NCBI RefSeq assembly: GCF_003259525.1
Contig: NZ_QLLO01000005.1
Span: forward strand, 186,001 to 250,000
Source of the DNA: Olleya aquimaris
GTDB lineage: Bacteria; Bacteroidota; Bacteroidia; Flavobacteriales; Flavobacteriaceae
Direction: 5' to 3'
Length of the DNA: 64,000 bases
Each line of letters starts with the position of its first letter. Positions within the stretch are counted from its first letter, which is position 1. Both the position numbers and the translations under genes were made by a program. Shown in pieces: positions 1 through 64,000 of the stretch. The notes below the pieces were generated by a model. That model did no database searches. It was not told the DNA's origin and was given only the letters and a program-made list of their open reading frames with translations.

Positions 1-616
1 ACGAAGCTATCAATGCAGAAGCATCTCCATAAATATCTAAATGGTCTGCATCCATGGACGTGATACAAGCCATATCCGGATGTAAGGTTAAGAAGGAACG
101 ATCAAACTCATCTGCTTCAACCACACTAACCTCTGTTCCGTTAAGAATCAAATTAGAATTGTAATTTTCGCTAATTCCGCCTAAAAATGCGGTTAGTGGC
201 ACATTACACTCGTGTAACAAATGTCCTAAAATACTAGTTGTAGTTGTTTTACCATGCGTACCTGCAACTGCTAAACAAAACGTGTTTTGAGTGATTAACC
301 CTAATACCTGAGAGCGTTTTAAAACAGTAAACCCATTATTTTTAAAGTAAGTCAACTCCATGTGACTTTTAGGCACAGCAGGCGTGTAAACAACTAAGGT
401 CGTTTCTGGGTTTAAAAAACGGTTATCCAGATTAGCTACAGAATCTTCAAAATGTATGGCGATATCTAAATCTACCAGACTATCTGTAATATCTGTTTTA
501 GTTTTATCGTATCCAGCAACACACTTACCATTAGCTTTAAAATAGCGCGCTAATGCAGACATACCTATTCCTCCAATGCCTATAAAGTAAATGTTATATA
601 TGTTGTTTAAATTCAT
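1..616 (-). CDS. murC: UDP-N-acetylmuramate--L-alanine ligase MurC (3' part outside window)
   Basis: Cytoplasmic ATP-dependent ligase that adds L-Ala to UDP-MurNAc, the first amino acid of the peptidoglycan stem peptide. About 205 N-terminal residues of a family of about 450 are present; the rest lies beyond the left edge. The N-terminal nucleotide-fold motif GIGGIGMS is at residues 13-20, and the Mur ligase P-loop GTHGKTTT at 119-126. The Mur central-domain motifs EADEFDRSF and DHLDIYG follow. The ATG overlaps the murG stop by one base (TAATG), so it is translationally coupled as the next gene of the dcw operon. Confidence 0.97.
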   Translation of the reverse strand, partial: MNLNNIYNIYFIGIGGIGMSALARYFKANGKCVAGYDKTKTDITDSLVDLDIAIHFEDSVANLDNRFLNPETTLVVYTPAVPKSHMELTYFKNNGFTVLKRSQVLGLITQNTFCLAVAGTHGKTTTTSILGHLLHECNVPLTAFLGGISENYNSNLILNGTEVSVVEADEFDRSFLTLHPDMACITSMDADHLDIYGDASALIAS

Positions 617-1722
617 TATTTATTTAGAAGTTTTTCTACTTCGTCTGCGATATCTTTTGTAGCATTAACTAATGCTAATTTTTTAATATTTTTACTTAGT
701 TCTTCTTGTTTTTCTTTTGAAGCTACTAATTGTCCAAATTTATTTTTAAAGTCTACTTTTAAATCTTCTTGCGCAATTAAAAGCGCTGCATTTTCATTTA
801 CAATAGCTGCAGCATTTTTGGTTTGATGGTCTTCTGTAACATATGGAGAAGGCACAAAAATGGTTGGCTTACCAACTATACACAGTTCACTTACAGAACT
901 TGCTCCAGCACGAGAAATAATAAAATCTGCAGCCGCATAAGCATAATCCATTCTGTTTATAAATTGATGCACTTGCACATGCTTTGTGTTTCCGTAAAGT
1001 TTATAATTTTGGTAGTATAATTTTCCACATTGCCATATAATTTGGATGTTTAGCGTTTGCAAAAAATCCAATTCATTAACCATTAATTCGTTAATAGCTT
1101 TTGCACCTAAACTTCCCCCTAAAACCAATAAGGTTTGTTTGCCTTCTTCTAGTTTAAAATGCTTGATAGCCTCAACTCTTTTAGAGGAAATATCTAATAA
1201 ATCTTGTCGTACAGGATTACCTGTTTTTATAATTTTGTTGGCTGGAAAAAAACGTTCTAATCCATTATAGGCAACACAAATTTTTTGAACTTTTTTTGAT
1301 AATAATTTATTGGTGATTCCTGGATACGAGTTTTGTTCTTGGATTAAACTAGGAATTCCTTTTGATGAGGCTACTTGCAATAATGGACCACTAGCAAAAC
1401 CACCAGTTCCAATTGCTACGTCAGGTTTAAACTGATTTACTATTTGTCTAGCATTCCATAAGCTATTTATTAACTTAAATGGAAACATCATATTTTTAAG
1501 TGTTAGTTTTCTTTGAATACCAGAAATCCATAACCCTTTTATAGCATAACCAGCTTGCGGAACTTTTTCCATTTCCATACGGTCTTTAGCTCCAACAAAT
1601 AAAAATTCTGCGTTTGGAAAACGCCTTTTTAATTCGTTAGCTATAGCAATTGCGGGATAGATGTGACCACCTGTTCCGCCACCGCTTAAAATAATTTTGT
1701 ATGCTTTGTTTGTGTTACTCAC
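616..1722 (-). CDS. murG: UDP-GlcNAc:lipid I GlcNAc transferase MurG
   Basis: Peripheral membrane glycosyltransferase that converts lipid I to lipid II at the inner face of the cytoplasmic membrane. The GT-B fold signature SGGGTGGH is at residues 13-20. The C-terminal UDP-GlcNAc site shows a GASSVSEL stretch and a Q-rich helix (EDHQTKNA). Its 368 residues match the family. The start is GTG at 1722, two bases after the ftsW stop, and no better in-frame ATG lies close by. It sits in the usual dcw order between ftsW and murC. Confidence 0.98.
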
Positions 1723-1724
1723 TT

Positions 1725-2930
1725 TTAATCCTCTAAAGTTTCTGATAAAATCTCCAATGGATGTTCTCCATCTTCTTCTTTTTCTTTTTGTATAATTTCT
1801 TCACGCTTAGCACTAACACTTAAAATGATTCCGATTGCTAAACAAGTCATCCAAATACTAGTTCCGCCACTACTTATTAATGGTAAGGTTTGTCCTGTTA
1901 CCGGAAACAACTCGACTGCTACAGCCATATTTATCATTGCTTGAAAAATAATAGGAAGCCCAACACCTAAGACTAGTAATTTTCCGAAAATAGTATCTGC
2001 TTTTTGCGCGACAATTATGATTCTAAATAATAACCACATGTATAAAATCATTAATGCAAAACCACCTAATAATCCATATTCTTCAACAATTATGGCGTAA
2101 ATAAAATCTGAAGACGATTGTGGTAAAAAGTTTTTTTGAATGCTTTTTCCAGAACCAACGCCTACAACTCCTCCTGAAGCTATTGCTATTTTAGCTTTTT
2201 CTATTTGGTAATCTTCTTCTGTGTCCTCACCATTAAAAAAACTTTCTATTCTACTGGTCCATGTATCTACTCTATTAGGCATCGCATCTGGAAAAGCTCT
2301 TGCGATTAAAACAAACAAAGCTAGCCCTACAACTCCTGCTAAACCCATTGCAATTAGATATCTTAAAGGATATCCACCTAAAAATAATAATGCACAAGCC
2401 ATGACAAAAATGATAGCTGTAGTTGAAAAATTAGAAGGTAAAATAAGAGCTAAAATGATAAAAACCGGAATCCAAAGAGGCAAGATGGACTCTTTAAACG
2501 TTATGGTTTTGTCCTTAATTTTAGACAAGTATCTTGCTATATACACCATTAAGACAACCGCAGCAAAGGTTGATGTTTGAAACGACATATTAACAAACGG
2601 TATACGTATCCAACGACTCGCATTTGCACCTTGTATAGTAGTACCTTGCAAAATAGTAAGTATTAGTAGCACAAATACAATAGGCAGCATTACCATAGAT
2701 AAACCTCTAAAATATCGATACGGTATTTTATGCACACCATACATAATAGAAAACCCTAAAAACAAATGCATAAAGTGCTTAACAAAATAACCAAAGGTAT
2801 TACCATCTCCACCAATATATGCTAAGTTACTTGCAGCACTGTAAACAGGTAAAAAAGAAAATATAGCCAAAAGCGCAGCTATTGCCCATATTAATTTATC
2901 TCCTTTTATGTTTTTAAATACTGTTTGCAT
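1725..2930 (-). CDS. ftsW: SEDS peptidoglycan glycosyltransferase FtsW
   Basis: Integral membrane SEDS-family protein that polymerises lipid II at the division septum together with the class B PBP encoded in the same operon (ftsI, 7483-9489). It has about ten hydrophobic segments and a C-terminal family signature containing [10 protein letters not shown] charged cytoplasmic tail of about 30 residues follows ([17 protein letters not shown]). It could in principle be RodA, but its place between murD and murG in the dcw operon argues for FtsW. Confidence 0.95.
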
Positions 2931-2981
2931 GACCTTGATTTTTAATGGTGTTTAGACTATGCTCAAACACCACAATCAATT

Positions 2982-4322
2982 TTATAAATTTCTTACTGCT
3001 TCTTTAAATTGACGACCTCTATCTTCATAATTTTCAAATAAATCAAAACTTGCACATGCTGGAGAAAGCAACACATTATCTCCTGCTTCCGCAATTTTGT
3101 ATGCTATTTTTACTGCCTCGCTCATAAACTGAGTTTCTACGATAATGTCAACCATTTTGCCAAAGCTTGCTATAAGCTTTTCATTATCTGTACCTAAACA
3201 GATGATTGCTTTAACCTTTTCGTTTATAAACGGAAACAACTCCTCGTAGTTATTACCTTTATCCACACCTCCAACAATCCAAACTGTTGGTGCTTCCATA
3301 CTTTCTAGCGCAAAATACGTAGCATTAACATTGGTTGCTTTAGAGTCGTTTATGTATTGTACTTTATTAATTTTTAATACATTTTCTAATCGATGCTCTA
3401 CTCCTTGAAAGTTTTCTAAACTTTCACGAATAGTTTGTTTTCTAATTTTAAGCAAATGTCCTACTGTTGATGCAGCCATTGCGTTTTTAATGTTGTGTTT
3501 ACCCTCTAATGCGATGTTTTTTGTTGGCATAATTATCTGGTTATTATCTATGGTTATCTTAATATTATCTTGATCTAAATACGCTCCGTTTTCAATTGTT
3601 TTAGTTAGCGAAAACGGTAATAATGTAGATTGAATGGAATTGTTTTTTAGGTACTCTAAAATCACTTCATCATCCGCATCATAAATCAAATAATCGTCTT
3701 TGGTTTGATTTTGAACTATTCTGAATTTTGAAGCGATATAGTTTTCAAACTCATAATTGTAGCGATCTAAATGATCTGGAACAATATTAGTTATGATGGC
3801 TATTTTAGGATTAAAATCGAAACAACCATCTAATTGAAAACTGCTAATTTCTAACACATAATTATCAAAATCATGGTCCAAAACTTGCTTTGCAAAACTA
3901 TCACCAATATTACCTGCTAAACCAACATCTAACTCTTGTTTTAACACGTGATGCGTTAACATAGATGTTGTGGTTTTACCATTACTTCCTGTAATGGCTA
4001 CAATAGTAGCATTAGTATATTTTGAAGCAAATTCTATTTCAGAAATTACCGGAATACCCTTTTTTAAAAGCGCTTTTACCATAGGCACTTTATCTGGTAT
4101 TCCTGGGCTTTTCATCACGACATTTGCATTTAAAATTTTAGCTTCTGTGTGCTGTTGGTCTTCCCATTCAATATTATTATTTATAAGAACGTTTTTATAT
4201 TTTTCTTTTATTATTCCTTTGTCTGAAACAAAAACCTCATAGCCTTTTGCCTGTCCCAAAAGCGCTGTACCTACTCCACTTTCTCCACCACCCAATATGA
4301 CTAATTTAGATTTACGACTCAT
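2982..4322 (-). CDS. murD: UDP-MurNAc-L-Ala--D-Glu ligase MurD
   Basis: Cytoplasmic ligase that adds D-Glu to UDP-MurNAc-L-Ala. It has an N-terminal Rossmann-like domain, the ATP loop GSNGKTTT at residues 112-119, the DHLDRYN motif in the central domain, and the C-terminal motif GGVDKGNNY. The length of 446 is normal. The ATG at 4322 lies only 3 bases after the stop of the inserted four-helix-bundle gene. The first codons (MSRKS) fall inside a 7-nt periodic repeat that also covers the end of that gene, so the repeat reaches into murD itself. Confidence 0.97.
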   Translation of the reverse strand: MSRKSKLVILGGGESGVGTALLGQAKGYEVFVSDKGIIKEKYKNVLINNNIEWEDQQHTEAKILNANVVMKSPGIPDKVPMVKALLKKGIPVISEIEFASKYTNATIVAITGSNGKTTTSMLTHHVLKQELDVGLAGNIGDSFAKQVLDHDFDNYVLEISSFQLDGCFDFNPKIAIITNIVPDHLDRYNYEFENYIASKFRIVQNQTKDDYLIYDADDEVILEYLKNNSIQSTLLPFSLTKTIENGAYLDQDNIKITIDNNQIIMPTKNIALEGKHNIKNAMAASTVGHLLKIRKQTIRESLENFQGVEHRLENVLKINKVQYINDSKATNVNATYFALESMEAPTVWIVGGVDKGNNYEELFPFINEKVKAIICLGTDNEKLIASFGKMVDIIVETQFMSEAVKIAYKIAEAGDNVLLSPACASFDLFENYEDRGRQFKEAVRNL

Positions 4323-4343
4323 GAATTACGATTTACGATTTCG
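4309..4343 (+). repeat. Degenerate heptad array, left side of the four-helix-bundle gene
   Basis: Five consecutive 7-nt units read GATTTAC, GACTCAT, GAATTAC, GATTTAC, GATTTCG on the plus strand, so the first two bases are constant. The array covers the first codons of murD and the last codons and stop of the four-helix-bundle gene. It points inward, opposite to the array at 4688-4722. Confidence 0.75.
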
Positions 4344-4685
4344 TGTTCGCATTGTTTTTATTGATGCTACAACAATTGACAATAATTCATTCCCTTCTCC
4401 ATGTAATCGTTTTATTTCTGCATGTTCTTTATCAGAAATTTCCATCATTAACTCAAGGAAATACATACTTTCATCAGCTTCCTCTTCTACAATTTTTAAT
4501 TTATTAATGAAATCTGCATCAGACTTTGCTCTACAAGCTGCCCTATAATTAGCTCCAACAGAACTTGAACATCTTATTAGCTGATTACAATACGCATTAT
4601 ACTCTCTTGAAACCGGAAACTTGGCACACAAATTCCAACAGTCTGCTGCATATTTTCTTGTTCTTTTTTTTAATGCTTCTTTCAT
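4326..4685 (-). CDS. Four-helix-bundle protein (23S rRNA intervening-sequence protein family)
   Basis: A 119-residue, all-helical, charged protein of the family once called S23 or IVP, first met inside 23S rRNA intervening sequences and later as scattered single genes in many Bacteroidota. Family hallmarks are an N-terminal stretch with CNQLIRCSSSVGANYRAA and a central helix with KLKIVEEEADES. Its molecular role is unknown. It is an intruder in the dcw operon: the core order mraY-murD is interrupted only by this gene. The tail (TRNRKS) and the leader are both made of 7-nt repeats, suggesting arrival as a cassette. It reads in the operon direction, so it is probably co-transcribed. Confidence 0.9.
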   Translation of the reverse strand: MKEALKKRTRKYAADCWNLCAKFPVSREYNAYCNQLIRCSSSVGANYRAACRAKSDADFINKLKIVEEEADESMYFLELMMEISDKEHAEIKRLHGEGNELLSIVVASIKTMRTRNRKS

Positions 4686-4687
4686 TA

Positions 4688-4722
4688 TTCAATCCTAATT
4701 CTAAAATCGTATATCAAAAATC
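4688..4722 (-). repeat. Degenerate heptad array, right side of the four-helix-bundle gene
   Basis: Five consecutive 7-nt units read on the minus strand as GATTTTT, GATATAC, GATTTTA, GAATTAG, GATTGAA, directly followed by TAATG holding the gene's start codon. The units resemble those at 4309-4343 but lie in the opposite orientation, so the two arrays form inward-facing terminal repeats. Confidence 0.75.
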
Positions 4723-4725
4723 TGA

Positions 4726-5958
4726 CTATCTTAATTTCAAGGTCACAATGGATAGTATGGCTAGAAAAATTCCAACAATCCAAAACCGTGTGACTATTTT
4801 ACTTTCGTGATATCCTTTTTTCTGATAGTGATGGTGTAAAGGCGACATTAAAAATATACGTCGTCCTTCACCATACTTTTTTCTTGTATATTTAAAATAG
4901 GTAACTTGTATAATGACTGATAATGATTCTGCAAAGAAGATTCCGCATAGTAAAGGAATTAGTAATTCCTTTCTAACCGCAACTGCTATAACTGCAATCA
5001 CACCACCAATAGTTAAACTTCCAGTATCACCCATAAATACTTGTGCTGGATAGGTATTGTACCATAAAAATCCAATGAGAGCTCCCACAAAAGCAGCTAT
5101 AAATACTACCATTTCACCTAAACGAGGGATGAACATAACATTGAGATAATCTGAGAATACGATGTTTCCAGAAATGAAAGCAAAAATGGCTAATGCAAAT
5201 ACAATTATGGCAGAACTACCTGCTGCTAAACCATCTATTCCATCAGTTAGATTAGCTCCGTTAGATACTGCTGTTACAATAAAAATGACGATTGGGATAA
5301 AAACTAACCAAGCATATTTTGCATAATCATCTCCCATCCATGTTATTAAGTTTGAATAATCAAACTCGTTATTCTTTACAAAAGGAATGGTTGTTTTAAG
5401 CGATTGCTCTTCTACATTAAACTCTCTAGGTGAATTTTGAGTGATTAATTCGGTTTCATAAATTGGATTAATTTTTTCTGTCTTGATGGTGATTCCTGGA
5501 TGAAAATACATGATTGCACCAACAAACAAGCCCAACCCAACTTGACCCATGACTTTAAATTTTCCGCTAAGACCAGCTTTATCTTTTTTAAATACTTTTA
5601 TATAATCGTCTGTAAATCCAACCGCTCCCATCCAAAGCATGGTAACAATAAGCATAACCACATAAATGTTATCTAGCTTTGCTAATAACAACACAGGTAT
5701 TAAGGTTGCTAGAATAATTATAATTCCACCCATGGTTGGTGTACCTGCTTTTTCTAACTGACCTTCTAGACCTAAATCCCTAACCGATTCTCCAACCTGT
5801 TTTTTCTGTAAAGCAACAATGATACGTTTACCGAAAATTGTAGAAAATAACAAGGATAATATGATTGCCAAAGCAGCTCTAAACGTGATGAATTGAAACA
5901 CACTTGCGCCTGGAAATTGGTAGTTTTTTTCTAAAAATTCAAATAAGTAGTATAACAT
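4726..5958 (-). CDS. mraY: Phospho-MurNAc-pentapeptide transferase MraY
   Basis: Integral membrane enzyme that transfers phospho-MurNAc-pentapeptide from UDP to undecaprenyl phosphate to give lipid I. Catalytic and conserved motifs are present: [25 protein letters not shown] and the HHH motif in [10 protein letters not shown]. The start was placed at the ATG giving [11 protein letters not shown]; an in-frame ATG 24 bases upstream (5982) would add eight residues of leader-like sequence. With 410 residues it is longer than E. coli MraY because of a loop of roughly 60 residues between early membrane segments, a common feature of the Bacteroidota enzyme. Confidence 0.96.
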
Positions 5959-6022
5959 TTGTTGGTTTTTTAAATAGCACATCGACTAGCTCTGTGCGAC
6001 ATTTTCATTAGTTTACTTGTGT

Positions 6023-7486
6023 TTATTTCTGTAATTGTTTTAAAAATTCTTTTACAATTTTAAAATCATCAAAATCATGACGTTTACCCTTAACTTCTTG
6101 ATAGGTTTCATGTCCTTTTCCTGCTATTAAAATGATGTCGTTAGGATCAGCTAATTGACAAGCTGTTTTAATAGCTTGTTTTCTATCTAAAATGGATATT
6201 GTTTTTTTAAAGTTTTGAGGCTCGACTCCCTTTTCTATATCTTCAATAATCGATTCCGGTTTTTCGCCTCTTGGATTGTCACTTGTAAAAATGACTTTAG
6301 TACTTAAAGCAGAAGCTATATGACCCATTTTTGGGCGTTTAGTAGCATCTCTGTCACCACCACAACCTACTACGGTAATAACTTCTTCATTTTTAGTTCT
6401 AATATCATTTATGGTTTCAAGCACATTTTGCAAGGCATCTGGTGTGTGTGCATAATCTACAATAGCAGTAATTTTCTGTTCAGAAATTAAAAACTGAAAT
6501 CGTCCACTAACACTTTCTAGCTCACTAATTAATCTTAAAGTTTCTTCTTTTTCTAGACCAAGCAATTCTGCAGTAGCGAAAATGGCTAGAATATTATAAG
6601 CATTGAATGTGCCTATTAAACGCGCCCAAACTTCATTGTCATTTAGTTTTAATAACAAACCATTAAACTGGTTTTCTAAAATTTGAGCTTTGTAATCTGC
6701 AAAACTTTTTAAAGCATAAGTATATTGCTTTGCTTTAGTGTTTTGAAGCATCACACTTCCGTTTTTATCGTCTGCATTTGTTAGTGCAAACGCTGTTTTT
6801 GGTAACTCGTCAAAAAAGCGTTTTTTAACATCTCTATATTCTGCAAATGTGTCGTGATAATCTAAATGATCATGAGAGAGATTTGTAAAAATACCTCCTT
6901 CAAATTTTAATCCAAGTGTGCGGTTTTGATGAATCCCGTGAGAACTTACTTCCATAAAGCAGAATTCTACTCCTTCATCATTCATCATTTTCAAATATTG
7001 ATTTATTGTCAATGAATCTGGCGTGGTATGCGTTGCTGGATATTCTGAATTATCTACCATAATTTTTACCGTAGATAATAATCCCACTTTATAACCCGCT
7101 TTTTTAAATAACTGATACAACAATGAAGCAATAGTGGTTTTACCATTAGTACCTGTTACACCAATTAGCTTTAAATTTTCAGATGGATTACCATAAAAAT
7201 TTGCAGCCATTATTGCTAATGCACGACTAGAGTCATCCACTTGTATATAGGTTATTCCAGATTTTGTTTTATTAGGAAGTTGCTCGCAAACTACTGCAAT
7301 AGCACCTTGTTTAATTGCATTTTCTATAAATTGATGTCCATCTGTAACACTTCCTTTTATAGCTACAAACACATCGTTAATAGCTACTTTACGAGAATTA
7401 AAATGAACATTACGCACTAAAATATTGGTGCTTCCAACTACTGCATCTAACGTTACCTTATATAATATGTCTTTTAATGAATTCAC
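6023..7486 (-). CDS. murE: UDP-MurNAc-L-Ala-D-Glu--meso-diaminopimelate ligase MurE
   Basis: Cytoplasmic ligase adding the third residue of the stem peptide. The ATP loop TGTNGKTT is at residues 111-118. The DNPR motif at 403-406 is the family marker for meso-diaminopimelate rather than lysine as substrate, so the peptidoglycan is of the DAP type. The GTG start overlaps the ftsI stop by four bases (GTGA), which implies translational coupling. Confidence 0.97.
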   Translation of the reverse strand: MNSLKDILYKVTLDAVVGSTNILVRNVHFNSRKVAINDVFVAIKGSVTDGHQFIENAIKQGAIAVVCEQLPNKTKSGITYIQVDDSSRALAIMAANFYGNPSENLKLIGVTGTNGKTTIASLLYQLFKKAGYKVGLLSTVKIMVDNSEYPATHTTPDSLTINQYLKMMNDEGVEFCFMEVSSHGIHQNRTLGLKFEGGIFTNLSHDHLDYHDTFAEYRDVKKRFFDELPKTAFALTNADDKNGSVMLQNTKAKQYTYALKSFADYKAQILENQFNGLLLKLNDNEVWARLIGTFNAYNILAIFATAELLGLEKEETLRLISELESVSGRFQFLISEQKITAIVDYAHTPDALQNVLETINDIRTKNEEVITVVGCGGDRDATKRPKMGHIASALSTKVIFTSDNPRGEKPESIIEDIEKGVEPQNFKKTISILDRKQAIKTACQLADPNDIILIAGKGHETYQEVKGKRHDFDDFKIVKEFLKQLQK

Positions 7487-9489
7487 GAAGCTTCTAAAAC
7501 TATGGTTTGATTATTTTTTAATTTGGTGTTTTTACTTACCGATTGACTTTTTACTGTTCCGACTCCTTGGCATTTCACATTAACTTTTACATTCATGTTT
7601 TCTAACAAAGCCAATGCATCCATAACTGGAAGACCAGTTACATCTGGCATAATGGTTTTATAAGTTCTTGCTAGGTTATAATACCCTTCGTATTCTTTTT
7701 CTACTGAAGCATCTTTAACCTGTAAGGAAGCCACTTGGTCAATTAATGGTGTGTCTGTAAATATTTTTTGAGCTATTTTTTTAAACACTGGTCCAGATAC
7801 ATCTGCACCATAAAACCCTTTTTTAATACTTGGTTTATGAATAATCACAATGCACGAATACTTAGGATTTTCTGAAGGAAAATAGCCTGCAAACGAAGAA
7901 ATATACCTAGGGTTTTCTGCCCAATCCGCCATCCAATACTCCACTCTGGCAGTTCCAGTTTTTCCACTCATAGAAAAATAATCAGAGTATAATGACTTAC
8001 CAGTCCCTCTAACCACTACGTTTTTAAGCATCTCTTTTGCTGCATTAAGTGTAGCGTCAGAACATATTTTATTATTAATTACTGTTTTTTCAAAAACTTC
8101 TATAGTTTGATCTAAATCTTTAACCTCTCTAATAAATCTAGGCTTTACCATAACACCATTATTAGCAATAGCGTTATAAAACGTCAATGTTTGTAACGGA
8201 GTAATTTTAAGGTTATACCCATAAGCTATAGATGGTAATGCATTTCTACTCCATAATTTATCACCAGGTTTTGGTAATACTGGAGCACCTTCGCCTTTAA
8301 TAGATACTCCTAATTTTTTATCAAGATTCCAACTTCTTAAAATATCAAGAAAACGATTAGGGTCTTTTGCATAAGCATTATCAACAACCGTAGCTAATCC
8401 AATATTTGAAGACACCTCAAATGCTTTTGCAACTGATATTTTACCATGTCCACGCGAGTCTTTAATACCTCTTCCATAAAATACTTTATACCCATTTCCG
8501 GTATCTACAATATCTGATGTATCTATTTTTTTATCCTCTAAAGCAGCCATTAAAGCCATAAGTTTAAACGTAGAACCAGGTTCATGCGCTTCGTAAACTG
8601 CATAGTTTCTTTTTTCGTAATAATAACCAGCTTGTGTTTTTCCTAAATTAGAAATTGCTTTAATTTCACCAGTTTTAACATCCATAACCACTACTGTTCC
8701 ATGCTCTGCCTCATACAATTCTAATTGCTCCAACAAAGCATGATGTGCTATATCCTGAATATTGACATCAATAGTTGTGTATACATCAAAACCATCTTTA
8801 GGCTCTACCTGATCATAGTCCAAAATAGGTTTCCATTGTCCTTTACCTATTTTTTGTTTTAAGCGCTTTCCGTCTTTCCCTCTTAAATAATCAACCCCAA
8901 AAGCTCCATCAATTCCTGCTCTGGTAACATTACCTTGGTCGTCCGTACGCTCGTACCCAATGGTACGTTGTGCGACTTCACCCAATGGATGCTCGCGTTT
9001 TACTTTTTGCTCTACTATAAGTCCACCTTTAAAAGCGCCAAGTTTTAACAATGGAAACTCTCTAAACTTTAAGTAATCCGAATACCCAATATTTTTCACT
9101 AAAGAGAAATAACGGTTTTTATTAGCACGTGCTTTTGCTAATTCCTTTTGATAATAATTAGAAGATTTACCTGTGTATTTAGCTAATGCATCACTAAGCG
9201 GTTTTAAATTAGCTTTGAAGTTTTTTTCTGATGGTGTTACAGCATCAAATAAAATATCATATTTTGGAATTGAAGTTGCCAACAGACTACCATCTGCAGA
9301 ATACACATTACCTCTATTAGCAGGAATAACAACATCTTTTAATGTACGTTGATCCGCTAAGGCTCTGTACTTGTCTCCATGAACCAATTGGATAGTTAAT
9401 AATTTTCCAACCACCAAAAGTCCGAAGATGAACATACATCCTGCGACAAAATACAATCTGTTTAATATGTTCTTTTCGTTAACTGACAC
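7483..9489 (-). CDS. ftsI: Division-specific class B penicillin-binding protein (FtsI/PBP3) with PASTA domain
   Basis: Septal transpeptidase that cross-links peptidoglycan made by FtsW. It has a short cytoplasmic tail, one membrane anchor (about residues 11-33), an N-terminal dimerisation domain and a transpeptidase domain. The three active-site motifs are STFK (nucleophile Ser306), SSN (360-362) and KTG (510-512). A single C-terminal PASTA domain from about residue 605 is a Bacteroidota trait not found in E. coli FtsI. The start is GTG, 12 bases after the ftsL stop. Confidence 0.96.
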   Translation of the reverse strand: MSVNEKNILNRLYFVAGCMFIFGLLVVGKLLTIQLVHGDKYRALADQRTLKDVVIPANRGNVYSADGSLLATSIPKYDILFDAVTPSEKNFKANLKPLSDALAKYTGKSSNYYQKELAKARANKNRYFSLVKNIGYSDYLKFREFPLLKLGAFKGGLIVEQKVKREHPLGEVAQRTIGYERTDDQGNVTRAGIDGAFGVDYLRGKDGKRLKQKIGKGQWKPILDYDQVEPKDGFDVYTTIDVNIQDIAHHALLEQLELYEAEHGTVVVMDVKTGEIKAISNLGKTQAGYYYEKRNYAVYEAHEPGSTFKLMALMAALEDKKIDTSDIVDTGNGYKVFYGRGIKDSRGHGKISVAKAFEVSSNIGLATVVDNAYAKDPNRFLDILRSWNLDKKLGVSIKGEGAPVLPKPGDKLWSRNALPSIAYGYNLKITPLQTLTFYNAIANNGVMVKPRFIREVKDLDQTIEVFEKTVINNKICSDATLNAAKEMLKNVVVRGTGKSLYSDYFSMSGKTGTARVEYWMADWAENPRYISSFAGYFPSENPKYSCIVIIHKPSIKKGFYGADVSGPVFKKIAQKIFTDTPLIDQVASLQVKDASVEKEYEGYYNLARTYKTIMPDVTGLPVMDALALLENMNVKVNVKCQGVGTVKSQSVSKNTKLKNNQTIVLEAS

Positions 9490-9501
9490 GATTTTTTGAA
9501 T

Positions 9502-9819
9502 TTAGCTTTGTGGTTTAACAATTATTTTTTTTGGCGGAATTACTGAAGGCGCCAACCCTTTTTCTTTCATTTTTTTAACTACTGACGATTCCATTTTAAG
9601 TTGCATCAACTTGGTTCTTCCATCATATAGTTGAGACCGCAATTCTTTGACTTGATTATTAAGTTTTGCTATCTCATGCACCTTTTTATCTAAACTGTGT
9701 GAGCTTGCAATCATAACCAGAGCTAAAGCTGAAATAAACAGAATAAGCCTCCAGTTTTTAAAGGAGTCTTCACTAACTAGGAATGTTCCTCTTAATATGC
9801 TGTAAATGCTTTTTTTCAT
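9502..9819 (-). CDS. ftsL: FtsL-like cell division protein
   Basis: A small bitopic membrane protein of 105 residues with a cytoplasmic N-terminus, one membrane segment (about 25-44) and a periplasmic coiled-coil stretch (about 46-85) rich in Leu, Lys and Glu. Sequence similarity to E. coli FtsL is not evident. The call rests on topology, size and the invariant position between rsmH and ftsI. It would link FtsB/FtsQ-type partners to FtsW-FtsI. Confidence 0.85.
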   Translation of the reverse strand: MKKSIYSILRGTFLVSEDSFKNWRLILFISALALVMIASSHSLDKKVHEIAKLNNQVKELRSQLYDGRTKLMQLKMESSVVKKMKEKGLAPSVIPPKKIIVKPQS

Positions 9820-9821
9820 AA

Positions 9822-9856
9822 TTCTAGCTTTTGGCTTTTGGCTTTTGGCTATTTGC
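9822..9856 (-). repeat. Heptad array forming the tail of rsmH
   Basis: Five 7-nt units read on the minus strand as GCAAATA, three identical GCCAAAA, then GCTAGAA. They encode the Lys/Ala/Ser-rich last residues of RsmH and contain its TAG stop. The period is 7 although the region is coding, so this is not a codon-driven repeat. Confidence 0.75.
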
Positions 9857-10756
9857 TTTCTCTGCTATTCTTAGTTTTGCACTACGTGCTCTGTTGTTTA
9901 ATTTTATTTCTTCTTTAGTTGGCACTATTAGTCCACCAACTTTTTTTAATGGCACTTCAAAATGTCCAAACACATCACGTTCAGGCTCACCTTCAAACAA
10001 CCCATTTCTTATAAACCGTTTAACTAATCTATCTTCTAGACTGTGATAAGAGATTAAACTTAATCGGCCTTTTGGTTTTAAAATTTCTGGTGTTTGTTGC
10101 AAAAACTCTTTTAACGCTTCAATTTCTTGATTAACCTCAATCCTTATAGCTTGATAGATTTGAGCTAATATTTTGTTTTCATGTTTTGGAGCTAAAAACT
10201 TTTGAAGCACTTTTTTAAGTTGCTCGCTGGTTTTTATAACTTCATTTTTACGATGTTCGACAATTAACCTTGCCATAGCTGGTGCTGCACGAAGCTCTCC
10301 ATATTGAGACAACACCTGTCTTAGTTGCTCTTCTTCATATTCATTTACCACATGATAAGCAGATAACTGACTATTTTGATTCATGCGCATATCTAAATTG
10401 GCTTCAAATCGAGTTGAAAACCCACGTTCTGCGACATCAAACTGATGCGAGGACACCCCAAAATCTGCTAAAATCCCATCTACTTCTTTGACTCCATGAA
10501 AACGCAAAAAACGTTTGATATATCTAAAATTTTCATGAATAAGCGTAAATCTAGGATCGTCAATAGCATTATCAAGCGCATCTTTATCTTGGTCAAAAGC
10601 ATATAGCTTTCCGTTTTCACCCAAACGATTTAAAATCTCTTGACTGTGCCCACCACCTCCAAAGGTGACATCTACATAAACGCCATCTTTTTTGATTGCT
10701 AAACCATCAACCGTTTCGTGTAATAATACTGGATTATGATATGCTGTCATCTCCAT
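9824..10756 (-). CDS. rsmH: 16S rRNA m4C1402 N4-methyltransferase RsmH (MraW)
   Basis: SAM-dependent methyltransferase that modifies C1402 in the decoding centre of 16S rRNA. The SAM-binding motif is VDVTFGGGGHSQEIL near residue 30. The signature YHSLEDRLVKRF lies near residue 217. It overlaps the mraZ stop by 23 bases; a second ATG two codons downstream (10750) is an equally possible start. The last about ten residues are encoded by a heptad DNA repeat and are likely dispensable. Confidence 0.97.
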   Translation of the reverse strand: MEMTAYHNPVLLHETVDGLAIKKDGVYVDVTFGGGGHSQEILNRLGENGKLYAFDQDKDALDNAIDDPRFTLIHENFRYIKRFLRFHGVKEVDGILADFGVSSHQFDVAERGFSTRFEANLDMRMNQNSQLSAYHVVNEYEEEQLRQVLSQYGELRAAPAMARLIVEHRKNEVIKTSEQLKKVLQKFLAPKHENKILAQIYQAIRIEVNQEIEALKEFLQQTPEILKPKGRLSLISYHSLEDRLVKRFIRNGLFEGEPERDVFGHFEVPLKKVGGLIVPTKEEIKLNNRARSAKLRIAEKANSQKPKAKS

Positions 10757-11204
10757 CGTCTTGACCCATTACCTCCTCTGCTAAATCTGCAAAATCAACT
10801 GTTGCATCATCAATAGCTTTTTCATACTTCGTTTTGTCCCAAATTTCTACAATATTCACAGCAGAAGACATTACGATATCTTTGGTTATAGAAGCAAAAC
10901 CAACTAAGTCTTTTGGAATCAACAAACGTCCATTAGCATCTACCTCTACCATTTTTACACCAGCAGTAAACCTGCGGATAAAATCGTTATTCTTCTTTTT
11001 AAAACGGTTTAGCTTATTTACTTTTTGCATTAACGCATTCCACTCTTGCATAGGATACAATTCCAAGCATTCTTGGAAAACCGCGCGTTTTAACACAAAG
11101 CCATTTTGCAACTCTGGAGCCAACTGTTTTTTTAATGCAGCAGGTAGCATTAGCCTTCCTTTTGCATCTACTTTACATTCGTATGTTCCTATTAATGAGT
11201 TCAA
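10734..11204 (-). CDS. mraZ: Transcriptional regulator MraZ
   Basis: DNA-binding repressor of the dcw operon. It has two SpoVT/AbrB-like half domains, each with its signature: DAKGRLMLP (residues 14-22) and DANGRLLIP (near 93-101). At 156 residues it is normal. The start is TTG, because an in-frame stop lies five codons upstream and no ATG is available. Three MraZ boxes lie about 50 bases upstream of the start, and the operon promoter lies between them and the gene, so autoregulation is likely. Confidence 0.96.
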   Translation of the reverse strand: MNSLIGTYECKVDAKGRLMLPAALKKQLAPELQNGFVLKRAVFQECLELYPMQEWNALMQKVNKLNRFKKKNNDFIRRFTAGVKMVEVDANGRLLIPKDLVGFASITKDIVMSSAVNIVEIWDKTKYEKAIDDATVDFADLAEEVMGQDDGDDSIS

Positions 11205-11237
11205 AACCGTTTTTGCCTATCAAATTTTTGTAAAAAT

Positions 11238-11245
11238 CAAATATA
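11238..11245 (-). promoter_or_regulatory. Promoter -7 element of the dcw operon
   Basis: The minus strand reads TATATTTG, a perfect match to the Bacteroidota -7 consensus TAnnTTTG, 33 bases upstream of the mraZ TTG. No clear TTG is seen at -33; that position is occupied by the MraZ boxes. Confidence 0.65.
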
Positions 11246-11252
11246 TTGAAAA

Positions 11253-11282
11253 TTTTACCACATTTTACCACATTTTACCACA
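11253..11282 (-). promoter_or_regulatory. MraZ operator: three tandem 10-bp boxes
   Basis: Three exact tandem copies of TGTGGTAAAA on the minus strand, period 10, one helical turn. Known MraZ operators are short G-rich boxes (TGGG or GTGG type) repeated every 10 bp upstream of mraZ, which fits well. The boxes cover the -33 region of the promoter, as expected for repression by occlusion. Confidence 0.85.
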
Positions 11283-11454
11283 TTGTTAATAAGTATTCAA
11301 ATTTTAACAGTTTATAGACGTATAAAAATCACTGAATGATTAGTAAAATCAATCACTAAAAGAGTTATCATCAAGTGGGAGTTGCTAGGGTTTTATTTCA
11401 CTAAATAACAACAGAACAAAACAATTAAAATAGCTGTTTTTTAAATGAAATAGT

Positions 11455-11462
11455 TATATTTG
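11455..11462 (+). promoter_or_regulatory. Promoter -7 element of the hydrolase gene
   Basis: TATATTTG matches TAnnTTTG exactly, 26 bases before the ATG at 11489. Together with the dcw promoter it makes a divergent promoter pair in the 284-base gap. I see nothing else in that gap apart from the MraZ boxes. Confidence 0.6.
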
Positions 11463-11488
11463 CTTTTGATGTAAACTACTAACCATTA

Positions 11489-12253
11489 ATGACGCGTACA
11501 CTTAAAAAAGAAGGAAAATTCAACTACATAGAAGTTGGTGAAGGACAGCCAATAATAGTGCTTCATGGACTGATGGGAGGATTAAGTAATTTTAATGCAG
11601 TAACTACTTTTTTTAGTGATAAAGGTTACAAAGTAATTATTCCAGAATTGCCTATTTACAGTATGTCTTTATTAAAGACTAACGTTAAAGCGTTTGCAAA
11701 ATACTTACATGATTTTATCGCTTTTAAAGAGTTGGATAATGTGGTTTTATTAGGTAATTCTTTAGGTGGTCACATAGGATTGTACCACACTAAAATGTTT
11801 CCAGACAAGGTGAAAGCTTTAGTAATTACTGGTAGCTCTGGATTGTATGAAAGTGCTATGGGAGGAGGATACACCAAGCGTAGTGATTATGAGGTGATAA
11901 AGAAAAAAGCTCAAGAAGTATTTTATGATCCTGCAATAGCAACTAAAGAGATTGTAGATGAAGTTTATGAAACCGTAAACGATAGACATAAGCTTATTAA
12001 AACTTTAGCAATTGCAAAAAGTGCTATTAGACATAATATGGCTAAAGATTTACCAAAAATGAATACTCCAACTTGTATTATTTGGGGAAAAAATGACGCT
12101 GTAACACCTCCAGAAGTTGCAGATGAATTTAATAGTTTATTACCAGACTCGGATTTGTTTTGGATTGATAAATGTGGGCATGCTGCTATGATGGAACATC
12201 CAGAAACCTTCAATCAAATTTTGTTAGATTGGTTTAAAAAAAGAAATATTTAG
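11489..12253 (+). CDS. Alpha/beta hydrolase
   Basis: A cytoplasmic alpha/beta hydrolase of 254 residues without a signal peptide. The catalytic triad is visible: nucleophile Ser in GNSLGG (near residue 93), Asp in GKNDAVTPP (near 198) and His in CGHAAMMEHP (near 231). The oxyanion motif HGLMGG is near residue 26. The substrate is unknown; the closest general class is esterase or C-C hydrolase of the 2-hydroxymuconate type. The next gene is engB on the same strand. Confidence 0.9.
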   Translation: MTRTLKKEGKFNYIEVGEGQPIIVLHGLMGGLSNFNAVTTFFSDKGYKVIIPELPIYSMSLLKTNVKAFAKYLHDFIAFKELDNVVLLGNSLGGHIGLYHTKMFPDKVKALVITGSSGLYESAMGGGYTKRSDYEVIKKKAQEVFYDPAIATKEIVDEVYETVNDRHKLIKTLAIAKSAIRHNMAKDLPKMNTPTCIIWGKNDAVTPPEVADEFNSLLPDSDLFWIDKCGHAAMMEHPETFNQILLDWFKKRNI

Positions 12254-12317
12254 ATTTTAAACAAACATCTAAATACTTATATAAAGTCCGTTGTCACGGA
12301 AATTAAAAACTTTATCC

Positions 12318-12923
12318 ATGCATATTAAATCTGCTGAATTTGTTGTAAGCAACTCTGATGTTACCAAATGTCCAAAAGACCGTTTGCCAGAATACGCCTT
12401 TATTGGACGTAGTAATGTTGGTAAATCTTCTTTGATTAATATGTTGACTAGCAGAAAAAGTTTAGCTAAAACTTCAGGAAGACCAGGAAAAACACAATTA
12501 ATTAATCATTTTTTAATAAATGACAATTGGTTCTTAGTAGATCTACCAGGATATGGTTATGCTAGAGTTTCTAAAAGCACCAAAAAAGTATTTCAAAAAT
12601 TTATAACACAATACTTTGAACATCGCGAACAATTAGTTACTGCATTTGTTTTAGTTGATATAAGACACAAACCGCAACCTATTGATCAAGAGTTTATGCA
12701 ATATTTAGGTGAAAGTGGCATTCCATTTTCTATTATATTCACCAAAGCAGATAAGCTAAGACCAAAAGCTATTGAAAACCATGTGGAAGCCTATAAAAAC
12801 ATCTTATTAGAAACCTGGGAAGAGATGCCAAATTACTTTATTACCTCTTCTAGTAAAGATATTGGTAAAGACGATGTTTTAAACTACATTGATGGACTTA
12901 ATAATAGCATAGTAATTGACTAA
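12318..12923 (+). CDS. engB: Ribosome biogenesis GTP-binding protein EngB (YihA/YsxC)
   Basis: Circularly conserved TrmE-Era-EngA-EngB family GTPase needed for assembly of the large ribosomal subunit. The P-loop GRSNVGKSS is at residues 30-38, with switch II DLPGYG, the specificity motif TKADK and the late motif TSSSK. The ATG at 12318 (MHIKSAEF) is chosen because it gives the usual N-terminus. An in-frame TTG at 12291 would add nine residues without support. Confidence 0.96.
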   Translation: MHIKSAEFVVSNSDVTKCPKDRLPEYAFIGRSNVGKSSLINMLTSRKSLAKTSGRPGKTQLINHFLINDNWFLVDLPGYGYARVSKSTKKVFQKFITQYFEHREQLVTAFVLVDIRHKPQPIDQEFMQYLGESGIPFSIIFTKADKLRPKAIENHVEAYKNILLETWEEMPNYFITSSSKDIGKDDVLNYIDGLNNSIVID

Positions 12924-13013
12924 TCATTGACGTGTATTTAATTGCATCACGATTATTCAAAGCACTACACTAAATTGTAATTAGTATTTATTACAACACT
13001 ACAGATGAAGCTC

Positions 13014-13217
13014 TTAAGATTTTTTACCTCCTAAAAACGCGACTATCAAAGCCACAACACCTAAACCAATTGTAATATAAGAGTTAGTATTATCTTGCGC
13101 TTCCATATTTAGAGGTCCAACACTTATTGCTGCTTCTGGAGCTACCATTGTATAAATTCCATAAATTAATAGTGCAATACCTGCAACCATTAATACCATT
13201 TTGATAGTTTTATTCAT
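13014..13217 (-). CDS. Small two-helix membrane protein (DUF3185-like)
   Basis: A 67-residue protein with two hydrophobic helices (about 5-27 and 46-62) joined by a polar loop, ending in Lys-Lys-Ser. Its layout resembles the DUF3185 family of tiny membrane proteins; function unknown. It is a single gene, convergent with engB, with AT-rich flanks. Confidence 0.6.
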   Translation of the reverse strand: MNKTIKMVLMVAGIALLIYGIYTMVAPEAAISVGPLNMEAQDNTNSYITIGLGVVALIVAFLGGKKS

Positions 13218-13298
13218 AAAAATTTAGTTTAGTTATTTTAGAAAGATAGTTAAATTTATTTAAAAAATAACTAAACACTTAATTATAAAACTTGTAAT

Positions 13299-14000
13299 CT
13301 AATGCTCAAATTTGGCCTCAAACAGATGCGCAAAATGTTTCAAAATTTTAGCTTTAACCTCAGCTTCATCTACGGTTTTAATACCCAACTCAACATTTAA
13401 AGAAGTTACAGCTTTACCTCTTATTCCGCAAGGAATAATATTATCAAAATAACCCAAATTTGCATTTACATTTAGTGCAAACCCATGCATAGTAACCCAT
13501 CTACTTGCACGTACACCCATAGCACAAATTTTTCTAGCAAATGGTGTCCCTACATCTAACCAAACACCTGTTTCACCATCACTTCTAGTGGCTTTCAAAC
13601 CGTATTCTGCCAGGGTAAGAATGATGATTTCTTCTAAAAAACGTAAGTATTTATGGATATCTGTAAAAAAATTATCTAAATCTAATATTGGGTAGCCTAC
13701 AATTTGTCCAGGACCATGATACGTAATATCACCTCCTCTATTAATTTTATAAAACGTAGCTCCTTTTTCTTTAAGTTGATTTTCGTCTAATAATAAATTA
13801 GACAAATCACCACTTTTACCTAAAGTGTAAACGTGTGGATGCTCTACAAACAAAAAATAATTATCGGTTTGTAATCCTGCAGCTTCACGTCTGTTTTTAA
13901 TTTTAGTATCTAAAATACCTTTAAATAATTGCTCTTGGTAATCCCAAGTTTCTTTAAAGTCTTTGGTTCCTAAATCTTGTAATTTGATGCTTTTATTCAT
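13299..14000 (-). CDS. lipB: Octanoyltransferase LipB
   Basis: Transfers octanoyl from acyl carrier protein to lipoyl domains, the first step of endogenous lipoate synthesis. The family signature RGGDITYHGPGQ is at residues 88-99. Catalytic Lys157 (ARKICAMG) and Cys191 (IIPCGIRG) are present. Its 233 residues are normal. No lipA lies in this window. A minus-strand promoter candidate is at 14018-14025. Confidence 0.96.
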   Translation of the reverse strand: MNKSIKLQDLGTKDFKETWDYQEQLFKGILDTKIKNRREAAGLQTDNYFLFVEHPHVYTLGKSGDLSNLLLDENQLKEKGATFYKINRGGDITYHGPGQIVGYPILDLDNFFTDIHKYLRFLEEIIILTLAEYGLKATRSDGETGVWLDVGTPFARKICAMGVRASRWVTMHGFALNVNANLGYFDNIIPCGIRGKAVTSLNVELGIKTVDEAEVKAKILKHFAHLFEAKFEH

Positions 14001-14017
14001 TCTAAAAATTAATGTAA

Positions 14018-14025
14018 CAAAGATA
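14018..14025 (-). promoter_or_regulatory. Promoter -7 element of lipB
   Basis: The minus strand reads TATCTTTG, matching TAnnTTTG, 17 bases before the lipB ATG. A TTG lies 21 bases further upstream, an acceptable -33 spacing. Confidence 0.55.
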
Positions 14026-14125
14026 CAATTTATCTAAGCGATTCTCCAATAAAAGAAAACACAAACATCTTGTTAAACTCCTTTAAATTCTTCAATTTAA
14101 TTGAAAAAATCGTAAATCAAATCGC

Positions 14126-14133
14126 TATATTTG
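14126..14133 (+). promoter_or_regulatory. Promoter -7 element of lysS
   Basis: TATATTTG, an exact TAnnTTTG match, 25 bases before the lysS ATG. A TTG at 14101-14103 is 22 bases upstream and may be the -33 element. Confidence 0.6.
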
Positions 14134-14158
14134 TGCCTTTAAAATTTACAATAGTATT

Positions 14159-15853
14159 ATGTCACAATTATCTGAGCAAGAGCTCGTACGAAGAGAAAAA
14201 CTTGCAAAATTACGCGAGTTAGGTATCAACCCTTATCCAGCAGATTTATTTCCGGTTTCTGATAATTCAAATCAGATTAAACAGGACTTTAAAGAAGGCA
14301 AACAGGTTGTTATAGCCGGTCGTTTAATGTCTCGTCGTATACAAGGTAATGCTAGTTTTGCAGAATTACAAGATAGCGAAGGACGTATACAAGTGTATTT
14401 TAATAGAGACGAAATTTGTACAGGAGACGACAAAACCAAATACAATACTGTCTATAAAAAATTACTAGATATAGGTGATTTTATTGGTATTGAGGGTGAG
14501 TTGTTTACCACTAAAGTAGGTGAAAAAACGGTATTAGTTAAAGATTTTAAAGTATTAAGTAAAGCCTTAAAGCCATTACCTCAACCTCGTGTTGATGCAG
14601 ATGGAAAAGTACACGATGCTTTTACAGATCCAGAACAACGTTACAGACAACGTTATGCAGATTTAGTAGTTAATCCTCATGTAAAAAATGTGTTTGTTAA
14701 GCGTACCAAGCTATTTAATGCCATGCGTGAGTTTTTTAATAAATCTGGATATTTTGAAGTCGAAACTCCAATTTTACAACCTATTCCTGGTGGTGCAGCA
14801 GCACGACCATTTGTAACGCACCATAACAGTTTAGATATTCCGTTATACATGCGTATTGCCAATGAGCTATACTTAAAACGATTGATTGTTGGTGGTTTTG
14901 AAGGTGTCTATGAGTTTTCTAAAAACTTCCGTAACGAAGGGATGGATAGAACACATAACCCAGAATTTACAGCAATGGAAATTTATGTAGCCTACAAAGA
15001 CTACAATTGGATGATGGACTTTTGTGAGCAATTGTTAGAACATTGTGCAATTGCAGTAAATGGAACCTCAAAAGCTACTTTTGGAGAGCATGAAATAGAC
15101 TTTAAAGCTCCTTACGCTAGAGTCACTATGGCGGATTCTATCAAGCATTTTACAGGGTTTGACATCACAGGTAAAACAGAAGCTGAAATTAGACAAGCTG
15201 CTAAAGACTTAGGTGTTGAAGTAGATGAAACAATGGGTAAAGGAAAATTGATTGATGAGATTTTTGGTGAAAAATGTGAAGGCAATTATATACAGCCTAC
15301 ATTTATTACCGACTATCCAAAAGAGATGAGTCCATTGTGTAAAGAGCATAGAGATAACCCAGAGTTAACAGAACGTTTTGAGTTAATGGTTTGTGGTAAA
15401 GAAATAGCTAATGCATACTCAGAACTTAACGACCCGATAGACCAACGTCAACGTTTTGAACACCAGTTAAAACTAGCTGCTAAAGGTGATGATGAAGCTA
15501 CCGAGTTTATTGATCACGACTTTTTACGTGCATTAGAATATGGAATGCCACCAACTTCTGGAATGGGAATAGGTATGGACCGATTAATCATGTTTTTAAC
15601 AAACAATCAGTCTATACAAGAAGTATTATTTTTCCCGCAAATGCGACCAGAGAAAAAAGCTATCCCAATGTCTGATGAAGAAAAAGCAGTATTTGCTATT
15701 ATAAAAAATAACAACCCAATAGACCTAAATGAACTTAAAGGACAATCTGGTTTAAGCAATAAAAAATGGGATAAAACCATTAAAGGATTAACCAAACTTG
15801 GAGTTGCAAAAGTCAACAAGACTGAGGATGGCTTGTTTGTAGAGTTGGCTTAA
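14159..15853 (+). CDS. lysS: Lysyl-tRNA synthetase (class II) with C-terminal extension
   Basis: Charges tRNA-Lys. It has an N-terminal OB-fold anticodon-binding domain (about 60-150) and a class II catalytic core with motif 2 (FRNEGMDRTHNPEF) and motif 3 (GMGIGMDRL). The core ends near residue 505, the usual end of bacterial LysS. About 55 further residues follow, resembling a small winged-helix-like module (from AVFAIIKNNNPIDL to the end). I know of similar tails in related flavobacteria but not of a proven role. It is followed by a strong terminator. Confidence 0.97.
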   Translation: MSQLSEQELVRREKLAKLRELGINPYPADLFPVSDNSNQIKQDFKEGKQVVIAGRLMSRRIQGNASFAELQDSEGRIQVYFNRDEICTGDDKTKYNTVYKKLLDIGDFIGIEGELFTTKVGEKTVLVKDFKVLSKALKPLPQPRVDADGKVHDAFTDPEQRYRQRYADLVVNPHVKNVFVKRTKLFNAMREFFNKSGYFEVETPILQPIPGGAAARPFVTHHNSLDIPLYMRIANELYLKRLIVGGFEGVYEFSKNFRNEGMDRTHNPEFTAMEIYVAYKDYNWMMDFCEQLLEHCAIAVNGTSKATFGEHEIDFKAPYARVTMADSIKHFTGFDITGKTEAEIRQAAKDLGVEVDETMGKGKLIDEIFGEKCEGNYIQPTFITDYPKEMSPLCKEHRDNPELTERFELMVCGKEIANAYSELNDPIDQRQRFEHQLKLAAKGDDEATEFIDHDFLRALEYGMPPTSGMGIGMDRLIMFLTNNQSIQEVLFFPQMRPEKKAIPMSDEEKAVFAIIKNNNPIDLNELKGQSGLSNKKWDKTIKGLTKLGVAKVNKTEDGLFVELA

Positions 15854-15887
15854 CACCTTTACTAGATTAATAAAAACTAATTATATA

Positions 15888-15924
15888 AATAGGAACTACA
15901 GAAATGTGGTTCCTATTTTTTTTT
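15888..15924 (+). terminator. Rho-independent terminator of lysS
   Basis: The 9-bp stem AATAGGAAC / GTTCCTATT is followed by a run of T. Confidence 0.8.
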
Positions 15925-16037
15925 GATTTAATTTTAAGCTTTAAACTGTTAATTAAAAGCTAAATACATTACTATTATTAAACTATTACAAACTAATCAG
16001 GTCTTAGCAGTATATAAATTTTAAACAAATAATAAAC

Positions 16038-16535
16038 ATGAAACAATTAGTAATAGTAGCTTTAGCTTTAATCACTTTTCAAGCTAATGCACAAGACACC
16101 AAAGACCATAAAAGAGGAGATAGATCAGATCGTTTAGAAAAACGCATGGAATTAGAGCCTCAAGAAATGGCTGAATTACAAACTAAAAAAATGACCTTGC
16201 ATTTAGATTTAACGGAAGCGCAACAAAAAAAGGTGATGGCATTAAATTTAGAAAATGCTAAAAAGCAAAAAGAAGCAATGAAAAAACGTCTTGAAGCAAA
16301 AGACGAAAAAACGAAGCCTACTAAAGAGGAAAAGTTAAAACGAATGAATGACAGATTAGACCAGCAAATAGCTACTAAGAAGAAAATGAAAGAGATTTTA
16401 ACTGCAGAACAATATGAAAAATGGGAAAAGTCTCAAGTAAAAAGAGGAAACAGAAATGAAAAAATGAAACAAGGTGCTAAAAAAAGAATGGCGCACAAAA
16501 AAGAATTTGATAATAAAGAACGTAATGAAGATTAA
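16038..16535 (+). CDS. Secreted Lys/Glu-rich protein, Spy/DUF4890-like
   Basis: A 165-residue protein with a signal peptide (cut after about QANAQ, residue 19) and then an almost wholly charged helical body. It carries a motif pair seen in LTxxQ/Spy-type and DUF4890 proteins: MTLHLDLTEAQQKKVMALN and MKEILTAEQYEKWEKS. Related proteins are periplasmic and bind metals or misfolded proteins; that role here is inference. It ends in a strongly basic tail. Single gene with its own terminator. Confidence 0.75.
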   Translation: MKQLVIVALALITFQANAQDTKDHKRGDRSDRLEKRMELEPQEMAELQTKKMTLHLDLTEAQQKKVMALNLENAKKQKEAMKKRLEAKDEKTKPTKEEKLKRMNDRLDQQIATKKKMKEILTAEQYEKWEKSQVKRGNRNEKMKQGAKKRMAHKKEFDNKERNED

Positions 16536-16555
16536 CCTATTATACGTTTAAAGGT

Positions 16556-16590
16556 AAAAAAGCACTGATAATCTATTCAGTGCTTTTTTA
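16556..16590 (+). terminator. Rho-independent terminator
   Basis: Stem AGCACTGA / TCAGTGCT with flanking A and T runs; serves the preceding secreted protein gene. Confidence 0.8.
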
Positions 16591-16622
16591 TTTGTAATTA
16601 TTAAACAAAAAGTGTTACTTTG
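16591..16622 (+). promoter_or_regulatory. Candidate promoter of the 119-residue secreted protein
   Basis: TTTG at 16591-16594 and TTACTTTG at 16615-16622 are separated by 20 bases, resembling the TTTG/TAnnTTTG pair with one deviation in the -7 box. The start codon lies 28 bases downstream. Confidence 0.4.
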
Positions 16623-16650
16623 ATAGTATAATTAATTAACTCCTATAACA

Positions 16651-17010
16651 ATGAAAAAAATATTTACGCTTTGCCTTTTTGTTTTTGGTTTCTTATTAGT
16701 CACCAACACTGCTCAAGCACAACAAAAATTTAGTGCAGAAGTTAATGAGGCTGCACAAACTAAAGCTGTTGAATTTGGTCGTTTTTTAAAGGCTGATCAA
16801 GCAACACAAGAATCTATATATACTGCATATCAAGAATTTTACGCTAAATCTGAAACTTTAAATAGTATGTTAAAAAAAGGAACTAGTGATTATGCTGATT
16901 TAGAAACAAAACTAAATCAACGATTACTATCTCAAATGGATGAAGCACTAACTGACGAACAATATGCTAAATATTTAGAATTAACAGATCAATCTGGCAA
17001 TCAAGAGTAA
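16651..17010 (+). CDS. Small secreted helical protein of unknown function
   Basis: 119 residues with a signal peptide ending near AQAQQ (residue 25). The mature part is helical and polar, with a late LSQMDEALTDEQYAKYLEL motif recalling the end of Spy/LTxxQ-type domains, so it may be a distant relative of the preceding gene product. No catalytic motif is seen. Confidence 0.6.
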   Translation: MKKIFTLCLFVFGFLLVTNTAQAQQKFSAEVNEAAQTKAVEFGRFLKADQATQESIYTAYQEFYAKSETLNSMLKKGTSDYADLETKLNQRLLSQMDEALTDEQYAKYLELTDQSGNQE

Positions 17011-17024
17011 ATAATTAACACCTA

Positions 17025-17064
17025 TAAAAAAAGCCGATTATATTTCTATAATCGGCTTTTTTAT
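17025..17064. terminator. Bidirectional terminator between convergent genes
   Basis: A near-perfect inverted repeat (AAAGCCGATTATA and its complement, 4-base loop) with A and T runs on both sides. It can stop both the secreted-protein gene and hemL. Confidence 0.85.
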
Positions 17065-17079
17065 GTTTAAATATATTGA

Positions 17080-18357
17080 TTAACTAAACACTGCTTCACA
17101 AGCTGCAATAGTTTTATCTAAATCTTCATAGGTTAAGGCATCATTTAAAAACCAACTTTCAAAAGCACTAGGTGCTAAATAAATTCCTTGATTAAGCATC
17201 CCATGAAAAAAGGTTTTAAAGGTATCATTATTACCTTTAGCAGCAGTTTCAAAATCGACCACATCATTGTCACAAAAATGTACTGAAATCATAGAACCTA
17301 CTCTATTAATGGTATGCGTTATATTTCTTTTTTCTAATACTTCAGCAATTCCTTTATGTAAGTATTCGGTTTTTTTAGCCAAGCTTTCAAATACATTTCC
17401 ATTATTAAGCTCTGTTAACATGGCTAATCCTGCTGCCATAGCTAAAGGGTTTCCGCTTAAAGTACCTGCTTGATATACTGGACCTAAAGGCGCTAAATGA
17501 TTCATAATTTCTGCTCTAGCAGCAAACGCTCCAACTGGTAATCCGCCACCAATTACTTTTCCAAAGCACACAATATCTGCTTTAATATCTAATAACTCTT
17601 GCGCACCACCTTTAGACAATCTAAAACCTGTCATGACTTCATCAAAAACTAACAATATATTGTTAGCATCACATAAACTTCGTAAGCCTTCTAAAAATCC
17701 TTGTTTTGGAGGAATACAACCCATATTTCCAGCTACTGGCTCTATGATAATACAAGCTATTTCATTTTTATTAGCATTAATTAAAGCTTCTACATTATCC
17801 AAATCGTTATACTTTGCTAATAGGGTGTCTTTTGCTGTACCTTGGGTAACTCCTGGACTATTTGGTGTACCAAAGGTCACTGCTCCACTTCCTGCCTGTA
17901 TTAAAAACGAATCTGAATGTCCATGATAACAACCAGCAAATTTGATGATTTTATCTTTTTTAGTGTATCCTCTTGCTAATCTAACAGCACTCATACAAGC
18001 TTCTGTCCCAGAGTTGACAAACCTAATTTTATCAATATTCGGAACCATTGATACTGCTAATTCTGCAATTTGAGTTTCAATTTGAGTGGGCATCCCAAAA
18101 GAGGTTCCTTTTTTTGCTTTATCTATTACAGCATCAACAACTGGTTTGTGTGCATGACCTAATATCATTGGTCCCCAAGACGCAATGTAATCTATTAATT
18201 GGTTTCCATCTTCGTCATACAAATAGGCTCCTTTGGCTTCTTTAACAAAAATTGGTGTTCCGCCTACTGCTTTAAATGCGCGTACTGGAGAATTGACACC
18301 TCCAGGAATAACTTGCTCTGCTTCTGCAAACAAAGCACTACTTCGTTTATAAATCAT
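17080..18357 (-). CDS. hemL: Glutamate-1-semialdehyde 2,1-aminomutase HemL
   Basis: PLP enzyme that makes 5-aminolevulinate for haem in the C5 pathway. PLP lysine is Lys267 in CFGKVIGGG, the aldehyde-binding YHGHSDS is near residue 144, and the cofactor Asp is in [12 protein letters not shown]. Its 425 residues are normal. It is the last gene of a tightly packed minus-strand operon, 6 bases after the glucosaminidase gene. Confidence 0.97.
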
Positions 18358-18363
18358 AAACTT

Positions 18364-19179
18364 TTAAAAATCTTTAGGAATTGGTTTTACATATAAAACT
18401 TGACCGATAAACAAATCGTTATTTTCAAGACCGTTTAACGACTTTAATTGATCAATTGAGATGTTGTATTTTTTTGATAACGAATACAAAGTATCCCCTT
18501 TTACAACAGTATGCTTATCGTTTGAAGTCGTTTGTTTACCTAAAACATCTGCATCAAAACGATATAATTGATAACGCTCTATCAAGCTAATTAATTTATC
18601 TGGATATTTTCTATCTGTTGCGTAGCCAGCAGCTCTTAGCTCTTTAGCCCAACCTTTGTAGTCATCTTTTTCTAATAAGAAAAGTTTAGCATATCGTTTG
18701 CGTTCTGTTAAGAACAACGAATGGTCTCTGAATGAGTATTTCGAGTTTTTATATTTTCTGAAACACTCTTGCGAGGCATCATCATCATGATAAATTTTTG
18801 CTCCTGTCCACTCATGACATTTAATACCAAAATGGTTGTTAGCTTCAACAGACAATCGTCCTTGACCAGAAGCAGATTCTAAAATACCTTGAGCTAGAGT
18901 AATGCTTGCAGGTATACCATAATTACGCATTTCGTCTTGTGCAATATCACTGTAAATAGCAATGTATTCTTCTGTTTTATTGGCGTAAACTTCTGGAGTT
19001 TCTTTTATTGTTTCTTCAACAATAACAGCTTCTTCTTTAGGAGTATCTCCTTTAGTTTGATTAGTGTTTTTGACAACTCTAACTGTTTTTTGTTTACTTT
19101 TTCTAGTGGTTACTTTTTTTGAAGACCCACAACTAACAATTAGAATGATTAAACTTAATATGGTAATTATTTTTTTCAT
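18364..19179 (-). CDS. Lipoprotein with glucosaminidase and LysM domains
   Basis: A predicted cell-envelope peptidoglycan hydrolase. The N-terminus is a lipoprotein signal with lipobox ending at Cys17 (IVSCGSS), followed by a Lys/Thr-rich linker. A glucosaminidase domain of the FlgJ/LytD type covers about residues 75-205, with the likely catalytic Glu in LAQGILESASGQG. One LysM peptidoglycan-binding domain lies at about 222-265 (VVKGDTLYSLSKKYNIS). It sits 3 bases downstream of the PLP enzyme gene and 6 bases upstream of hemL. Confidence 0.92.
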   Translation of the reverse strand: MKKIITILSLIILIVSCGSSKKVTTRKSKQKTVRVVKNTNQTKGDTPKEEAVIVEETIKETPEVYANKTEEYIAIYSDIAQDEMRNYGIPASITLAQGILESASGQGRLSVEANNHFGIKCHEWTGAKIYHDDDASQECFRKYKNSKYSFRDHSLFLTERKRYAKLFLLEKDDYKGWAKELRAAGYATDRKYPDKLISLIERYQLYRFDADVLGKQTTSNDKHTVVKGDTLYSLSKKYNISIDQLKSLNGLENNDLFIGQVLYVKPIPKDF

Positions 19180-19182
19180 TAA

Positions 19183-20094
19183 TTATAAAATTAATTGTTG
19201 TTGTTTTTGCTTTAATCGCTTATTCATTCCTTCAATACCTTGCAAACCTCCAGTATGTATTGCTAATATTTTAGAATTAGGTTTGAAAAATTCTTTTTTT
19301 ATTAAATCGAATATTCCAAATAGCATTTTTCCTGTGTACACTGGATCTAAAGCAATAGCATATTGTTGTTTAAACTGATTGATAAACGCAACCAGCTCTG
19401 TATTTATTTTAGCGTAACCACCAAAATGATAGTCCGTTATTAAATCCCAATTAGTTTGTGTTGCAAATTTACTAATATCTTGTTTTAAAAAGTCACCTTT
19501 TAAAGCCGAAAATCCCAAAACTTGTTGACTAGGTTTTGAACAATTTATTAATCCTGCAATTGTACCTCCTGTACCAACAGAGCTACAGATATAGCCAAAA
19601 TCTAAGTCTGTAGGATTTAAGATTTCTTCGCAACCTTGAATAGCAAGAGGGTTAGTACCTCCTTCTGGTATTATAAAAAAGTCACCAAATTCCTGTTTTA
19701 ATTTTTCTAAAAACGAGTCTGTAGATTTATATTTAAACTGATCTCTAGTAACAAATTTAAAGATCATACCACACGATTGTGCGTACTTAAGTGTTGGATT
19801 TTGATTGATTTTTGCTTCCAACTCTTCTCCTCTAATAACACCAATGGTTTTAAAGCCATATACACGACCAGCTTCTGCAGTTGCTGCAATGTGATTGGAA
19901 TAAGCACCACCAAAAGTCAATAATGTTTGATGATTATTTTTTTCCGCGAAAGCGATATTATATTTTAATTTACGGTACTTATTTCCAGAAATTATTGGAT
20001 GTATCAAGTCTTCACGTTTAAGATACAAAGACACAGAACTATCAAAAGGAAGTTCGATTTTTTGATTAACACTAAGTTCTGGCTTAAATTTCAT
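19183..20094 (-). CDS. PLP-dependent deaminase of the ACC deaminase/D-cysteine desulfhydrase family
   Basis: A fold-type II PLP enzyme of 303 residues. The PLP lysine is Lys39 in SGNKYRKLKY, the cofactor motif GGAYSNH is present, and a Gly-rich phosphate loop reads SVGTGGTIAG. Members deaminate 1-aminocyclopropane-1-carboxylate or desulfurate D-cysteine; D-cysteine desulfhydrase is the likelier role in a bacterium without plant contact, but this is inference. Its start overlaps the upstream gene by 11 bases. It contains one copy of a GC-rich 17-mer also found in gldB. Confidence 0.9.
   Translation of the reverse strand: MKFKPELSVNQKIELPFDSSVSLYLKREDLIHPIISGNKYRKLKYNIAFAEKNNHQTLLTFGGAYSNHIAATAEAGRVYGFKTIGVIRGEELEAKINQNPTLKYAQSCGMIFKFVTRDQFKYKSTDSFLEKLKQEFGDFFIIPEGGTNPLAIQGCEEILNPTDLDFGYICSSVGTGGTIAGLINCSKPSQQVLGFSALKGDFLKQDISKFATQTNWDLITDYHFGGYAKINTELVAFINQFKQQYAIALDPVYTGKMLFGIFDLIKKEFFKPNSKILAIHTGGLQGIEGMNKRLKQKQQQLIL
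19942..19958 (+). repeat. Shared 17-mer, copy 1
   Basis: TTCCGCGAAAGCGATAT, identical to 55758-55774 and similar to 38079-38093. It is GC-rich for this genome and partly palindromic. In both genes it encodes Ile-Ala-Phe-Ala-Glu in the same frame. Confidence 0.5.
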
Positions 20095-20434
20095 GTGCGC
20101 TAATATACTTTAAAAATTGCCAAAATGGTCTGGATTTTAGATAGTCTAAATTGGCATCATTACAAAAGGCTTCACGCTCAAAACTGATATTTTTATAGGC
20201 TAAAAACCAATTTTTATGTTGAATATATCTTACTACAAACTCTAAACCATACCAGATATAAAATGGTAAAACAAGCAGCTCTATTTGTTGTTTTAAATGA
20301 ATTTTTTCGTGATTAATTAATACAGCACTTTGCTTCAACCTTTTATTTTTAAGAAAAATAAAAGGAAAAATGGTCATTCCGGTATACCCCTTAGGGACTA
20401 AATATTTTGATACTATTATCATAGTTTTTACCAT
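20084..20434 (-). CDS. Mini HExxH protein, possible gluzincin-like membrane-associated protein
   Basis: A 116-residue protein I do not recognise as a named family. It carries HEKIH at residues 42-46 and, about 40 residues later, FEREAFCND (residues 85-93), the spacing and look of the third zinc ligand region of M48/M56-type peptidases. A hydrophobic segment (about 52-70) lies between. It may be a minimal metallopeptidase or a non-catalytic relic. A second in-frame ATG lies four codons downstream. It is the first gene of the operon leading to hemL. Confidence 0.65.
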   Translation of the reverse strand: MVKTMIIVSKYLVPKGYTGMTIFPFIFLKNKRLKQSAVLINHEKIHLKQQIELLVLPFYIWYGLEFVVRYIQHKNWFLAYKNISFEREAFCNDANLDYLKSRPFWQFLKYISAHEI

Positions 20435-20457
20435 TCAAAATGTATTCCAATTTACGT

Positions 20458-20465
20458 TATCTTTG
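20458..20465 (+). promoter_or_regulatory. Promoter -7 element of the DUF5522 gene
   Basis: TATCTTTG, an exact TAnnTTTG match, lies only 4 bases before the ATG at 20470. Transcription would start at or next to the start codon, implying a leaderless message, and it rules out the earlier in-frame ATG at 20440. Confidence 0.5.
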
Positions 20466-20469
20466 TGAT

Positions 20470-20637
20470 ATGAAGAAGATATTACCTATCGAAGAAGGCG
20501 ATTTTTACCTGACACCAGAAGGCTATCGTTGTTTTACAGAACAATACCATTTAAAGCGTGGTTATTGTTGCGAAAGCGGTTGCAGACATTGTCCTTATGG
20601 CTATAATAAAAAAACAAATTCAGTAAAAAAAAAGTAA
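20470..20637 (+). CDS. DUF5522 family protein
   Basis: A tiny 55-residue protein with a conserved cysteine cluster, YCCESGCRHCPYGY, near the C-terminus, plus EGDFYLTPEGYRCFTEQYHLKRG. Four cysteines close together suggest metal binding; the function is unknown. It is found across Bacteroidota and some other phyla. The ATG at 20470 is preferred over 20440 because the promoter box lies between them. hutU follows 14 bases downstream, so they may share a transcript. Confidence 0.85.
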   Translation: MKKILPIEEGDFYLTPEGYRCFTEQYHLKRGYCCESGCRHCPYGYNKKTNSVKKK

Positions 20638-20651
20638 AGTCAGCATCTACT

Positions 20652-22637
20652 ATGACATTTAAAGAACAAATATTAGAAGGTATTCCAGAACATTTACCTC
20701 AGCCAAAACCTTATGATGCATCAATCAATCATGCACCAAAACGCAAAGCCATTTTAAGTAAAGAAGAAGAAAAATTAGCTTTAAAAAATGCACTGCGTTA
20801 TTTTGAAAAGAAACATCATAGCATCTTATTACTAGAGTTTAAAAACGAGCTAGACACTTATGGTCGTATTTATATGTATCGTTTTAGACCAGATTACAAA
20901 ATGTATGCTAGACCAATTTCTGACTATCCTGCACAATCAAAACAGGCTGCAGCAATCATGTTAATGATACAGAATAATTTAGATTATGCAGTTGCGCAAC
21001 ACCCACACGAGCTGATTACATATGGTGGCAATGGTGGCGTGTTTTCTAATTGGGCACAATATCGATTAACCATGAAGTATTTGGCAGAGATGAATGACGA
21101 GCAAACTTTAGTTATGTACTCTGGACATCCAATGGGATTGTTCCCTAGTCATAAAGAAGCACCAAGAGTTGTGGTAACTAATGGTATGATGATACCCAAT
21201 TATTCTAAACCAGACGATTGGGAAAAATTTAATGCATTAGGTGTCACGCAATATGGACAAATGACCGCAGGAAGCTACATGTATATTGGTCCGCAAGGGA
21301 TTGTTCATGGTACTACAATTACGGTTTTAAACGGATTTAGAAAAATTAAAAAAGAACCAAAAGGTAACCTGTTTGTAACTTCTGGTTTAGGCGGAATGTC
21401 TGGCGCGCAGCCTAAAGCAGGTAATATTGCTGGTTGTATTACTGTTTGTGCAGAGGTTAATCCAAAAATTACACAAGTCCGTTTGGACCAAGGATGGATT
21501 GATGAAAAGATTACTGATTTAAATGAATTAGTTGCAAGAGTTAAACAGGCTAAAGTCGAAAAAGAAACGGTATCGATTGCCTACTTAGGAAACATTGTAG
21601 ACGTTTGGGAAACTTTTGATAAAGAAAATATCCACATAGATTTAGGAAGCGATCAAACGTCATTACACAATCCTTGGGCTGGTGGTTATTATCCAGTTGG
21701 ATTATCTTTTGAAGAGTCTAATACCATGATGGCAAACAACCCTGAATTATTTAAAGAGAACGTTCAGGAAAGTTTACGCAGACATGCATCTGCTATAAAT
21801 AAACATACCGCAAAAGGGACTTACTTTTTTGATTATGGTAACGCGTTTTTACTGGAAGCTTCACGTGCTGGTGCAGATATCATGGCAGACAATGGTATAG
21901 ATTTTAAATACCCAAGTTATGTACAAGACATCATGGGACCTATGTGTTTTGATTATGGGTTTGGACCATTTAGATGGGTTTGTGCTTCTGGAAAACCAGA
22001 AGATTTAGCAAAAACAGATGAAATTGCTTGTACTGTTTTAGAAGAAATAAAACAACATTCGCCTAAAGAAATCCAGCAACAAATGGCTGATAATATCCAA
22101 TGGATTAAAGGTGCACAAGAGAATAAATTAGTAGTTGGCTCTCAAGCTAGAATATTATACGCAGATGCTGAAGGACGCATGAAAATTGCTGAAGCTTTTA
22201 ATGAAGCAATTGCCAATGGAGATATTGATACAGTTATTTTAGGTAGAGACCATCATGATGTTTCTGGAACAGATAGTCCGTATCGTGAAACTTCAAATAT
22301 TTATGATGGCTCACGCTTTACCGCAGATATGGCTATACATAATGTTATTGGAGACAGCTTTAGAGGTGCTACTTGGGTGAGTATTCACAATGGTGGTGGT
22401 GTTGGTTGGGGAGAAGTTATTAACGGTGGATTTGGTATGGTTCTTGATGGTAGTAAAGAGGCATCAAAGAGATTAAAATCCATGTTGTTTTGGGATGTTA
22501 ATAATGGAATTTCAAGACGAAGTTGGGCAAGAAACGAAGAAGCTATTTTTGCTATTAAACGTGCTATGCAAGCAGAACCTGATTTAAAGGTTACGCTACC
22601 CAATCTAGTTGATGACGATTTATTGAATTCAATCTAA
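20652..22637 (+). CDS. hutU: Urocanate hydratase HutU (long form)
   Basis: Converts urocanate to imidazolone propionate in histidine degradation, using tightly bound NAD+. Motifs include HPMGLFPSH, the NAD-binding TSGLGGMSGAQPKAG and the conserved Cys in GPMCFDYGFGPFRW. At 661 residues it is about 100 longer than the proteobacterial enzyme, as in other Bacteroidota. No hutH, hutI or hutG is in this window, so the pathway genes are dispersed. Confidence 0.96.
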   Translation: MTFKEQILEGIPEHLPQPKPYDASINHAPKRKAILSKEEEKLALKNALRYFEKKHHSILLLEFKNELDTYGRIYMYRFRPDYKMYARPISDYPAQSKQAAAIMLMIQNNLDYAVAQHPHELITYGGNGGVFSNWAQYRLTMKYLAEMNDEQTLVMYSGHPMGLFPSHKEAPRVVVTNGMMIPNYSKPDDWEKFNALGVTQYGQMTAGSYMYIGPQGIVHGTTITVLNGFRKIKKEPKGNLFVTSGLGGMSGAQPKAGNIAGCITVCAEVNPKITQVRLDQGWIDEKITDLNELVARVKQAKVEKETVSIAYLGNIVDVWETFDKENIHIDLGSDQTSLHNPWAGGYYPVGLSFEESNTMMANNPELFKENVQESLRRHASAINKHTAKGTYFFDYGNAFLLEASRAGADIMADNGIDFKYPSYVQDIMGPMCFDYGFGPFRWVCASGKPEDLAKTDEIACTVLEEIKQHSPKEIQQQMADNIQWIKGAQENKLVVGSQARILYADAEGRMKIAEAFNEAIANGDIDTVILGRDHHDVSGTDSPYRETSNIYDGSRFTADMAIHNVIGDSFRGATWVSIHNGGGVGWGEVINGGFGMVLDGSKEASKRLKSMLFWDVNNGISRRSWARNEEAIFAIKRAMQAEPDLKVTLPNLVDDDLLNSI

Positions 22638-22649
22638 AAAAATAAAACT

Positions 22650-23204
22650 ATGAGAAAAATTATCAAACTTTTACCCATTGTGTTAGTGGCAATTGTCCTA
22701 ACATCATGTAGTTCTGTTAAAGTAGCTGCAGATTATGATAAAGCTGTTCAGTTTGACAACTACAAGACCTTTGCTTTTTTTAAATCGGGAATTGACAAAG
22801 CAGAAATTAGCGATTTAGATAAACGTAGAATTCTACGTGCTATTGAAGCCGAATTGATGGCTAAAGGTTACACAAAATCTGAAAACCCTGATTTGTTAGT
22901 TAGTATTTTTACTAAATCTAATCAACGTGTCAACATATACAACAACGCCTGGGGAATGGGTGCTTGGGGTTGGGGAGGCGGATTTGGACCTGGTTGGGGT
23001 TGGGGTTGGAACAACCAACCTAATGTCACAACCTCTGTACAAGGCATGCTATTTATAGACCTAATTGATGCAGATAAAAAAGAACTAGTATGGCAAGGTC
23101 AAGGTACTGGTTACCTATCTAAAAATATAGACAAAAAAGAAGCTAGAATTAAAGAGTTTGTGTCTAAAATTATGGAAAAATACCCTCCTGGAATGGACAA
23201 TTAA
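22650..23204 (+). CDS. DUF4136 lipoprotein
   Basis: A 184-residue envelope lipoprotein with lipobox LTSC (Cys20). The DUF4136 pattern is seen in KVAADYDKAVQFDNYKTFAF near the N-terminus and WQGQGTGYLSKNIDKKE near the C-terminus. A Gly/Trp-rich insert sits in the middle (about residues 93-117). Function unknown. It lies 12 bases after hutU and ends at a strong terminator. Confidence 0.85.
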   Translation: MRKIIKLLPIVLVAIVLTSCSSVKVAADYDKAVQFDNYKTFAFFKSGIDKAEISDLDKRRILRAIEAELMAKGYTKSENPDLLVSIFTKSNQRVNIYNNAWGMGAWGWGGGFGPGWGWGWNNQPNVTTSVQGMLFIDLIDADKKELVWQGQGTGYLSKNIDKKEARIKEFVSKIMEKYPPGMDN

Positions 23205-23222
23205 AATAGTATAGATGAAAAT

Positions 23223-23253
23223 AAAAAGCGACTTAATTAAGTCGCTTTTTTTA
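23223..23253 (+). terminator. Terminator after the DUF4136 gene
   Basis: A perfect palindrome around AAAAAGCGACTTA and its complement, followed by T residues. Confidence 0.85.
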
Positions 23254-23273
23254 TTTGTAAATGGTTTAAAAAA

Positions 23274-23516
23274 TTAATCGTCAGTGTCTACTTTAATCTT
23301 AGTTTCACCATCCTCTTCTTTAATTTTCACCTCTTTGTCTTCGGTTTCCATTTTTATTTTAGTTTCATCACCATCTTTTTTAACTTTGATGTCTGCGCCT
23401 TCCGCTTTCATCTCGTCAATTAACTCTTCTTTTTCTGTTTTCTTTTCTTCTCTACATGAAGTAAAAGATGCACCTAGAAATAATGCGCATAAAGCAATTG
23501 CAAGTGTTTTTCTCAT
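23274..23516 (-). CDS. Small acidic/basic lipoprotein with short repeats
   Basis: 80 residues with a lipoprotein signal (lipobox FTSC, Cys21), then alternating Lys and Glu/Asp. The body consists of imperfect repeats of about 13 residues (DIKVKKDGDETKIKM, then EVKIKEEDGETKIKV), which would form short beta strands. Function unknown. The reverse strand also holds an open frame, an artefact of codon bias. Confidence 0.65.
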   Translation of the reverse strand: MRKTLAIALCALFLGASFTSCREEKKTEKEELIDEMKAEGADIKVKKDGDETKIKMETEDKEVKIKEEDGETKIKVDTDD

Positions 23517-23579
23517 TGTGTAAAATTTTAGTTAGTGTTTAATGATGTTAATATAAAAATTTCTGTTTTAAAGACGTGT

Positions 23580-23909
23580 TTATAGCAAATAAGGTTGTGC
23601 ATGTCCATTATCTACCAACCATTGGTTAAGTTCTAACCCATCTTCTAAAATAATGTTTGCTAAATAGCGCCCATATTTTCCTTGTTTGTCTTTGTAAGAG
23701 CGTATGGTGACTTCTTTATCTAAAATCATACTTCTAACTATATCTCTAACTTTTTTACCCTCTTCTTTTTCTACTCCTCTTAGTTCTGGTGTATCTATTC
23801 CGTAAAGTCGTAGTTTCATTTCTTGAAAATGTAAAAATCCTAAATCAACCACTGCAGTGACCGTATCACCATCATAAACATCTATTATTTTAGCTTTGTA
23901 CGTGTACAT
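23580..23909 (-). CDS. Thermonuclease family (SNase-like) protein
   Basis: A 109-residue minimal staphylococcal-nuclease fold. Active-site equivalents are present: YDGDT (11-15), Arg34 and Glu42 in RLYGIDTPE, and Arg81 in GKYGRYLA. No signal peptide is visible, unlike many secreted relatives, so it is probably cytoplasmic. A single gene. Confidence 0.88.
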   Translation of the reverse strand: MYTYKAKIIDVYDGDTVTAVVDLGFLHFQEMKLRLYGIDTPELRGVEKEEGKKVRDIVRSMILDKEVTIRSYKDKQGKYGRYLANIILEDGLELNQWLVDNGHAQPYLL

Positions 23910-23972
23910 AAATTAGTCGTTTTAATAGTCTTAAAGCTACAAATTAATTTACAATACTCATGAAAAAGCAAT

Positions 23973-24006
23973 AAAAAACCCTTAAAACAAATGTTTTAAG
24001 GGTTTA
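23973..24006 (-). terminator. Terminator of the M1 peptidase gene
   Basis: Stem AAACCCTTAAAAC / GTTTTAAGGGTTT with a 4-base loop. On the minus strand it is followed by a T run, so it serves the gene ending at 24027. Confidence 0.85.
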
Positions 24007-24026
24007 AATATTTTATAAAAACTTGA

Positions 24027-26336
24027 TTAGTTTTTATTGTTCTTAAAGTTTTCAAACTCGTTAGCTTTTTCTTCTCTTGGCCAAGAGTTATTAGAAGTAT
24101 CCACATCTGCAGTCTCTAATTTAGGGTCTACAGTAATACTAACTATTTCTTTTTCTGAAGCTATTGCTTTACTTACCTCTTTATCATTAAGTCTCCAAAT
24201 TTGTGCAGGATACGTTTCTGTTTTAGACGTTCCGTCAGCATAGGTATACTCAACAATAATAGGCATCACTAAACCTCCTGGTTTATCAAAGGTTACGTTA
24301 TAAAAGTACTTAGGCTCTTTTAGGTTTTTTTGTTCTTCTGGCGTGAAATTATCCATAATATACTCTTTTAAAGTTGTAGAGCTTTCCATTAAACTTTTAG
24401 TTTTCATGTCTTCTTTAAAGTCTTCACTTCCTTCTTCAACCATATACACTAAAGGTGGTAAATCACTAAGACTCATTCCTCTTTGTGCTACCATGTCTTT
24501 AATTTCTTTATTAGGCTCGCTAGACACGTAATATTTCTTTACGTCTTTAATACCTATATCAACATAGTCTGTTGTGTAAAACCATCCTCTCCAGAACCAA
24601 TCTAAATCAAATGCAGATGCATCTTCCATAGTTCTAAAAAAGTCTTCTGGAGTTGGGTGTTTAAACATCCAACGTTGAGAATATTCTCTAAACGCATAGT
24701 CAAACAACTCGCGTCCCATTACTGTTTCTCGTAAAATATTAAGAGCAGTTCCAGGTTTTCCGTATGCATTGTTACCAAACTGATAGGTATTTAAACCTTT
24801 TGTCATAATTGGAGCAATATAGTCTTGATCGCCTCCCATGTAATTAACAATGTTAGCTGCTGGTCCACGACGTGAAGGATACTTATCCATCCCTTCTGAA
24901 AGACAATCTGGATACCATTCTGCAAAATCTTGTTCTGCTACGTATTGCACAAAAGTGTTTAAACCTTCATCCATCCAAGTCCATTGACGCTCGTCACTAT
25001 TAACAATCATAGGGAAGAAATTATGTCCTACTTCATGAATAATTACAGACATCATACCGTATTTAACACGGTCACTATAATTACCATCTTCATCAGGACG
25101 TCCATAATTCCAGCAAATCATTGGGTATTCCATACCTTGATTTTTGGCATGCACAGAGATTGCTTTGTGGTAAGGATAATCAAAGGTCATACGTGAGTAA
25201 GACTTTAACGTACTTGCTACTGCTTTAGTTGACCACTCTTCCCATAATGGGTTACCTTCTTTAGGGTACATAGATACAGCCATAACATCTTTGTTTCCTA
25301 TCTTAACAGCCATCATGTCCCAAATAAATTTACGAGAGGTTGCAAACCCAAAGTCACGTACATTCTCTGCATATAACTTCCATGTTTTTTTCTTAGTCGA
25401 TCTTTGTTTTTCTGCTGCTTCTGCTTCTGCTTGTGTCACAATTAAAACAGGCTCATCATAAGATTTTTTTGCTTGTTCGTAACGCTTCATCATCTCTTTA
25501 GAAAAGACTTCTTTTCTATTAGTTAGTTTTCCTGTTGCATCTAAAATATGATCTGCAGGAACAGTAATATTTACTTCAAAATTACCAAATGGTAAAGCAA
25601 ACTCGTCACGACCCCAAAATTGTGAGTTCTGCCATCCTTCTACATCATTATATACTGCCATTCTAGGATAGAATTGTGCAATAACGTATGCTCTGTTATC
25701 ATCTTCAGGAAAATACTCGTATCCAGAACGTCCACGTCCATTGACGTGATCATTAATATTGTACCACCATTTAATTGAGAAAACAAATTGCTCTCCAGGT
25801 TTTAAAGCAGTGGGTAATTCTACACGCATCATTGTACGATTAATCATATGTGGTAATGCACGACCTTTACTATCTGTAACAGCTTCTATATTAAATCCTC
25901 CATCAAAACCATCTGTCATATAACTATCTGTAAAAGACGATATTTGTTGTGCTGGTGCAACTCCGCTACCTTGAATTAAAGGTGTTTTAGAATCTCTTGC
26001 ACGCATGTTTTGATCTAATTGTACCCAAAGATATTTTAGATTGTCTGGCGAATTATTAGTGTACGTTATTGTCTCGAAACCGTACAATTTAGCATTTTCA
26101 TCATCTAGCTCGATGTCCATTTTATAATCTGCTTGTTGCTGATAATAAGCTGGTCCTGGAGCACCTGATGCAGTTCTAAACATGTTTGGAGTAGAAAACT
26201 CGTCATACAACTGTTTAAACTTATTGTTGTTAGTGTGACCTGGTTGGCGTTCTTTTTTTTCTTCAGTTTGGTCTTGTGCAAATGCACTTACAGACACGAA
26301 TAAAGCTGAAAGAAATAAATACTTTAGTTTTTTCAT
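24027..26336 (-). CDS. Secreted M1 family metallopeptidase
   Basis: A 769-residue zinc aminopeptidase-type protein with a signal peptide (cut near SAFAQ, residue 21). The zinc site is HEVGH at 434-438 with the third ligand Glu457 after the standard 18-residue spacing. The exopeptidase motif GAMEN reads GMEYP (401-405), so aminopeptidase specificity is uncertain. It is the last gene of a secreted-protein operon (two carboxypeptidase-regulatory-like proteins, DUF6702, M1) and is followed by a terminator. Confidence 0.93.
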   Translation of the reverse strand: MKKLKYLFLSALFVSVSAFAQDQTEEKKERQPGHTNNNKFKQLYDEFSTPNMFRTASGAPGPAYYQQQADYKMDIELDDENAKLYGFETITYTNNSPDNLKYLWVQLDQNMRARDSKTPLIQGSGVAPAQQISSFTDSYMTDGFDGGFNIEAVTDSKGRALPHMINRTMMRVELPTALKPGEQFVFSIKWWYNINDHVNGRGRSGYEYFPEDDNRAYVIAQFYPRMAVYNDVEGWQNSQFWGRDEFALPFGNFEVNITVPADHILDATGKLTNRKEVFSKEMMKRYEQAKKSYDEPVLIVTQAEAEAAEKQRSTKKKTWKLYAENVRDFGFATSRKFIWDMMAVKIGNKDVMAVSMYPKEGNPLWEEWSTKAVASTLKSYSRMTFDYPYHKAISVHAKNQGMEYPMICWNYGRPDEDGNYSDRVKYGMMSVIIHEVGHNFFPMIVNSDERQWTWMDEGLNTFVQYVAEQDFAEWYPDCLSEGMDKYPSRRGPAANIVNYMGGDQDYIAPIMTKGLNTYQFGNNAYGKPGTALNILRETVMGRELFDYAFREYSQRWMFKHPTPEDFFRTMEDASAFDLDWFWRGWFYTTDYVDIGIKDVKKYYVSSEPNKEIKDMVAQRGMSLSDLPPLVYMVEEGSEDFKEDMKTKSLMESSTTLKEYIMDNFTPEEQKNLKEPKYFYNVTFDKPGGLVMPIIVEYTYADGTSKTETYPAQIWRLNDKEVSKAIASEKEIVSITVDPKLETADVDTSNNSWPREEKANEFENFKNNKN

Positions 26337-26399
26337 TGTGAGTGTTTGTTACTTTAAGGACGTGAATTTAACAAAAATTAACGTTGTAAAAAGCGTTTG

Positions 26400-26900
26400 T
26401 TAAAAGTTTAACAAACCTTTATCGTTCTCTGGAATTAAAACAAAAGTTTTGTGTTTACCATTAATTTTTGTTCTTACAATGTTTTTTTGATCGTCAAAAA
26501 CATCGTAAAGCACTTTGTTTTGTATTTGAAAATTTTTGATGGACGAGATGTTTTCTATTTCTAGATAACAATGCATGATATCGTCATCATATTTTTTACC
26601 TATAAACGTTAAAACTTTTGGTTGATTATTTATAGATATTGTTATTTTATTAAGCAGGTATTTTTCAATGTAAGTGTCAATTGTTAATTCGTCTTCATTG
26701 TTATTTAATGTGATTGTTTCATCATAACGCTGACGTAATAACTTTTCAAAATCATCCACAAAAATTCTTGATATAATTTGTAACGATTGTTTGTCTTTTA
26801 CATATTCTATTTGCGTTATACTAACATAATATTTGTGTACAGTAGTAAACGAGAATAATGTAAATAGAAATATAAACAGTGTGTATTTAAGTGCTTTCAT
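26400..26900 (-). CDS. DUF6702 family protein
   Basis: 166 residues with an N-terminal hydrophobic segment, probably a signal or anchor, then HKYYVSITQIEYV and IISRIFVDDFEKLLRQRY typical of DUF6702. Function unknown. The family is repeatedly found upstream of M1 peptidases in Flavobacteriaceae, as here (64-base gap), so a shared envelope role is likely but not shown. Confidence 0.82.
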   Translation of the reverse strand: MKALKYTLFIFLFTLFSFTTVHKYYVSITQIEYVKDKQSLQIISRIFVDDFEKLLRQRYDETITLNNNEDELTIDTYIEKYLLNKITISINNQPKVLTFIGKKYDDDIMHCYLEIENISSIKNFQIQNKVLYDVFDDQKNIVRTKINGKHKTFVLIPENDKGLLNF

Positions 26901-26963
26901 TAAAAATTTTATAGGATTACAAATCTAATGGATTACTGTCAAAAAGCATTCCAATTAATTAGT

Positions 26964-27761
26964 TTAATCTTGTTCTTGAAGGTTTTTATTGTATTGGTCT
27001 AATTTCTTTTTAAAAAAAGCTAAAGCATCTAAGTTGCTTTTACTACAAACACCTCTAAAATCTTTATCTTCCTGTACAAAATAAAAAAATTCTGCGTGAT
27101 ACTTTACATCAAGCGGATTGGATGCAAAAAAATCTGCAGCTAAATCGTTTTTAAGTCTTGTTAATAAGGCATCGTCATTTTCAAGCTTCACAATTTCTTT
27201 AAGTTTTTTTGTACGTCCACTAATCGCATTCATGATAGGATTTAAAGGGATATTACCAGACAACATCCCAAGTAACACATCCTTGACATTTAATTCGCCT
27301 GCTTCAAACAAGCGTCTTTCTGCTTGCGTTTTTTGTTTTCCTTTATATCCAGGAATGCCAACATCATAAAAATTAATATCTGGTTTAGTATTAGAATTTA
27401 ATATATCATCTTCTAAATTTCCTGATAAGGGTTCAACCAGAAATACCTCATCCAACTCATTTGTTAGTATCTCTAAAAAAACATTTACTGTTTTTGAAGA
27501 TATCTCTTCAGAATTAACAACTTTTACTAAGGTTTTGTATTGTACTGCTGTAAAAATAATGGTATCATTTACTTTAGCTTTTATAGTAAATTTACCTTCT
27601 TTGTTGGAGGTTGCATTAGTAAGAGATGTTTTGTTTAAAATATGAATATTTTCTACATCATCATCACCAGAAATTGTACCAGATAACTCTACTGTTTGTG
27701 CCTGCAATACGTGAGACACCAATGCTAAACCAATAATTAATAGATACTTAATCTTTTTCAA
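26964..27761 (-). CDS. Secreted protein with carboxypeptidase-like regulatory domain (paralog 2)
   Basis: 265 residues: signal peptide (to about residue 21), then a carboxypeptidase D regulatory-like beta-sandwich (about 24-100: VELSGTISGDDDVENIHILNK, GKFTIKAKVNDTI). A helical C-terminal part has no recognised fold. The start is TTG and overlaps the upstream paralog by 14 bases. Such domains also sit at the N-terminus of TonB-dependent receptors, but no receptor domain follows here. Function unknown. Confidence 0.8.
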   Translation of the reverse strand: MKKIKYLLIIGLALVSHVLQAQTVELSGTISGDDDVENIHILNKTSLTNATSNKEGKFTIKAKVNDTIIFTAVQYKTLVKVVNSEEISSKTVNVFLEILTNELDEVFLVEPLSGNLEDDILNSNTKPDINFYDVGIPGYKGKQKTQAERRLFEAGELNVKDVLLGMLSGNIPLNPIMNAISGRTKKLKEIVKLENDDALLTRLKNDLAADFFASNPLDVKYHAEFFYFVQEDKDFRGVCSKSNLDALAFFKKKLDQYNKNLQEQD

Positions 27762-28554
27762 CTACTGGCTTTAAAAATTCTTGACTTTGTTTGTGTAGGT
27801 ACTCTATAAGTTGCATTTCTTTACCGTTTTCAAGTAATTTAGTGTCAAAATCATTAGTTTCTACATATGCTATAAAGGCTTCAACCTTTTCTTCTGGAAT
27901 TTTAAAATTAACGGTAAAATATTCATGTGTATAAGTATCACCTAAAGAGGTAACTTCTTCAACCTTAGAATTGGAAGTTGTTTTGTTGTCTTTCTTTTTA
28001 AACAATAAACCTACCAAACCACCTAAAATTGCCATACCATTTGCTTGGTAACGTATTCTATCGTTTTGGCTCATAGCTGCTAGGTTTTCTACTTTACTAT
28101 ATTGGTCATTAGAAAACTCATACAAACTAATATCATCCACCCCAAAATAAATAGCATCTAGATTTGGATTAAATGTCTCGACATTGGCTACATCTTCTTT
28201 TAAAACACCTGTTAAATCATAAGAAAGTATAACAACCTCGTCTAACTTATTGACTTGTTCTACTAAGTAGACATTCATTTGTTTTGAGTCAATAACATCT
28301 TGTGCTACAGCTACATTAAAATCTTTAAACTGTAAAGCAGACACATTAATTTTATCATTTAACATGGCTTTGATAGTAAATTCTCCGTTTTCATCTGTTA
28401 CAGTACCTTTATTAGAAGATAAATTATAAACGGTTATACCTTCCAAATCTGGAGAGGCAACTATAATTTTACCTTTAATCTCTACTCTAGTCGAATCTTG
28501 AGCATTAACAAATGTAAAGGCTAGTAAAAAAATGGCAATAAGGTATGATTTCAT
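27748..28554 (-). CDS. Secreted protein with carboxypeptidase-like regulatory domain (paralog 1)
   Basis: 268 residues with a signal peptide (cut near VNAQD, residue 19) and the same regulatory-like domain (EIKGKIIVASPDLEGITVYN, then GEFTIKAMLNDKINVSAL). After this come a KLDEVVILSYDLTG segment like that of paralog 2, a short hydrophobic stretch (GMAILGGLVGLLF) and a helical tail. The two genes clearly arose by tandem duplication and diverged in the C-terminal half. First gene of the operon. Confidence 0.8.
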   Translation of the reverse strand: MKSYLIAIFLLAFTFVNAQDSTRVEIKGKIIVASPDLEGITVYNLSSNKGTVTDENGEFTIKAMLNDKINVSALQFKDFNVAVAQDVIDSKQMNVYLVEQVNKLDEVVILSYDLTGVLKEDVANVETFNPNLDAIYFGVDDISLYEFSNDQYSKVENLAAMSQNDRIRYQANGMAILGGLVGLLFKKKDNKTTSNSKVEEVTSLGDTYTHEYFTVNFKIPEEKVEAFIAYVETNDFDTKLLENGKEMQLIEYLHKQSQEFLKPVVEKD

Positions 28555-28663
28555 GATGGTTGATTTTAAGTAAATTAATAACTTTTAGTCTTAATTTTTA
28601 TCTAAAGCCTGTATAATCTTTTGTTAAAAGCTATGATTACTTAAATTTACAAAAACTAAACCT

Positions 28664-29371
28664 ATGAAGCAATTATTAATTGCAAGTACTTCCACCCTAC
28701 ATTCTGGTGGTTATTTAGAGTATATTTTGGATGCGTTACCACTTCATTTTAAAAACGCAAATGAAATAATTTTTATTCCGTTCGCTAGACCAAGTGGAAT
28801 TTCTCATGACGATTATACTAAAAAAGCAGCTGAAGCTTTTAAAAAAATAAATATTAAAGTAAAAGGGTTACATGAGTTTGACAACCCAAAAGAGGCTATT
28901 AAAAACGCAAAAGGAATTTTTACTGGTGGCGGAAACACTTTTGTTTTAGTCAAAGCACTTTACAAATTTGACATTATTGAAACACTTAAAACCGCTATTA
29001 ATAGTGGTACACCTTATTTAGGCACAAGTGCAGGAAGCAATATTTGTGGTTTAACCATGTGCACCACTAACGATATGCCTATAGTGTATCCGCCAAGTTT
29101 TAAAACCCTAGGATTAGTACCATTTAATATTAATCCGCATTACTTAGATCCAGATCCAACTAGTAAACATATGGGTGAAACTAGAGAAACTAGGATTAAA
29201 GAGTTTCATCAATTTAACACCCAACCTGTTGTTGGATTACGTGAAGGAAGTTGGATAGAAGTAAAAGGAGCCTCTATACAGCTTAAAGGGGCTTTACAAG
29301 CTAGAATTTTTGAGTATAACAATGAGCCTTATGAAATTGAAACTGGTACGTATTTAAATGAATTAAAATAA
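28664..29371 (+). CDS. pepE: Dipeptidase E (alpha-aspartyl dipeptidase)
   Basis: Cytoplasmic S51 serine peptidase that splits Asp-X dipeptides. The nucleophile is Ser122 in GTSAGSN, the GGGNTF motif is at 88-93, and a conserved His follows in INPHYLDPD. Its 235 residues match the family. It is a monocistronic gene ending at a strong hairpin. Confidence 0.93.
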   Translation: MKQLLIASTSTLHSGGYLEYILDALPLHFKNANEIIFIPFARPSGISHDDYTKKAAEAFKKINIKVKGLHEFDNPKEAIKNAKGIFTGGGNTFVLVKALYKFDIIETLKTAINSGTPYLGTSAGSNICGLTMCTTNDMPIVYPPSFKTLGLVPFNINPHYLDPDPTSKHMGETRETRIKEFHQFNTQPVVGLREGSWIEVKGASIQLKGALQARIFEYNNEPYEIETGTYLNELK

Positions 29372-29402
29372 AAAAGCTTCATCTTTGAAGATGAAGCTTT
29401 TA
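29371..29402 (+). terminator. Terminator of pepE
   Basis: A 14-bp perfect stem (AAAAGCTTCATCTT and complement) with A and T tails. Confidence 0.85.
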
Positions 29403-29419
29403 GTGCGAGAGACCAGGTT
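29391..29419 (+). repeat. Duplicated tRNA-Gly 3' end, copy outside the tRNA
   Basis: Positions 29391-29419 match 29531-29559 at 27 of 29 bases, exactly 140 bases apart. The shared part includes the complement of the tRNA-Gly discriminator base, the 3' acceptor strand and half the T arm (29404-29419), but no other part of a tRNA. It looks like an attachment-site remnant or a partial tRNA copy. Confidence 0.7.
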
Positions 29420-29431
29420 GTAATTCGTTGG

Positions 29432-29470
29432 AGTTTATCTTGAGCGAAGCCGAAAGGCTCAGTATAAACT
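29432..29470. repeat. REP-like palindrome
   Basis: A 39-base imperfect palindrome: outer arms AGTTTATCTTGAGC and GCTCAGTATAAACT pair with two mismatches, and an inner AGCC-GAAA-GGCT hairpin competes. Its sequence resembles dispersed intergenic palindromes common in Bacteroidota. It lies between the two tRNA-derived copies. Confidence 0.6.
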
Positions 29471-29507
29471 TCTCACCTTAAATCTAAAAACTATTTAAAT
29501 TTATTAT

Positions 29508-29540
29508 ATAAAAAAACCTCATCGTTTTAAATGAGGCTTT
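29508..29540 (-). terminator. Terminator of tRNA-Gly
   Basis: On the minus strand, stem AGCCTCAT / ATGAGGTT is followed by a run of T, just after the tRNA 3' end. Confidence 0.7.
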
Positions 29541-29543
29541 TAG

Positions 29544-29616
29544 AGCGAGAGACCAGGTTCGAACTGGCGACATTCAGCTTGGAAGGCTGACGCTCTACCA
29601 ACTGAGCTACTCTCGC
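29544..29616 (-). tRNA. tRNA-Gly (anticodon TCC)
   Basis: A 73-nt cloverleaf. Acceptor GCGAGAG pairs with CTCTCGC, discriminator T, D arm GCTC/GAGC, anticodon stem TCAGC/GCTGA with loop CTTCCAA, T stem GCCAG/CTGGT with loop TTCGAAC. Anticodon TCC reads GGA and other GGN codons. CCA is not encoded. Confidence 0.95.
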
Positions 29617-29664
29617 ATTTCCGTTGGCAAATATAATAAGTATTATAGTTTTTACAACAAAAAA

Positions 29665-30090
29665 TTAAAGTGTTTTATAAAAATGATACCCATAAATTTC
29701 ATAACCTTCGTTATAATAAAATTTATGCGAAGGGTAATTTTGAACGTAAGTGTTTAATTCTGAAGTGATACACCCTTTGCTTTTAGCATAATCATACAAC
29801 CATTTAAAAAACTGTTTCCCCAAACCTTTACTTTGGTAAGCTTCTTCTATATATACATGATCCACTTCCATACTTTTACCTGCATAGTGTCTAGTTTGAA
29901 ACCACATCCCACAAATACCTATAAGTGTATCGCCATCAAACACACCAGCACATTCGTAGTTTTGTGTGATCATTTCTGCAAATCGCTCTTTTAAAATAGC
30001 ATCAGAATTAGCATGATTAGTCAATTTTTGAACTAATGGTATGATAGAATTTATTTCTGTATTATCAATTATTTTAAAGCTAAATGACAT
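29665..30090 (-). CDS. GNAT family N-acetyltransferase
   Basis: A 141-residue single-domain acetyltransferase. The acetyl-CoA loop is seen as YQSKGLGKQFFKW (near residue 90), and the late motif YYNEGYEIYGYHFYK is typical. The substrate is unknown. Transcribed away from the double GNAT gene at 30144. Confidence 0.87.
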   Translation of the reverse strand: MSFSFKIIDNTEINSIIPLVQKLTNHANSDAILKERFAEMITQNYECAGVFDGDTLIGICGMWFQTRHYAGKSMEVDHVYIEEAYQSKGLGKQFFKWLYDYAKSKGCITSELNTYVQNYPSHKFYYNEGYEIYGYHFYKTL

Positions 30091-30115
30091 TGCGTTAATT
30101 TTCAGTAAAATTAGT

Positions 30116-30123
30116 TAATTTTG
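30116..30123 (+). promoter_or_regulatory. Promoter -7 element of the double GNAT gene
   Basis: TAATTTTG, an exact TAnnTTTG match, 20 bases before the ATG at 30144. Confidence 0.5.
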
Positions 30124-30143
30124 AAATACTTCAAATAATTTAA

Positions 30144-31085
30144 ATGAAAATCATTACTGAAACTGAAAGGTTGTATCTCAGAGAATTTATTCCCGAGGAT
30201 GCCATTCATTTTTATCAAATAAATCTTGATGAAGATGTTATTAAATATACAGGTGATATAGCTTTTGAGTCTTTAACCGAAGCCAAAGAATTTTTATCAT
30301 CTTACAACCAGTATCAACAACATAATATGGGACGATGGGCTGTTTGCGATAAACAAACAGATGATTTTTTAGGTTGGTGCGGATTAAAATACCATCCTAA
30401 AGATGACATAGTTGAAGTGGGTTACCGTTTTTATAAAAAATATTGGAATAAAGGCTACGCTACAGAAAGTGCTAAAGCAGCTATACATTATGGTTTTGAA
30501 ACCTTAAAACTAAAAACCATATTTGCACATGCACACGTTAACAATGTAGCTTCACATAAAGTTATAGAAAAATGCGGATTACAATTTGTTGACCAAAATA
30601 ATTACGATGGTATGCCAGCTAAACTCTACAAAATTGACAATCCAGATATAACAATTAAAGCCATTTCTGGTTCTGATACTATTCCTGTAAGACATGCAGT
30701 TTTAAGAAAAGGTAAACCAGTAGAAGCATGCCCAATTCCAGAAGATAATTTAGAAAGCACCTATCATTTTGGACTTTTTTATAAAGATAAACTAGTGGGT
30801 GTTTGTACGTTTGTAGCAGATCAATCTCCATATTTTGATGATGCAGTTCAGTACAGATTACGTGCAATGGGAGTTTTAGAAGAGTATCAAGGATATCATT
30901 TTGGAAAACACTTGTTAAACCATGGTGTTGCCTTTTTAAAAACCAAAAACATTGATAGATTATGGTTTAACGCCAGACTTATTGCTCTAAATTTTTATAA
31001 AAATAATGGGTTTACAACTATTGGCAATCAATTTGATATCCCTAAAGTAGGACCACATTATGTTATGCACAAAACTTTACAATGA
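30144..31085 (+). CDS. Tandem two-domain GNAT acetyltransferase
   Basis: 313 residues with two fused acetyltransferase domains. Residues 1-168 are a RimJ/RimL-type domain (ETERLYLREF at the start, KKYWNKGYATESAKAAI for acetyl-CoA, EKCGLQFVD). Residues about 172-313 are a second GNAT domain (LRAMGVLEEYQGYHFGKHLL, FYKNNGFTTIG). Both loops look intact, so both could be active. Substrates are unknown. The stop overlaps the start of the M15 peptidase gene by four bases (ATGA). Confidence 0.88.
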   Translation: MKIITETERLYLREFIPEDAIHFYQINLDEDVIKYTGDIAFESLTEAKEFLSSYNQYQQHNMGRWAVCDKQTDDFLGWCGLKYHPKDDIVEVGYRFYKKYWNKGYATESAKAAIHYGFETLKLKTIFAHAHVNNVASHKVIEKCGLQFVDQNNYDGMPAKLYKIDNPDITIKAISGSDTIPVRHAVLRKGKPVEACPIPEDNLESTYHFGLFYKDKLVGVCTFVADQSPYFDDAVQYRLRAMGVLEEYQGYHFGKHLLNHGVAFLKTKNIDRLWFNARLIALNFYKNNGFTTIGNQFDIPKVGPHYVMHKTLQ

Positions 31086-31810
31086 AAAGAAAAAATCTAA
31101 TACCATTTTTAACAGTTGCATTAATGATACTTGCAATCATTCCGCAATTAGCTTTTTATCAAGTCTCTATCTCTGCAGACGAGCTAATAGGTAAAGGGAC
31201 ACCTCAACTTTTTGGCGAACATTACAAGCTTAGAGAAGCTGCACATTTAGCCTTTAAAAAATTGCAAGCTTCAGCTGCAAAAGACGGAATAAGTATTGCT
31301 GCAGTTTCTAGTTACAGAGATTTTGACCATCAAAAACGTATTTGGGAACGCAAGTTTAAAAGCAACAAAGCAAAGGGATTATCAGATTCTACCAACATTA
31401 GAAAAATCATAGAATATTCAACCATTCCAGGTACTTCACGTCATCATTGGGGAACAGATATAGATATTTACCAAACCAATGTAAAGCAACCCAAACATGT
31501 GTTACAACCTCAAAATTATCATGGAAATGGCGCCTATTGTAAAATTAAAGAGTGGATGGATAAAAATGCAAATACTTATGGTTTTTATTTAGTTTATACA
31601 GATAATGCCAACAGAAAGGGGTTTAAATACGAACCTTGGCACTACAGTTACAAACCATTGTCCAAACCTTATTTAAAAGCTTACAGAGCACTTAATATTT
31701 CAAACATTTTAAATAACGAGGGTTTACTTGGTATAGATTCCTTTTCCCAAAGCTTTGTAAATCAATACATCAATCAAAATATTTTGGATATTAATCCAGA
31801 ACTTTTGTAA
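31082..31810 (+). CDS. M15 family D-alanyl-D-alanine carboxypeptidase (VanY-type)
   Basis: A zinc peptidase of the cell envelope that trims the terminal D-Ala of peptidoglycan stem peptides. There is one N-terminal membrane or signal segment (about 7-25). Zinc and catalytic motifs are SRHHWGTDIDIY (near residue 118) and EPWHYSY (near residue 197). Coupled by a 4-base overlap to the double GNAT gene. Confidence 0.9.
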   Translation: MKRKNLIPFLTVALMILAIIPQLAFYQVSISADELIGKGTPQLFGEHYKLREAAHLAFKKLQASAAKDGISIAAVSSYRDFDHQKRIWERKFKSNKAKGLSDSTNIRKIIEYSTIPGTSRHHWGTDIDIYQTNVKQPKHVLQPQNYHGNGAYCKIKEWMDKNANTYGFYLVYTDNANRKGFKYEPWHYSYKPLSKPYLKAYRALNISNILNNEGLLGIDSFSQSFVNQYINQNILDINPELL

Positions 31811-31835
31811 ATTGTTACTTTAAAATAAATGTTTA

Positions 31836-32597
31836 ATGAGAAATTTAAGAGGACGCTTATTAATAGGATTATGTATCGCTGCTTTTTTTGGGTTTAAATA
31901 TTGTAGCCAGCAACAAATCAATCCATATACAGGAAAAAAACAAGCTATTTCTATGACTCCAGATCAAGAAATACAAATGGGTTTACAAAGTCGAGATCAA
32001 ATGGCTGCACAACATGGTGGTTTGTATCCTAATGAAAACTACCAAGCTTTAGTTGATAATGTTGGAAACAAACTAGTTAAAAACAGTATAGCTAGAGAAA
32101 CCCCTTATAGATATGAGTTTCATTTACTTGCAGACCCAAATACTATTAATGCATTTGCGTTACCAGGTGGACAAATATTTATTACTTATGCTTTATTTTC
32201 TCAATTAGAAAACGAAGACCAATTGGCAGGAGTTTTGGGACATGAGATTGGTCATGTTTTAGGAAAACACAGTGCAGAACGTATAGCAAATTCCGAGCTT
32301 TGGCAAGGTCTGTCTACAGCAGGTTCTGTTGGAGGCGATTTTGGTGGAATAGTTAGTCAATACGGAATGTCAAAATTACTAAAAAACGGAAGAGGTGACG
32401 AGTTAGAAAGTGACGATTTAGGTGTCCGTTTTATGATTAGAGCTGGTTACAATCCTGAAGAAATGATTAAAGTCATGGAGATTTTAAAACAAGCTGCAGG
32501 ACCAAATAGACAACCAGAATTTCAAAGCACACATCCAGATCCAGATAACCGTATTGAAAAAATTAGAGAGTCTATTAAAAAGTACACGCTTAACTAA
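31836..32597 (+). CDS. M48 family metallopeptidase
   Basis: 253 residues with an N-terminal hydrophobic segment ending at Cys23 (FKYCSQ). Export is likely, but the lipobox is atypical with Tyr before Cys, so lipidation is uncertain. The zinc motif HEIGH is near residue 134, with a downstream ELESDDLG that supplies the third ligand. It resembles the periplasmic BepA/LoiP type of quality-control peptidase. The terminator at 32620 separates it from gpmI. Confidence 0.9.
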   Translation: MRNLRGRLLIGLCIAAFFGFKYCSQQQINPYTGKKQAISMTPDQEIQMGLQSRDQMAAQHGGLYPNENYQALVDNVGNKLVKNSIARETPYRYEFHLLADPNTINAFALPGGQIFITYALFSQLENEDQLAGVLGHEIGHVLGKHSAERIANSELWQGLSTAGSVGGDFGGIVSQYGMSKLLKNGRGDELESDDLGVRFMIRAGYNPEEMIKVMEILKQAAGPNRQPEFQSTHPDPDNRIEKIRESIKKYTLN

Positions 32598-32619
32598 AAC
32601 GTTATCGTAAATAAGCTTT

Positions 32620-32645
32620 AAAGTCCTGCTAATGCAGGACTTTTC
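32620..32645 (+). terminator. Terminator after the M48 peptidase gene
   Basis: A 10-bp stem AAAGTCCTGC / GCAGGACTTT with loop TAAT and a T tail. Confidence 0.8.
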
Positions 32646-32649
32646 TATT

Positions 32650-32657
32650 TATATTTG
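32650..32657 (+). promoter_or_regulatory. Promoter -7 element of gpmI
   Basis: TATATTTG, an exact TAnnTTTG match, 19 bases before the ATG at 32677. It lies downstream of the earlier in-frame ATG at 32632, which therefore cannot be the start. Confidence 0.6.
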
Positions 32658-32676
32658 TAGTATAATTTTATCAAAA

Positions 32677-34194
32677 ATGAACAAAAAAGTAATCTTAATG
32701 ATTTTGGATGGTTGGGGAAAATCTCCTGATCCTAAAGTCTCTGCAATAGATAATGCCAACACCCCTTTTATAGATAGTTTATACACTAAGTATCCTAATG
32801 CACAATTACGCACAGATGGTTTACATGTTGGCTTACCAGAAGGGCAAATGGGTAATAGCGAAGTTGGACACATGAATTTAGGTGCTGGACGTATTGTGTA
32901 TCAAGATTTAGCCAAAATTAATTTAGCTGTAGAAAATAACACCTTAGCAAGTGAGCAAGTATTACAAGACGCTTTTAATTATGCTAAAGCAGAACATAAA
33001 GCGGTTCATTTTTTAGGATTAGTAAGTAATGGTGGTGTGCATTCGCATATTAACCATTTAAAAGGATTAATTACTGCAGCAGAAGTAGCTGGTGTTAAAA
33101 ACAGTTATTTACATGCGTTTACAGATGGTCGTGACGTAGATCCAAAATCTGGAAAAGGATTTATAGCAGATATATTAGATTACACTAAAAACACAAACAC
33201 ACAAATAGCAAGTATAACAGGTCGATATTATGCTATGGATAGAGATAAACGCTGGGAACGTGTCAAGTTAGCTTATGATGCGTTAGTAAATGGCTTTGGT
33301 GAAAAGACAAAAGATATATTGGCTACTATTCAAAAAAACTATGATGCAGATATTACAGACGAATTTATAAAACCAATCATTAACACATCTGCTGAAGGAT
33401 TGCCATTAGCGACTATCAAAGAGGATGATGTGGTTATCTTTTTTAACTTTAGAACAGATCGTGGTCGTGAGTTAACTGAAGCTTTATCGCAACAAGACTT
33501 CCATGAACAAAACATGCACAAGTTAAATTTACATTATGTGACTTTAACTAATTATGACGAAAATTATAAAGGCATTAACGTTGTTTTCAATAAAGATAAT
33601 TTAACCGAAACCCTAGGAGAGGTATTAGAAAAAAATAATAAAACACAACTTAGAATTGCCGAAACAGAGAAATATCCACATGTAACATTTTTCTTTTCTG
33701 GTGGTCAAGAAGCACCCTTTAAAGGCGAAAGTCGTATTTTAAAAAACTCGCCTAAAGTGGCTACTTACGATTTAAAACCAGAAATGTCTGCATTTGAATT
33801 AACTGAAGCATTAGTCCCAGAATTAGAAAAAGAATCTAATGATTTTGTTTGTTTAAACTTTGCAAATGGTGATATGGTTGGTCATACAGGATCTATGGTC
33901 GCAGCAATCCAAGCATGTGAAGCTGTAGATAAATGTGTGGAACAAGTCGTAACTACTGCATTAAAACATGGTTACACAACCCTATTAATAGCAGATCACG
34001 GAAACTGTGAAACGATGATGAATCCTGATGGTTCACCACATACTGCACACACAACCAACCCTGTTCCTTTCATTTTAATTGACCAAGACTTAAAATCCAT
34101 AAACAATGGTGTTTTAGGAGATATAGCACCTACCATATTAAAACTTATGGGAATTGAACAACCAAAAGCAATGACTTGTAAATCTTTAGTTTAA
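32677..34194 (+). CDS. gpmI: 2,3-bisphosphoglycerate-independent phosphoglycerate mutase GpmI
   Basis: Mn2+-dependent glycolytic enzyme interconverting 3- and 2-phosphoglycerate. Metal and catalytic residues are visible: DGWG (Asp11), Ser61 in MGNSEVGH, HGRD-like TDGRDVDP, and the late IADHGNCE and PHTAHTTNPVP. Length from this ATG is 505, the family norm. The 15-residue upstream extension lies before the promoter and is discarded. Confidence 0.97.
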   Translation: MNKKVILMILDGWGKSPDPKVSAIDNANTPFIDSLYTKYPNAQLRTDGLHVGLPEGQMGNSEVGHMNLGAGRIVYQDLAKINLAVENNTLASEQVLQDAFNYAKAEHKAVHFLGLVSNGGVHSHINHLKGLITAAEVAGVKNSYLHAFTDGRDVDPKSGKGFIADILDYTKNTNTQIASITGRYYAMDRDKRWERVKLAYDALVNGFGEKTKDILATIQKNYDADITDEFIKPIINTSAEGLPLATIKEDDVVIFFNFRTDRGRELTEALSQQDFHEQNMHKLNLHYVTLTNYDENYKGINVVFNKDNLTETLGEVLEKNNKTQLRIAETEKYPHVTFFFSGGQEAPFKGESRILKNSPKVATYDLKPEMSAFELTEALVPELEKESNDFVCLNFANGDMVGHTGSMVAAIQACEAVDKCVEQVVTTALKHGYTTLLIADHGNCETMMNPDGSPHTAHTTNPVPFILIDQDLKSINNGVLGDIAPTILKLMGIEQPKAMTCKSLV

Positions 34195-34199
34195 AATTG

Positions 34200-34207
34200 T
34201 ACTTTTG
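34200..34207 (+). promoter_or_regulatory. Promoter -7 element of the HAD gene
   Basis: TACTTTTG matches TAnnTTTG, 21 bases before the ATG at 34229. A TTG 20 bases upstream fits the -33 position. It starts right after the gpmI stop. Confidence 0.55.
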
Positions 34208-34228
34208 TAATCGATTTTAATAGTACAA

Positions 34229-34630
34229 ATGAATATTTCTAAAGGTTTAATTATTGCTGTAGATTTTGATGGTACCATCGTGGAAGATGCTTATCCAGGA
34301 ATTGGAGAAGCACGTCTCTTTGCGTTTGAAACCCTTAAACGATTACAAGCAGACGGTCACAGACTAATACTTTGGACCTACAGACATGGTAAACGATTGG
34401 ATGAAGCTGTTGCTTTTTGTAAGGATAATGGCATTAATTTTTATGCTGTCAATCAAAGTTTTCCTGAAGAAACCTTTAAAAATGATGTAAGTAGAAAAAT
34501 CCATGCAGATTTATTTATTGACGATCGTAATATTGGTGGGATTTTAGGTTGGGGAGAAATCTACCAGATGTTAACCAACGAAACACCTCAACTACCAAAA
34601 CCAAAGAAAAAGGGTTGGTTTAAATTTTAA
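34229..34630 (+). CDS. HAD-like hydrolase (BT0820-type)
   Basis: 133 residues. The HAD motif I is VDFDGTIVED (near residue 11), motif II WTYRHG (Thr50) and a late DDRNIGG. It is a small cap-less member of the kind represented by Bacteroides BT0820; substrate unknown. Met aminopeptidase follows after 3 bases, so both are co-transcribed. Confidence 0.88.
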   Translation: MNISKGLIIAVDFDGTIVEDAYPGIGEARLFAFETLKRLQADGHRLILWTYRHGKRLDEAVAFCKDNGINFYAVNQSFPEETFKNDVSRKIHADLFIDDRNIGGILGWGEIYQMLTNETPQLPKPKKKGWFKF

Positions 34631-34633
34631 GGA

Positions 34634-35452
34634 ATGATTATAGTAAAAACAAAAGAAGAAATAGAATTAATGCGTGAAGCAGCATTAGTGGTTTCTAAAA
34701 CATTAGGTGAAGTTGCAAAAGCAGTAAAACCTGGTGTAACTACATTACAATTAGATAAAATTGCAGAAGAACATATTAGAGATTTAGGAGCCATTCCAGG
34801 TTTTTTAGGACTTTATGATTTTCCTAATACACTATGCATGAGTCCAAACTCTCAAGTCGTTCATGGTATACCTAATAACACACCTTTAGAAGAAGGAGAT
34901 ATTATTTCTGTAGATTGTGGTGCGATATTAAATGGTTTTTATGGAGACCATGCTTATACTTTTGCTATAGGTGATATTGATCCAGAAACCGAAAAACTAC
35001 TTCAAGTTACTAAAGAATCTTTATACGTAGGAATTAGAGAATTTAAGTTAGGAAATCGCGTTGGTGATGTTGGATATGCCATACAAAAATATTGCGAAGA
35101 CCATGGTTATGGCGTAGTACGCGAATTAGTAGGTCATGGTATTGGAAAAAAAATGCATGAAGATCCAGAAATGCCAAACTACGGAAAACGTGGACGTGGT
35201 AAAAAATTTATTGAAGGAATGGTGGTAGCTATTGAACCTATGATAAATTTAGGAACACAACGCATTAAACAACATCGCGATGGTTGGACCATTACAACTT
35301 TAGATGGTAAACCTAGTGCACATTTTGAACATGATGTTGCTATTGTAGATGGAAAACCAGAATTATTGTCAACGTTTGCTTATATCTATGAAGCATTAGG
35401 TATTGAAAGTAACGAGGAGGATGAGTTTAGACAGAAAGCGTTAGTGTTGTAA
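34634..35452 (+). CDS. map: Type I methionine aminopeptidase
   Basis: Removes initiator Met from nascent proteins. Metal ligands are visible in VDCGAILNGFYGDHAYTF (two Asp), GHGIGKKMHEDP (His), VAIEPM (Glu) and HFEHDVAI (Glu). At 272 residues it is the compact type Ia form. Downstream lies the repeat array that precedes the GxxExxY gene. Confidence 0.97.
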   Translation: MIIVKTKEEIELMREAALVVSKTLGEVAKAVKPGVTTLQLDKIAEEHIRDLGAIPGFLGLYDFPNTLCMSPNSQVVHGIPNNTPLEEGDIISVDCGAILNGFYGDHAYTFAIGDIDPETEKLLQVTKESLYVGIREFKLGNRVGDVGYAIQKYCEDHGYGVVRELVGHGIGKKMHEDPEMPNYGKRGRGKKFIEGMVVAIEPMINLGTQRIKQHRDGWTITTLDGKPSAHFEHDVAIVDGKPELLSTFAYIYEALGIESNEEDEFRQKALVL

Positions 35453-35459
35453 TATTTGA

Positions 35460-35488
35460 CACTAATTTCACTAATTATCACTAATTTG
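35460..35488 (+). repeat. Left short-repeat array of the GxxExxY cassette
   Basis: Three tandem units of 9-10 nt on the plus strand: CACTAATTT, CACTAATTAT, CACTAATTTG. They face inward, opposite to the array at 35907-35934. Confidence 0.7.
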
Positions 35489-35529
35489 CTTACTCATAAC
35501 TTCTTACTTTACTGTTAAAACTTAAATTA

Positions 35530-35904
35530 ATGTCAAGTCTTATTTATAAAGAAGATGCCTATAAAATAATTGGCATTTGTATGGAAGTACATCGAGAATT
35601 AGGTAAAGGATTTAGCGAAATGGTTTATGGTGATGCTTTAGAAATTGAATTTATTGATAATAACATTAAGTACTCCAGAGAGACTAAGTATGATATTACT
35701 TATAAAGGAAACTTACTGCCTCATAAATATAAAGCAGATTTTATTATTGATGATAAAATAGTACTTGAAATAAAAGCAATTAGTACTTTAACCGACTCTC
35801 ATGTAAAACAAACGCTTAATTATTTAGCAGTATCTAAATTAAAACTTGGGTTGTTAATTAATTTTGGTGAAGACAGCTTAAAATATAAAAGAATCGTACT
35901 GTAA
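35530..35904 (+). CDS. GxxExxY protein (PDDEXK_3 family)
   Basis: 124 residues. The family signature is GKGFSEMVYGDAL near residue 21 (G-x-x-E-x-x-Y), and a nuclease-like core follows with ADFIIDD and LEIKAI, the PD-(D/E)xK pattern. Members are scattered singly through Bacteroidota and other phyla and their role is unknown; a nuclease fold is predicted. It separates map from the methyltransferase gene and is bracketed by inward-facing 9-nt repeat arrays. Confidence 0.9.
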   Translation: MSSLIYKEDAYKIIGICMEVHRELGKGFSEMVYGDALEIEFIDNNIKYSRETKYDITYKGNLLPHKYKADFIIDDKIVLEIKAISTLTDSHVKQTLNYLAVSKLKLGLLINFGEDSLKYKRIVL

Positions 35905-35906
35905 TG

Positions 35907-35934
35907 ATTCGTGAAAATTCGTGAAATTCGTGTT
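35907..35934 (-). repeat. Right short-repeat array of the GxxExxY cassette
   Basis: On the minus strand it reads three units of the type CACGAATTT (9-10 nt period), almost the same word as CACTAATTT on the left side but inverted. It overlaps the start of the methyltransferase gene. Confidence 0.7.
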
Positions 35935-36697
35935 AAAGAAACTCTTCAAATTTATTCTAAACATCATCCCTAGACCTTTACTTATAAGGTTAAGTTATAT
36001 TGTCAGACCAGTTTTAGCTTTCTTTTTAAAAGGAAATAAATTTACAGACCCGATAGATAATAAAAGTTTTAGAAGCTTTTTACCTTATGGTTATGGTAAA
36101 CAACGTAATAATGTACTATCACCTTCCACTCTATCTTTAGAACGTCACAGACTGTTATGGTTGTATTTAAAAAATGAAACCGATTTCTTTTCAGCAGAAA
36201 AAAAAGTATTACATTTTGCTCCAGAACAGTGTTTTTTAAAACGTTTTAGAGCGTTAAACAATTTAGACTATACAACTACTGATTTATTATCTCCAATTGC
36301 TGACGTTAAAGCAGATATTTGTAACCTTCCGTTTGAAGACAATAGCTATGATATTATTTTATGTAATCATGTATTAGAGCATATTCCAGATGACACCAAA
36401 GCGATGCAAGAATTGTTTCGTGTGATGAAACCTGGAGGGTTTGGCGTCTTTCAAATTCCGCAAGACTTAAATCGAGAGACGACTTTTGAAGACAATTCTA
36501 TTACTGACAAAAAAGAACGCGCAAAAATCTTTGGTCAATATGACCATGTACGTATTTATGGTCGTGATTATTTTGACAAGCTAAGAAGTATTGGTTTTAA
36601 AGTTGAAGAGGTTGATTATACAGCACAGCTTTCCGCAGAGGCGATAGAACAATATTGCTTAGCTAAAGGAGAGATTATTCCTGTAGTTTACAAATAA
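35921..36697 (+). CDS. SAM-dependent class I methyltransferase
   Basis: 258 residues. The SAM fold is seen as LHFAPEQCFLKRF (motif I), TTDLLSPIADVKADICNLPF (acidic residues) and ILCNHVLEHIPDD. The N-terminal about 40 residues are hydrophobic and basic (IIPRPLLIRLSYIVRPVLAFFL), suggesting membrane association. No ATG is available: GTG at 35921 or 35930 must be used, and both lie inside the repeat array. Substrate unknown. It ends one base before the convergent apbE. Confidence 0.85.
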   Translation: MKFVLKKLFKFILNIIPRPLLIRLSYIVRPVLAFFLKGNKFTDPIDNKSFRSFLPYGYGKQRNNVLSPSTLSLERHRLLWLYLKNETDFFSAEKKVLHFAPEQCFLKRFRALNNLDYTTTDLLSPIADVKADICNLPFEDNSYDIILCNHVLEHIPDDTKAMQELFRVMKPGGFGVFQIPQDLNRETTFEDNSITDKKERAKIFGQYDHVRIYGRDYFDKLRSIGFKVEEVDYTAQLSAEAIEQYCLAKGEIIPVVYK

Positions 36698-36698
36698 A

Positions 36699-37679
36699 TT
36701 ACTTAACAGGAAACTGATTTAAGTTTAATGTTTCTAGTTCTTGCTTATCATTTTCAAAAATTAAATACGCTTTCAATTCTGGATGAGTAGATAAAAAATA
36801 ATCTACTTCTTCTATTCCCATAGCTTGAAAAGCGGTAGCATAACCATCTGCCATCATACAGGTTTCTGCAATTACAGAGACACTTAGTATATTGGTTTTT
36901 GTTGGAAATCCAGTTTTAGTATTGATGATGTGTGCGTATTTGTTTCCGTTTTCATCAATTTTAAACTTTCGATACGTACCTGAAGTCGCCATAGCTTCAT
37001 CAGTTAGTACTATTAATTGATTAACGCTTTGAGAGCCATCAAAATTAGGGTTTTCAATACCAACAGTCCACCCTTTTTGTTTTTTTAGATTGATGCCTTT
37101 TGCACGTAACTCGCCACCAATATCAACAATGTAGTTTTTAATGTTTTTAGATTCTAAAAAATCGGCAATTACATCTACTCCATAGCCTTTTGCAATTGCA
37201 TTAAAATCTATAAAGGTTTCTTTTGGTTTTTTAATAGTATCGTTTACTAAACCAACTCGGTTTAAACCAACACGCTTAATTAGGCTATCTACAGTAGCAC
37301 TATCTAAAGCAGTTTTGTTTTCTTCAGAGCCAAAATTCCATGCATTTACCAGTCGTCCAATGGTTGGATCAAAAACACCTTCGGTTTCTCTATAGATTTG
37401 TTTAGCAGCTTTAAACACTGTTTTAAAATGATCATCTACTGTAACCTTTTCATTTCTATTTAATTTAGAAATATCAGAATTTACTTGATAATTGGACATG
37501 GATTTATTGATGACATAAAACAAACTATCAAATTGTTTAGCATAACTTTTTCCGTCATTATCATAATATTGAATACTAAATCCAGTACCAAAAACAGGTC
37601 CAGATACTTGCACTAACTGTGGTTCTTTTTTACAAGAAAAAAACAAACATAATAATACAACTACATAAATTCTTTTCAT
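36699..37679 (-). CDS. apbE: FAD:protein FMN transferase ApbE
   Basis: Envelope flavin transferase that attaches FMN through a phosphoester bond to Thr residues, notably in NqrB and NqrC. It is a lipoprotein (lipobox FFSC, Cys16). Family motifs include PVFGTGFSIQYY, DFNAIAKGYGVDVIADFL, YIVDIGGELRAKG and DEAMATSGTYRK, with the metal-binding MADGYATAF late. Its location beside nqrABCDEF makes those subunits the obvious clients. Confidence 0.95.
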   Translation of the reverse strand: MKRIYVVVLLCLFFSCKKEPQLVQVSGPVFGTGFSIQYYDNDGKSYAKQFDSLFYVINKSMSNYQVNSDISKLNRNEKVTVDDHFKTVFKAAKQIYRETEGVFDPTIGRLVNAWNFGSEENKTALDSATVDSLIKRVGLNRVGLVNDTIKKPKETFIDFNAIAKGYGVDVIADFLESKNIKNYIVDIGGELRAKGINLKKQKGWTVGIENPNFDGSQSVNQLIVLTDEAMATSGTYRKFKIDENGNKYAHIINTKTGFPTKTNILSVSVIAETCMMADGYATAFQAMGIEEVDYFLSTHPELKAYLIFENDKQELETLNLNQFPVK

Positions 37680-37680
37680 T

Positions 37681-38058
37681 TTAATTCAAGTTAGTTTCTA
37701 TAAGTTGTATTCCGTTATATTCTATTAAATATTCTTCATTTAAATAAATGGGTAAGTCTTCGCCTTTTGGATTACCCAAACCAACACCAGCATATAATAC
37801 TTTAGAGTTGTGTGCTCTGGCATGCTCTTTAAAAGACTCCATCCAAACAATATCATAATTATTGGCGTTTTCAGGAAGCATTACAGCTTTTACAATCACA
37901 AAAAAATACTGTTTGTTTTTGTCCATACAAACAAATTGTGGATGCTTTTTAAGTTTACTATTTACAGCAATAAACTCGAAGCCACGTTGCTCTAAATCTT
38001 TACCAACATGGTTCATAGCAAGGTTATGTAACTCTTGTTTTGTAAGGGGTTTACTCAT
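37681..38058 (-). CDS. Conserved uncharacterised protein beside apbE
   Basis: 125 residues, soluble, with alternating strands and helices (FEFIAVNSKLKKHPQFVCMDKN, YFFVIVKAV, KVLYAGVGLGNPKGEDLPIYL). No signal peptide and no recognised catalytic motif. The stop is one base from the apbE start, so the two form an operon downstream of nqr on the same strand. A role in Nqr assembly is a guess from location only. Confidence 0.75.
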   Translation of the reverse strand: MSKPLTKQELHNLAMNHVGKDLEQRGFEFIAVNSKLKKHPQFVCMDKNKQYFFVIVKAVMLPENANNYDIVWMESFKEHARAHNSKVLYAGVGLGNPKGEDLPIYLNEEYLIEYNGIQLIETNLN

Positions 38059-38078
38059 AGTGCAAAAATAATACTTAT

Positions 38079-38093
38079 TTCGCTTACGCGGAA
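38079..38093 (+). repeat. Variant of the shared GC-rich motif
   Basis: TTCGCTTACGCGGAA differs by one base from the reverse complement of the motif at 19942 and 55758, here in intergenic DNA. Confidence 0.35.
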
Positions 38094-38097
38094 AAAA

Positions 38098-38159
38098 AAG
38101 CCACTCTTCTACTTATTTAAACCTCACAAATTTAGAGTCAGAAAACAAAAGAGTGGCTT
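38098..38159. repeat. 11-bp inverted repeat with a 40-base loop
   Basis: AAGCCACTCTT at 38098-38108 and its exact complement at 38149-38159 lie in the 178-base gap between divergent genes. It could be a structured leader or RNA, or the ends of a small decayed element. Nothing else was seen in the gap. Confidence 0.45.
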
Positions 38160-38236
38160 ATATAAACAGTCAAGTTTTAAGAAAATTTTATTCACTAACC
38201 ACAAGATTTTTAATATCTTAGGTAAAAAAGAAAGTC

Positions 38237-38698
38237 ATGATACTTCCACCTCGTTTAGAAATTGCACTAAGCAAATTGTATAATGCATTCCACAATGACA
38301 CGTTACATCCTGAATATTGCACAAAATGTGCAGTAGGAAATATATGTGATAATTTAGAGTTTTGGACACACCTTACAGATGCACATGGCTCTGTAAAACT
38401 AAACTATGTAGGGTTAGTCAATCAAAATTTTGGAAAACGTTTTTTTGGCTACACACCTTTAGAACTACTACATATTGAAGCAGCTTTTTTAAAAGGTTGT
38501 GGTTATGAGTTACCGTTAAACGGACAAAACAAAAAACCTGAAAACCCAAAAGATAAATCTATTTTGTTTGAAGGTTTGTGTGCTACTGTAAAGTTTTTAT
38601 GTCAATTGGATTCTATCTCAAACGTCATGGATTACTCGAAACTATTTGAAATGGAAAACGATAAACCTCGATACCAATTACATGAAATATTAGTATAA
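38237..38698 (+). CDS. Cysteine-containing conserved protein next to nqrF
   Basis: 153 residues, soluble. It has a CTKCAVGNIC cluster (Cys28, Cys31, Cys37), then GLVNQNFGKRF and a GCGYEL motif (Cys88), and two later Cys (115, 122). I recall homologues in flavobacterial genomes being labelled as Nqr subunit F, but it has neither the ferredoxin nor the FAD domain; true NqrF is at 38765. Iron or zinc handling for Nqr is conceivable but unproven. Confidence 0.75.
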   Translation: MILPPRLEIALSKLYNAFHNDTLHPEYCTKCAVGNICDNLEFWTHLTDAHGSVKLNYVGLVNQNFGKRFFGYTPLELLHIEAAFLKGCGYELPLNGQNKKPENPKDKSILFEGLCATVKFLCQLDSISNVMDYSKLFEMENDKPRYQLHEILV

Positions 38699-38730
38699 AA
38701 AAACCCAATACAAAAGTATTGGGTTTTTTA
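38698..38730. terminator. Bidirectional terminator between the Cys protein gene and nqrF
   Basis: Stem AAACCCAATAC / GTATTGGGTTT with loop AAAA and A/T tails on both sides. Confidence 0.85.
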
Positions 38731-38764
38731 TATCTATTAAGAGATTCCTTTTTTTAAAGGAATT

Positions 38765-40075
38765 TTATCCTCCAAAGTCATCAAATCTGATGTGCTCATC
38801 CGGAATACCAAAATCCTCACCCATTTTCTGAACCGCTTGGTTCATTAATGGAGGTCCACAGAAATACAATTCTATATCTTCTGGAGACTCATGATGGTTT
38901 AAATAATTATCGATAACACAGTTGTGGATAAATCCAACAAAACCGTCTCCTTCTTCGTCATTAATATCTTTTTTAACTTTCCAGTTATCTTCTTCTAAAG
39001 GCTCAGAAAGTGCCATGTAGAATTTAAAGTTAGGGAAGTCTCTTTCTAACGATTTAAAGTGGTCAATATAAAATAACTCACGTTTAGAACGTCCACCATA
39101 CCAATATGTTACTTTACGACCAGTTTTTAAGGTTTTAAATAAGTGGTATAAGTGAGAACGCATAGGTGCCATTCCTGCTCCACCACCAACGTATAACATT
39201 TCTGAATCACTCTCGTTAATAAAGAATTCTCCGTAAGGTCCAGAAATTACAACTTTATCTCCTGGTTTTTGAGCAAAAATATAAGAGGATGCTACTCCTG
39301 GATTTACATCCATCCATCCGTTTTTAGCACGATCCCATGGTGGAGTGGCAATACGTACGTTAAGCATAATTTCTCGACCTTCTGCTGGGTAAGAAGCCAT
39401 AGAGTAGGCACGCTCAACAGTTTCATTATTTTTCATTACTAAAGGCCATAAACCAAACTTATCCCATTCGTTTTGAAACTTATCTGGAGTTTCATGCTCT
39501 TCTGGGTGAGCAGTAATGTCTATATCAGAATATTTAATCTCACATGGTGGAATTTCAATTTGAATATATCCACCAGCTTTGTAATTCATATCCTCAGGAA
39601 TTTCAACCACAAACTCTTTAATAAAAGAAGCTACGTTGTAATTACGTACAACTACAGCATCCCATTTTTTAATTCCAAACACTTCCTCTGGAATGGTAAT
39701 TTCCATGTCTTGCTTCACTTTAACTTGACAAGCTAGACGTGCTCCATGTTGAAGTTCTTTTCTTGAAAAGTGAGGTGTTTCAGTAGGTAAAGCTTCTCCT
39801 CCACCTTCTAATACGTGACACTCACATTGGATACACGTTCCACCTCCACCACAAGCTGATGGTAAAAATATTTTGTTACTCCCTAAAGTTGATAATAGCG
39901 TTCCACCTGATTCAACTTCTATTTCTTTTTCACCATTAATTTTAATTTTTACTGGACCAGATGGTGATAATTTTTGTTTTACAAAAAGTAGTAAGCTTAC
40001 TAGTATTAATGTTATTAGTAAAAACGCTGCTACAGTTGCTAATACTGTTCCTAATGTTCCTGCTGCTAAAATCAT
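38765..40075 (-). CDS. nqrF: Na+-NQR subunit F
   Basis: Entry subunit of the sodium pump: accepts electrons from NADH on FAD and passes them to a 2Fe-2S centre. One N-terminal membrane helix (about 8-32), a ferredoxin domain with ligands Cys75, Cys81, Cys84 and Cys116, then FAD (RAYSMASYP) and NADH (GGGAGMAPMRSH) binding domains. The ATG at 40075 is chosen, one base after the nqrE stop; a TTG three codons upstream is less likely. Last gene of the nqr operon. Confidence 0.96.
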   Translation of the reverse strand: MILAAGTLGTVLATVAAFLLITLILVSLLLFVKQKLSPSGPVKIKINGEKEIEVESGGTLLSTLGSNKIFLPSACGGGGTCIQCECHVLEGGGEALPTETPHFSRKELQHGARLACQVKVKQDMEITIPEEVFGIKKWDAVVVRNYNVASFIKEFVVEIPEDMNYKAGGYIQIEIPPCEIKYSDIDITAHPEEHETPDKFQNEWDKFGLWPLVMKNNETVERAYSMASYPAEGREIMLNVRIATPPWDRAKNGWMDVNPGVASSYIFAQKPGDKVVISGPYGEFFINESDSEMLYVGGGAGMAPMRSHLYHLFKTLKTGRKVTYWYGGRSKRELFYIDHFKSLERDFPNFKFYMALSEPLEEDNWKVKKDINDEEGDGFVGFIHNCVIDNYLNHHESPEDIELYFCGPPLMNQAVQKMGEDFGIPDEHIRFDDFGG

Positions 40076-40076
40076 A

Positions 40077-40790
40077 TTACTCAATTACTTTAGTATTGTT
40101 AGCTAATTCTTTTTTATCCTCTACTTTAGTTTTAACCTCAGCTGTAGTTTCTTTTTTTGGTGCTTCTTCATCTCCACCAGTTAACATACCACCAAAACTT
40201 AAAAACCCAATACCCATTAAACCAGTAATAATAAATGTGATTCCTAAACCTCTTAAAGGTGCTGGAACATTACTATATCTAATTTTTTCACGAATAGCAG
40301 CAATTGCTAAAATGGCTAAAAACCAACCAATTCCTGAAGATATTCCGTAGTTTAATGCTAGTCCTAAAGTTTCGATCTCTCTAGATTGCATAAATAAACT
40401 ACCTCCTAAAATGGCACAGTTTACAGCAATAAGTGGTAAGAAAATACCCAATGAGTTATATAAAGATGGTGAAAACTTCTCTACTACTATTTCTACCAAT
40501 TGTACCATTGTTGCAATAGTTGCAATAAACATGATAAATGATAAGAAACTTAAGTCATAAGCAGCATATTCTGCACCTAACCAAGATAATGCGCCTGGTT
40601 GTAAAATATACTGGTCAAGCAACCAGTTTAAAGGTACTGTAATTGCTAATACAAATATTACTGCTGCTCCAAGTCCAACAGCTGTTGCAACTTTTTTAGA
40701 TACTGCAAGGTAAGAGCACATTCCTAGGAATACAGCAAATACCATGTTGTCTATAAAAATCGATTTGAAAAATAATTCTAAATGTTCCAT
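40077..40790 (-). CDS. nqrE: Na+-NQR subunit E with charged C-terminal tail
   Basis: Integral membrane subunit which, with NqrD, holds an Fe/2Fe-2S site in the membrane core. Six hydrophobic helices; Cys in MCSYLAV and in VNCAILGGSLFM fit the metal-binding half helices. The core ends near residue 200; about 35 extra residues rich in Glu, Lys and Thr (EEAPKKETTAEVKTK) follow that classical NqrE lacks. It is separated from nqrD by an 82-base gap filled by a heptad array, unlike the tight spacing of the other nqr genes. Confidence 0.95.
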   Translation of the reverse strand: MEHLELFFKSIFIDNMVFAVFLGMCSYLAVSKKVATAVGLGAAVIFVLAITVPLNWLLDQYILQPGALSWLGAEYAAYDLSFLSFIMFIATIATMVQLVEIVVEKFSPSLYNSLGIFLPLIAVNCAILGGSLFMQSREIETLGLALNYGISSGIGWFLAILAIAAIREKIRYSNVPAPLRGLGITFIITGLMGIGFLSFGGMLTGGDEEAPKKETTAEVKTKVEDKKELANNTKVIE

Positions 40791-40799
40791 ATTTTTTTA

Positions 40800-40868
40800 G
40801 TCTTCAGTCTTTAGTAATCAGTCTTCAGTTAGCATTTGACTGCATACTGTTAACTGCATACTGTTGAC
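40800..40868. repeat. Gene-less head-to-head heptad array between nqrD and nqrE
   Basis: The plus strand holds five 7-nt units GTCTTCA, GTCTTTA, GTAATCA, GTCTTCA, GTTAGCA. The minus strand from the other end reads GTCAACA, GTATGCA, GTTAACA, GTATGCA, GTCAAAT. All start with GT and nine of ten end in A. The two five-unit arrays face each other and fill the whole gap, the same layout as around the four-helix-bundle gene but with no gene inside. Confidence 0.8.
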
Positions 40869-40872
40869 TTTT

Positions 40873-41517
40873 TTAGTCTTCGATTAATGCTTTGTTTCTA
40901 CTACGTTGTACCCAAATAATTAGACCAACAATTATTAACGCCATAGGAGGCATTAACATAAATCCGTTATTCTCATAACCTATTGAATACACACCTGTTT
41001 TTTCTATTGGATCTCCAAGTACCGGAATACCAAATAAAGTTCCAGAACCTAACAGTTCTCTAAAAAAACCAACTATAATTAGGATTACTGCATAACCTAA
41101 TGCGTTTCCAATTCCGTCAAGAAAAGAACGCCAAGGTCCATTACCTAAAGCAAAAGCTTCAAAACGTCCCATAATTATACAGTTGGTAATAATTAATCCA
41201 ACAAAAACGGATAATGTTTTACTTAATTCGTAAGCAAATGCTTTTAACACCTGATCAACAATAATTACTAAAGCAGCAACTACAATTAATTGTACGATAA
41301 TTCTAATTTTTGATGGGATAATGTTTCTCATTAAAGAGATTACCACATTTCCTATACCTAATACAAACAGTACTGCAATTCCCATTACCAACGACGCTTT
41401 TAATTCTGCGGTAATTGCTAAAGCAGAACAAATCCCTAATACTTGTATAGTAATTGGGTTGTTATCTGCTAATGGATCTGTTATTAACTTTGCGTCTTTT
41501 TTTGAAAGTAGTCCCAT
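40873..41517 (-). CDS. nqrD: Na+-NQR subunit D
   Basis: Integral membrane subunit, pseudo-symmetric partner of NqrE, six hydrophobic helices over 214 residues. Conserved Cys in LGICSALAIT and in IITNCIIMGRFEAFA supply ligands for the intramembrane iron site. The start is 2 bases after the nqrC stop. Confidence 0.96.
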   Translation of the reverse strand: MGLLSKKDAKLITDPLADNNPITIQVLGICSALAITAELKASLVMGIAVLFVLGIGNVVISLMRNIIPSKIRIIVQLIVVAALVIIVDQVLKAFAYELSKTLSVFVGLIITNCIIMGRFEAFALGNGPWRSFLDGIGNALGYAVILIIVGFFRELLGSGTLFGIPVLGDPIEKTGVYSIGYENNGFMLMPPMALIIVGLIIWVQRSRNKALIED

Positions 41518-41519
41518 AA

Positions 41520-42320
41520 TTAATTGCTAGCTTGTTTGTTTAAGTTTTCAAAATAAGGTTGATATAACTTCAAGTCATTTTTTATCATTGCAGAAACACC
41601 ATCTCCTGTGATAGTTGCACCTGCTAATGCATCAACTTCATAATCGTCTTTAATTTCGTTTTTAGGATCGTTATTTCCTTTTGCTACAGTAATCCCTTTA
41701 AATACACCAGCTTCTGTTAATAAGCGCTCGCCATAAAAGTCATCCATAAAGTAACGTTGCTTGATGTTGGCTCCTAGACCAGGAGTTTCTCCTGCGTGGT
41801 CAAAAAACGTTCCTCTTACAATCATGTCTTCATCTAAAGCTACATATCCCCAAATCGCATCCCAAAGTCCTTTACCTCTAATAGGTGCTACATAATAAGT
41901 TTTACCTTCGCTTTCTCCAACAAATAGCGGTAATAAACGAGATTTACCAGCTTTTGCGTTTGCTTGTTGTTTTTTTACATCAATTAAGTAAGGCTCTTGC
42001 TTATATTGGTCCATGTACTCTTGTCTGTTCATGGTTTTAATGATAGCACCATCTTTATATTCTAACACTAATTGTTCTTTGATGTTAGTTTTAAAAGCTT
42101 CAGCTACTTTATCTGTAGATACAAAAGTGATATCTCCAGTTCCTTCGTTACCATTAATTCCTAAAGCATACAAAATATTTTGTTGCTTTTCCATTCTTCT
42201 GTTTTCAGCAATATTAGGCTTTAATGACGATGCTGTAAAAGCTAATAAAGATCCAACAACTAATACCATTGCTACTGCAAATATTACGGTATATGAATTT
42301 TTGTCTGTATTGATTGCCAT
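41520..42320 (-). CDS. nqrC: Na+-NQR subunit C
   Basis: Membrane-anchored subunit (one helix, about 12-31) with a periplasmic FMN domain. The flavinylation site is in DALAGATIT, with Thr236 as the expected FMN carrier. The usual Ser/Thr at the fourth motif position is Ala here. ApbE at 36699 would load the FMN. 266 residues; 2-base gap to nqrB and nqrD. Confidence 0.95.
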   Translation of the reverse strand: MAINTDKNSYTVIFAVAMVLVVGSLLAFTASSLKPNIAENRRMEKQQNILYALGINGNEGTGDITFVSTDKVAEAFKTNIKEQLVLEYKDGAIIKTMNRQEYMDQYKQEPYLIDVKKQQANAKAGKSRLLPLFVGESEGKTYYVAPIRGKGLWDAIWGYVALDEDMIVRGTFFDHAGETPGLGANIKQRYFMDDFYGERLLTEAGVFKGITVAKGNNDPKNEIKDDYEVDALAGATITGDGVSAMIKNDLKLYQPYFENLNKQASN

Positions 42321-42322
42321 AA

Positions 42323-43537
42323 TTATGCTGTTTTAACTTTTAAACGTTTCATTCTGCGTTTTACGTTTCCTTGTATTACGTAATGGTCAATAGTTGGTGC
42401 AAAGACATTCATTAATAAAATGGCTAAAAATACACCCTCTGGGTAAGCAGGATTAAACACACGAATCATAATAGAAATGAATCCGATTAAAAATCCGTAA
42501 ATCCATTTACCTTTATTTGTTTGTGATGCGGTTACTGGGTCTGTTGCCATATATACTGCACCAAATAAAATACTTCCTATAATTAAATGTTGCCAGAATG
42601 GTACATTCATTAAACCGTAAAACTTGCTTGATTCTCCTATCCAGCCTGCATCAACCACACCATTAAAAATTAATCCCATGGTTAAAGCTCCGATTAATGT
42701 TGATACTATAATTCTCCAGCTTCCTACTTTAGTAAAGATTAAGAATAAAGCTCCTATTATAATAAGTAGTTTTGAAGTTTCGCCAACAGAACCTGGTATA
42801 TAACCAAAGAACATATCCATGTAATCAATTCCTGCTAAACTACTGTTTTGTGCATAGGCACCAAGAATAGTTTCACCAGAAATAGCATCTGCTGTACCAG
42901 CACGTTCTACTGCTTCATGTACCCACACTTTATCACCTGACATCCATGTAGGATATGCAAAGAATAAGAAAGCACGAATTGTAAGTGCAGGATTTAAGAT
43001 ATTCATTCCTGTACCACCAAACACTTCTTTTCCAATAACTACTCCAAAAATTACTGCTACAGCTAACATCCATAATGGTATATCTACTGGTACAATTAAT
43101 GGTACTAGCATACCAGTTACTAAGTAACCTTCTTCTACTTCGTGACCTTTAATTACTGCAAAAATAAATTCTACAATCAGTCCAACTCCGTAGGAAACAA
43201 TAACTAATGGTAACACAGTCCATGCACCAACAACAAAGTTGTCCCATGTTAAAAAGTTGCCAAATAAAGAAGCTTCTCTAATGACACCTGCTGCTGCATC
43301 TACAGCTGCATAATGTTGGTAACCAGCATTAAAAATACCAAAAATTAAACATGGTACTAAAGCCATGATTACGGTATTCATGGTACGTTTTAAATCGTCT
43401 GCTGCCTTAATGTGTGTTCCACCATGAGTGGTTTCATTTGGCAAGTATAAAAAAGTATGAATGGCGTTAAACGCTGGAGCCATTTTGGTTCCTTTATACT
43501 TTTCTTTTAAATTATGTAAATTACTTTTTAAGCCCAT
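42323..43537 (-). CDS. nqrB: Na+-NQR subunit B
   Basis: Main membrane subunit forming the sodium path, with riboflavin and covalent FMN. About ten hydrophobic helices in 404 residues. The FMN attachment motif is DAISGETILG with Thr223 as carrier; Glu replaces the usual Ala before Thr. The start overlaps the nqrA stop by one base (TAATG). Confidence 0.96.
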   Translation of the reverse strand: MGLKSNLHNLKEKYKGTKMAPAFNAIHTFLYLPNETTHGGTHIKAADDLKRTMNTVIMALVPCLIFGIFNAGYQHYAAVDAAAGVIREASLFGNFLTWDNFVVGAWTVLPLVIVSYGVGLIVEFIFAVIKGHEVEEGYLVTGMLVPLIVPVDIPLWMLAVAVIFGVVIGKEVFGGTGMNILNPALTIRAFLFFAYPTWMSGDKVWVHEAVERAGTADAISGETILGAYAQNSSLAGIDYMDMFFGYIPGSVGETSKLLIIIGALFLIFTKVGSWRIIVSTLIGALTMGLIFNGVVDAGWIGESSKFYGLMNVPFWQHLIIGSILFGAVYMATDPVTASQTNKGKWIYGFLIGFISIMIRVFNPAYPEGVFLAILLMNVFAPTIDHYVIQGNVKRRMKRLKVKTA

Positions 43538-44892
43538 TATCCTATCTCTTTAAGCATTAAGTCTAATCCTTCTCTAATAATTTTTTGATGTGGTTGTTTA
43601 GATACACATACAAATTCTGTTAAAGCAAAATCTTCTGGTGCAACTTCATACATTCCTAAAGCTTCCATTTCGTCTAAATCTTTATACATGCAAGCTTTTA
43701 AAATTTGCATTGGATAAATGTCTAACGGGAATACTTCCTCATAAGTCCCAGTTGTTACAAATGCACGATGCTCTCCGTTTGTATTAGTATTTAAATCAAA
43801 CTTTTTATTTGGTGTTAACCATGAAAAAGTTAAAGCTCTAGACGTTGACACCTTATTAAATACAGGTTTATTCCATCCAAAAAACTCGTAATCATCTCCT
43901 TCTGGAATAACAGTAATAGTATTGCTGTAATAATCTAAATAACCATCTGGTTTTACTTGTTTTCCTGTAAGGACATTTCCAGAAATAATACGGTCGTTAC
44001 CATCTTTATCCACACCATTATCATACACCATAGTTGCTATTTCGCTTCCTAATTTGGTTTTAAAATAACGTGGTTTTTTAACTGAAGATCCAACTAAAGC
44101 TACGATACGCTCTGCATTAAATTTTCCGGTTAATAATAATTCTCCAATAATAACAAGGTCTTGTGCATTAACTGTCCAAACAACTTCTCCTTTATTTACT
44201 GGATCTATTTTATTGATTTGTGTACCAACATTTCCTGATGGATGTGGACCAGATACGTTATGTAACGTGATATCTGATAAACCTGCTAAAGGCGAGTTCC
44301 CATTTTTACCAACGCTTACATGTACAAGACCTGCTGTTAATTTACTAAGCGCTGTTACTGCAGCTTGAAGCTCTGCCTCTTTACCTTGTAACACATAGTC
44401 TAAATCTGCAGCAAGAGGTGCACTTGCATAAGCCGAAATAAAAATAGCCTTAGGTTGACCTTCAGGGTTTGCAATCACATCGTAAGGACGTTGCTTTATA
44501 AAAGCCCAACATCCAGATTCTAGTAATCGTGCTTTAATGTCTTCAGCTTTAGCTGAAGTAACATCTAACTTACCAAAATCGTGATACGACTGCTCTTTGT
44601 CTGCTTGAATTTTTACTGAAAGAATTCTTCTTTTTTCACCACGCGCTATTTCAATAATCTCTCCAGAAACAGGAGACACAAATTTTACAGCTTCATTAGA
44701 CTTATCGTAAAACACAGGTTGACCTGCTTTTACTTTTTCGCCTTCTTTTGCTGCTAATTTTGGAATAACTTGATGAAAATCTTCAGGTCTTATTGAATAA
44801 AAATTGCTAATTATAGCATTTTCGGTCACCTTATCGGCTTCTCCTACTAATTTTATATCCAGACCTTTTTTTATCTTAATGTCGTTTGACAT
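43537..44892 (-). CDS. nqrA: Na+-NQR subunit A
   Basis: Cytoplasmic subunit of the pump, 451 residues, involved in quinone binding. Recognised by the N-terminal IKKGLDIKL, GEKVKAGQPVFYDK, SPVSGEI and the HNVSGPHPSGNVGTQI motif. First gene of the nqr operon; no convincing TAnnTTTG box was found in the 160 bases upstream, which are shared with the divergent T9SS plug gene. Confidence 0.96.
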   Translation of the reverse strand: MSNDIKIKKGLDIKLVGEADKVTENAIISNFYSIRPEDFHQVIPKLAAKEGEKVKAGQPVFYDKSNEAVKFVSPVSGEIIEIARGEKRRILSVKIQADKEQSYHDFGKLDVTSAKAEDIKARLLESGCWAFIKQRPYDVIANPEGQPKAIFISAYASAPLAADLDYVLQGKEAELQAAVTALSKLTAGLVHVSVGKNGNSPLAGLSDITLHNVSGPHPSGNVGTQINKIDPVNKGEVVWTVNAQDLVIIGELLLTGKFNAERIVALVGSSVKKPRYFKTKLGSEIATMVYDNGVDKDGNDRIISGNVLTGKQVKPDGYLDYYSNTITVIPEGDDYEFFGWNKPVFNKVSTSRALTFSWLTPNKKFDLNTNTNGEHRAFVTTGTYEEVFPLDIYPMQILKACMYKDLDEMEALGMYEVAPEDFALTEFVCVSKQPHQKIIREGLDLMLKEIG

Positions 44893-45024
44893 ATTATAAA
44901 TCTATTGGTTAATAGTTATACTGATTGTGATTTTTTAAGGAAATAAAAATCCGTGCAAATTTAAGAATAAATAGATAATAAATTCACAAATAACACAGAA
45001 AAACTTTTGGGCACAGATTTTGTT

Positions 45025-45032
45025 TATCTTTG
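45025..45032 (+). promoter_or_regulatory. Promoter -7 element of the T9SS plug gene
   Basis: TATCTTTG, an exact TAnnTTTG match, 20 bases before the ATG at 45053; a TTTG lies 15 bases upstream. Confidence 0.5.
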
Positions 45033-45052
45033 TTTTATAAATCCGCTTGTAA

Positions 45053-46303
45053 ATGCTTAAAAACGTTAAACACTTTTTTTTATTCTTTTTTATTTCTTCA
45101 TTGTGTTTTTCTCAAGTTGAAGAAATTAATCCACCAGATTATATTAAAACTATTTATTTTAATGGTGGCACATCAGAGAGTCAATTACCCATAATCCCTT
45201 TAGGCCAACCATTAATTCTAGAATTTGACGCTTTAAATGGTGATGAAGAAGATTATTATTACGAAATCAAGCACTATAACTTTGACTGGACTCCTTCCAT
45301 TTTAGTAGAATCTGAATACCTTGAAGGTTTTGATGAGCAACGCATTAGAAACTATCAAAACTCGTTTAACACACTACAGACGTTTTCGCATTACAGACTA
45401 ACTATTCCTAATCAGTTTACAAAAAGCATTAAGATTACTGGAAATTATATGATTACCATCTATGACGATTATGATGACATTATTTTTAGTAGAAAATTTA
45501 TGGTTTACGAGCAACAAGCAAATGTAGGTGTGCAAATAAGACGCTCTAGAGATGTTGAAAAAATTGACGAAAAACAATCTGTAGATATTACAATTAACTC
45601 TGGACAGATTCAGTTTGTAAATCCAAAAGAAACTGTTAAAACGGTTATAATTCAGAACAATAATTTAAAAACTGCCATCACCAACTTAAAGCCACAATAT
45701 ATTTTGGGTAACGAATTGAGTTACAGATACAATAAAGCCTCAAGTTTTTATGGAGGTAATGAATTTTTAAGTTTTGAAAACAAAGAAATTCGGGCAGCTA
45801 ATAATGGAGTACAATTTATTAGACTAGAAGACCTATACCAAACTTATCTATACACTAATTTACCGCGTTTTAATCGCGAATACACCTATAATCCAGACAT
45901 TAACGGAAACTTTTTTATCACTGCTCTAAACGTTGACAAACCAGAAACAGAAGCAGATTACGCTTGGGTACATTTTGCATTGGAATACCCAAAACTTGAA
46001 GAAGGCCAATCCATACACGTTTATGGTAACTTCAATAATTATGCAATTGAAGAACAAACCAAACTAGAGTATTATGAAGATGAAGGCATTTATAGCACTG
46101 CTATATTACTAAAACAAGGATTTTATAATTACAAATATGTAATTGTGGACAAAAACGGAACTGTAAACGAGCATAAAATAGGAGGTAGTTTTTGGCAAAC
46201 AGAAAACAATTACAAAGTTTTAGTATATTATAGAGAATTAGGAGCTAGATATGATAAAATTATCGGTTTAGGAGAGATAAACTCGGTTGGAATCACTAAC
46301 TAA
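45053..46303 (+). CDS. Type IX secretion system plug protein (DUF5103)
   Basis: 416 residues with a signal peptide (to about LCFSQ, residue 21), then two beta-rich domains: an N-terminal part with FNGGTSESQLPIIPLGQP and YYEIKHYNFDWTPS, and a C-terminal domain with HVYGNFNNYAIEEQ. This is the DUF5103 family, whose Flavobacterium member closes the periplasmic side of the SprA translocon of T9SS. It fits with gldB/gldC and a T9SS cargo protein in the same window. Confidence 0.9.
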   Translation: MLKNVKHFFLFFFISSLCFSQVEEINPPDYIKTIYFNGGTSESQLPIIPLGQPLILEFDALNGDEEDYYYEIKHYNFDWTPSILVESEYLEGFDEQRIRNYQNSFNTLQTFSHYRLTIPNQFTKSIKITGNYMITIYDDYDDIIFSRKFMVYEQQANVGVQIRRSRDVEKIDEKQSVDITINSGQIQFVNPKETVKTVIIQNNNLKTAITNLKPQYILGNELSYRYNKASSFYGGNEFLSFENKEIRAANNGVQFIRLEDLYQTYLYTNLPRFNREYTYNPDINGNFFITALNVDKPETEADYAWVHFALEYPKLEEGQSIHVYGNFNNYAIEEQTKLEYYEDEGIYSTAILLKQGFYNYKYVIVDKNGTVNEHKIGGSFWQTENNYKVLVYYRELGARYDKIIGLGEINSVGITN

Positions 46304-46389
46304 ACGTTAAAATATACGTTACAACCCTAAAATTGTGCGTTATAATAAGATATTTTATTATTTTTACAACGAGCAACGCGCTTTAACAC

Positions 46390-46776
46390 ATGGTACAACA
46401 GGTTACAAGAGGCATAAAAATTTCGGTGGAAACCAATTTTGAAGGTACATTTTATAAAAACTATAAAATTAACTTTGCATTTGGTTACAAGATTACTATC
46501 GAAAATCAAAGCAAAGACTCCGTTCAGCTTAATGCTAGACACTGGACTATTTTTGATGCTTTAAACCATAAAGAAATTGTTGCTGGCGAAGGTGTTATTG
46601 GCAAAAAACCAGTATTAAAACCAGGCGAGTCTCACACGTATTCTTCAGGTTGTTTATTAACTTCTCCTTTTGGAGCTATGAAAGGTTACTACAGTATGGT
46701 AAACTTTACAACTACTAAAAAGTTTAATGTTACCATTCCTACATTTAAATTAAGCGCACCTTTTGCACTTAACTAA
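46390..46776 (+). CDS. apaG: ApaG protein
   Basis: 128-residue single fibronectin-III-like domain. Signatures are FAFGYKITIENQSKDSVQL, RHWTIFDA and the conserved VVG-like GEGVIGKKPVLKPGESHTYSSG. ApaG is linked to Co2+/Mg2+ tolerance in enterobacteria; its exact role is unsettled. The gene directly follows the T9SS plug gene on the same strand. Confidence 0.94.
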   Translation: MVQQVTRGIKISVETNFEGTFYKNYKINFAFGYKITIENQSKDSVQLNARHWTIFDALNHKEIVAGEGVIGKKPVLKPGESHTYSSGCLLTSPFGAMKGYYSMVNFTTTKKFNVTIPTFKLSAPFALN

Positions 46777-46879
46777 TTTCTAATCGTTCTTTTTATTTGT
46801 TTTTACATAAGCTAAATGTAGTTTGTGCTTTTATTCTATTTTACAAATTCACAGTAACTTATAACCCAACAAAAAATCG

Positions 46880-46887
46880 TAACTTTG
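46880..46887 (+). promoter_or_regulatory. Promoter -7 element of pruA
   Basis: TAACTTTG matches TAnnTTTG, 38 bases before the pruA ATG. Confidence 0.45.
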
Positions 46888-46925
46888 TGCTTTAAATTTT
46901 TTAAACTACAAACACAATAACAATC

Positions 46926-48554
46926 ATGGGAAAAGGATTTTTCAATGTACCAATTGCTGTTAACGAACCTGTAAAAAGTTACGCACCAGGTTCTCCAGAA
47001 CGAGCAGCAGTTTTAGAAGCATATAAGACAATGTTTAACAGCAAAATTGATGTACCAATGTACATTAATGGACAAGATGTTACTACTGGAAACACCAGAA
47101 CAATGTCTCCACCACATGATCATAAACATATCGTTGGTACGTACCATTTAGCTGAAAAAAAACATGTAGACGAAGCTATTGCTACTGCATTAGACGCTAG
47201 AACTGCATGGGCAGACACACCTTGGGAACATAGAGCTGGAATCTTTTTAAAAGCTGCCGAGCTTATTGCAGGACCATACAGAGCAAAAATTAATGCTGCA
47301 ACAATGATTGCACAATCTAAAACTGTACATCAAGCAGAAATTGATGCAGCTTGCGAGCTGATAGACTTTTTACGTTTTAACGTACAATACATGACAGATA
47401 TTTATCATGAGCAACCAGAAAGTACAAGCGATGCTTGGAACCGTTTAGAATACAGACCTCTAGAAGGATTTGTATATGCGGTTACACCATTTAACTTTAC
47501 AGCTATTGCTGGAAACCTTCCTGCATGTATGGCATTAATGGGTAACGTTGTGGTATGGAAACCAAGCGATTCGCAAATCTATTCTGCAAAAGTCATAATG
47601 GATGTATTTAAAGAAGCTGGTGTGCCTGATGGAGTAATTAATGTGGTTTTTGGTGATCCAGTTATGATTACAGATACTGTTTTAGCTAGTCCAGATTTTT
47701 CAGGATTACATTTTACAGGTTCAACATTTATTTTTAAAGAATTATGGAAAAAAATTGGTAACAATATCCATAATTATAAAACCTATCCAAAAATTGTTGG
47801 AGAAACAGGTGGAAAAGACTTTATTGTTGCACATAAAACCGCTCATCCAAAACAAGTGGCTACCGCAATTGTAAGAGGTGCATTTGAGTTTCAAGGTCAA
47901 AAATGTAGTGCAGCATCTAGAGCTTACATTTCTAAAAGTATTTGGAACAAGGTTAAGCAATACGTTATTGAAGATGTAAAATCTTTTAAAATGGGTTCTC
48001 CAGAAGATTTAAGCAACTTTATTACTGCTGTTATCCATGAAGGCTCTTTTGATAAATTAGCCAAATATATTGATCAAGCTAAAGCTGATAATAATGTAGA
48101 GGTTATTGTTGGAGGTAACTATGATAAAAGCAAAGGTTACTTTATAGAACCAACAGTTTTAGTAACAGAAGACCCAAAATACACAACCATGTGTGAAGAG
48201 TTATTTGGTCCAGTTATTACAATTTATGTCTTTGAAGACGATAAGTATTCTGAAACATTAAAATTAGTAGATCAAACTAGTGACTACGCCTTAACAGGAG
48301 CCATTTTAGCACAAGATAGATATGCTGTTATAGAAGCCACTAAAGCTTTACAAAATTGCGCTGGAAACTTCTATATTAATGATAAACCAACTGGAGCAGT
48401 TGTTGGACAACAACCGTTTGGAGGTGCCAGAGCATCTGGAACCAATGATAAAGCTGGTAGTGCCTTAAACTTATTACGTTGGGTATCTCCTAGAATGATT
48501 AAAGAGACCTTTGTAACACCAACAGATTACAGATACCCTTTTTTAGGAGAATAG
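46926..48554 (+). CDS. pruA: L-glutamate gamma-semialdehyde dehydrogenase (P5C dehydrogenase)
   Basis: Second step of proline degradation: oxidises glutamate semialdehyde to glutamate with NAD+. An aldehyde dehydrogenase of 542 residues. The catalytic Cys is in EFQGQKCSAASR and the general-base Glu in VGETGGKDF; NAD-binding FTGSTFIFKEL is present. It resembles the monofunctional eukaryote-like type common in Bacteroidota. No proline dehydrogenase gene is adjacent. Confidence 0.95.
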   Translation: MGKGFFNVPIAVNEPVKSYAPGSPERAAVLEAYKTMFNSKIDVPMYINGQDVTTGNTRTMSPPHDHKHIVGTYHLAEKKHVDEAIATALDARTAWADTPWEHRAGIFLKAAELIAGPYRAKINAATMIAQSKTVHQAEIDAACELIDFLRFNVQYMTDIYHEQPESTSDAWNRLEYRPLEGFVYAVTPFNFTAIAGNLPACMALMGNVVVWKPSDSQIYSAKVIMDVFKEAGVPDGVINVVFGDPVMITDTVLASPDFSGLHFTGSTFIFKELWKKIGNNIHNYKTYPKIVGETGGKDFIVAHKTAHPKQVATAIVRGAFEFQGQKCSAASRAYISKSIWNKVKQYVIEDVKSFKMGSPEDLSNFITAVIHEGSFDKLAKYIDQAKADNNVEVIVGGNYDKSKGYFIEPTVLVTEDPKYTTMCEELFGPVITIYVFEDDKYSETLKLVDQTSDYALTGAILAQDRYAVIEATKALQNCAGNFYINDKPTGAVVGQQPFGGARASGTNDKAGSALNLLRWVSPRMIKETFVTPTDYRYPFLGE

Positions 48555-48575
48555 ATACATATTCTTTTTAAACAC

Positions 48576-48609
48576 AAAAAAACGCGAACCAAATGGTTCG
48601 CGTTTTTTT
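48576..48609. terminator. Bidirectional terminator after pruA
   Basis: Stem AAACGCGAACC / GGTTCGCGTTT with loop AAAT and A/T tails on both sides. Confidence 0.88.
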
Positions 48610-48628
48610 ATTATATATAAACTAAAGC

Positions 48629-49684
48629 TTAGTCGAAATCTTTATACTCTCCTAAATTAGCTTTTTGTACGTTTTGTATCTTATTATCAGCACCTACCAC
48701 AAAAGCAACAATTTCTAATTTATCAGAATCTTGTACACTTGAAGGTAAATCCATAGTTAAATTAGCAGTATAGGTATTACCAGATTTAGTTTGGCCTGAA
48801 GGTATCACATCACCCATAACATCTGTAAACACTTCTCTAGCAACATGGTCATGTACAAATCCTTGAATTGGATTTCCTGTTTGATACCATGGACTTGACC
48901 CATCATTATTATAATAATTAACTTGAGGATAAACTAATCCGTTTTCTAATAAATACACTACTAAACGTTGTGAGTTATTCTCATCAATATCATAATGCAC
49001 TTTAACTTCAGCAGAAATAGTATTACCTGCAATAGATGAATTTATGGCTAATCCCATTTTCTGTCTAAAGTCTAAATAAGAAATTGGCTGACTAGTAGAT
49101 TCGTTCCAAGAAATGGTTCTGTTTACTTTTCCTGTTGGAAAACCAGTAACTCCAAATGTGTTTTCCATTTGGTTAGCATAAGGAAAAAGCATTTCATTAT
49201 CGTCATGTATTGCAACCGGAATAACATTAGCATTTAAATTAACAGTATTTTCTAAAGCAGTTGCTAATCGTGGACAATAACCACACCAAGTTCCAGTATA
49301 ATCTTCAACCATTACCTTGGTAGTGTGAGTTGGTAATATTGCTTCTACTGTAATTGTATTAGATTGTAACTCACCTTTTGTTGCATAAATTGTAAAAGAT
49401 CCTGTAGCTGGGAAAGTATATACGTTTGATCCAATTGCTGTACCATTAACAAAAATAGTAGATTGACTAGTTACATCTGCATCATTATTATTACTAACCC
49501 AAAACGCAACAGCGCTATCTTTAAATGTTTTATCATATGCTGTAGAAATGGTAATTGCTGTTTCTACTCCTCCTGGATCAACTTGTCCTCCACTTGATGG
49601 TTCGTCCTCAGATTTACTACAAGAGAACGCAAAAACCACAAAGGTTACTAATACTAATTCTTTTACAATGTTTTTAATTTTCAT
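48629..49684 (-). CDS. Omp28-related outer membrane lipoprotein
   Basis: 351 residues. Lipobox FSC (near Cys22), an Ig-like domain (about 45-125) and a thioredoxin-like region with WCGYCPR (CxxC). The rest matches the Omp28 family first seen in Porphyromonas. The start at 49684 (MKIKNIVKEL) gives a clean lipoprotein signal; the in-frame start at 49729 would put 15 unlikely residues in front. Divergent from the TlpA-like gene. Confidence 0.87.
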   Translation of the reverse strand: MKIKNIVKELVLVTFVVFAFSCSKSEDEPSSGGQVDPGGVETAITISTAYDKTFKDSAVAFWVSNNNDADVTSQSTIFVNGTAIGSNVYTFPATGSFTIYATKGELQSNTITVEAILPTHTTKVMVEDYTGTWCGYCPRLATALENTVNLNANVIPVAIHDDNEMLFPYANQMENTFGVTGFPTGKVNRTISWNESTSQPISYLDFRQKMGLAINSSIAGNTISAEVKVHYDIDENNSQRLVVYLLENGLVYPQVNYYNNDGSSPWYQTGNPIQGFVHDHVAREVFTDVMGDVIPSGQTKSGNTYTANLTMDLPSSVQDSDKLEIVAFVVGADNKIQNVQKANLGEYKDFD

Positions 49685-49842
49685 TTTGGTATGTGTTTTG
49701 ATAATTACGTAATAAAATAGCCAATACATTGCTATTTTTTTTAATAAGTTGGCAATTTATAATTTATTTTTTAAAACATTCCTCAAAAAAATTACTAATT
49801 TTAACCAATATTAACATTTTAACATTTTACAATTCACTTATA

Positions 49843-50322
49843 ATGAAACACTTCCTTTACCTATTAGTCTTCGCTTTTAGTTTTAACGTAATAGCTCAAG
49901 ACACCTTACCTACTAGCGAAATTAAAACTCTTGATGGTGAAACTACTACACTAAAAACTATTGCAGAGGATAACGATTTAATTGTAGTCTCATTATGGGC
50001 TACTTGGTGTGTGCCATGTAAAAATGAGTTGGATGCTATTAGCGAAGTCTATAATGATTGGCAAGACGAAACTAGCGTTAAACTATATGCTATCTCTGTG
50101 GACGATTCTAGAACTGTTAGCAGAGTTAAACCATTAGTAAATGGTAAAGATTGGGATTTTACTATTTTATTAGACACTAATAACGACTTAAAAAGAGAAT
50201 TAGGCGCTGCAACTGTACCACTTACCTTATTAATTAAGAATGGAAAAATTGTTTACAGACATTCTGGATATACTCCAGGTTCTGAAGATGATTTGTATGA
50301 TGAAATCAAAAAACATTCTTAA
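49843..50322 (+). CDS. TlpA-like thioredoxin family protein
   Basis: 160 residues: signal peptide (to about VIAQD, residue 18) and a thioredoxin fold with WATWCVPCKNE (CxxC) and the cis-Pro region in AATVPLTLLI. Predicted envelope disulfide reductase. The start at 49843 gives the signal peptide; the longer reading from 49729 overlaps the Omp28 leader. An 18-base gap to the DUF6029 gene indicates an operon. Confidence 0.88.
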   Translation: MKHFLYLLVFAFSFNVIAQDTLPTSEIKTLDGETTTLKTIAEDNDLIVVSLWATWCVPCKNELDAISEVYNDWQDETSVKLYAISVDDSRTVSRVKPLVNGKDWDFTILLDTNNDLKRELGAATVPLTLLIKNGKIVYRHSGYTPGSEDDLYDEIKKHS

Positions 50323-50340
50323 ACCACCAACCAACTAAAC

Positions 50341-52137
50341 ATGAAAAAAATTGCAATTTTTATTGTGCTAATACTTCCTATAATAAGTTTAGCGCAAGAC
50401 ACAGATAATGAGGATTCATCTGTAGTCAAAGACTTTTTTAATAATCTGTCAGGAAGTCTTGAAACCAATGCACAATGGTACGTCAACGATTCTGAGTTAG
50501 GAGAATTTGAAGATCCTCTAGCCGAATTTGATTTAAAAAATGAACACGTTAGAGTCAATAGTTATTTACGTTTAGATTATAGTTTTTTAGATAATTTTAC
50601 TGTAGGTCTACAGGCGGAAAGTTATGAACCGCTTCCACTAATTAACTACTATCCAGAATATAATGATACTAGAATTGCAACTTACTATGCCAATTTTAGA
50701 AATAAAACATTAGACATTACAGCAGGTTACTTCTATGAGCAATTTGGTAATGGCTTATTATTACGTGCTTTTGAAGAAAGACAATTAGGATTAAATACAG
50801 CGTTAAGAGGTGGACGTATTAAATACACACCGACTAATTATTTAAACATCACTGGTCTATACGGACAACAACGTGTTGGTTTTGATGTATCCGAAAGCGA
50901 TATTTTTGGATTTGACACTAACTTAGATTTAAAACAAGTTTTAAATATTAATAGTCTAAGTAGTCTTAATCTTGGATTAAGCTATGTTGGTAAAAAAGAA
51001 GATTTTACTCCACCAGTAGATGAGTTTGATCCTAATAACACCTTTGACACGACAGATTTTCCAGAGATGATTAACTCCTATTCGTTTAGGTTAGATGCAG
51101 ATTTTGGGAATATATATTTTAAATCAGAATATGCTTTAAAAGGCGAAGATGTTGCTTTTATACCTCCTGCACTACCTGGAAATGGTGTTATTGAGGGTAA
51201 ATATTTTACAGGAAACGCACTATTATTCTCTTTAGGATATACCAAAAAAGGATTAGGTGTTATTTCTACATTCAGACGTATGGAAAATATGTTATTTACC
51301 GCAGAACGTAATGCAATGGATATTGGATCATTAGAGTTTCAGTTTAACATGCAAAACATGAATTATCTACCAACATTGACTAAACAACAAGATTATGCAT
51401 TAGCAAATATTTATATCTACAATGCACAACCTGGACTGTTTTTACAAAATTTTGGTGGTCAAGCGGGTGAAATTGGTAATACTTTAGATGTCTTTTATAA
51501 ATTTAAAAAAGGAACTGCTTTAGGTGGTGAATACGGAACAAAAGTAACAGCAAATTTTGCATATTGGGCACTTTTAGATGCAGAATTTAACCAATCTGAA
51601 TCTACTTATAAAGCTGAGTTTTTAAAATTTGGTAACCGATTGAATAGAGATTTCAATTTTGAAATAAGAAAAAAACACTCTAAAAATTGGTCGTCTATAT
51701 TTACTTATATTAATAGTATAGTAGACAAAGGGGTTGCTTTAGGTGGCTCTTTGGGTGTAGATGGCGATATTAAATCTCAAGTTGTAATTGCAGATGTGAC
51801 CCACAAATTAGGTAATGGAAAATCTGTAAGAGTCGAAGGTCAACACCTATGGACAAAACAAGATAGAAAAAATTGGGTTGGTGGAACTGTAGAGTTTATT
51901 GCTAACAGAAATTTAGCATTTTACGTTACAGATATCTACGATTATGGTAACGACAACGAGTTTAGTACCGAAACCAAAGCACATTATTACAACGTTGGAG
52001 GAAGTTTTACAAAAGGCGCAACACGTATAGCTTTAAATTACGGAAGACAGCGTGGCGGACTACTTTGTGTTGGTGGAGTTTGTAGAATTGTACCAGAAAA
52101 CACAGGGTTAACTTTAAATCTAAGTACCGCTTTCTAA
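50341..52137 (+). CDS. DUF6029 family outer-membrane protein
   Basis: 598 residues with a signal peptide (to about SLAQD, residue 19), then regularly alternating strands with aromatic girdles, typical of an outer-membrane beta barrel. It matches DUF6029 by LSGSLETNAQWYVND, GNGLLLRAFEERQLG and the end LNYGRQRGGLLCVGGVCR. That last part carries a CVGGVC pair that could form a disulfide, of interest as the upstream gene is a thioredoxin-like protein. Function unknown. Confidence 0.82.
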   Translation: MKKIAIFIVLILPIISLAQDTDNEDSSVVKDFFNNLSGSLETNAQWYVNDSELGEFEDPLAEFDLKNEHVRVNSYLRLDYSFLDNFTVGLQAESYEPLPLINYYPEYNDTRIATYYANFRNKTLDITAGYFYEQFGNGLLLRAFEERQLGLNTALRGGRIKYTPTNYLNITGLYGQQRVGFDVSESDIFGFDTNLDLKQVLNINSLSSLNLGLSYVGKKEDFTPPVDEFDPNNTFDTTDFPEMINSYSFRLDADFGNIYFKSEYALKGEDVAFIPPALPGNGVIEGKYFTGNALLFSLGYTKKGLGVISTFRRMENMLFTAERNAMDIGSLEFQFNMQNMNYLPTLTKQQDYALANIYIYNAQPGLFLQNFGGQAGEIGNTLDVFYKFKKGTALGGEYGTKVTANFAYWALLDAEFNQSESTYKAEFLKFGNRLNRDFNFEIRKKHSKNWSSIFTYINSIVDKGVALGGSLGVDGDIKSQVVIADVTHKLGNGKSVRVEGQHLWTKQDRKNWVGGTVEFIANRNLAFYVTDIYDYGNDNEFSTETKAHYYNVGGSFTKGATRIALNYGRQRGGLLCVGGVCRIVPENTGLTLNLSTAF

Positions 52138-52157
52138 AAAGTTACTACACATATTTT

Positions 52158-52192
52158 AAAAAGACCTGAAAATATATTATCAGGTTTTTTTA
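52158..52192 (+). terminator. Terminator after the DUF6029 gene
   Basis: A short stem ACCTGA / TCAGGT with a 10-base AT loop and a strong T tail. Confidence 0.65.
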
Positions 52193-52237
52193 TTTCTGTT
52201 TTTGTATATTTAAAAATCATACAAAACCAACCACTTT

Positions 52238-54595
52238 ATGAAAGCTAAACTTTTGCTATTAAGTTTTTTGTTCATTTCAATAACAGTAATTTCTCAGAAT
52301 AAAAAGCTTCAACAATTAGATCGGTCTCAAATAGAAACTTCTATTTTAATTCCTACCTCTACAATTTTTAATATTGAAGACTTTCAAGATAATACCAACA
52401 GTGTTTATTCTTTTAAACAAGCCTATAAACTATTAGGTCAAAACGATTTTAAAAACAGATTAAACAACCCTATTACTATTGATGCCAAAGCAGCTATAAA
52501 TCATCAAGTCATTCCTATTGCAATATTGCATGCAGACTATCAAACTATTGTTCCAGAAGCGTTTACAGATGGTCGATTAAGTTTAGATGACAATCAAAAC
52601 CTAATTAATGTTACTGGCTCAAATTCTGTATACAGAAAAAATACCATCTCTATTAGCGCACCATTAATTGCAAATCATAAAGGGTTAACTAATCAATTTA
52701 TTATTAAAGAGCGCGACATATATAATACTACAAATCAGGTCATTTCTAAAATTGAAATAGATTTTGATGACACTCTTGGATTTAGAGCAGTAAACATCAA
52801 TACACCAATTACTGTGACTTATACCAAAGCTGGAAACAAAGTTTTAAAATCTAGAATAACATTGTCTAATCAAGAAGTTTTTAAAAGTAAGTCAACACTA
52901 AATATAAATTATTCTGCAGAAGATTTAAACGCTAATTTTAACAGAGCTGTATTGACGTTTAACTCTACTATCGCACCAAATTTAACACCTTACGGAGTTG
53001 CCAACGATATTGGAACAGGAGAATATGATGTCTTTTTAAGTAGCGATAACATATTAGATAAACCCATTTTTGTGATAGATGGTTTTGATCCTGGAGACAC
53101 CAGAGATGTTTTAAGTATTTACAACTTATTAAATTTTGAGGATAACGGAACCCTCTTAAATCTTGGTGACCAAATGAGAACAGAAGGTTTTGATATTGTA
53201 GTTTTAAACTTTCCTGTGTACACTAGAGCTTCAGACAATGTTGTTGTAGATGGAGGTGCAGATTTTATTGAACGTAACGCCATGCTATTAGTAGAATTAA
53301 TTAATTTAATTAACGCTCAAAAAATAGGTACAGAACAGAATGTAATTATTGGACCTAGTATGGGTGGATTAATCTCTAGGTATGCGTTAAATTATATGGA
53401 AAATCAAAACATAGATCATGACACACGCTTGTGGATTAGTTTTGACTCGCCACACCAAGGTGCTAACGTACCTATTGGGTTCCAGCATTTATTTAATTAC
53501 ATGGCATTTGGATTGGATTTAGGCGGATTAGGTGGAGACCAAAGTATTGTAGCTGTGCAACCCTTAATTAATGATTTTTTAAAATCTGCAGCAGCTAGAC
53601 AAATGCTAACCGATCAGTTTGAGCCTCATTTAGCCAGTGGTAGTAACGTCGATTTTGATTCTGCACTAACCTTACCTATTGCACATCCTTATCACAATTT
53701 ATTTTTTAGCGGTTTAAATGGTTTGACTACTTCTGGATTTCCAGAAAATGTAAGAAAGGTAAGCATGATTAATGGTAGTGGAATTAACGCCAGATACCCT
53801 GATAAACTTAACAATCCGGTTTTACCAAACAGACAAATACTTGATGTGACTATACCAGATGTGGCATTTCAGACAGATGCAACATTTAGATCTAGATTTA
53901 CTCCTTATGCTGGAAACACCAATCAAATTAGCTATTTATTTATTGACGCTCCGTTTATTTGTTTTTGTGATTTAACTGCTAGTGCCAACGGAGAAGCATT
54001 TAGCTATACAGATGGTATTGATGCTGCTTCTGGTGGTTTATTTGATCTTGGAGCATTATCTGGTGGCTTTGGAACAGACCCACTTATTAATACCTTTTTT
54101 AACGCTCTACAAATAGACTATTTTAACTTTATACCAAGTGTAAGCAGTATGGCGTTAGAGATTACTAATAATGAAGTAGATTGGTTTCATACACCTACAA
54201 ACGTAATGACTGCAAGAGCTGTAAATGATTTAACACCCTTTGACAATTGGTATATGCCAGATGCTAACCAATCACATGTGACATTAACACCTCAAAATGT
54301 TGCTTTTGCCATTAGCGAAATTATGCCTACTACATTAAGTACTAATACTATTGAAAGTAACTCCATAAGTATTATTAAAAATCCTGTTAAAAACTACATT
54401 GCAATTAGTAGTGACGTCACTATAAGTGATGCTTCATTAAAAATAACTGATATTACAGGAAAGTTAATTTATAACGTTACAACCACTTTAGATAACAACA
54501 CACAAGTCCCAATACAGCTAGCAAGTGGATTATATGTTTTATCTATTGAAGATACTAACAATACACTATCACAATTTAAAATTGTAGTCGAATAG
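52238..54595 (+). CDS. T9SS-sorted lipase/esterase-like protein
   Basis: 785 residues. A signal peptide (to about VISQN, residue 21), an N-terminal beta-rich region, a serine hydrolase core with IIGPSMGGLISRYAL (nucleophile Ser374) and FDSPHQGANVP, as in PGAP1-like lipases, and a C-terminal T9SS type A sorting domain (about 705-785: SISIIKNPVKNYIAI, then LASGLYVLSIE). It is probably secreted to the cell surface by T9SS. Substrate unknown. Convergent with gldC at 2 bases. Confidence 0.88.
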   Translation: MKAKLLLLSFLFISITVISQNKKLQQLDRSQIETSILIPTSTIFNIEDFQDNTNSVYSFKQAYKLLGQNDFKNRLNNPITIDAKAAINHQVIPIAILHADYQTIVPEAFTDGRLSLDDNQNLINVTGSNSVYRKNTISISAPLIANHKGLTNQFIIKERDIYNTTNQVISKIEIDFDDTLGFRAVNINTPITVTYTKAGNKVLKSRITLSNQEVFKSKSTLNINYSAEDLNANFNRAVLTFNSTIAPNLTPYGVANDIGTGEYDVFLSSDNILDKPIFVIDGFDPGDTRDVLSIYNLLNFEDNGTLLNLGDQMRTEGFDIVVLNFPVYTRASDNVVVDGGADFIERNAMLLVELINLINAQKIGTEQNVIIGPSMGGLISRYALNYMENQNIDHDTRLWISFDSPHQGANVPIGFQHLFNYMAFGLDLGGLGGDQSIVAVQPLINDFLKSAAARQMLTDQFEPHLASGSNVDFDSALTLPIAHPYHNLFFSGLNGLTTSGFPENVRKVSMINGSGINARYPDKLNNPVLPNRQILDVTIPDVAFQTDATFRSRFTPYAGNTNQISYLFIDAPFICFCDLTASANGEAFSYTDGIDAASGGLFDLGALSGGFGTDPLINTFFNALQIDYFNFIPSVSSMALEITNNEVDWFHTPTNVMTARAVNDLTPFDNWYMPDANQSHVTLTPQNVAFAISEIMPTTLSTNTIESNSISIIKNPVKNYIAISSDVTISDASLKITDITGKLIYNVTTTLDNNTQVPIQLASGLYVLSIEDTNNTLSQFKIVVE

Positions 54596-54597
54596 AA

Positions 54598-54930
54598 TTA
54601 TTTTTTTAACTCTAATTTTTCTGCAAAATAATCGCAAAAATCTTTCATTGTTGCAGTCATTTTTTCGTCTTGAGTAGCTCTGTTAAAGGTATTACTCATA
54701 GCTACTAAAGTTTGATGAAAAAAGACTTTCATCTCATCTACAGGCATGTCTTTGGTCCACAAATCTATACGTAAAGATTCTTGAGCTGCACTATCCCAAA
54801 CAGACAACATCATAGCTTTTGCTTCTGCATTTTCAATGCCACCATCTTGAGCTGTCCAGTTTAGTTTTTCGGGCACTCGGTTTTCGTCTAGTTCTACTTT
54901 TAGGGTTATTTCTGAAGTAATATTTGCCAT
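54598..54930 (-). CDS. gldC: Gliding motility protein GldC
   Basis: 110 residues, soluble. It matches GldC by SEITLKVELDENRVPEKLNW and AKAMMLSVWDSAAQESLRIDLWTKDMPVDEMK. It is needed for efficient gliding in Flavobacterium, probably stabilising GldB; the exact role is not known. The start overlaps the gldB stop by one base. Confidence 0.93.
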   Translation of the reverse strand: MANITSEITLKVELDENRVPEKLNWTAQDGGIENAEAKAMMLSVWDSAAQESLRIDLWTKDMPVDEMKVFFHQTLVAMSNTFNRATQDEKMTATMKDFCDYFAEKLELKK

Positions 54931-55892
54931 TATTGTCTTGGTTTATATTTAGATTTATTAAAAAGGGTTTGAGTTGGTGTGTTCAAAAGTTCTGTTATAC
55001 TTACATCATTGTTTTTCATGTAGGCTCTAACAATTTGCCAGCCTATAAATTGTCCTATTCGACCTGGAGATTCGTTATCAATTTCTGCTAAATAAAATTT
55101 AGAAAAAGGTGCAGCATTAATAAAACGATTAGGTAGCTTAGAATCTGTACTATACAATAATTCTTTATCTATAAAGTATTTCCAAATTTGTTCTTGATTA
55201 GCATAAGCCCAATCTAGTTGTTCTGGTGTATAACCTATTTTTTGAGCATCTGTTTTAAACGGAATCACTTTATCTTTTATATACAATAGCTTACCAAAAT
55301 AAATCATCTCATCTAGTAGGTTTTTACGTTTGGTATTTAGCACCATTTTTTTTGCATAAGCATCTGCTAAGTCAACCACAATTTGTTCTGGTTTCATATT
55401 AGCAACTATATAGGCTTGTAAACCCTCATAAAAAAAATGGTCATTACCTAAATAAGTGTCTAGTTCTATAATTGCAATAGTGTCTGTAACTATAACTTTA
55501 TTTCTGTAATCTACATCTGATGTGGTTGTAATTACACGAGGTGTTTTAAACGTTGGAAAATAGTATTTTAAATGCTGAAATAGCTGTTTGATTTCTTGAG
55601 TTTCATCTTTTAAATCGGGAAACTTTTTAAGGGTTTCTTCATTAAGTTGAAGTTGTAAAGTATCGTTCATTTTACGTATCCAAAAAGCATCATCATATTG
55701 CTCTGGAAACATAAATGGAAAGGCACTTTTTAGTTGTGGTAAATCGTTTGGCTTAGCTTCCGCGAAAGCGATATCAAAACGTTCTACATCTACATTGATA
55801 TTAATTTTAGCGATTTCTTTTTGGATGGTATTATCGTCTTGACAAGATAACATCAAAAAAAATAGGGATACAATAAAAATAACTAGTCTCAT
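54930..55892 (-). CDS. gldB: Gliding motility lipoprotein GldB
   Basis: 320-residue envelope lipoprotein (lipobox MLSC, Cys17) essential for gliding and T9SS function in Flavobacterium johnsoniae. The GldB pattern is seen in VERFDIAFAEAKP, MFPEQYDDAFW and the C-terminal PGRIGQFIGWQIVRAYM. It contains a copy of the GC-rich 17-mer (55758-55774). Divergent from nadE. Confidence 0.93.
   Translation of the reverse strand: MRLVIFIVSLFFLMLSCQDDNTIQKEIAKININVDVERFDIAFAEAKPNDLPQLKSAFPFMFPEQYDDAFWIRKMNDTLQLQLNEETLKKFPDLKDETQEIKQLFQHLKYYFPTFKTPRVITTTSDVDYRNKVIVTDTIAIIELDTYLGNDHFFYEGLQAYIVANMKPEQIVVDLADAYAKKMVLNTKRKNLLDEMIYFGKLLYIKDKVIPFKTDAQKIGYTPEQLDWAYANQEQIWKYFIDKELLYSTDSKLPNRFINAAPFSKFYLAEIDNESPGRIGQFIGWQIVRAYMKNNDVSITELLNTPTQTLFNKSKYKPRQ
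55758..55774 (+). repeat. Shared 17-mer, copy 2
   Basis: Identical to 19942-19958. In gldB it encodes the Ile-Ala-Phe-Ala-Glu of VERFDIAFAEAK. Confidence 0.5.
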
Positions 55893-55935
55893 AAAAGTTA
55901 AAGTCTCTTAATTTTTATTAATAAAGGGTTTGCTT

Positions 55936-55943
55936 TATTTTTG
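55936..55943 (+). promoter_or_regulatory. Candidate promoter -7 element of nadE
   Basis: TATTTTTG matches TAnnTTTG, 40 bases before the ATG at 55984. T-rich context makes a chance match possible. Confidence 0.35.
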
Positions 55944-55983
55944 TTAGGCAAAGGTACTATTCTTTGTTTTAAATTCTTCGATT

Positions 55984-56772
55984 ATGCAAACAGAAAAAGT
56001 TGTTAAACACATTGTAAATTGGTTAAAAGATTACGCTACTAACGCCAAAGTTAATGGTTTTGTTGTTGGAATATCTGGTGGAATTGATAGTGCAGTTACC
56101 TCGACCCTTTGTGCAGAAACAGGCTTAAAAGTGCTATGTATCGAAATGCCAATTCACCAGCCAGAAAGCCACGTATCTAGAGGCCAAGAGCACATTGCAC
56201 AACTTAAAAAAAGGTACCCAAATGTTGAGGGTATTATTACTGACTTAACACCAGTTTTTGAAGAATTTAAAACCGAAGTATCCTTAGACGGAAAACAAGC
56301 TGTTGTAGACATGGCTTTGGCTAATACACGTGCACGTTTACGTATGACAACCTTGTATTATCATGCAGGATTACTAGGATTATTAGTTGCTGGCACTGGT
56401 AATAAAGTAGAAGATTTTGGTGTAGGTTTTTACACCAAATATGGTGATGGTGGTGTAGATTTAAGTCCTATTGCAGATTTACTTAAAAGCGAAGTGTATA
56501 CTATTGGAGACTATTTAAAAGTACCAGAATCTATTATGAAAGCTGCTCCTAGCGATGGACTTTTTGGAGATGCTAGAAGTGACGAAGACCAAATTGGTGC
56601 GTCTTACCCAGAATTGGAATGGGCAATGAAAATGAATGACCAAGGAAAAACTGAAGCTGATTTTACAGGGAGAGAAAAAGAGGTCTTTAACATTTTTAAA
56701 CGTTACAATACCAATAATTTGCACAAGATGATTCCTATTCCTGTTTGCGAAATCCCTAAAGATTTAATCTAA
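55984..56772 (+). CDS. nadE: NH3-dependent NAD+ synthetase
   Basis: Final step of NAD synthesis: amidates deamido-NAD using ammonia. The PP-loop is SGGIDSAVT near residue 30, with GTGNKVEDFGVGFYTKYGDGG for substrate binding. At 262 residues it has no glutaminase domain, so it uses free ammonia. The order gldC-gldB / nadE is common in Flavobacteriaceae. Confidence 0.95.
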   Translation: MQTEKVVKHIVNWLKDYATNAKVNGFVVGISGGIDSAVTSTLCAETGLKVLCIEMPIHQPESHVSRGQEHIAQLKKRYPNVEGIITDLTPVFEEFKTEVSLDGKQAVVDMALANTRARLRMTTLYYHAGLLGLLVAGTGNKVEDFGVGFYTKYGDGGVDLSPIADLLKSEVYTIGDYLKVPESIMKAAPSDGLFGDARSDEDQIGASYPELEWAMKMNDQGKTEADFTGREKEVFNIFKRYNTNNLHKMIPIPVCEIPKDLI

Positions 56773-56787
56773 ATTATAGATATATCA

Positions 56788-56795
56788 TAATTTTG
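56788..56795 (+). promoter_or_regulatory. Candidate promoter -7 element of the response regulator gene
   Basis: TAATTTTG matches TAnnTTTG, 68 bases before the ATG at 56864. A small hairpin (GTGTTTTT / AAAAACAC) lies in the leader at about 56831-56850. Confidence 0.4.
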
Positions 56796-56863
56796 CATAC
56801 CTTTACGTTGCTATTATTATTTCTATAACCTGTGTTTTTTTATAAAAACACCTAAAAAACTTA

Positions 56864-57493
56864 ATGACCATGGTTAAACTAATGGTTGCGGACCAACATC
56901 CTATAGTGACTAAAGGACTAGAGTTGGTTTTTGCAAGTTCCCGAGATTTAAAAGTCGTACAAGCGGTTGCAGATGGCGAGGCGATTTTTGATGCTTTAAA
57001 ACAATTTACTACTAACATTTTACTGTGCGAAATTGATTTACCTAAACTTAATGGTATTAGTGTGTTAAGACGCATGAGAAAAGAATATCCAGATATAAAG
57101 GTTATTATTTATAGTGCACAACAGGAAGAAGTCTATGCTGTTAGTGCTATTAAAGCTGGTGCATCTGGATATGTACATAAATCTACAGATTTACTTACTT
57201 TAAAAGAAGCTATTATGAAAGTACACCTTGGAGGTGTATATATTAGTCCTAGTTTATCCAGAAAAATTGCATTAGACAAAACCTCTGGTAAAAATAATTA
57301 CTATAAAAAATTATCGACTAGAGAAGTAGAAGTGTTAAAGCTTTTATCTAATGGTAAAAGAAATAAAGAAATTGCTGAAGAGCTTCAAATTAACGAAAAA
57401 ACAGTAAGTACTTACAGAGCACGTTTAATGAAAAAGTTAAATGTAACCAACTTAATAGACTTGGTTAACCAAGCTAAAAGTTTAGAGCTATAA
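56864..57493 (+). CDS. NarL/FixJ-type response regulator with altered receiver
   Basis: 209 residues: receiver domain (about 3-120) and a LuxR-type helix-turn-helix (about 145-205: LSTREVEVLKLLSNGKRNKEIAEELQINEKTVSTYRARL). The position of the phospho-accepting Asp is Glu56 (CEIDLPKLNG), and the acidic pair reads Asp10-Gln11. Thr/Ser84 and Lys106 are kept. Phosphorylation in the usual way is therefore unlikely; it may be always active or tuned otherwise. No kinase gene is adjacent. The stop overlaps the dnaG stop by six bases. Confidence 0.92.
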   Translation: MTMVKLMVADQHPIVTKGLELVFASSRDLKVVQAVADGEAIFDALKQFTTNILLCEIDLPKLNGISVLRRMRKEYPDIKVIIYSAQQEEVYAVSAIKAGASGYVHKSTDLLTLKEAIMKVHLGGVYISPSLSRKIALDKTSGKNNYYKKLSTREVEVLKLLSNGKRNKEIAEELQINEKTVSTYRARLMKKLNVTNLIDLVNQAKSLEL

Positions 57494-59446
57494 CGCACGA
57501 TTAAGTTTTCTTGACAACAACATTTTTAAACCAGAATAATCTTTAACCTCTTCTAAGATGTCTTTATTGACTTCTGTTTTATTTTGAAGCGTATTTTGCT
57601 GAAACTGTGTAACTTTTTGATCTATTAAAAAGCAACGTAACGTTAAAATGGTTTCGCTAACTAATTGGGCAACAGTATCTATTTTTGACTTCGGAAAAAT
57701 ATTATTGCGTTCCCAATCTGCCAAAGCATAACGCTCGTCTTCCATTAAAATAGAAGTAATCTCTGAAGCTAAAATTGGATCTATTGTATTTATTAAACTT
57801 TCAATTTTAAAATCAGGGTTTTGGTTTAGTGCATCAATTATTGAATAATAAATAGCTTTAAACTGCGGATTTAAAAATTCCATTTCGTCCTCCTGAAGGT
57901 CTAAAAATATTTTTTCAAAAACTTTAGCTTGTTGGATAACTGGTTCTAACTCAAGTTGCCCTTTATCGTTTTCTTTTAAAACTAAATCTTCAAAATCTTC
58001 AGTTCTATTTCCGTAAAGCAATAAGATTTCTATAATTTTTCGCTCTAATTCATATTGCACATCAACCTTTTTTACTGGTTGTTGATGCTTGATAACATCA
58101 AAAGCTTTTTGACTGGTTTGGGTTTGTTTAGAAGCTTCTACTTGTTCTTTTTTTGTTAATTGTGCTAGTGTAGAAAATAAAACTTCTTCACTAATATCCA
58201 TAATTCTAGCACATTCTTGGATATAAATTTCGGTTTTTATTCTATCCGGAATTTTAGCAATACTATTAACAATATCTCTAATGGTTTCGGCTTTTTTTAT
58301 AGGATCGTTTTTAGCACTTTCATATAACACTGAGGCTTTAAACTGAATAAAATCTTTTGCATTCTGTTCTAAATACAAAGACAATTCTTCTAACGTGTTT
58401 GATTTAGCAAAACTATCAGGATCTTCACCTTCTGGAAACGTACAAACTTTTACATTCATACCTTGTTCCAAGATTAAATCTATACCTCTTAAAGAGGCAC
58501 GCATACCTGCTGCATCACCATCAAAAAGTACAGTAATATTTTTTGTCAAACGGTTAATTAACCTAATTTGATCGCTAGTTAACGCAGTACCAGAACTGGA
58601 CACCACATTTTTAATTCCGGTTTGATAAAACTGAATAACATCTGTATACCCTTCTACCAAATAACAATTATCTTCTTTAGCTATACTTTGTTTAGCATGA
58701 AAAATACCATATAGTACTTTGCTTTTATGGTAGATATCACTTTCTGGGCTGTTTAAATATTTGGCAGCTTTTTTATCGTTAGTCAAGATGCGACCACCAA
58801 AACCTAAAACACGTCCACTCATACTTTGTATAGGAAACATCACACGACCCTTAAAACGGTCAAACTGTTTGTTTTCTTTAACAATAGTTAAACCTGTCTC
58901 TTCTAAAAATTCAAGGTTATAACCTTTTTTTAAAGCGTGGTCTGTAAAGGCGCTCCATTGGTCCAAACTATATCCTAAGCTAAATTTTTTGATAGTCTCT
59001 GTTGTAAAACCTCGCTCTTTAAAATAACTTAGCCCTATAGCTTTACCTGGATCGGTATTATGCAAAGTCTCTTGAAAATATTTACTAGCAAACTCGCTAA
59101 CTAAATATAAACTTTCGCGTTTGTTTTGTTGTTCTTTTTGCTCGTTGGACTGCTCGGTTTCTTCAATTTCAATATTATATTTTTTAGCCAAGTACTTAAT
59201 GGCTTCTGGATAGGTAAAATGTTCGTGCTCCATTAAAAAAGCAACTACATTCCCTCCTTTTCCACTGGAAAAATCTTTCCAAATTTGCTTCACAGGAGAA
59301 ACCATAAAACTTGGCGAACGCTCATCCGAAAAAGGACTTAATCCCTTAAAATTACTTCCTGCCTTTTTAAGTTGTACAAAATCACCAATAACCTCCTCCA
59401 ATCTGGCGGTTTCGTAAACTTGGTCTATGGTAGATTTTGAAATCAA
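57488..59446 (-). CDS. dnaG: DNA primase DnaG
   Basis: Makes RNA primers at the replication fork. Domains: N-terminal CHC2-like region (1-100), TOPRIM core (YLVEGYTDVI and FDGDAAGMRAS, near 260-320) and a C-terminal helicase-binding part. The four zinc ligands of CHC2 are lost: Ser37, Ser40, Asp58 and Ser61 stand where Cys, His, Cys, Cys are expected, while the surrounding fold motif (PSFMVSPVKQIWKDF) is kept. The start is TTG; an in-frame stop lies seven codons upstream and no ATG is available. Confidence 0.95.
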   Translation of the reverse strand: MISKSTIDQVYETARLEEVIGDFVQLKKAGSNFKGLSPFSDERSPSFMVSPVKQIWKDFSSGKGGNVVAFLMEHEHFTYPEAIKYLAKKYNIEIEETEQSNEQKEQQNKRESLYLVSEFASKYFQETLHNTDPGKAIGLSYFKERGFTTETIKKFSLGYSLDQWSAFTDHALKKGYNLEFLEETGLTIVKENKQFDRFKGRVMFPIQSMSGRVLGFGGRILTNDKKAAKYLNSPESDIYHKSKVLYGIFHAKQSIAKEDNCYLVEGYTDVIQFYQTGIKNVVSSSGTALTSDQIRLINRLTKNITVLFDGDAAGMRASLRGIDLILEQGMNVKVCTFPEGEDPDSFAKSNTLEELSLYLEQNAKDFIQFKASVLYESAKNDPIKKAETIRDIVNSIAKIPDRIKTEIYIQECARIMDISEEVLFSTLAQLTKKEQVEASKQTQTSQKAFDVIKHQQPVKKVDVQYELERKIIEILLLYGNRTEDFEDLVLKENDKGQLELEPVIQQAKVFEKIFLDLQEDEMEFLNPQFKAIYYSIIDALNQNPDFKIESLINTIDPILASEITSILMEDERYALADWERNNIFPKSKIDTVAQLVSETILTLRCFLIDQKVTQFQQNTLQNKTEVNKDILEEVKDYSGLKMLLSRKLNRAL

Positions 59447-59588
59447 TGCTATTAATATTGAAGATTAAGATTGTAAAAGTAATATAAAATAATGCCTTTT
59501 TCAATTCTGATAATTTTAGTTTGAAAGTTCTTAAAAAATTAAATGACGTATAAGTATGACTTAAAATGACTTTTATCGCATTTTTACC

Positions 59589-59596
59589 TAATTTTG
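59589..59596 (+). promoter_or_regulatory. Promoter -7 element of the FAD oxidoreductase gene
   Basis: TAATTTTG matches TAnnTTTG and lies only 4 bases before the ATG at 59601, implying a leaderless message, as for the DUF5522 gene. Confidence 0.5.
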
Positions 59597-59600
59597 CGAC

Positions 59601-61157
59601 ATGGTAAAAGACATCCAACTTCGTGTGACTTTAAAAGAAGAAGAAATTCCAGATATTTTATTAAAAAAATCTGCAGAATGGCTGTCTATTTCTCGTGATG
59701 ATATTTCCGGTATTAAAATCTTACGAAAGTCTATTGATGCTAGAAAACCTAAAATTATTTTGAACTATAAGGTTTCGGTTTTTATTAACGAACCTGTTCC
59801 AGAAACTACAGATTACACTTTTAATTATCAAGATGTTTCTAACGCCAAACCCATCCATATTATTGGTTTTGGACCTGCAGGTATGTGGGCAGCGCTGCGA
59901 TGTATTGAGTTAGGATTTAAACCTATTGTATTAGAACGTGGTGCCAATGTTAAAGACAGACGTCGCGATTTAAAAGCTATTAACCAAGACCATTTTGTTA
60001 ATGAAGACTCTAATTATTGTTTTGGTGAAGGTGGTGCTGGAACCTATAGTGACGGAAAATTATATACAAGAAGTCTTAAACGAGGTGATGTAAGACGTAT
60101 TTTTGAAAATTTAGTATTTCATGGTGCAACAGATCAAATATTAGTGGATGCACACCCACATATTGGAACCAATAAATTGCCTAAAGTGGTTCAGAATATA
60201 CGTGAGACAATTTTAAAATATGGTGGCGAAGTTTATTTTAATACAAGAGTCACAGATTTTACTATTAAAAATAAAAAAATTGAAGCCATTCTGCTTCAAA
60301 ATGGTGATGAGTTACCCACAGACAAAGTCATTCTAGCTACAGGACATTCTGCCAGAGATATTTTCTATTTATTAAACCAGAAACACATTGCTATTCAAGC
60401 AAAATCTTTTGCAATGGGTGTAAGAGCAGAACATCCTCAACACATTATAGACAGCATTCAATATCATTGTGAGGGTACAAGACCACAGTTATTACCTGCT
60501 GCATCTTACAGTTTAGTTCAACAAGTTAATGGTAGAGGTGTCTATAGCTTTTGCATGTGTCCAGGTGGATTTATTGTTCCTGCAGCTACAGCAAATGGTG
60601 AAGTTGTAGTTAACGGTATGTCGCCTTCAAGACGAAATAACAAATTCGCAAATTCTGGAATTGTTGTAGAAATTAATGCTGATAAAGATCTGTATAAATA
60701 TGAACAATTTGGTGCTTTAAAAGCTTTAGAATTTCAAAAGGATTTAGAAAAATTAGCCTTTACCTCTGGTGGTCGCAGTCAAACAGCTCCTGCACAACGA
60801 TTAACCGATTTTGTAGAAGGTAAATTGTCTAACAGTTTAAATGACACATCGTATCAGCCAGGTTTAAAAAGTGCTCCATTACATAGTTTATTACCAAAAT
60901 TAATTGGTGGTTCTTTAAGAAAAGGATTTAAAGCTTTTGGAGACAAAATGAAAGGGTATTACACCGAAGAAGCCAATATTGTTGGTGTAGAATCGCGTAC
61001 CTCATCACCTGTAAGTATCCCTAGAAACGACAATTTGGCGCATCCAGAAATTACCAATTTATATCCTTGCGGAGAAGGTGGTGGTTATGCTGGAGGTATT
61101 GTTAGTGCTGCAATGGATGGCGAACGTTGTGCAGAAGCTGCTACTGGAAATTTGTAA
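59601..61157 (+). CDS. FAD-dependent oxidoreductase (COG2509 type)
   Basis: 518 residues. An N-terminal small domain of about 80 residues (QLRVTLKEEEIPDILLKK, LRKSIDARK) precedes an FAD-binding Rossmann fold with GFGPAG at 89-94, then CFGEGGAGTYSDGKLYTR and a late CGEGGGYAGGIVSAAMDG. Widely conserved but of unknown substrate. Soluble, cytoplasmic, single gene. Confidence 0.9.
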   Translation: MVKDIQLRVTLKEEEIPDILLKKSAEWLSISRDDISGIKILRKSIDARKPKIILNYKVSVFINEPVPETTDYTFNYQDVSNAKPIHIIGFGPAGMWAALRCIELGFKPIVLERGANVKDRRRDLKAINQDHFVNEDSNYCFGEGGAGTYSDGKLYTRSLKRGDVRRIFENLVFHGATDQILVDAHPHIGTNKLPKVVQNIRETILKYGGEVYFNTRVTDFTIKNKKIEAILLQNGDELPTDKVILATGHSARDIFYLLNQKHIAIQAKSFAMGVRAEHPQHIIDSIQYHCEGTRPQLLPAASYSLVQQVNGRGVYSFCMCPGGFIVPAATANGEVVVNGMSPSRRNNKFANSGIVVEINADKDLYKYEQFGALKALEFQKDLEKLAFTSGGRSQTAPAQRLTDFVEGKLSNSLNDTSYQPGLKSAPLHSLLPKLIGGSLRKGFKAFGDKMKGYYTEEANIVGVESRTSSPVSIPRNDNLAHPEITNLYPCGEGGGYAGGIVSAAMDGERCAEAATGNL

Positions 61158-61226
61158 ATAGATAACCAATAAGAAAGACCGCTTCATAGTTAGAATCAAG
61201 ACTGCAATTAACTAAAAAAATATCCC

Positions 61227-61234
61227 TATTTTTG
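61227..61234 (+). promoter_or_regulatory. Promoter -7 element of fabD-lspA
   Basis: TATTTTTG matches TAnnTTTG, 22 bases before the fabD ATG. Confidence 0.5.
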
Positions 61235-61256
61235 TCCAACTAAATTAAGATTTTAC

Positions 61257-62156
61257 ATGAAAGCATATATATTTCCGGGTCAAGGTGCTCAATTTTCAGG
61301 AATGGGTTTAGACTTATATGAAAACTCTTCTGAAGCACAACATTTATTTGAAGATGCTAACGAGATTTTAGGGTTCAATATCACAGACATTATGTTTGAA
61401 GGTACTGCTGAACAATTAAAAGAAACTAAAGTTACGCAACCTGCTATTTTTTTACATTCTGTAATTTTAGCAAAGACTTTAGGCGAAAGTTTTAAACCAG
61501 AAATGGTGGCAGGACACAGTTTAGGAGAATTTTCGGCACTAGTTGCTGCAGGAGCTTTAAGCTTTGAAGATGGATTAAAATTAGTATCGCAACGTGCTCA
61601 AGCTATGCAAAAAGCTTGCGAGTTACAACCAAGTACTATGGCTGCAGTACTAGGCTTAGAAGATCAAGTTGTAGAAGATATTTGTGCAAAAACTGAAGGT
61701 GTTGTTGTAGCTGCAAATTATAATTGTCCTGGACAATTAGTGATTTCTGGAGAAGTAGATGCTATAGAACGTGCTTGTGAAGCCATGAAAGAGGCTGGAG
61801 CACGTCGTGCTTTAGTATTACCTGTTGGTGGAGCATTCCACTCTCCAATGATGGAGCCTGCTAGAGAGGAATTAGCTGCAGCTATAGAAAACACAACATT
61901 TAGCAAACCAAATTGTCCTATTTATCAAAACGTAACTGCTACTGCAATTACTGATGAAAACGAAATAAAAGCGAATTTAATATCGCAATTAACTGCTCCT
62001 GTACGTTGGACACAATCTGTACAGCAAATGATTAAAGATGGTGCCACTTTATTTACTGAAGTTGGTCCAGGAAAAGTGTTACAAGGACTAGTAAAAAAAA
62101 TAGATAGAGAAGCACAAACTGCATCTGCAACCTTTGAAACTAAAGGTGATGAGTAG
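61257..62156 (+). CDS. fabD: Malonyl-CoA:ACP transacylase FabD
   Basis: Loads malonyl onto acyl carrier protein for fatty acid synthesis. Motifs are FPGQGAQ (6-12), the nucleophile Ser88 in AGHSLGEFSA, and the catalytic His in GGAFHSPMM (near 199). 299 residues, normal. Its stop overlaps the lspA start by 8 bases. Confidence 0.96.
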   Translation: MKAYIFPGQGAQFSGMGLDLYENSSEAQHLFEDANEILGFNITDIMFEGTAEQLKETKVTQPAIFLHSVILAKTLGESFKPEMVAGHSLGEFSALVAAGALSFEDGLKLVSQRAQAMQKACELQPSTMAAVLGLEDQVVEDICAKTEGVVVAANYNCPGQLVISGEVDAIERACEAMKEAGARRALVLPVGGAFHSPMMEPAREELAAAIENTTFSKPNCPIYQNVTATAITDENEIKANLISQLTAPVRWTQSVQQMIKDGATLFTEVGPGKVLQGLVKKIDREAQTASATFETKGDE

Positions 62157-62631
62157 CAGAAACATTTTAATTCTTGGATTAATCGTATTAAATATAATTT
62201 TAGATCAAGTCTCTAAATTTATAGTAAGAGCAGATGTGATTAAGCATAGCACTACTGAAATTTTTGGTGATTACTTTACTTTACACAACGTAGAAAATGA
62301 AGGTGCCTTTTTGGGTATGGGTAGCGACTTTAGTCCAACACTTCGTATTTTACTTTTAATTGTATTACCTATAGTTGTTTTATTGTTAGTACTTAGACAT
62401 ATTATAAAAGACAAAACCATGAATACCATGACCCTTGTTGGGTTTTGCTGTATTATTGGTGGTGGTATAGCTAATTTATATGATAGAATAGTTTATGGTT
62501 CTGTAACCGATTTTTTACATATCGATTTAGGAGGTGTCTTTAGGACAGGCATTTTTAATCTAGCAGATGTTTCTGTTATGGTTGGGATGGGTTGCTTATT
62601 AGTGGGCAGTTTTAAAAAACAAAAAGCATAA
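62149..62631 (+). CDS. lspA: Lipoprotein signal peptidase (signal peptidase II)
   Basis: Inner-membrane aspartyl protease that removes signal peptides from lipoproteins, several of which are encoded in this window. Four hydrophobic helices; catalytic Asp112 (NLYDRIVYG) and Asp140 (FNLADVSV). The ATG at 62149 (MSSRNILI) is preferred over the TTG at 62134. Translational coupling with fabD is likely. Confidence 0.95.
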   Translation: MSSRNILILGLIVLNIILDQVSKFIVRADVIKHSTTEIFGDYFTLHNVENEGAFLGMGSDFSPTLRILLLIVLPIVVLLLVLRHIIKDKTMNTMTLVGFCCIIGGGIANLYDRIVYGSVTDFLHIDLGGVFRTGIFNLADVSVMVGMGCLLVGSFKKQKA

Positions 62632-62664
62632 AAAAAGCCTCGATTAAAATCGAGGCTTTTTTAT
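62630..62664. terminator. Terminator after lspA
   Basis: A 14-bp stem AAAAAAGCCTCGAT and its complement around loop TAAA, with T tail; also usable for the convergent small gene. Confidence 0.88.
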
Positions 62665-62855
62665 TATTTACTAAGTACACAATCTTCACAATCTTTAACT
62701 TCTCCGTAATACGTTTCGCGGTATTTGTGTAATGTTTTAATAGGAATACCTAATATTTGTTTTTTAATGTAGGTTACTTTTGCATTAAGGCGTCCCATTT
62801 TGGGTCCAAACCTGTTTTCTTGTTTTGTTTCTCGTTTTACTGTAATCAATTTCAT
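62664..62855 (-). CDS. Small conserved basic protein with C-terminal CxxC
   Basis: 63 residues, basic, no signal. The C-terminal half (KQILGIPIKTLHKYRETYYG, then DCEDCVLSK) looks strongly conserved among flavobacteria from memory. Two Cys (CEDC) may bind metal. Function unknown. Its stop touches the lspA terminator. Confidence 0.65.
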   Translation of the reverse strand: MKLITVKRETKQENRFGPKMGRLNAKVTYIKKQILGIPIKTLHKYRETYYGEVKDCEDCVLSK

Positions 62856-63027
62856 TGTTATATCATTTGCATTAGCTACAAAGTAAACAAGAATTTTAAT
62901 GAATAAAGAATTTTCGCTATTAAAGTATTGTTAATCAGATTACTAATATCAATCTTCTAATTGAAGCATAAAATAATTATAAGATTAATAATTAATATAG
63001 TATCTGATTTAGGATATGATAATAGGT

Positions 63028-64000
63028 TTATAATGATTTTTGCCATTTCCATGCTGATTCTATTGCTTCTTCTAAAGAATATTGTGCCTTCCAACCTAAT
63101 TCTTTGTTAGCTTTAGTTGTGTCTGCATATGCAGAAATAACATCGCCTGGACGTCTATTTACTATCTTATAATTCAGTTTTTTGTTGGTCACTTTTTCAA
63201 AAGCCTTAATGACTTCCAACACAGAACTACCAGTTCCTGTCCCTAAATTAAAAACTTCAAAATTAGAAGTGTTTTTATTATTTAGTAAGTGTTGTAAAGC
63301 AACCACATGTGCTTTTGCAATATCCACCACATGAATATAATCTCTAATACATGTTCCATCTGTTGTAGGATAATTATCTCCAAATACAGATAATTGCTCT
63401 CTAATTCCTGCTCCTGTTTGTGTAATGTAAGGCACTAAGTTTTGTGGCACACCAATGGGCAGCTCACCTATTTTAGCTGAGCTATGTGCACCTATTGGAT
63501 TAAAGTATCTTAAAGCAATACTTTTTAAATTAGTATTTACTTTACAAGTGTCTTTTATGATTTCTTCACCTATTTGTTTGGTGTTTCCGTAGGGTGATTC
63601 TGCTGGTTTTATTGGAGCCGATTCTGAAATAGGCATAACATCTGCTTGACCATACACTGTACAAGACGAGCTAAATATAAAATTAGACTCGTCTAATTTT
63701 ACAAGCTCTTGTAATACGTATACCAAAGTATTGATGTTGTTTTCATAGTACAATAATGGGTTGTCAACACTCTCTCCTACCGCTTTACTTGCTGCAAAAT
63801 GTATAACACCTTTTATATCTTGATTGGCTCTAAAAAAAGCTTGAACTGCTAATTTGTCTTTTAGATCTAATTTTTCGAATATTGGTGTTTTACCCGTTAT
63901 TGAAACGATACCTCCTAAAACCTCAACAGATGCATTAGATAGATTATCTATTATAACCACTTGATAGCCTTCATTTTGAAGCTCGACAACTGTGTGTGAC
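63028..64000 (-). CDS. galE: UDP-glucose 4-epimerase GalE (5' end outside window)
   Basis: Interconverts UDP-glucose and UDP-galactose with NAD+, feeding surface polysaccharide. An extended SDR enzyme; about 324 residues are present. Active-site motifs are SSSCTVYG (Ser/Thr) and YGNTKQIGE (Tyr-x-x-x-Lys), with IDNLSNAS near the visible start and VFNLGTGTGSSVLEVI later. The reading frame runs open to the right edge (GYQVVIIDN), so only the first about 20 residues with the GGxGxxG loop are missing. Confidence 0.95.
   Translation of the reverse strand, partial: SHTVVELQNEGYQVVIIDNLSNASVEVLGGIVSITGKTPIFEKLDLKDKLAVQAFFRANQDIKGVIHFAASKAVGESVDNPLLYYENNINTLVYVLQELVKLDESNFIFSSSCTVYGQADVMPISESAPIKPAESPYGNTKQIGEEIIKDTCKVNTNLKSIALRYFNPIGAHSSAKIGELPIGVPQNLVPYITQTGAGIREQLSVFGDNYPTTDGTCIRDYIHVVDIAKAHVVALQHLLNNKNTSNFEVFNLGTGTGSSVLEVIKAFEKVTNKKLNYKIVNRRPGDVISAYADTTKANKELGWKAQYSLEEAIESAWKWQKSL

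Follow-up and report, generated by a model that had tools for sequence, protein, structure and literature searches.

A probable intervening-sequence-type cassette at the mraY-murD junction of Olleya aquimaris: a small four-helix-bundle gene bounded by inward-facing short-repeat arrays

RESULTS

A four-helix-bundle gene between mraY and murD

The window analyzed here is a 64,000-nt stretch of the Olleya aquimaris genome (contig NZ_QLLO01000005.1, positions 186,001 to 250,000). On its minus strand, a small gene of 119 codons (4326 to 4685) separates two host genes, upstream mraY (4726 to 5982) and downstream murD (2982 to 4322), as the first-pass annotation had described; we take these names, and those of the nqr, sdh, suf, atp, clp, and rsmH genes mentioned below, from recognition of the translations. 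The gene is bracketed by two inward-reading arrays of five GAnnnnn units each. The downstream array lies on the plus strand at 4309 to 4343 (GATTTAC GACTCAT GAATTAC GATTTAC GATTTCG), and the upstream array (4688 to 4722) is read on the minus strand from 4722 (GATTTTT GATATAC GATTTTA GAATTAG GATTGAA). Along the coding strand of the small gene, the upstream array begins 3 nt past the mraY stop, and the downstream array spans the last codons and the stop of the small gene together with murD codons 1 to 5, a reach into murD that had been proposed at first reading and is borne out by the coordinates.

For the downstream array, Tandem Repeats Finder reported ATTTACG repeated 5.6 times at 4304 to 4341 (score of 41); it gave no entry for the right-side array (4688 to 4722). 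An independent search for inverted pairs detected arms of 29 nt (4305 to 4333 and 4691 to 4719) that are 76% complementary. On both strands of the 64-kb window, there are two runs of at least five GA dinucleotides at a spacing of 7 nt, and both are the arrays of this copy. When the two 100-nt flanks were dinucleotide-shuffled 20,000 times, the left flank never produced a GA run of five and the right flank did so 17 times; in none of the 20,000 shuffles did both flanks carry such a run of the same dinucleotide. Thus, letters and shuffles agree with the five-plus-five inward-facing heptads first noted at these positions.

By profile, the 119-amino-acid product is of the 23S_rRNA_IVP or four-helix-bundle type, scoring 77.8 bits against TIGR02436 (cut-off of 24) and 53.2 bits against PF05635 (cut-off of 33.8). 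These scores above the curated cut-offs, together with the four helices of its AlphaFold2 model (pLDDT of 95), place it in the S23/IVP family. The best Foldseek match was 2rld, and the nearest solved folds, 2rld and 2gsc, both belong to the same family and contain five chains each; a Xanthomonas member is called a homopentamer in the portion of the literature covered. Likeness to these relatives suggests that the window protein, as part of a pentamer-forming family, may itself be pentameric. The next Foldseek matches were the Avd chains of 4dwl and 8ub7 (TMq of 0.64 to 0.75; E of 0.02 to 0.05). A crude, uncorrected count gave dN/dS values of 0.03, 0.15, 0.20, and 0.17 for the four usable pairs of related copies among seven, indicating purifying selection; L257/L258 and L258/L267 (unaligned, with values over 1) and L262/L263 (three changes only) were set aside.

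The inserted segment (minus strand, approximate limits 4309 to 4725) measures about 0.4 kb and is filled by the four-helix gene, with no transposase in it as judged from the list of open reading frames (ORFs). Two opposite-strand ORFs of 83 and 81 amino acids, known as ORFs only, overlap the segment, and within the cassette there is no room for a reverse transcriptase with template and variable repeats. Elsewhere in the window, a single minus-strand array of AGCCAAA (four to five units, 9827 to 9859) was observed at the 3' end of rsmH, where it lengthens the ORF (ANSQKPKAKS); it is absent in seven same-genus relatives, and a partly similar stretch occurs in G067, the closest relative of this genome.

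Empty sites and other copies in the genome

We located murD in 30 of 31 genomes, this genome included, and the four-helix gene was found at the mraY-murD junction in 0 of 29 relatives (330 bases before murD, with the end of mraY present). In G067, whose murD stretch is 96% identical, the mraY stop TAA runs directly into the murD ATG, and heptads are absent. The objection that relatives lacking the gene might keep the heptads therefore falls away, and, since this site is empty and without heptads, the window gene most likely arrived with its arrays. The mraY stop is TAG in the window copy versus TAA in G067, and murD begins with MSRKSKLVILGG in this genome versus MKRLVVLGG in G067. The murD start thus looks rebuilt by the array, as had been suspected, with the qualification that its N-terminal length is variable among other relatives too.

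This genome holds seven copies above the cut-off, plus fragments at one further place, and the six of the seven that were aligned are highly diverged from each other. The copy at sdhA-sdhB (L001) is absent in eight of eight relatives, seven of which keep both flanking genes, and the copy at a suf junction (L002) is absent in seven of eight, the eighth being unreadable in the stretch viewed. The empty sites of L001, L002, and the window copy carry no arrays. L003 and L004 are common to this genome and G067 at the same sites, and L003 also occurs in G061, where very long expanded ACT-type arrays, both in direct orientation, were observed (L251). The L005 gene has an in-frame stop, and at its site in G067 there is a short pair without a gene whose outer units match those of the gene-bearing copy, a state compatible with gene loss.

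Distribution of the family and generality of the arrays

Of 60 genomes from the taxonomic family of O. aquimaris, 45 had a member of the gene family, as did 110 of the 148 Bacteroidota genomes sampled and none of 14 control genomes; the gene family also occurs in Clostridia, Fibrobacter, Cyanobacteria, Peregrinibacteria, and others. One query found no match in 50,697 phage records. Both neighbors lie on the same strand in 185 of 208 copies, so the cassette sits mostly between co-directional genes. The initial description of lone genes confined to Bacteroidota consequently does not hold.

Periodicity of 7 nt (at least 0.6) was found in 23 upstream and 27 downstream flanks of the first 36 loci versus 4 of 360 control segments, and in 16 upstream and 18 downstream flanks of the next 29 loci, phylum-wide, versus 9 of 290. 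Lags other than 7 were rejected for the first 36 loci, their means being close to the control, whereas lag 7 reached 0.63 versus 0.40. Across 227 loci, arrays of a common period lay on both flanks in 135 (2 of 650 control pairs) and on at least one flank in 207 (71 of 650), the both-flank signal being missing in 92. Chance low-complexity repeats are ruled out by these 650 control pairs and the shuffles described above. Among 80 copies whose two flanks both carry 7-nt arrays, unit similarity was 0.642 within a copy versus 0.476 between copies, and the inverted reading exceeded the direct one in 72, with 8 not favoring it; by median, three foreign arrays among the 80 outscored a copy's own partner array. 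The objection that other members of the family might lack periodic flanks is thus answered by a majority of copies, mostly with inverted arrays.

It is important to consider how these sets were built. The 227 rows, the source of the final figures, are 230 rows minus three more near-identical ones; the 230 gave 135 loci with both flanks, 210 with at least one, and 18 period changes on the protein tree versus a shuffle minimum of 38. They derive in turn from 237 rows by removal of L331 (mis-extracted at a contig edge) and the doubles L292, L295, and L297 to L300. The 237-row set underlies the flank-homology, unit-similarity, and clade-cluster results, and the same seven rows are in the fold pool. 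The pooled sets exclude the fragments L008, L009, L260, and L265, which score below the cut-off, and all pooled counts exclude L349 (contig edge, wrong frame).

Lag 7 was also over-represented among control segments that passed the array test, accounting for 35 of the 48 that did so at the strictest threshold out of 1681; heptad arrays are thus present at a distance from the gene as well. In a comparison of heptad density with copy number, lag-7 arrays numbered 0 in 400 kb from three genomes without a match versus 2 in 400 kb from three rich ones. Heptads were rejected as the commonest repeat of this genome, since 858 kb at one threshold held 44 lag-6 and 42 lag-9 arrays versus 27 at lag 7, two of the latter being runs of N. 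Consequently, the claim made here rests on the place and pairing of the arrays.

Loci titled as outside Bacteroidota, often as metagenome bins, carried arrays on both flanks in 16 of 19 cases and on at least one in 18. Additionally, 30 plasmid records had a match, and 15 were examined (thirteen cyanobacterial, one Gemmatirosa, and one Azospirillum). All 15 loci scored at least 11 on both sides, measured in wider flanks and without a matched control, with a best lag of 7 in 13 and 8 in 2, and 9 of 15 passed the standard both-flank test. The Azospirillum lipoferum locus (L361) lies within 23S rRNA (1412.7 bits against the bacterial LSU model) and has an S23-type ORF with GACAGAG-type heptads on both sides; the gene table, which omits RNA genes, shows no feature there. 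Three cyanobacterial plasmids (L351, L352, and L360) carry the cassette inside CRISPR operons, two of them at the cas6-cas4 junction and one with cas10 on one side and a cmr3-family gene on the other.

Between loci without flank homology, the best gene match was 82%, and what they had in common was the gene together with some or all of the array sequence; recent near-identical transposed copies were not present in the sample. The cassette was also seen repeatedly at a few junctions in distant genera (L018, L019, L022, L025, L119, and others), recognized by eye as fadB-fadA, a thiolase-acyl-CoA dehydrogenase pair, and paaI-pcaF. Either vertical inheritance or repeated insertion would account for this recurrence.

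Repeat period and protein lineage

Repeat period and, more weakly, unit sequence track protein lineage. Of 227 loci, 196 gave a callable period (150 at 7, 35 at 8, 8 at 6, and 3 at 9). Placed on the protein tree, these calls require 20 changes, whereas 200 label shuffles required at least 39 and 43.3 on average. This set is enriched for two clades that were deliberately searched for; the 165 loci collected before the clade searches gave 11 changes versus a shuffle minimum of 18. A model of the period-8 clade was searched in 395 genomes, where a score gap from 156.5 to 139.3 bits sets the members apart. The 30 rows listed above the gap comprise 7 known copies (L070 and six others), 21 new ones that were examined, and 2 without a locus. 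Period 8 was called in 18 of the 21 new copies, one of them (L296) 98% identical to a known copy; 2 more were best at 8 under the threshold, 1 was called 9, and period 7 was called in none. Below the gap, L320 (called 7) has the same sequence as L149, and L319 is best at 7 but under the threshold, so these loci add no new test.

Many members of the period-8 clade sit at orthologous positions. Grouped by flank homology, 29 clade members form eight clusters, three of them wholly new and all mostly of period 8, and the 88 other clusters divide as 73, 10, 3, and 2 at periods 7, 8, 6, and 9, respectively. A clean period-6 clade was also considered and held only in part: many of its relatives have a CAGT-like core in common, but their periods are 6 or 7 and, in one case, 8. 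Furthermore, unit similarity fell with protein distance from 0.584 in the nearest class (7 pairs) through 0.543 (50) and 0.495 (232) to 0.445 in the farthest (675); these are means over pairs without flank homology, without a permutation test.

Array length and a predicted RNA stem

Both the mode and the median of array length were 5 units (71 of 256 arrays at five; spread of 2 to 19), and a five-unit mode beside a five-subunit protein is suggestive. In 70 copies, the window copy not among them, the mean duplex energy of the two arrays was -28.2 kcal/mol within a copy versus -11.5 between copies, and reordering the units weakened the pairing slightly (mean z of -0.59, n = 69). Folds were predicted for 61 of 170 eligible copies, and pairing was defined as 40% or more of the upstream-array bases engaging the downstream array. 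This was the case in 36 of 61 folds versus 17 of 122 in which arrays had been swapped; in the window copy, the predicted share of upstream-array bases so paired is 62%.

Gene-less pairs

Inward-facing pairs also occur without the gene. At nqrD-nqrE, there is a pair of five plus five AGTnnnn units (40794 to 40872). Of nine same-genus relatives searched for this site, one gave no match, and the other eight are empty there. By eye, a 12-nt duplication, GAAGACTAAAAA in the sense orientation, flanks this insert, and the host 7-mer GAAGACT is identical to the array unit, a single case. A second inverted pair without a gene lies between two genes of a clp operon (446837 to 446901 of contig C1; L220:6837-6901) and is absent from G067, the one relative examined, where the two genes overlap by one base; no target duplication is evident there, nor is one clear at L001 or the window copy. 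With nqrDE as the one clear case, target duplication was not taken as a general rule. The atpA-atpG spacer (L189:7920-8007, L365 to L370) holds gene-less hairpins in several relatives, whose arms, by eye, vary in sequence by species and keep their complementarity. Lastly, gene-less arrays with the unit of the window copy (GATTTAC/GAATTAC) lie elsewhere in this genome.

DISCUSSION

We consider the locus a copy of a widespread intervening-sequence (IVS)-type cassette of about 0.4 kb, in which a small four-helix gene is bounded by inward short-repeat arrays, most often of 7 nt and about five units, and we give this reading a probability of roughly 0.65. Insertion, with the arrays accompanying the gene, is well supported. 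The first-pass annotation had proposed a mobile cassette without its own transposase; the empty sites uphold the insertion, and mobility is what we infer from them and from unrelated loci sharing the gene plus arrays alone, no movement having been observed. Several results count against the reading: the absence of recent transposition from the sample and the high divergence of this genome's own copies, the 92 copies without the both-flank signal, the single clear target duplication, the direct arrays of L251, the 8 of 80 copies not favoring inversion, the lag-7 enrichment among control segments, the mixed periods around the proposed period-6 clade, the small effect of unit order on the stem, and the argument (PMC4990558) that the S23p of Coxiella is not produced in vivo.

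Among known systems, cyanobacterial STRR repeats and MITE-type elements form part of the background. The gene-less inverted pairs, short and inserted between operon genes, resemble MITE-type elements; unlike them, they have no known parent transposase, and their ends are arrays rather than one fixed inverted repeat. The closest parallel is the IVS of Coxiella, described in passages of PMC4990558 as an element of 428 nt with an S23 ORF and complementary ends that RNase III excises. Two or three GACAGAT heptads, their number variable among strains, precede that ORF, and the 5' cut of RNase III falls at the first heptad (PMC4990558). Thus, heptads beside one S23 gene have already been published. 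The Coxiella element is sporadic and thought to have been horizontally acquired, and its S23p is argued not to be made in vivo (PMC4990558).

The window copy shares with this IVS its size, its protein family, and a terminal inverted stem, that is, an S23-type ORF between complementary ends, and L361, which is inserted in rRNA and flanked on either side by heptad arrays, extends the likeness. However, the window copy lies in a protein-coding operon, between mraY and murD; since it is outside rRNA, we file it as IVS-type and not as an IVS proper. It differs further in that cutting by RNase III is here a proposal based on predicted pairing, and in that purifying selection acts on the protein in the tested pairs.

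Heptameric intergenic repeats of Xanthomonas and Nostoc are described in parts of PMC4692102 as 7-nt, mostly intergenic, and generally without association with mobile elements, with 70 and 75 convergent pairs in two Xanthomonas genomes. TAACTGA repeats are similarly reported from Beggiatoaceae, Cyanobacteria, and Bacteroidetes with no evident transfer mechanism in the passages covered (PMC4679880). Our arrays resemble these in their 7-nt units, the few units per array, and their mostly intergenic position, and by the description drawn from both sources, the window copy, with 7-nt direct repeats in a spacer and a convergent pair, is itself such a repeat. A word search of the main texts of PMC4692102 and PMC4679880 found no link to a four-helix gene, and a general association of gene and arrays was not found in the open-licence literature, a scope that excludes most subscription journals and all preprints. 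Nor is a function of the S23 family given in the portions of that literature covered. Avd, the accessory protein of diversity-generating retroelements (4dwl and 8ub7), has the same fold, and its relation to PF05635 is noted in part of PMC10053308; unlike Avd systems, the cassette has no reverse transcriptase or template/variable repeat.

These comparisons suggest how the cassette might work. The window copy most likely inserted between mraY and murD after the split from the closest sampled relative, in the direction of the operon, and would have supplied a new murD start region. The arrays would form the cassette ends and, judging from the link between lineage and period, are probably repeated recognition sites for the cassette's own protein, perhaps with one array unit per pentamer subunit. 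In the operon transcript, base pairing between the two arrays would give a long, imperfect stem resembling the one in the 23S rRNA IVS, at which RNase III is proposed to cut the cassette out and so spare the host operon. Spread may be aided by machinery encoded outside the cassette, and the gene-less pairs would be deletion derivatives or separately spread copies. A more far-reaching version, which we hold only tentatively, is that the pentameric four-helix protein both determines and recognizes the repeat period of the arrays at the ends of its own cassette, forming a minimal mobile element across phyla.

One alternative is that the gene homes into inverted heptad arrays made beforehand by other means. 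The gene-less pair at the L005 site in G067, with its shared outer units, the gene-less GATTTAC/GAATTAC arrays, and the host 7-mer at nqrDE all fit such a landing site; however, the empty sites of the window copy, L001, and L002 have no arrays, and the in-frame stop of L005 means that gene loss explains the G067 pair equally well, which leaves this alternative unlikely.

We regard as quite improbable that the arrays are a mutational by-product of hairpin-templated correction and slippage in operon spacers, with the gene as a passenger. The atpA-atpG arms could reflect hairpin-driven sequence change and are the best support for this explanation, to which the expanded arrays of L251 may be added, yet it leaves unexplained both the excess of both-flank arrays over control pairs and the link between period and protein lineage.

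An operon regulator inherited vertically after an ancient and rare insertion, with the arrays as RNA sites controlling the downstream gene, would agree with the co-directional neighbors, the shared positions of L003 and L004 in G067, the purifying selection, and the recurrence by eye of several copies at one junction in different genera, but it has little probability given that the mraY-murD, sdhA-sdhB, and suf copies are missing in every, or almost every, relative viewed and that cassettes at unrelated loci have gene and arrays alone in common.

The inserted cassette, as we favor it, would link the S23 family and rRNA intervening sequences to heptameric repeats, all three so far unexplained, and indicates that core operons, mraY-murD and sdhA-sdhB among them, may take up tiny cassettes and stay intact. 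If the tentative version in which the protein sets the period were true, a period of 6, 7, or 8 nt would be fixed by protein lineage, with about one unit per subunit, and the rRNA IVS, the heptads of cyanobacteria, xanthomonads, and Bacteroidota, and the S23 family would be explained together. It would also imply a transposase-free making or copying of short repeat arrays at DNA ends.
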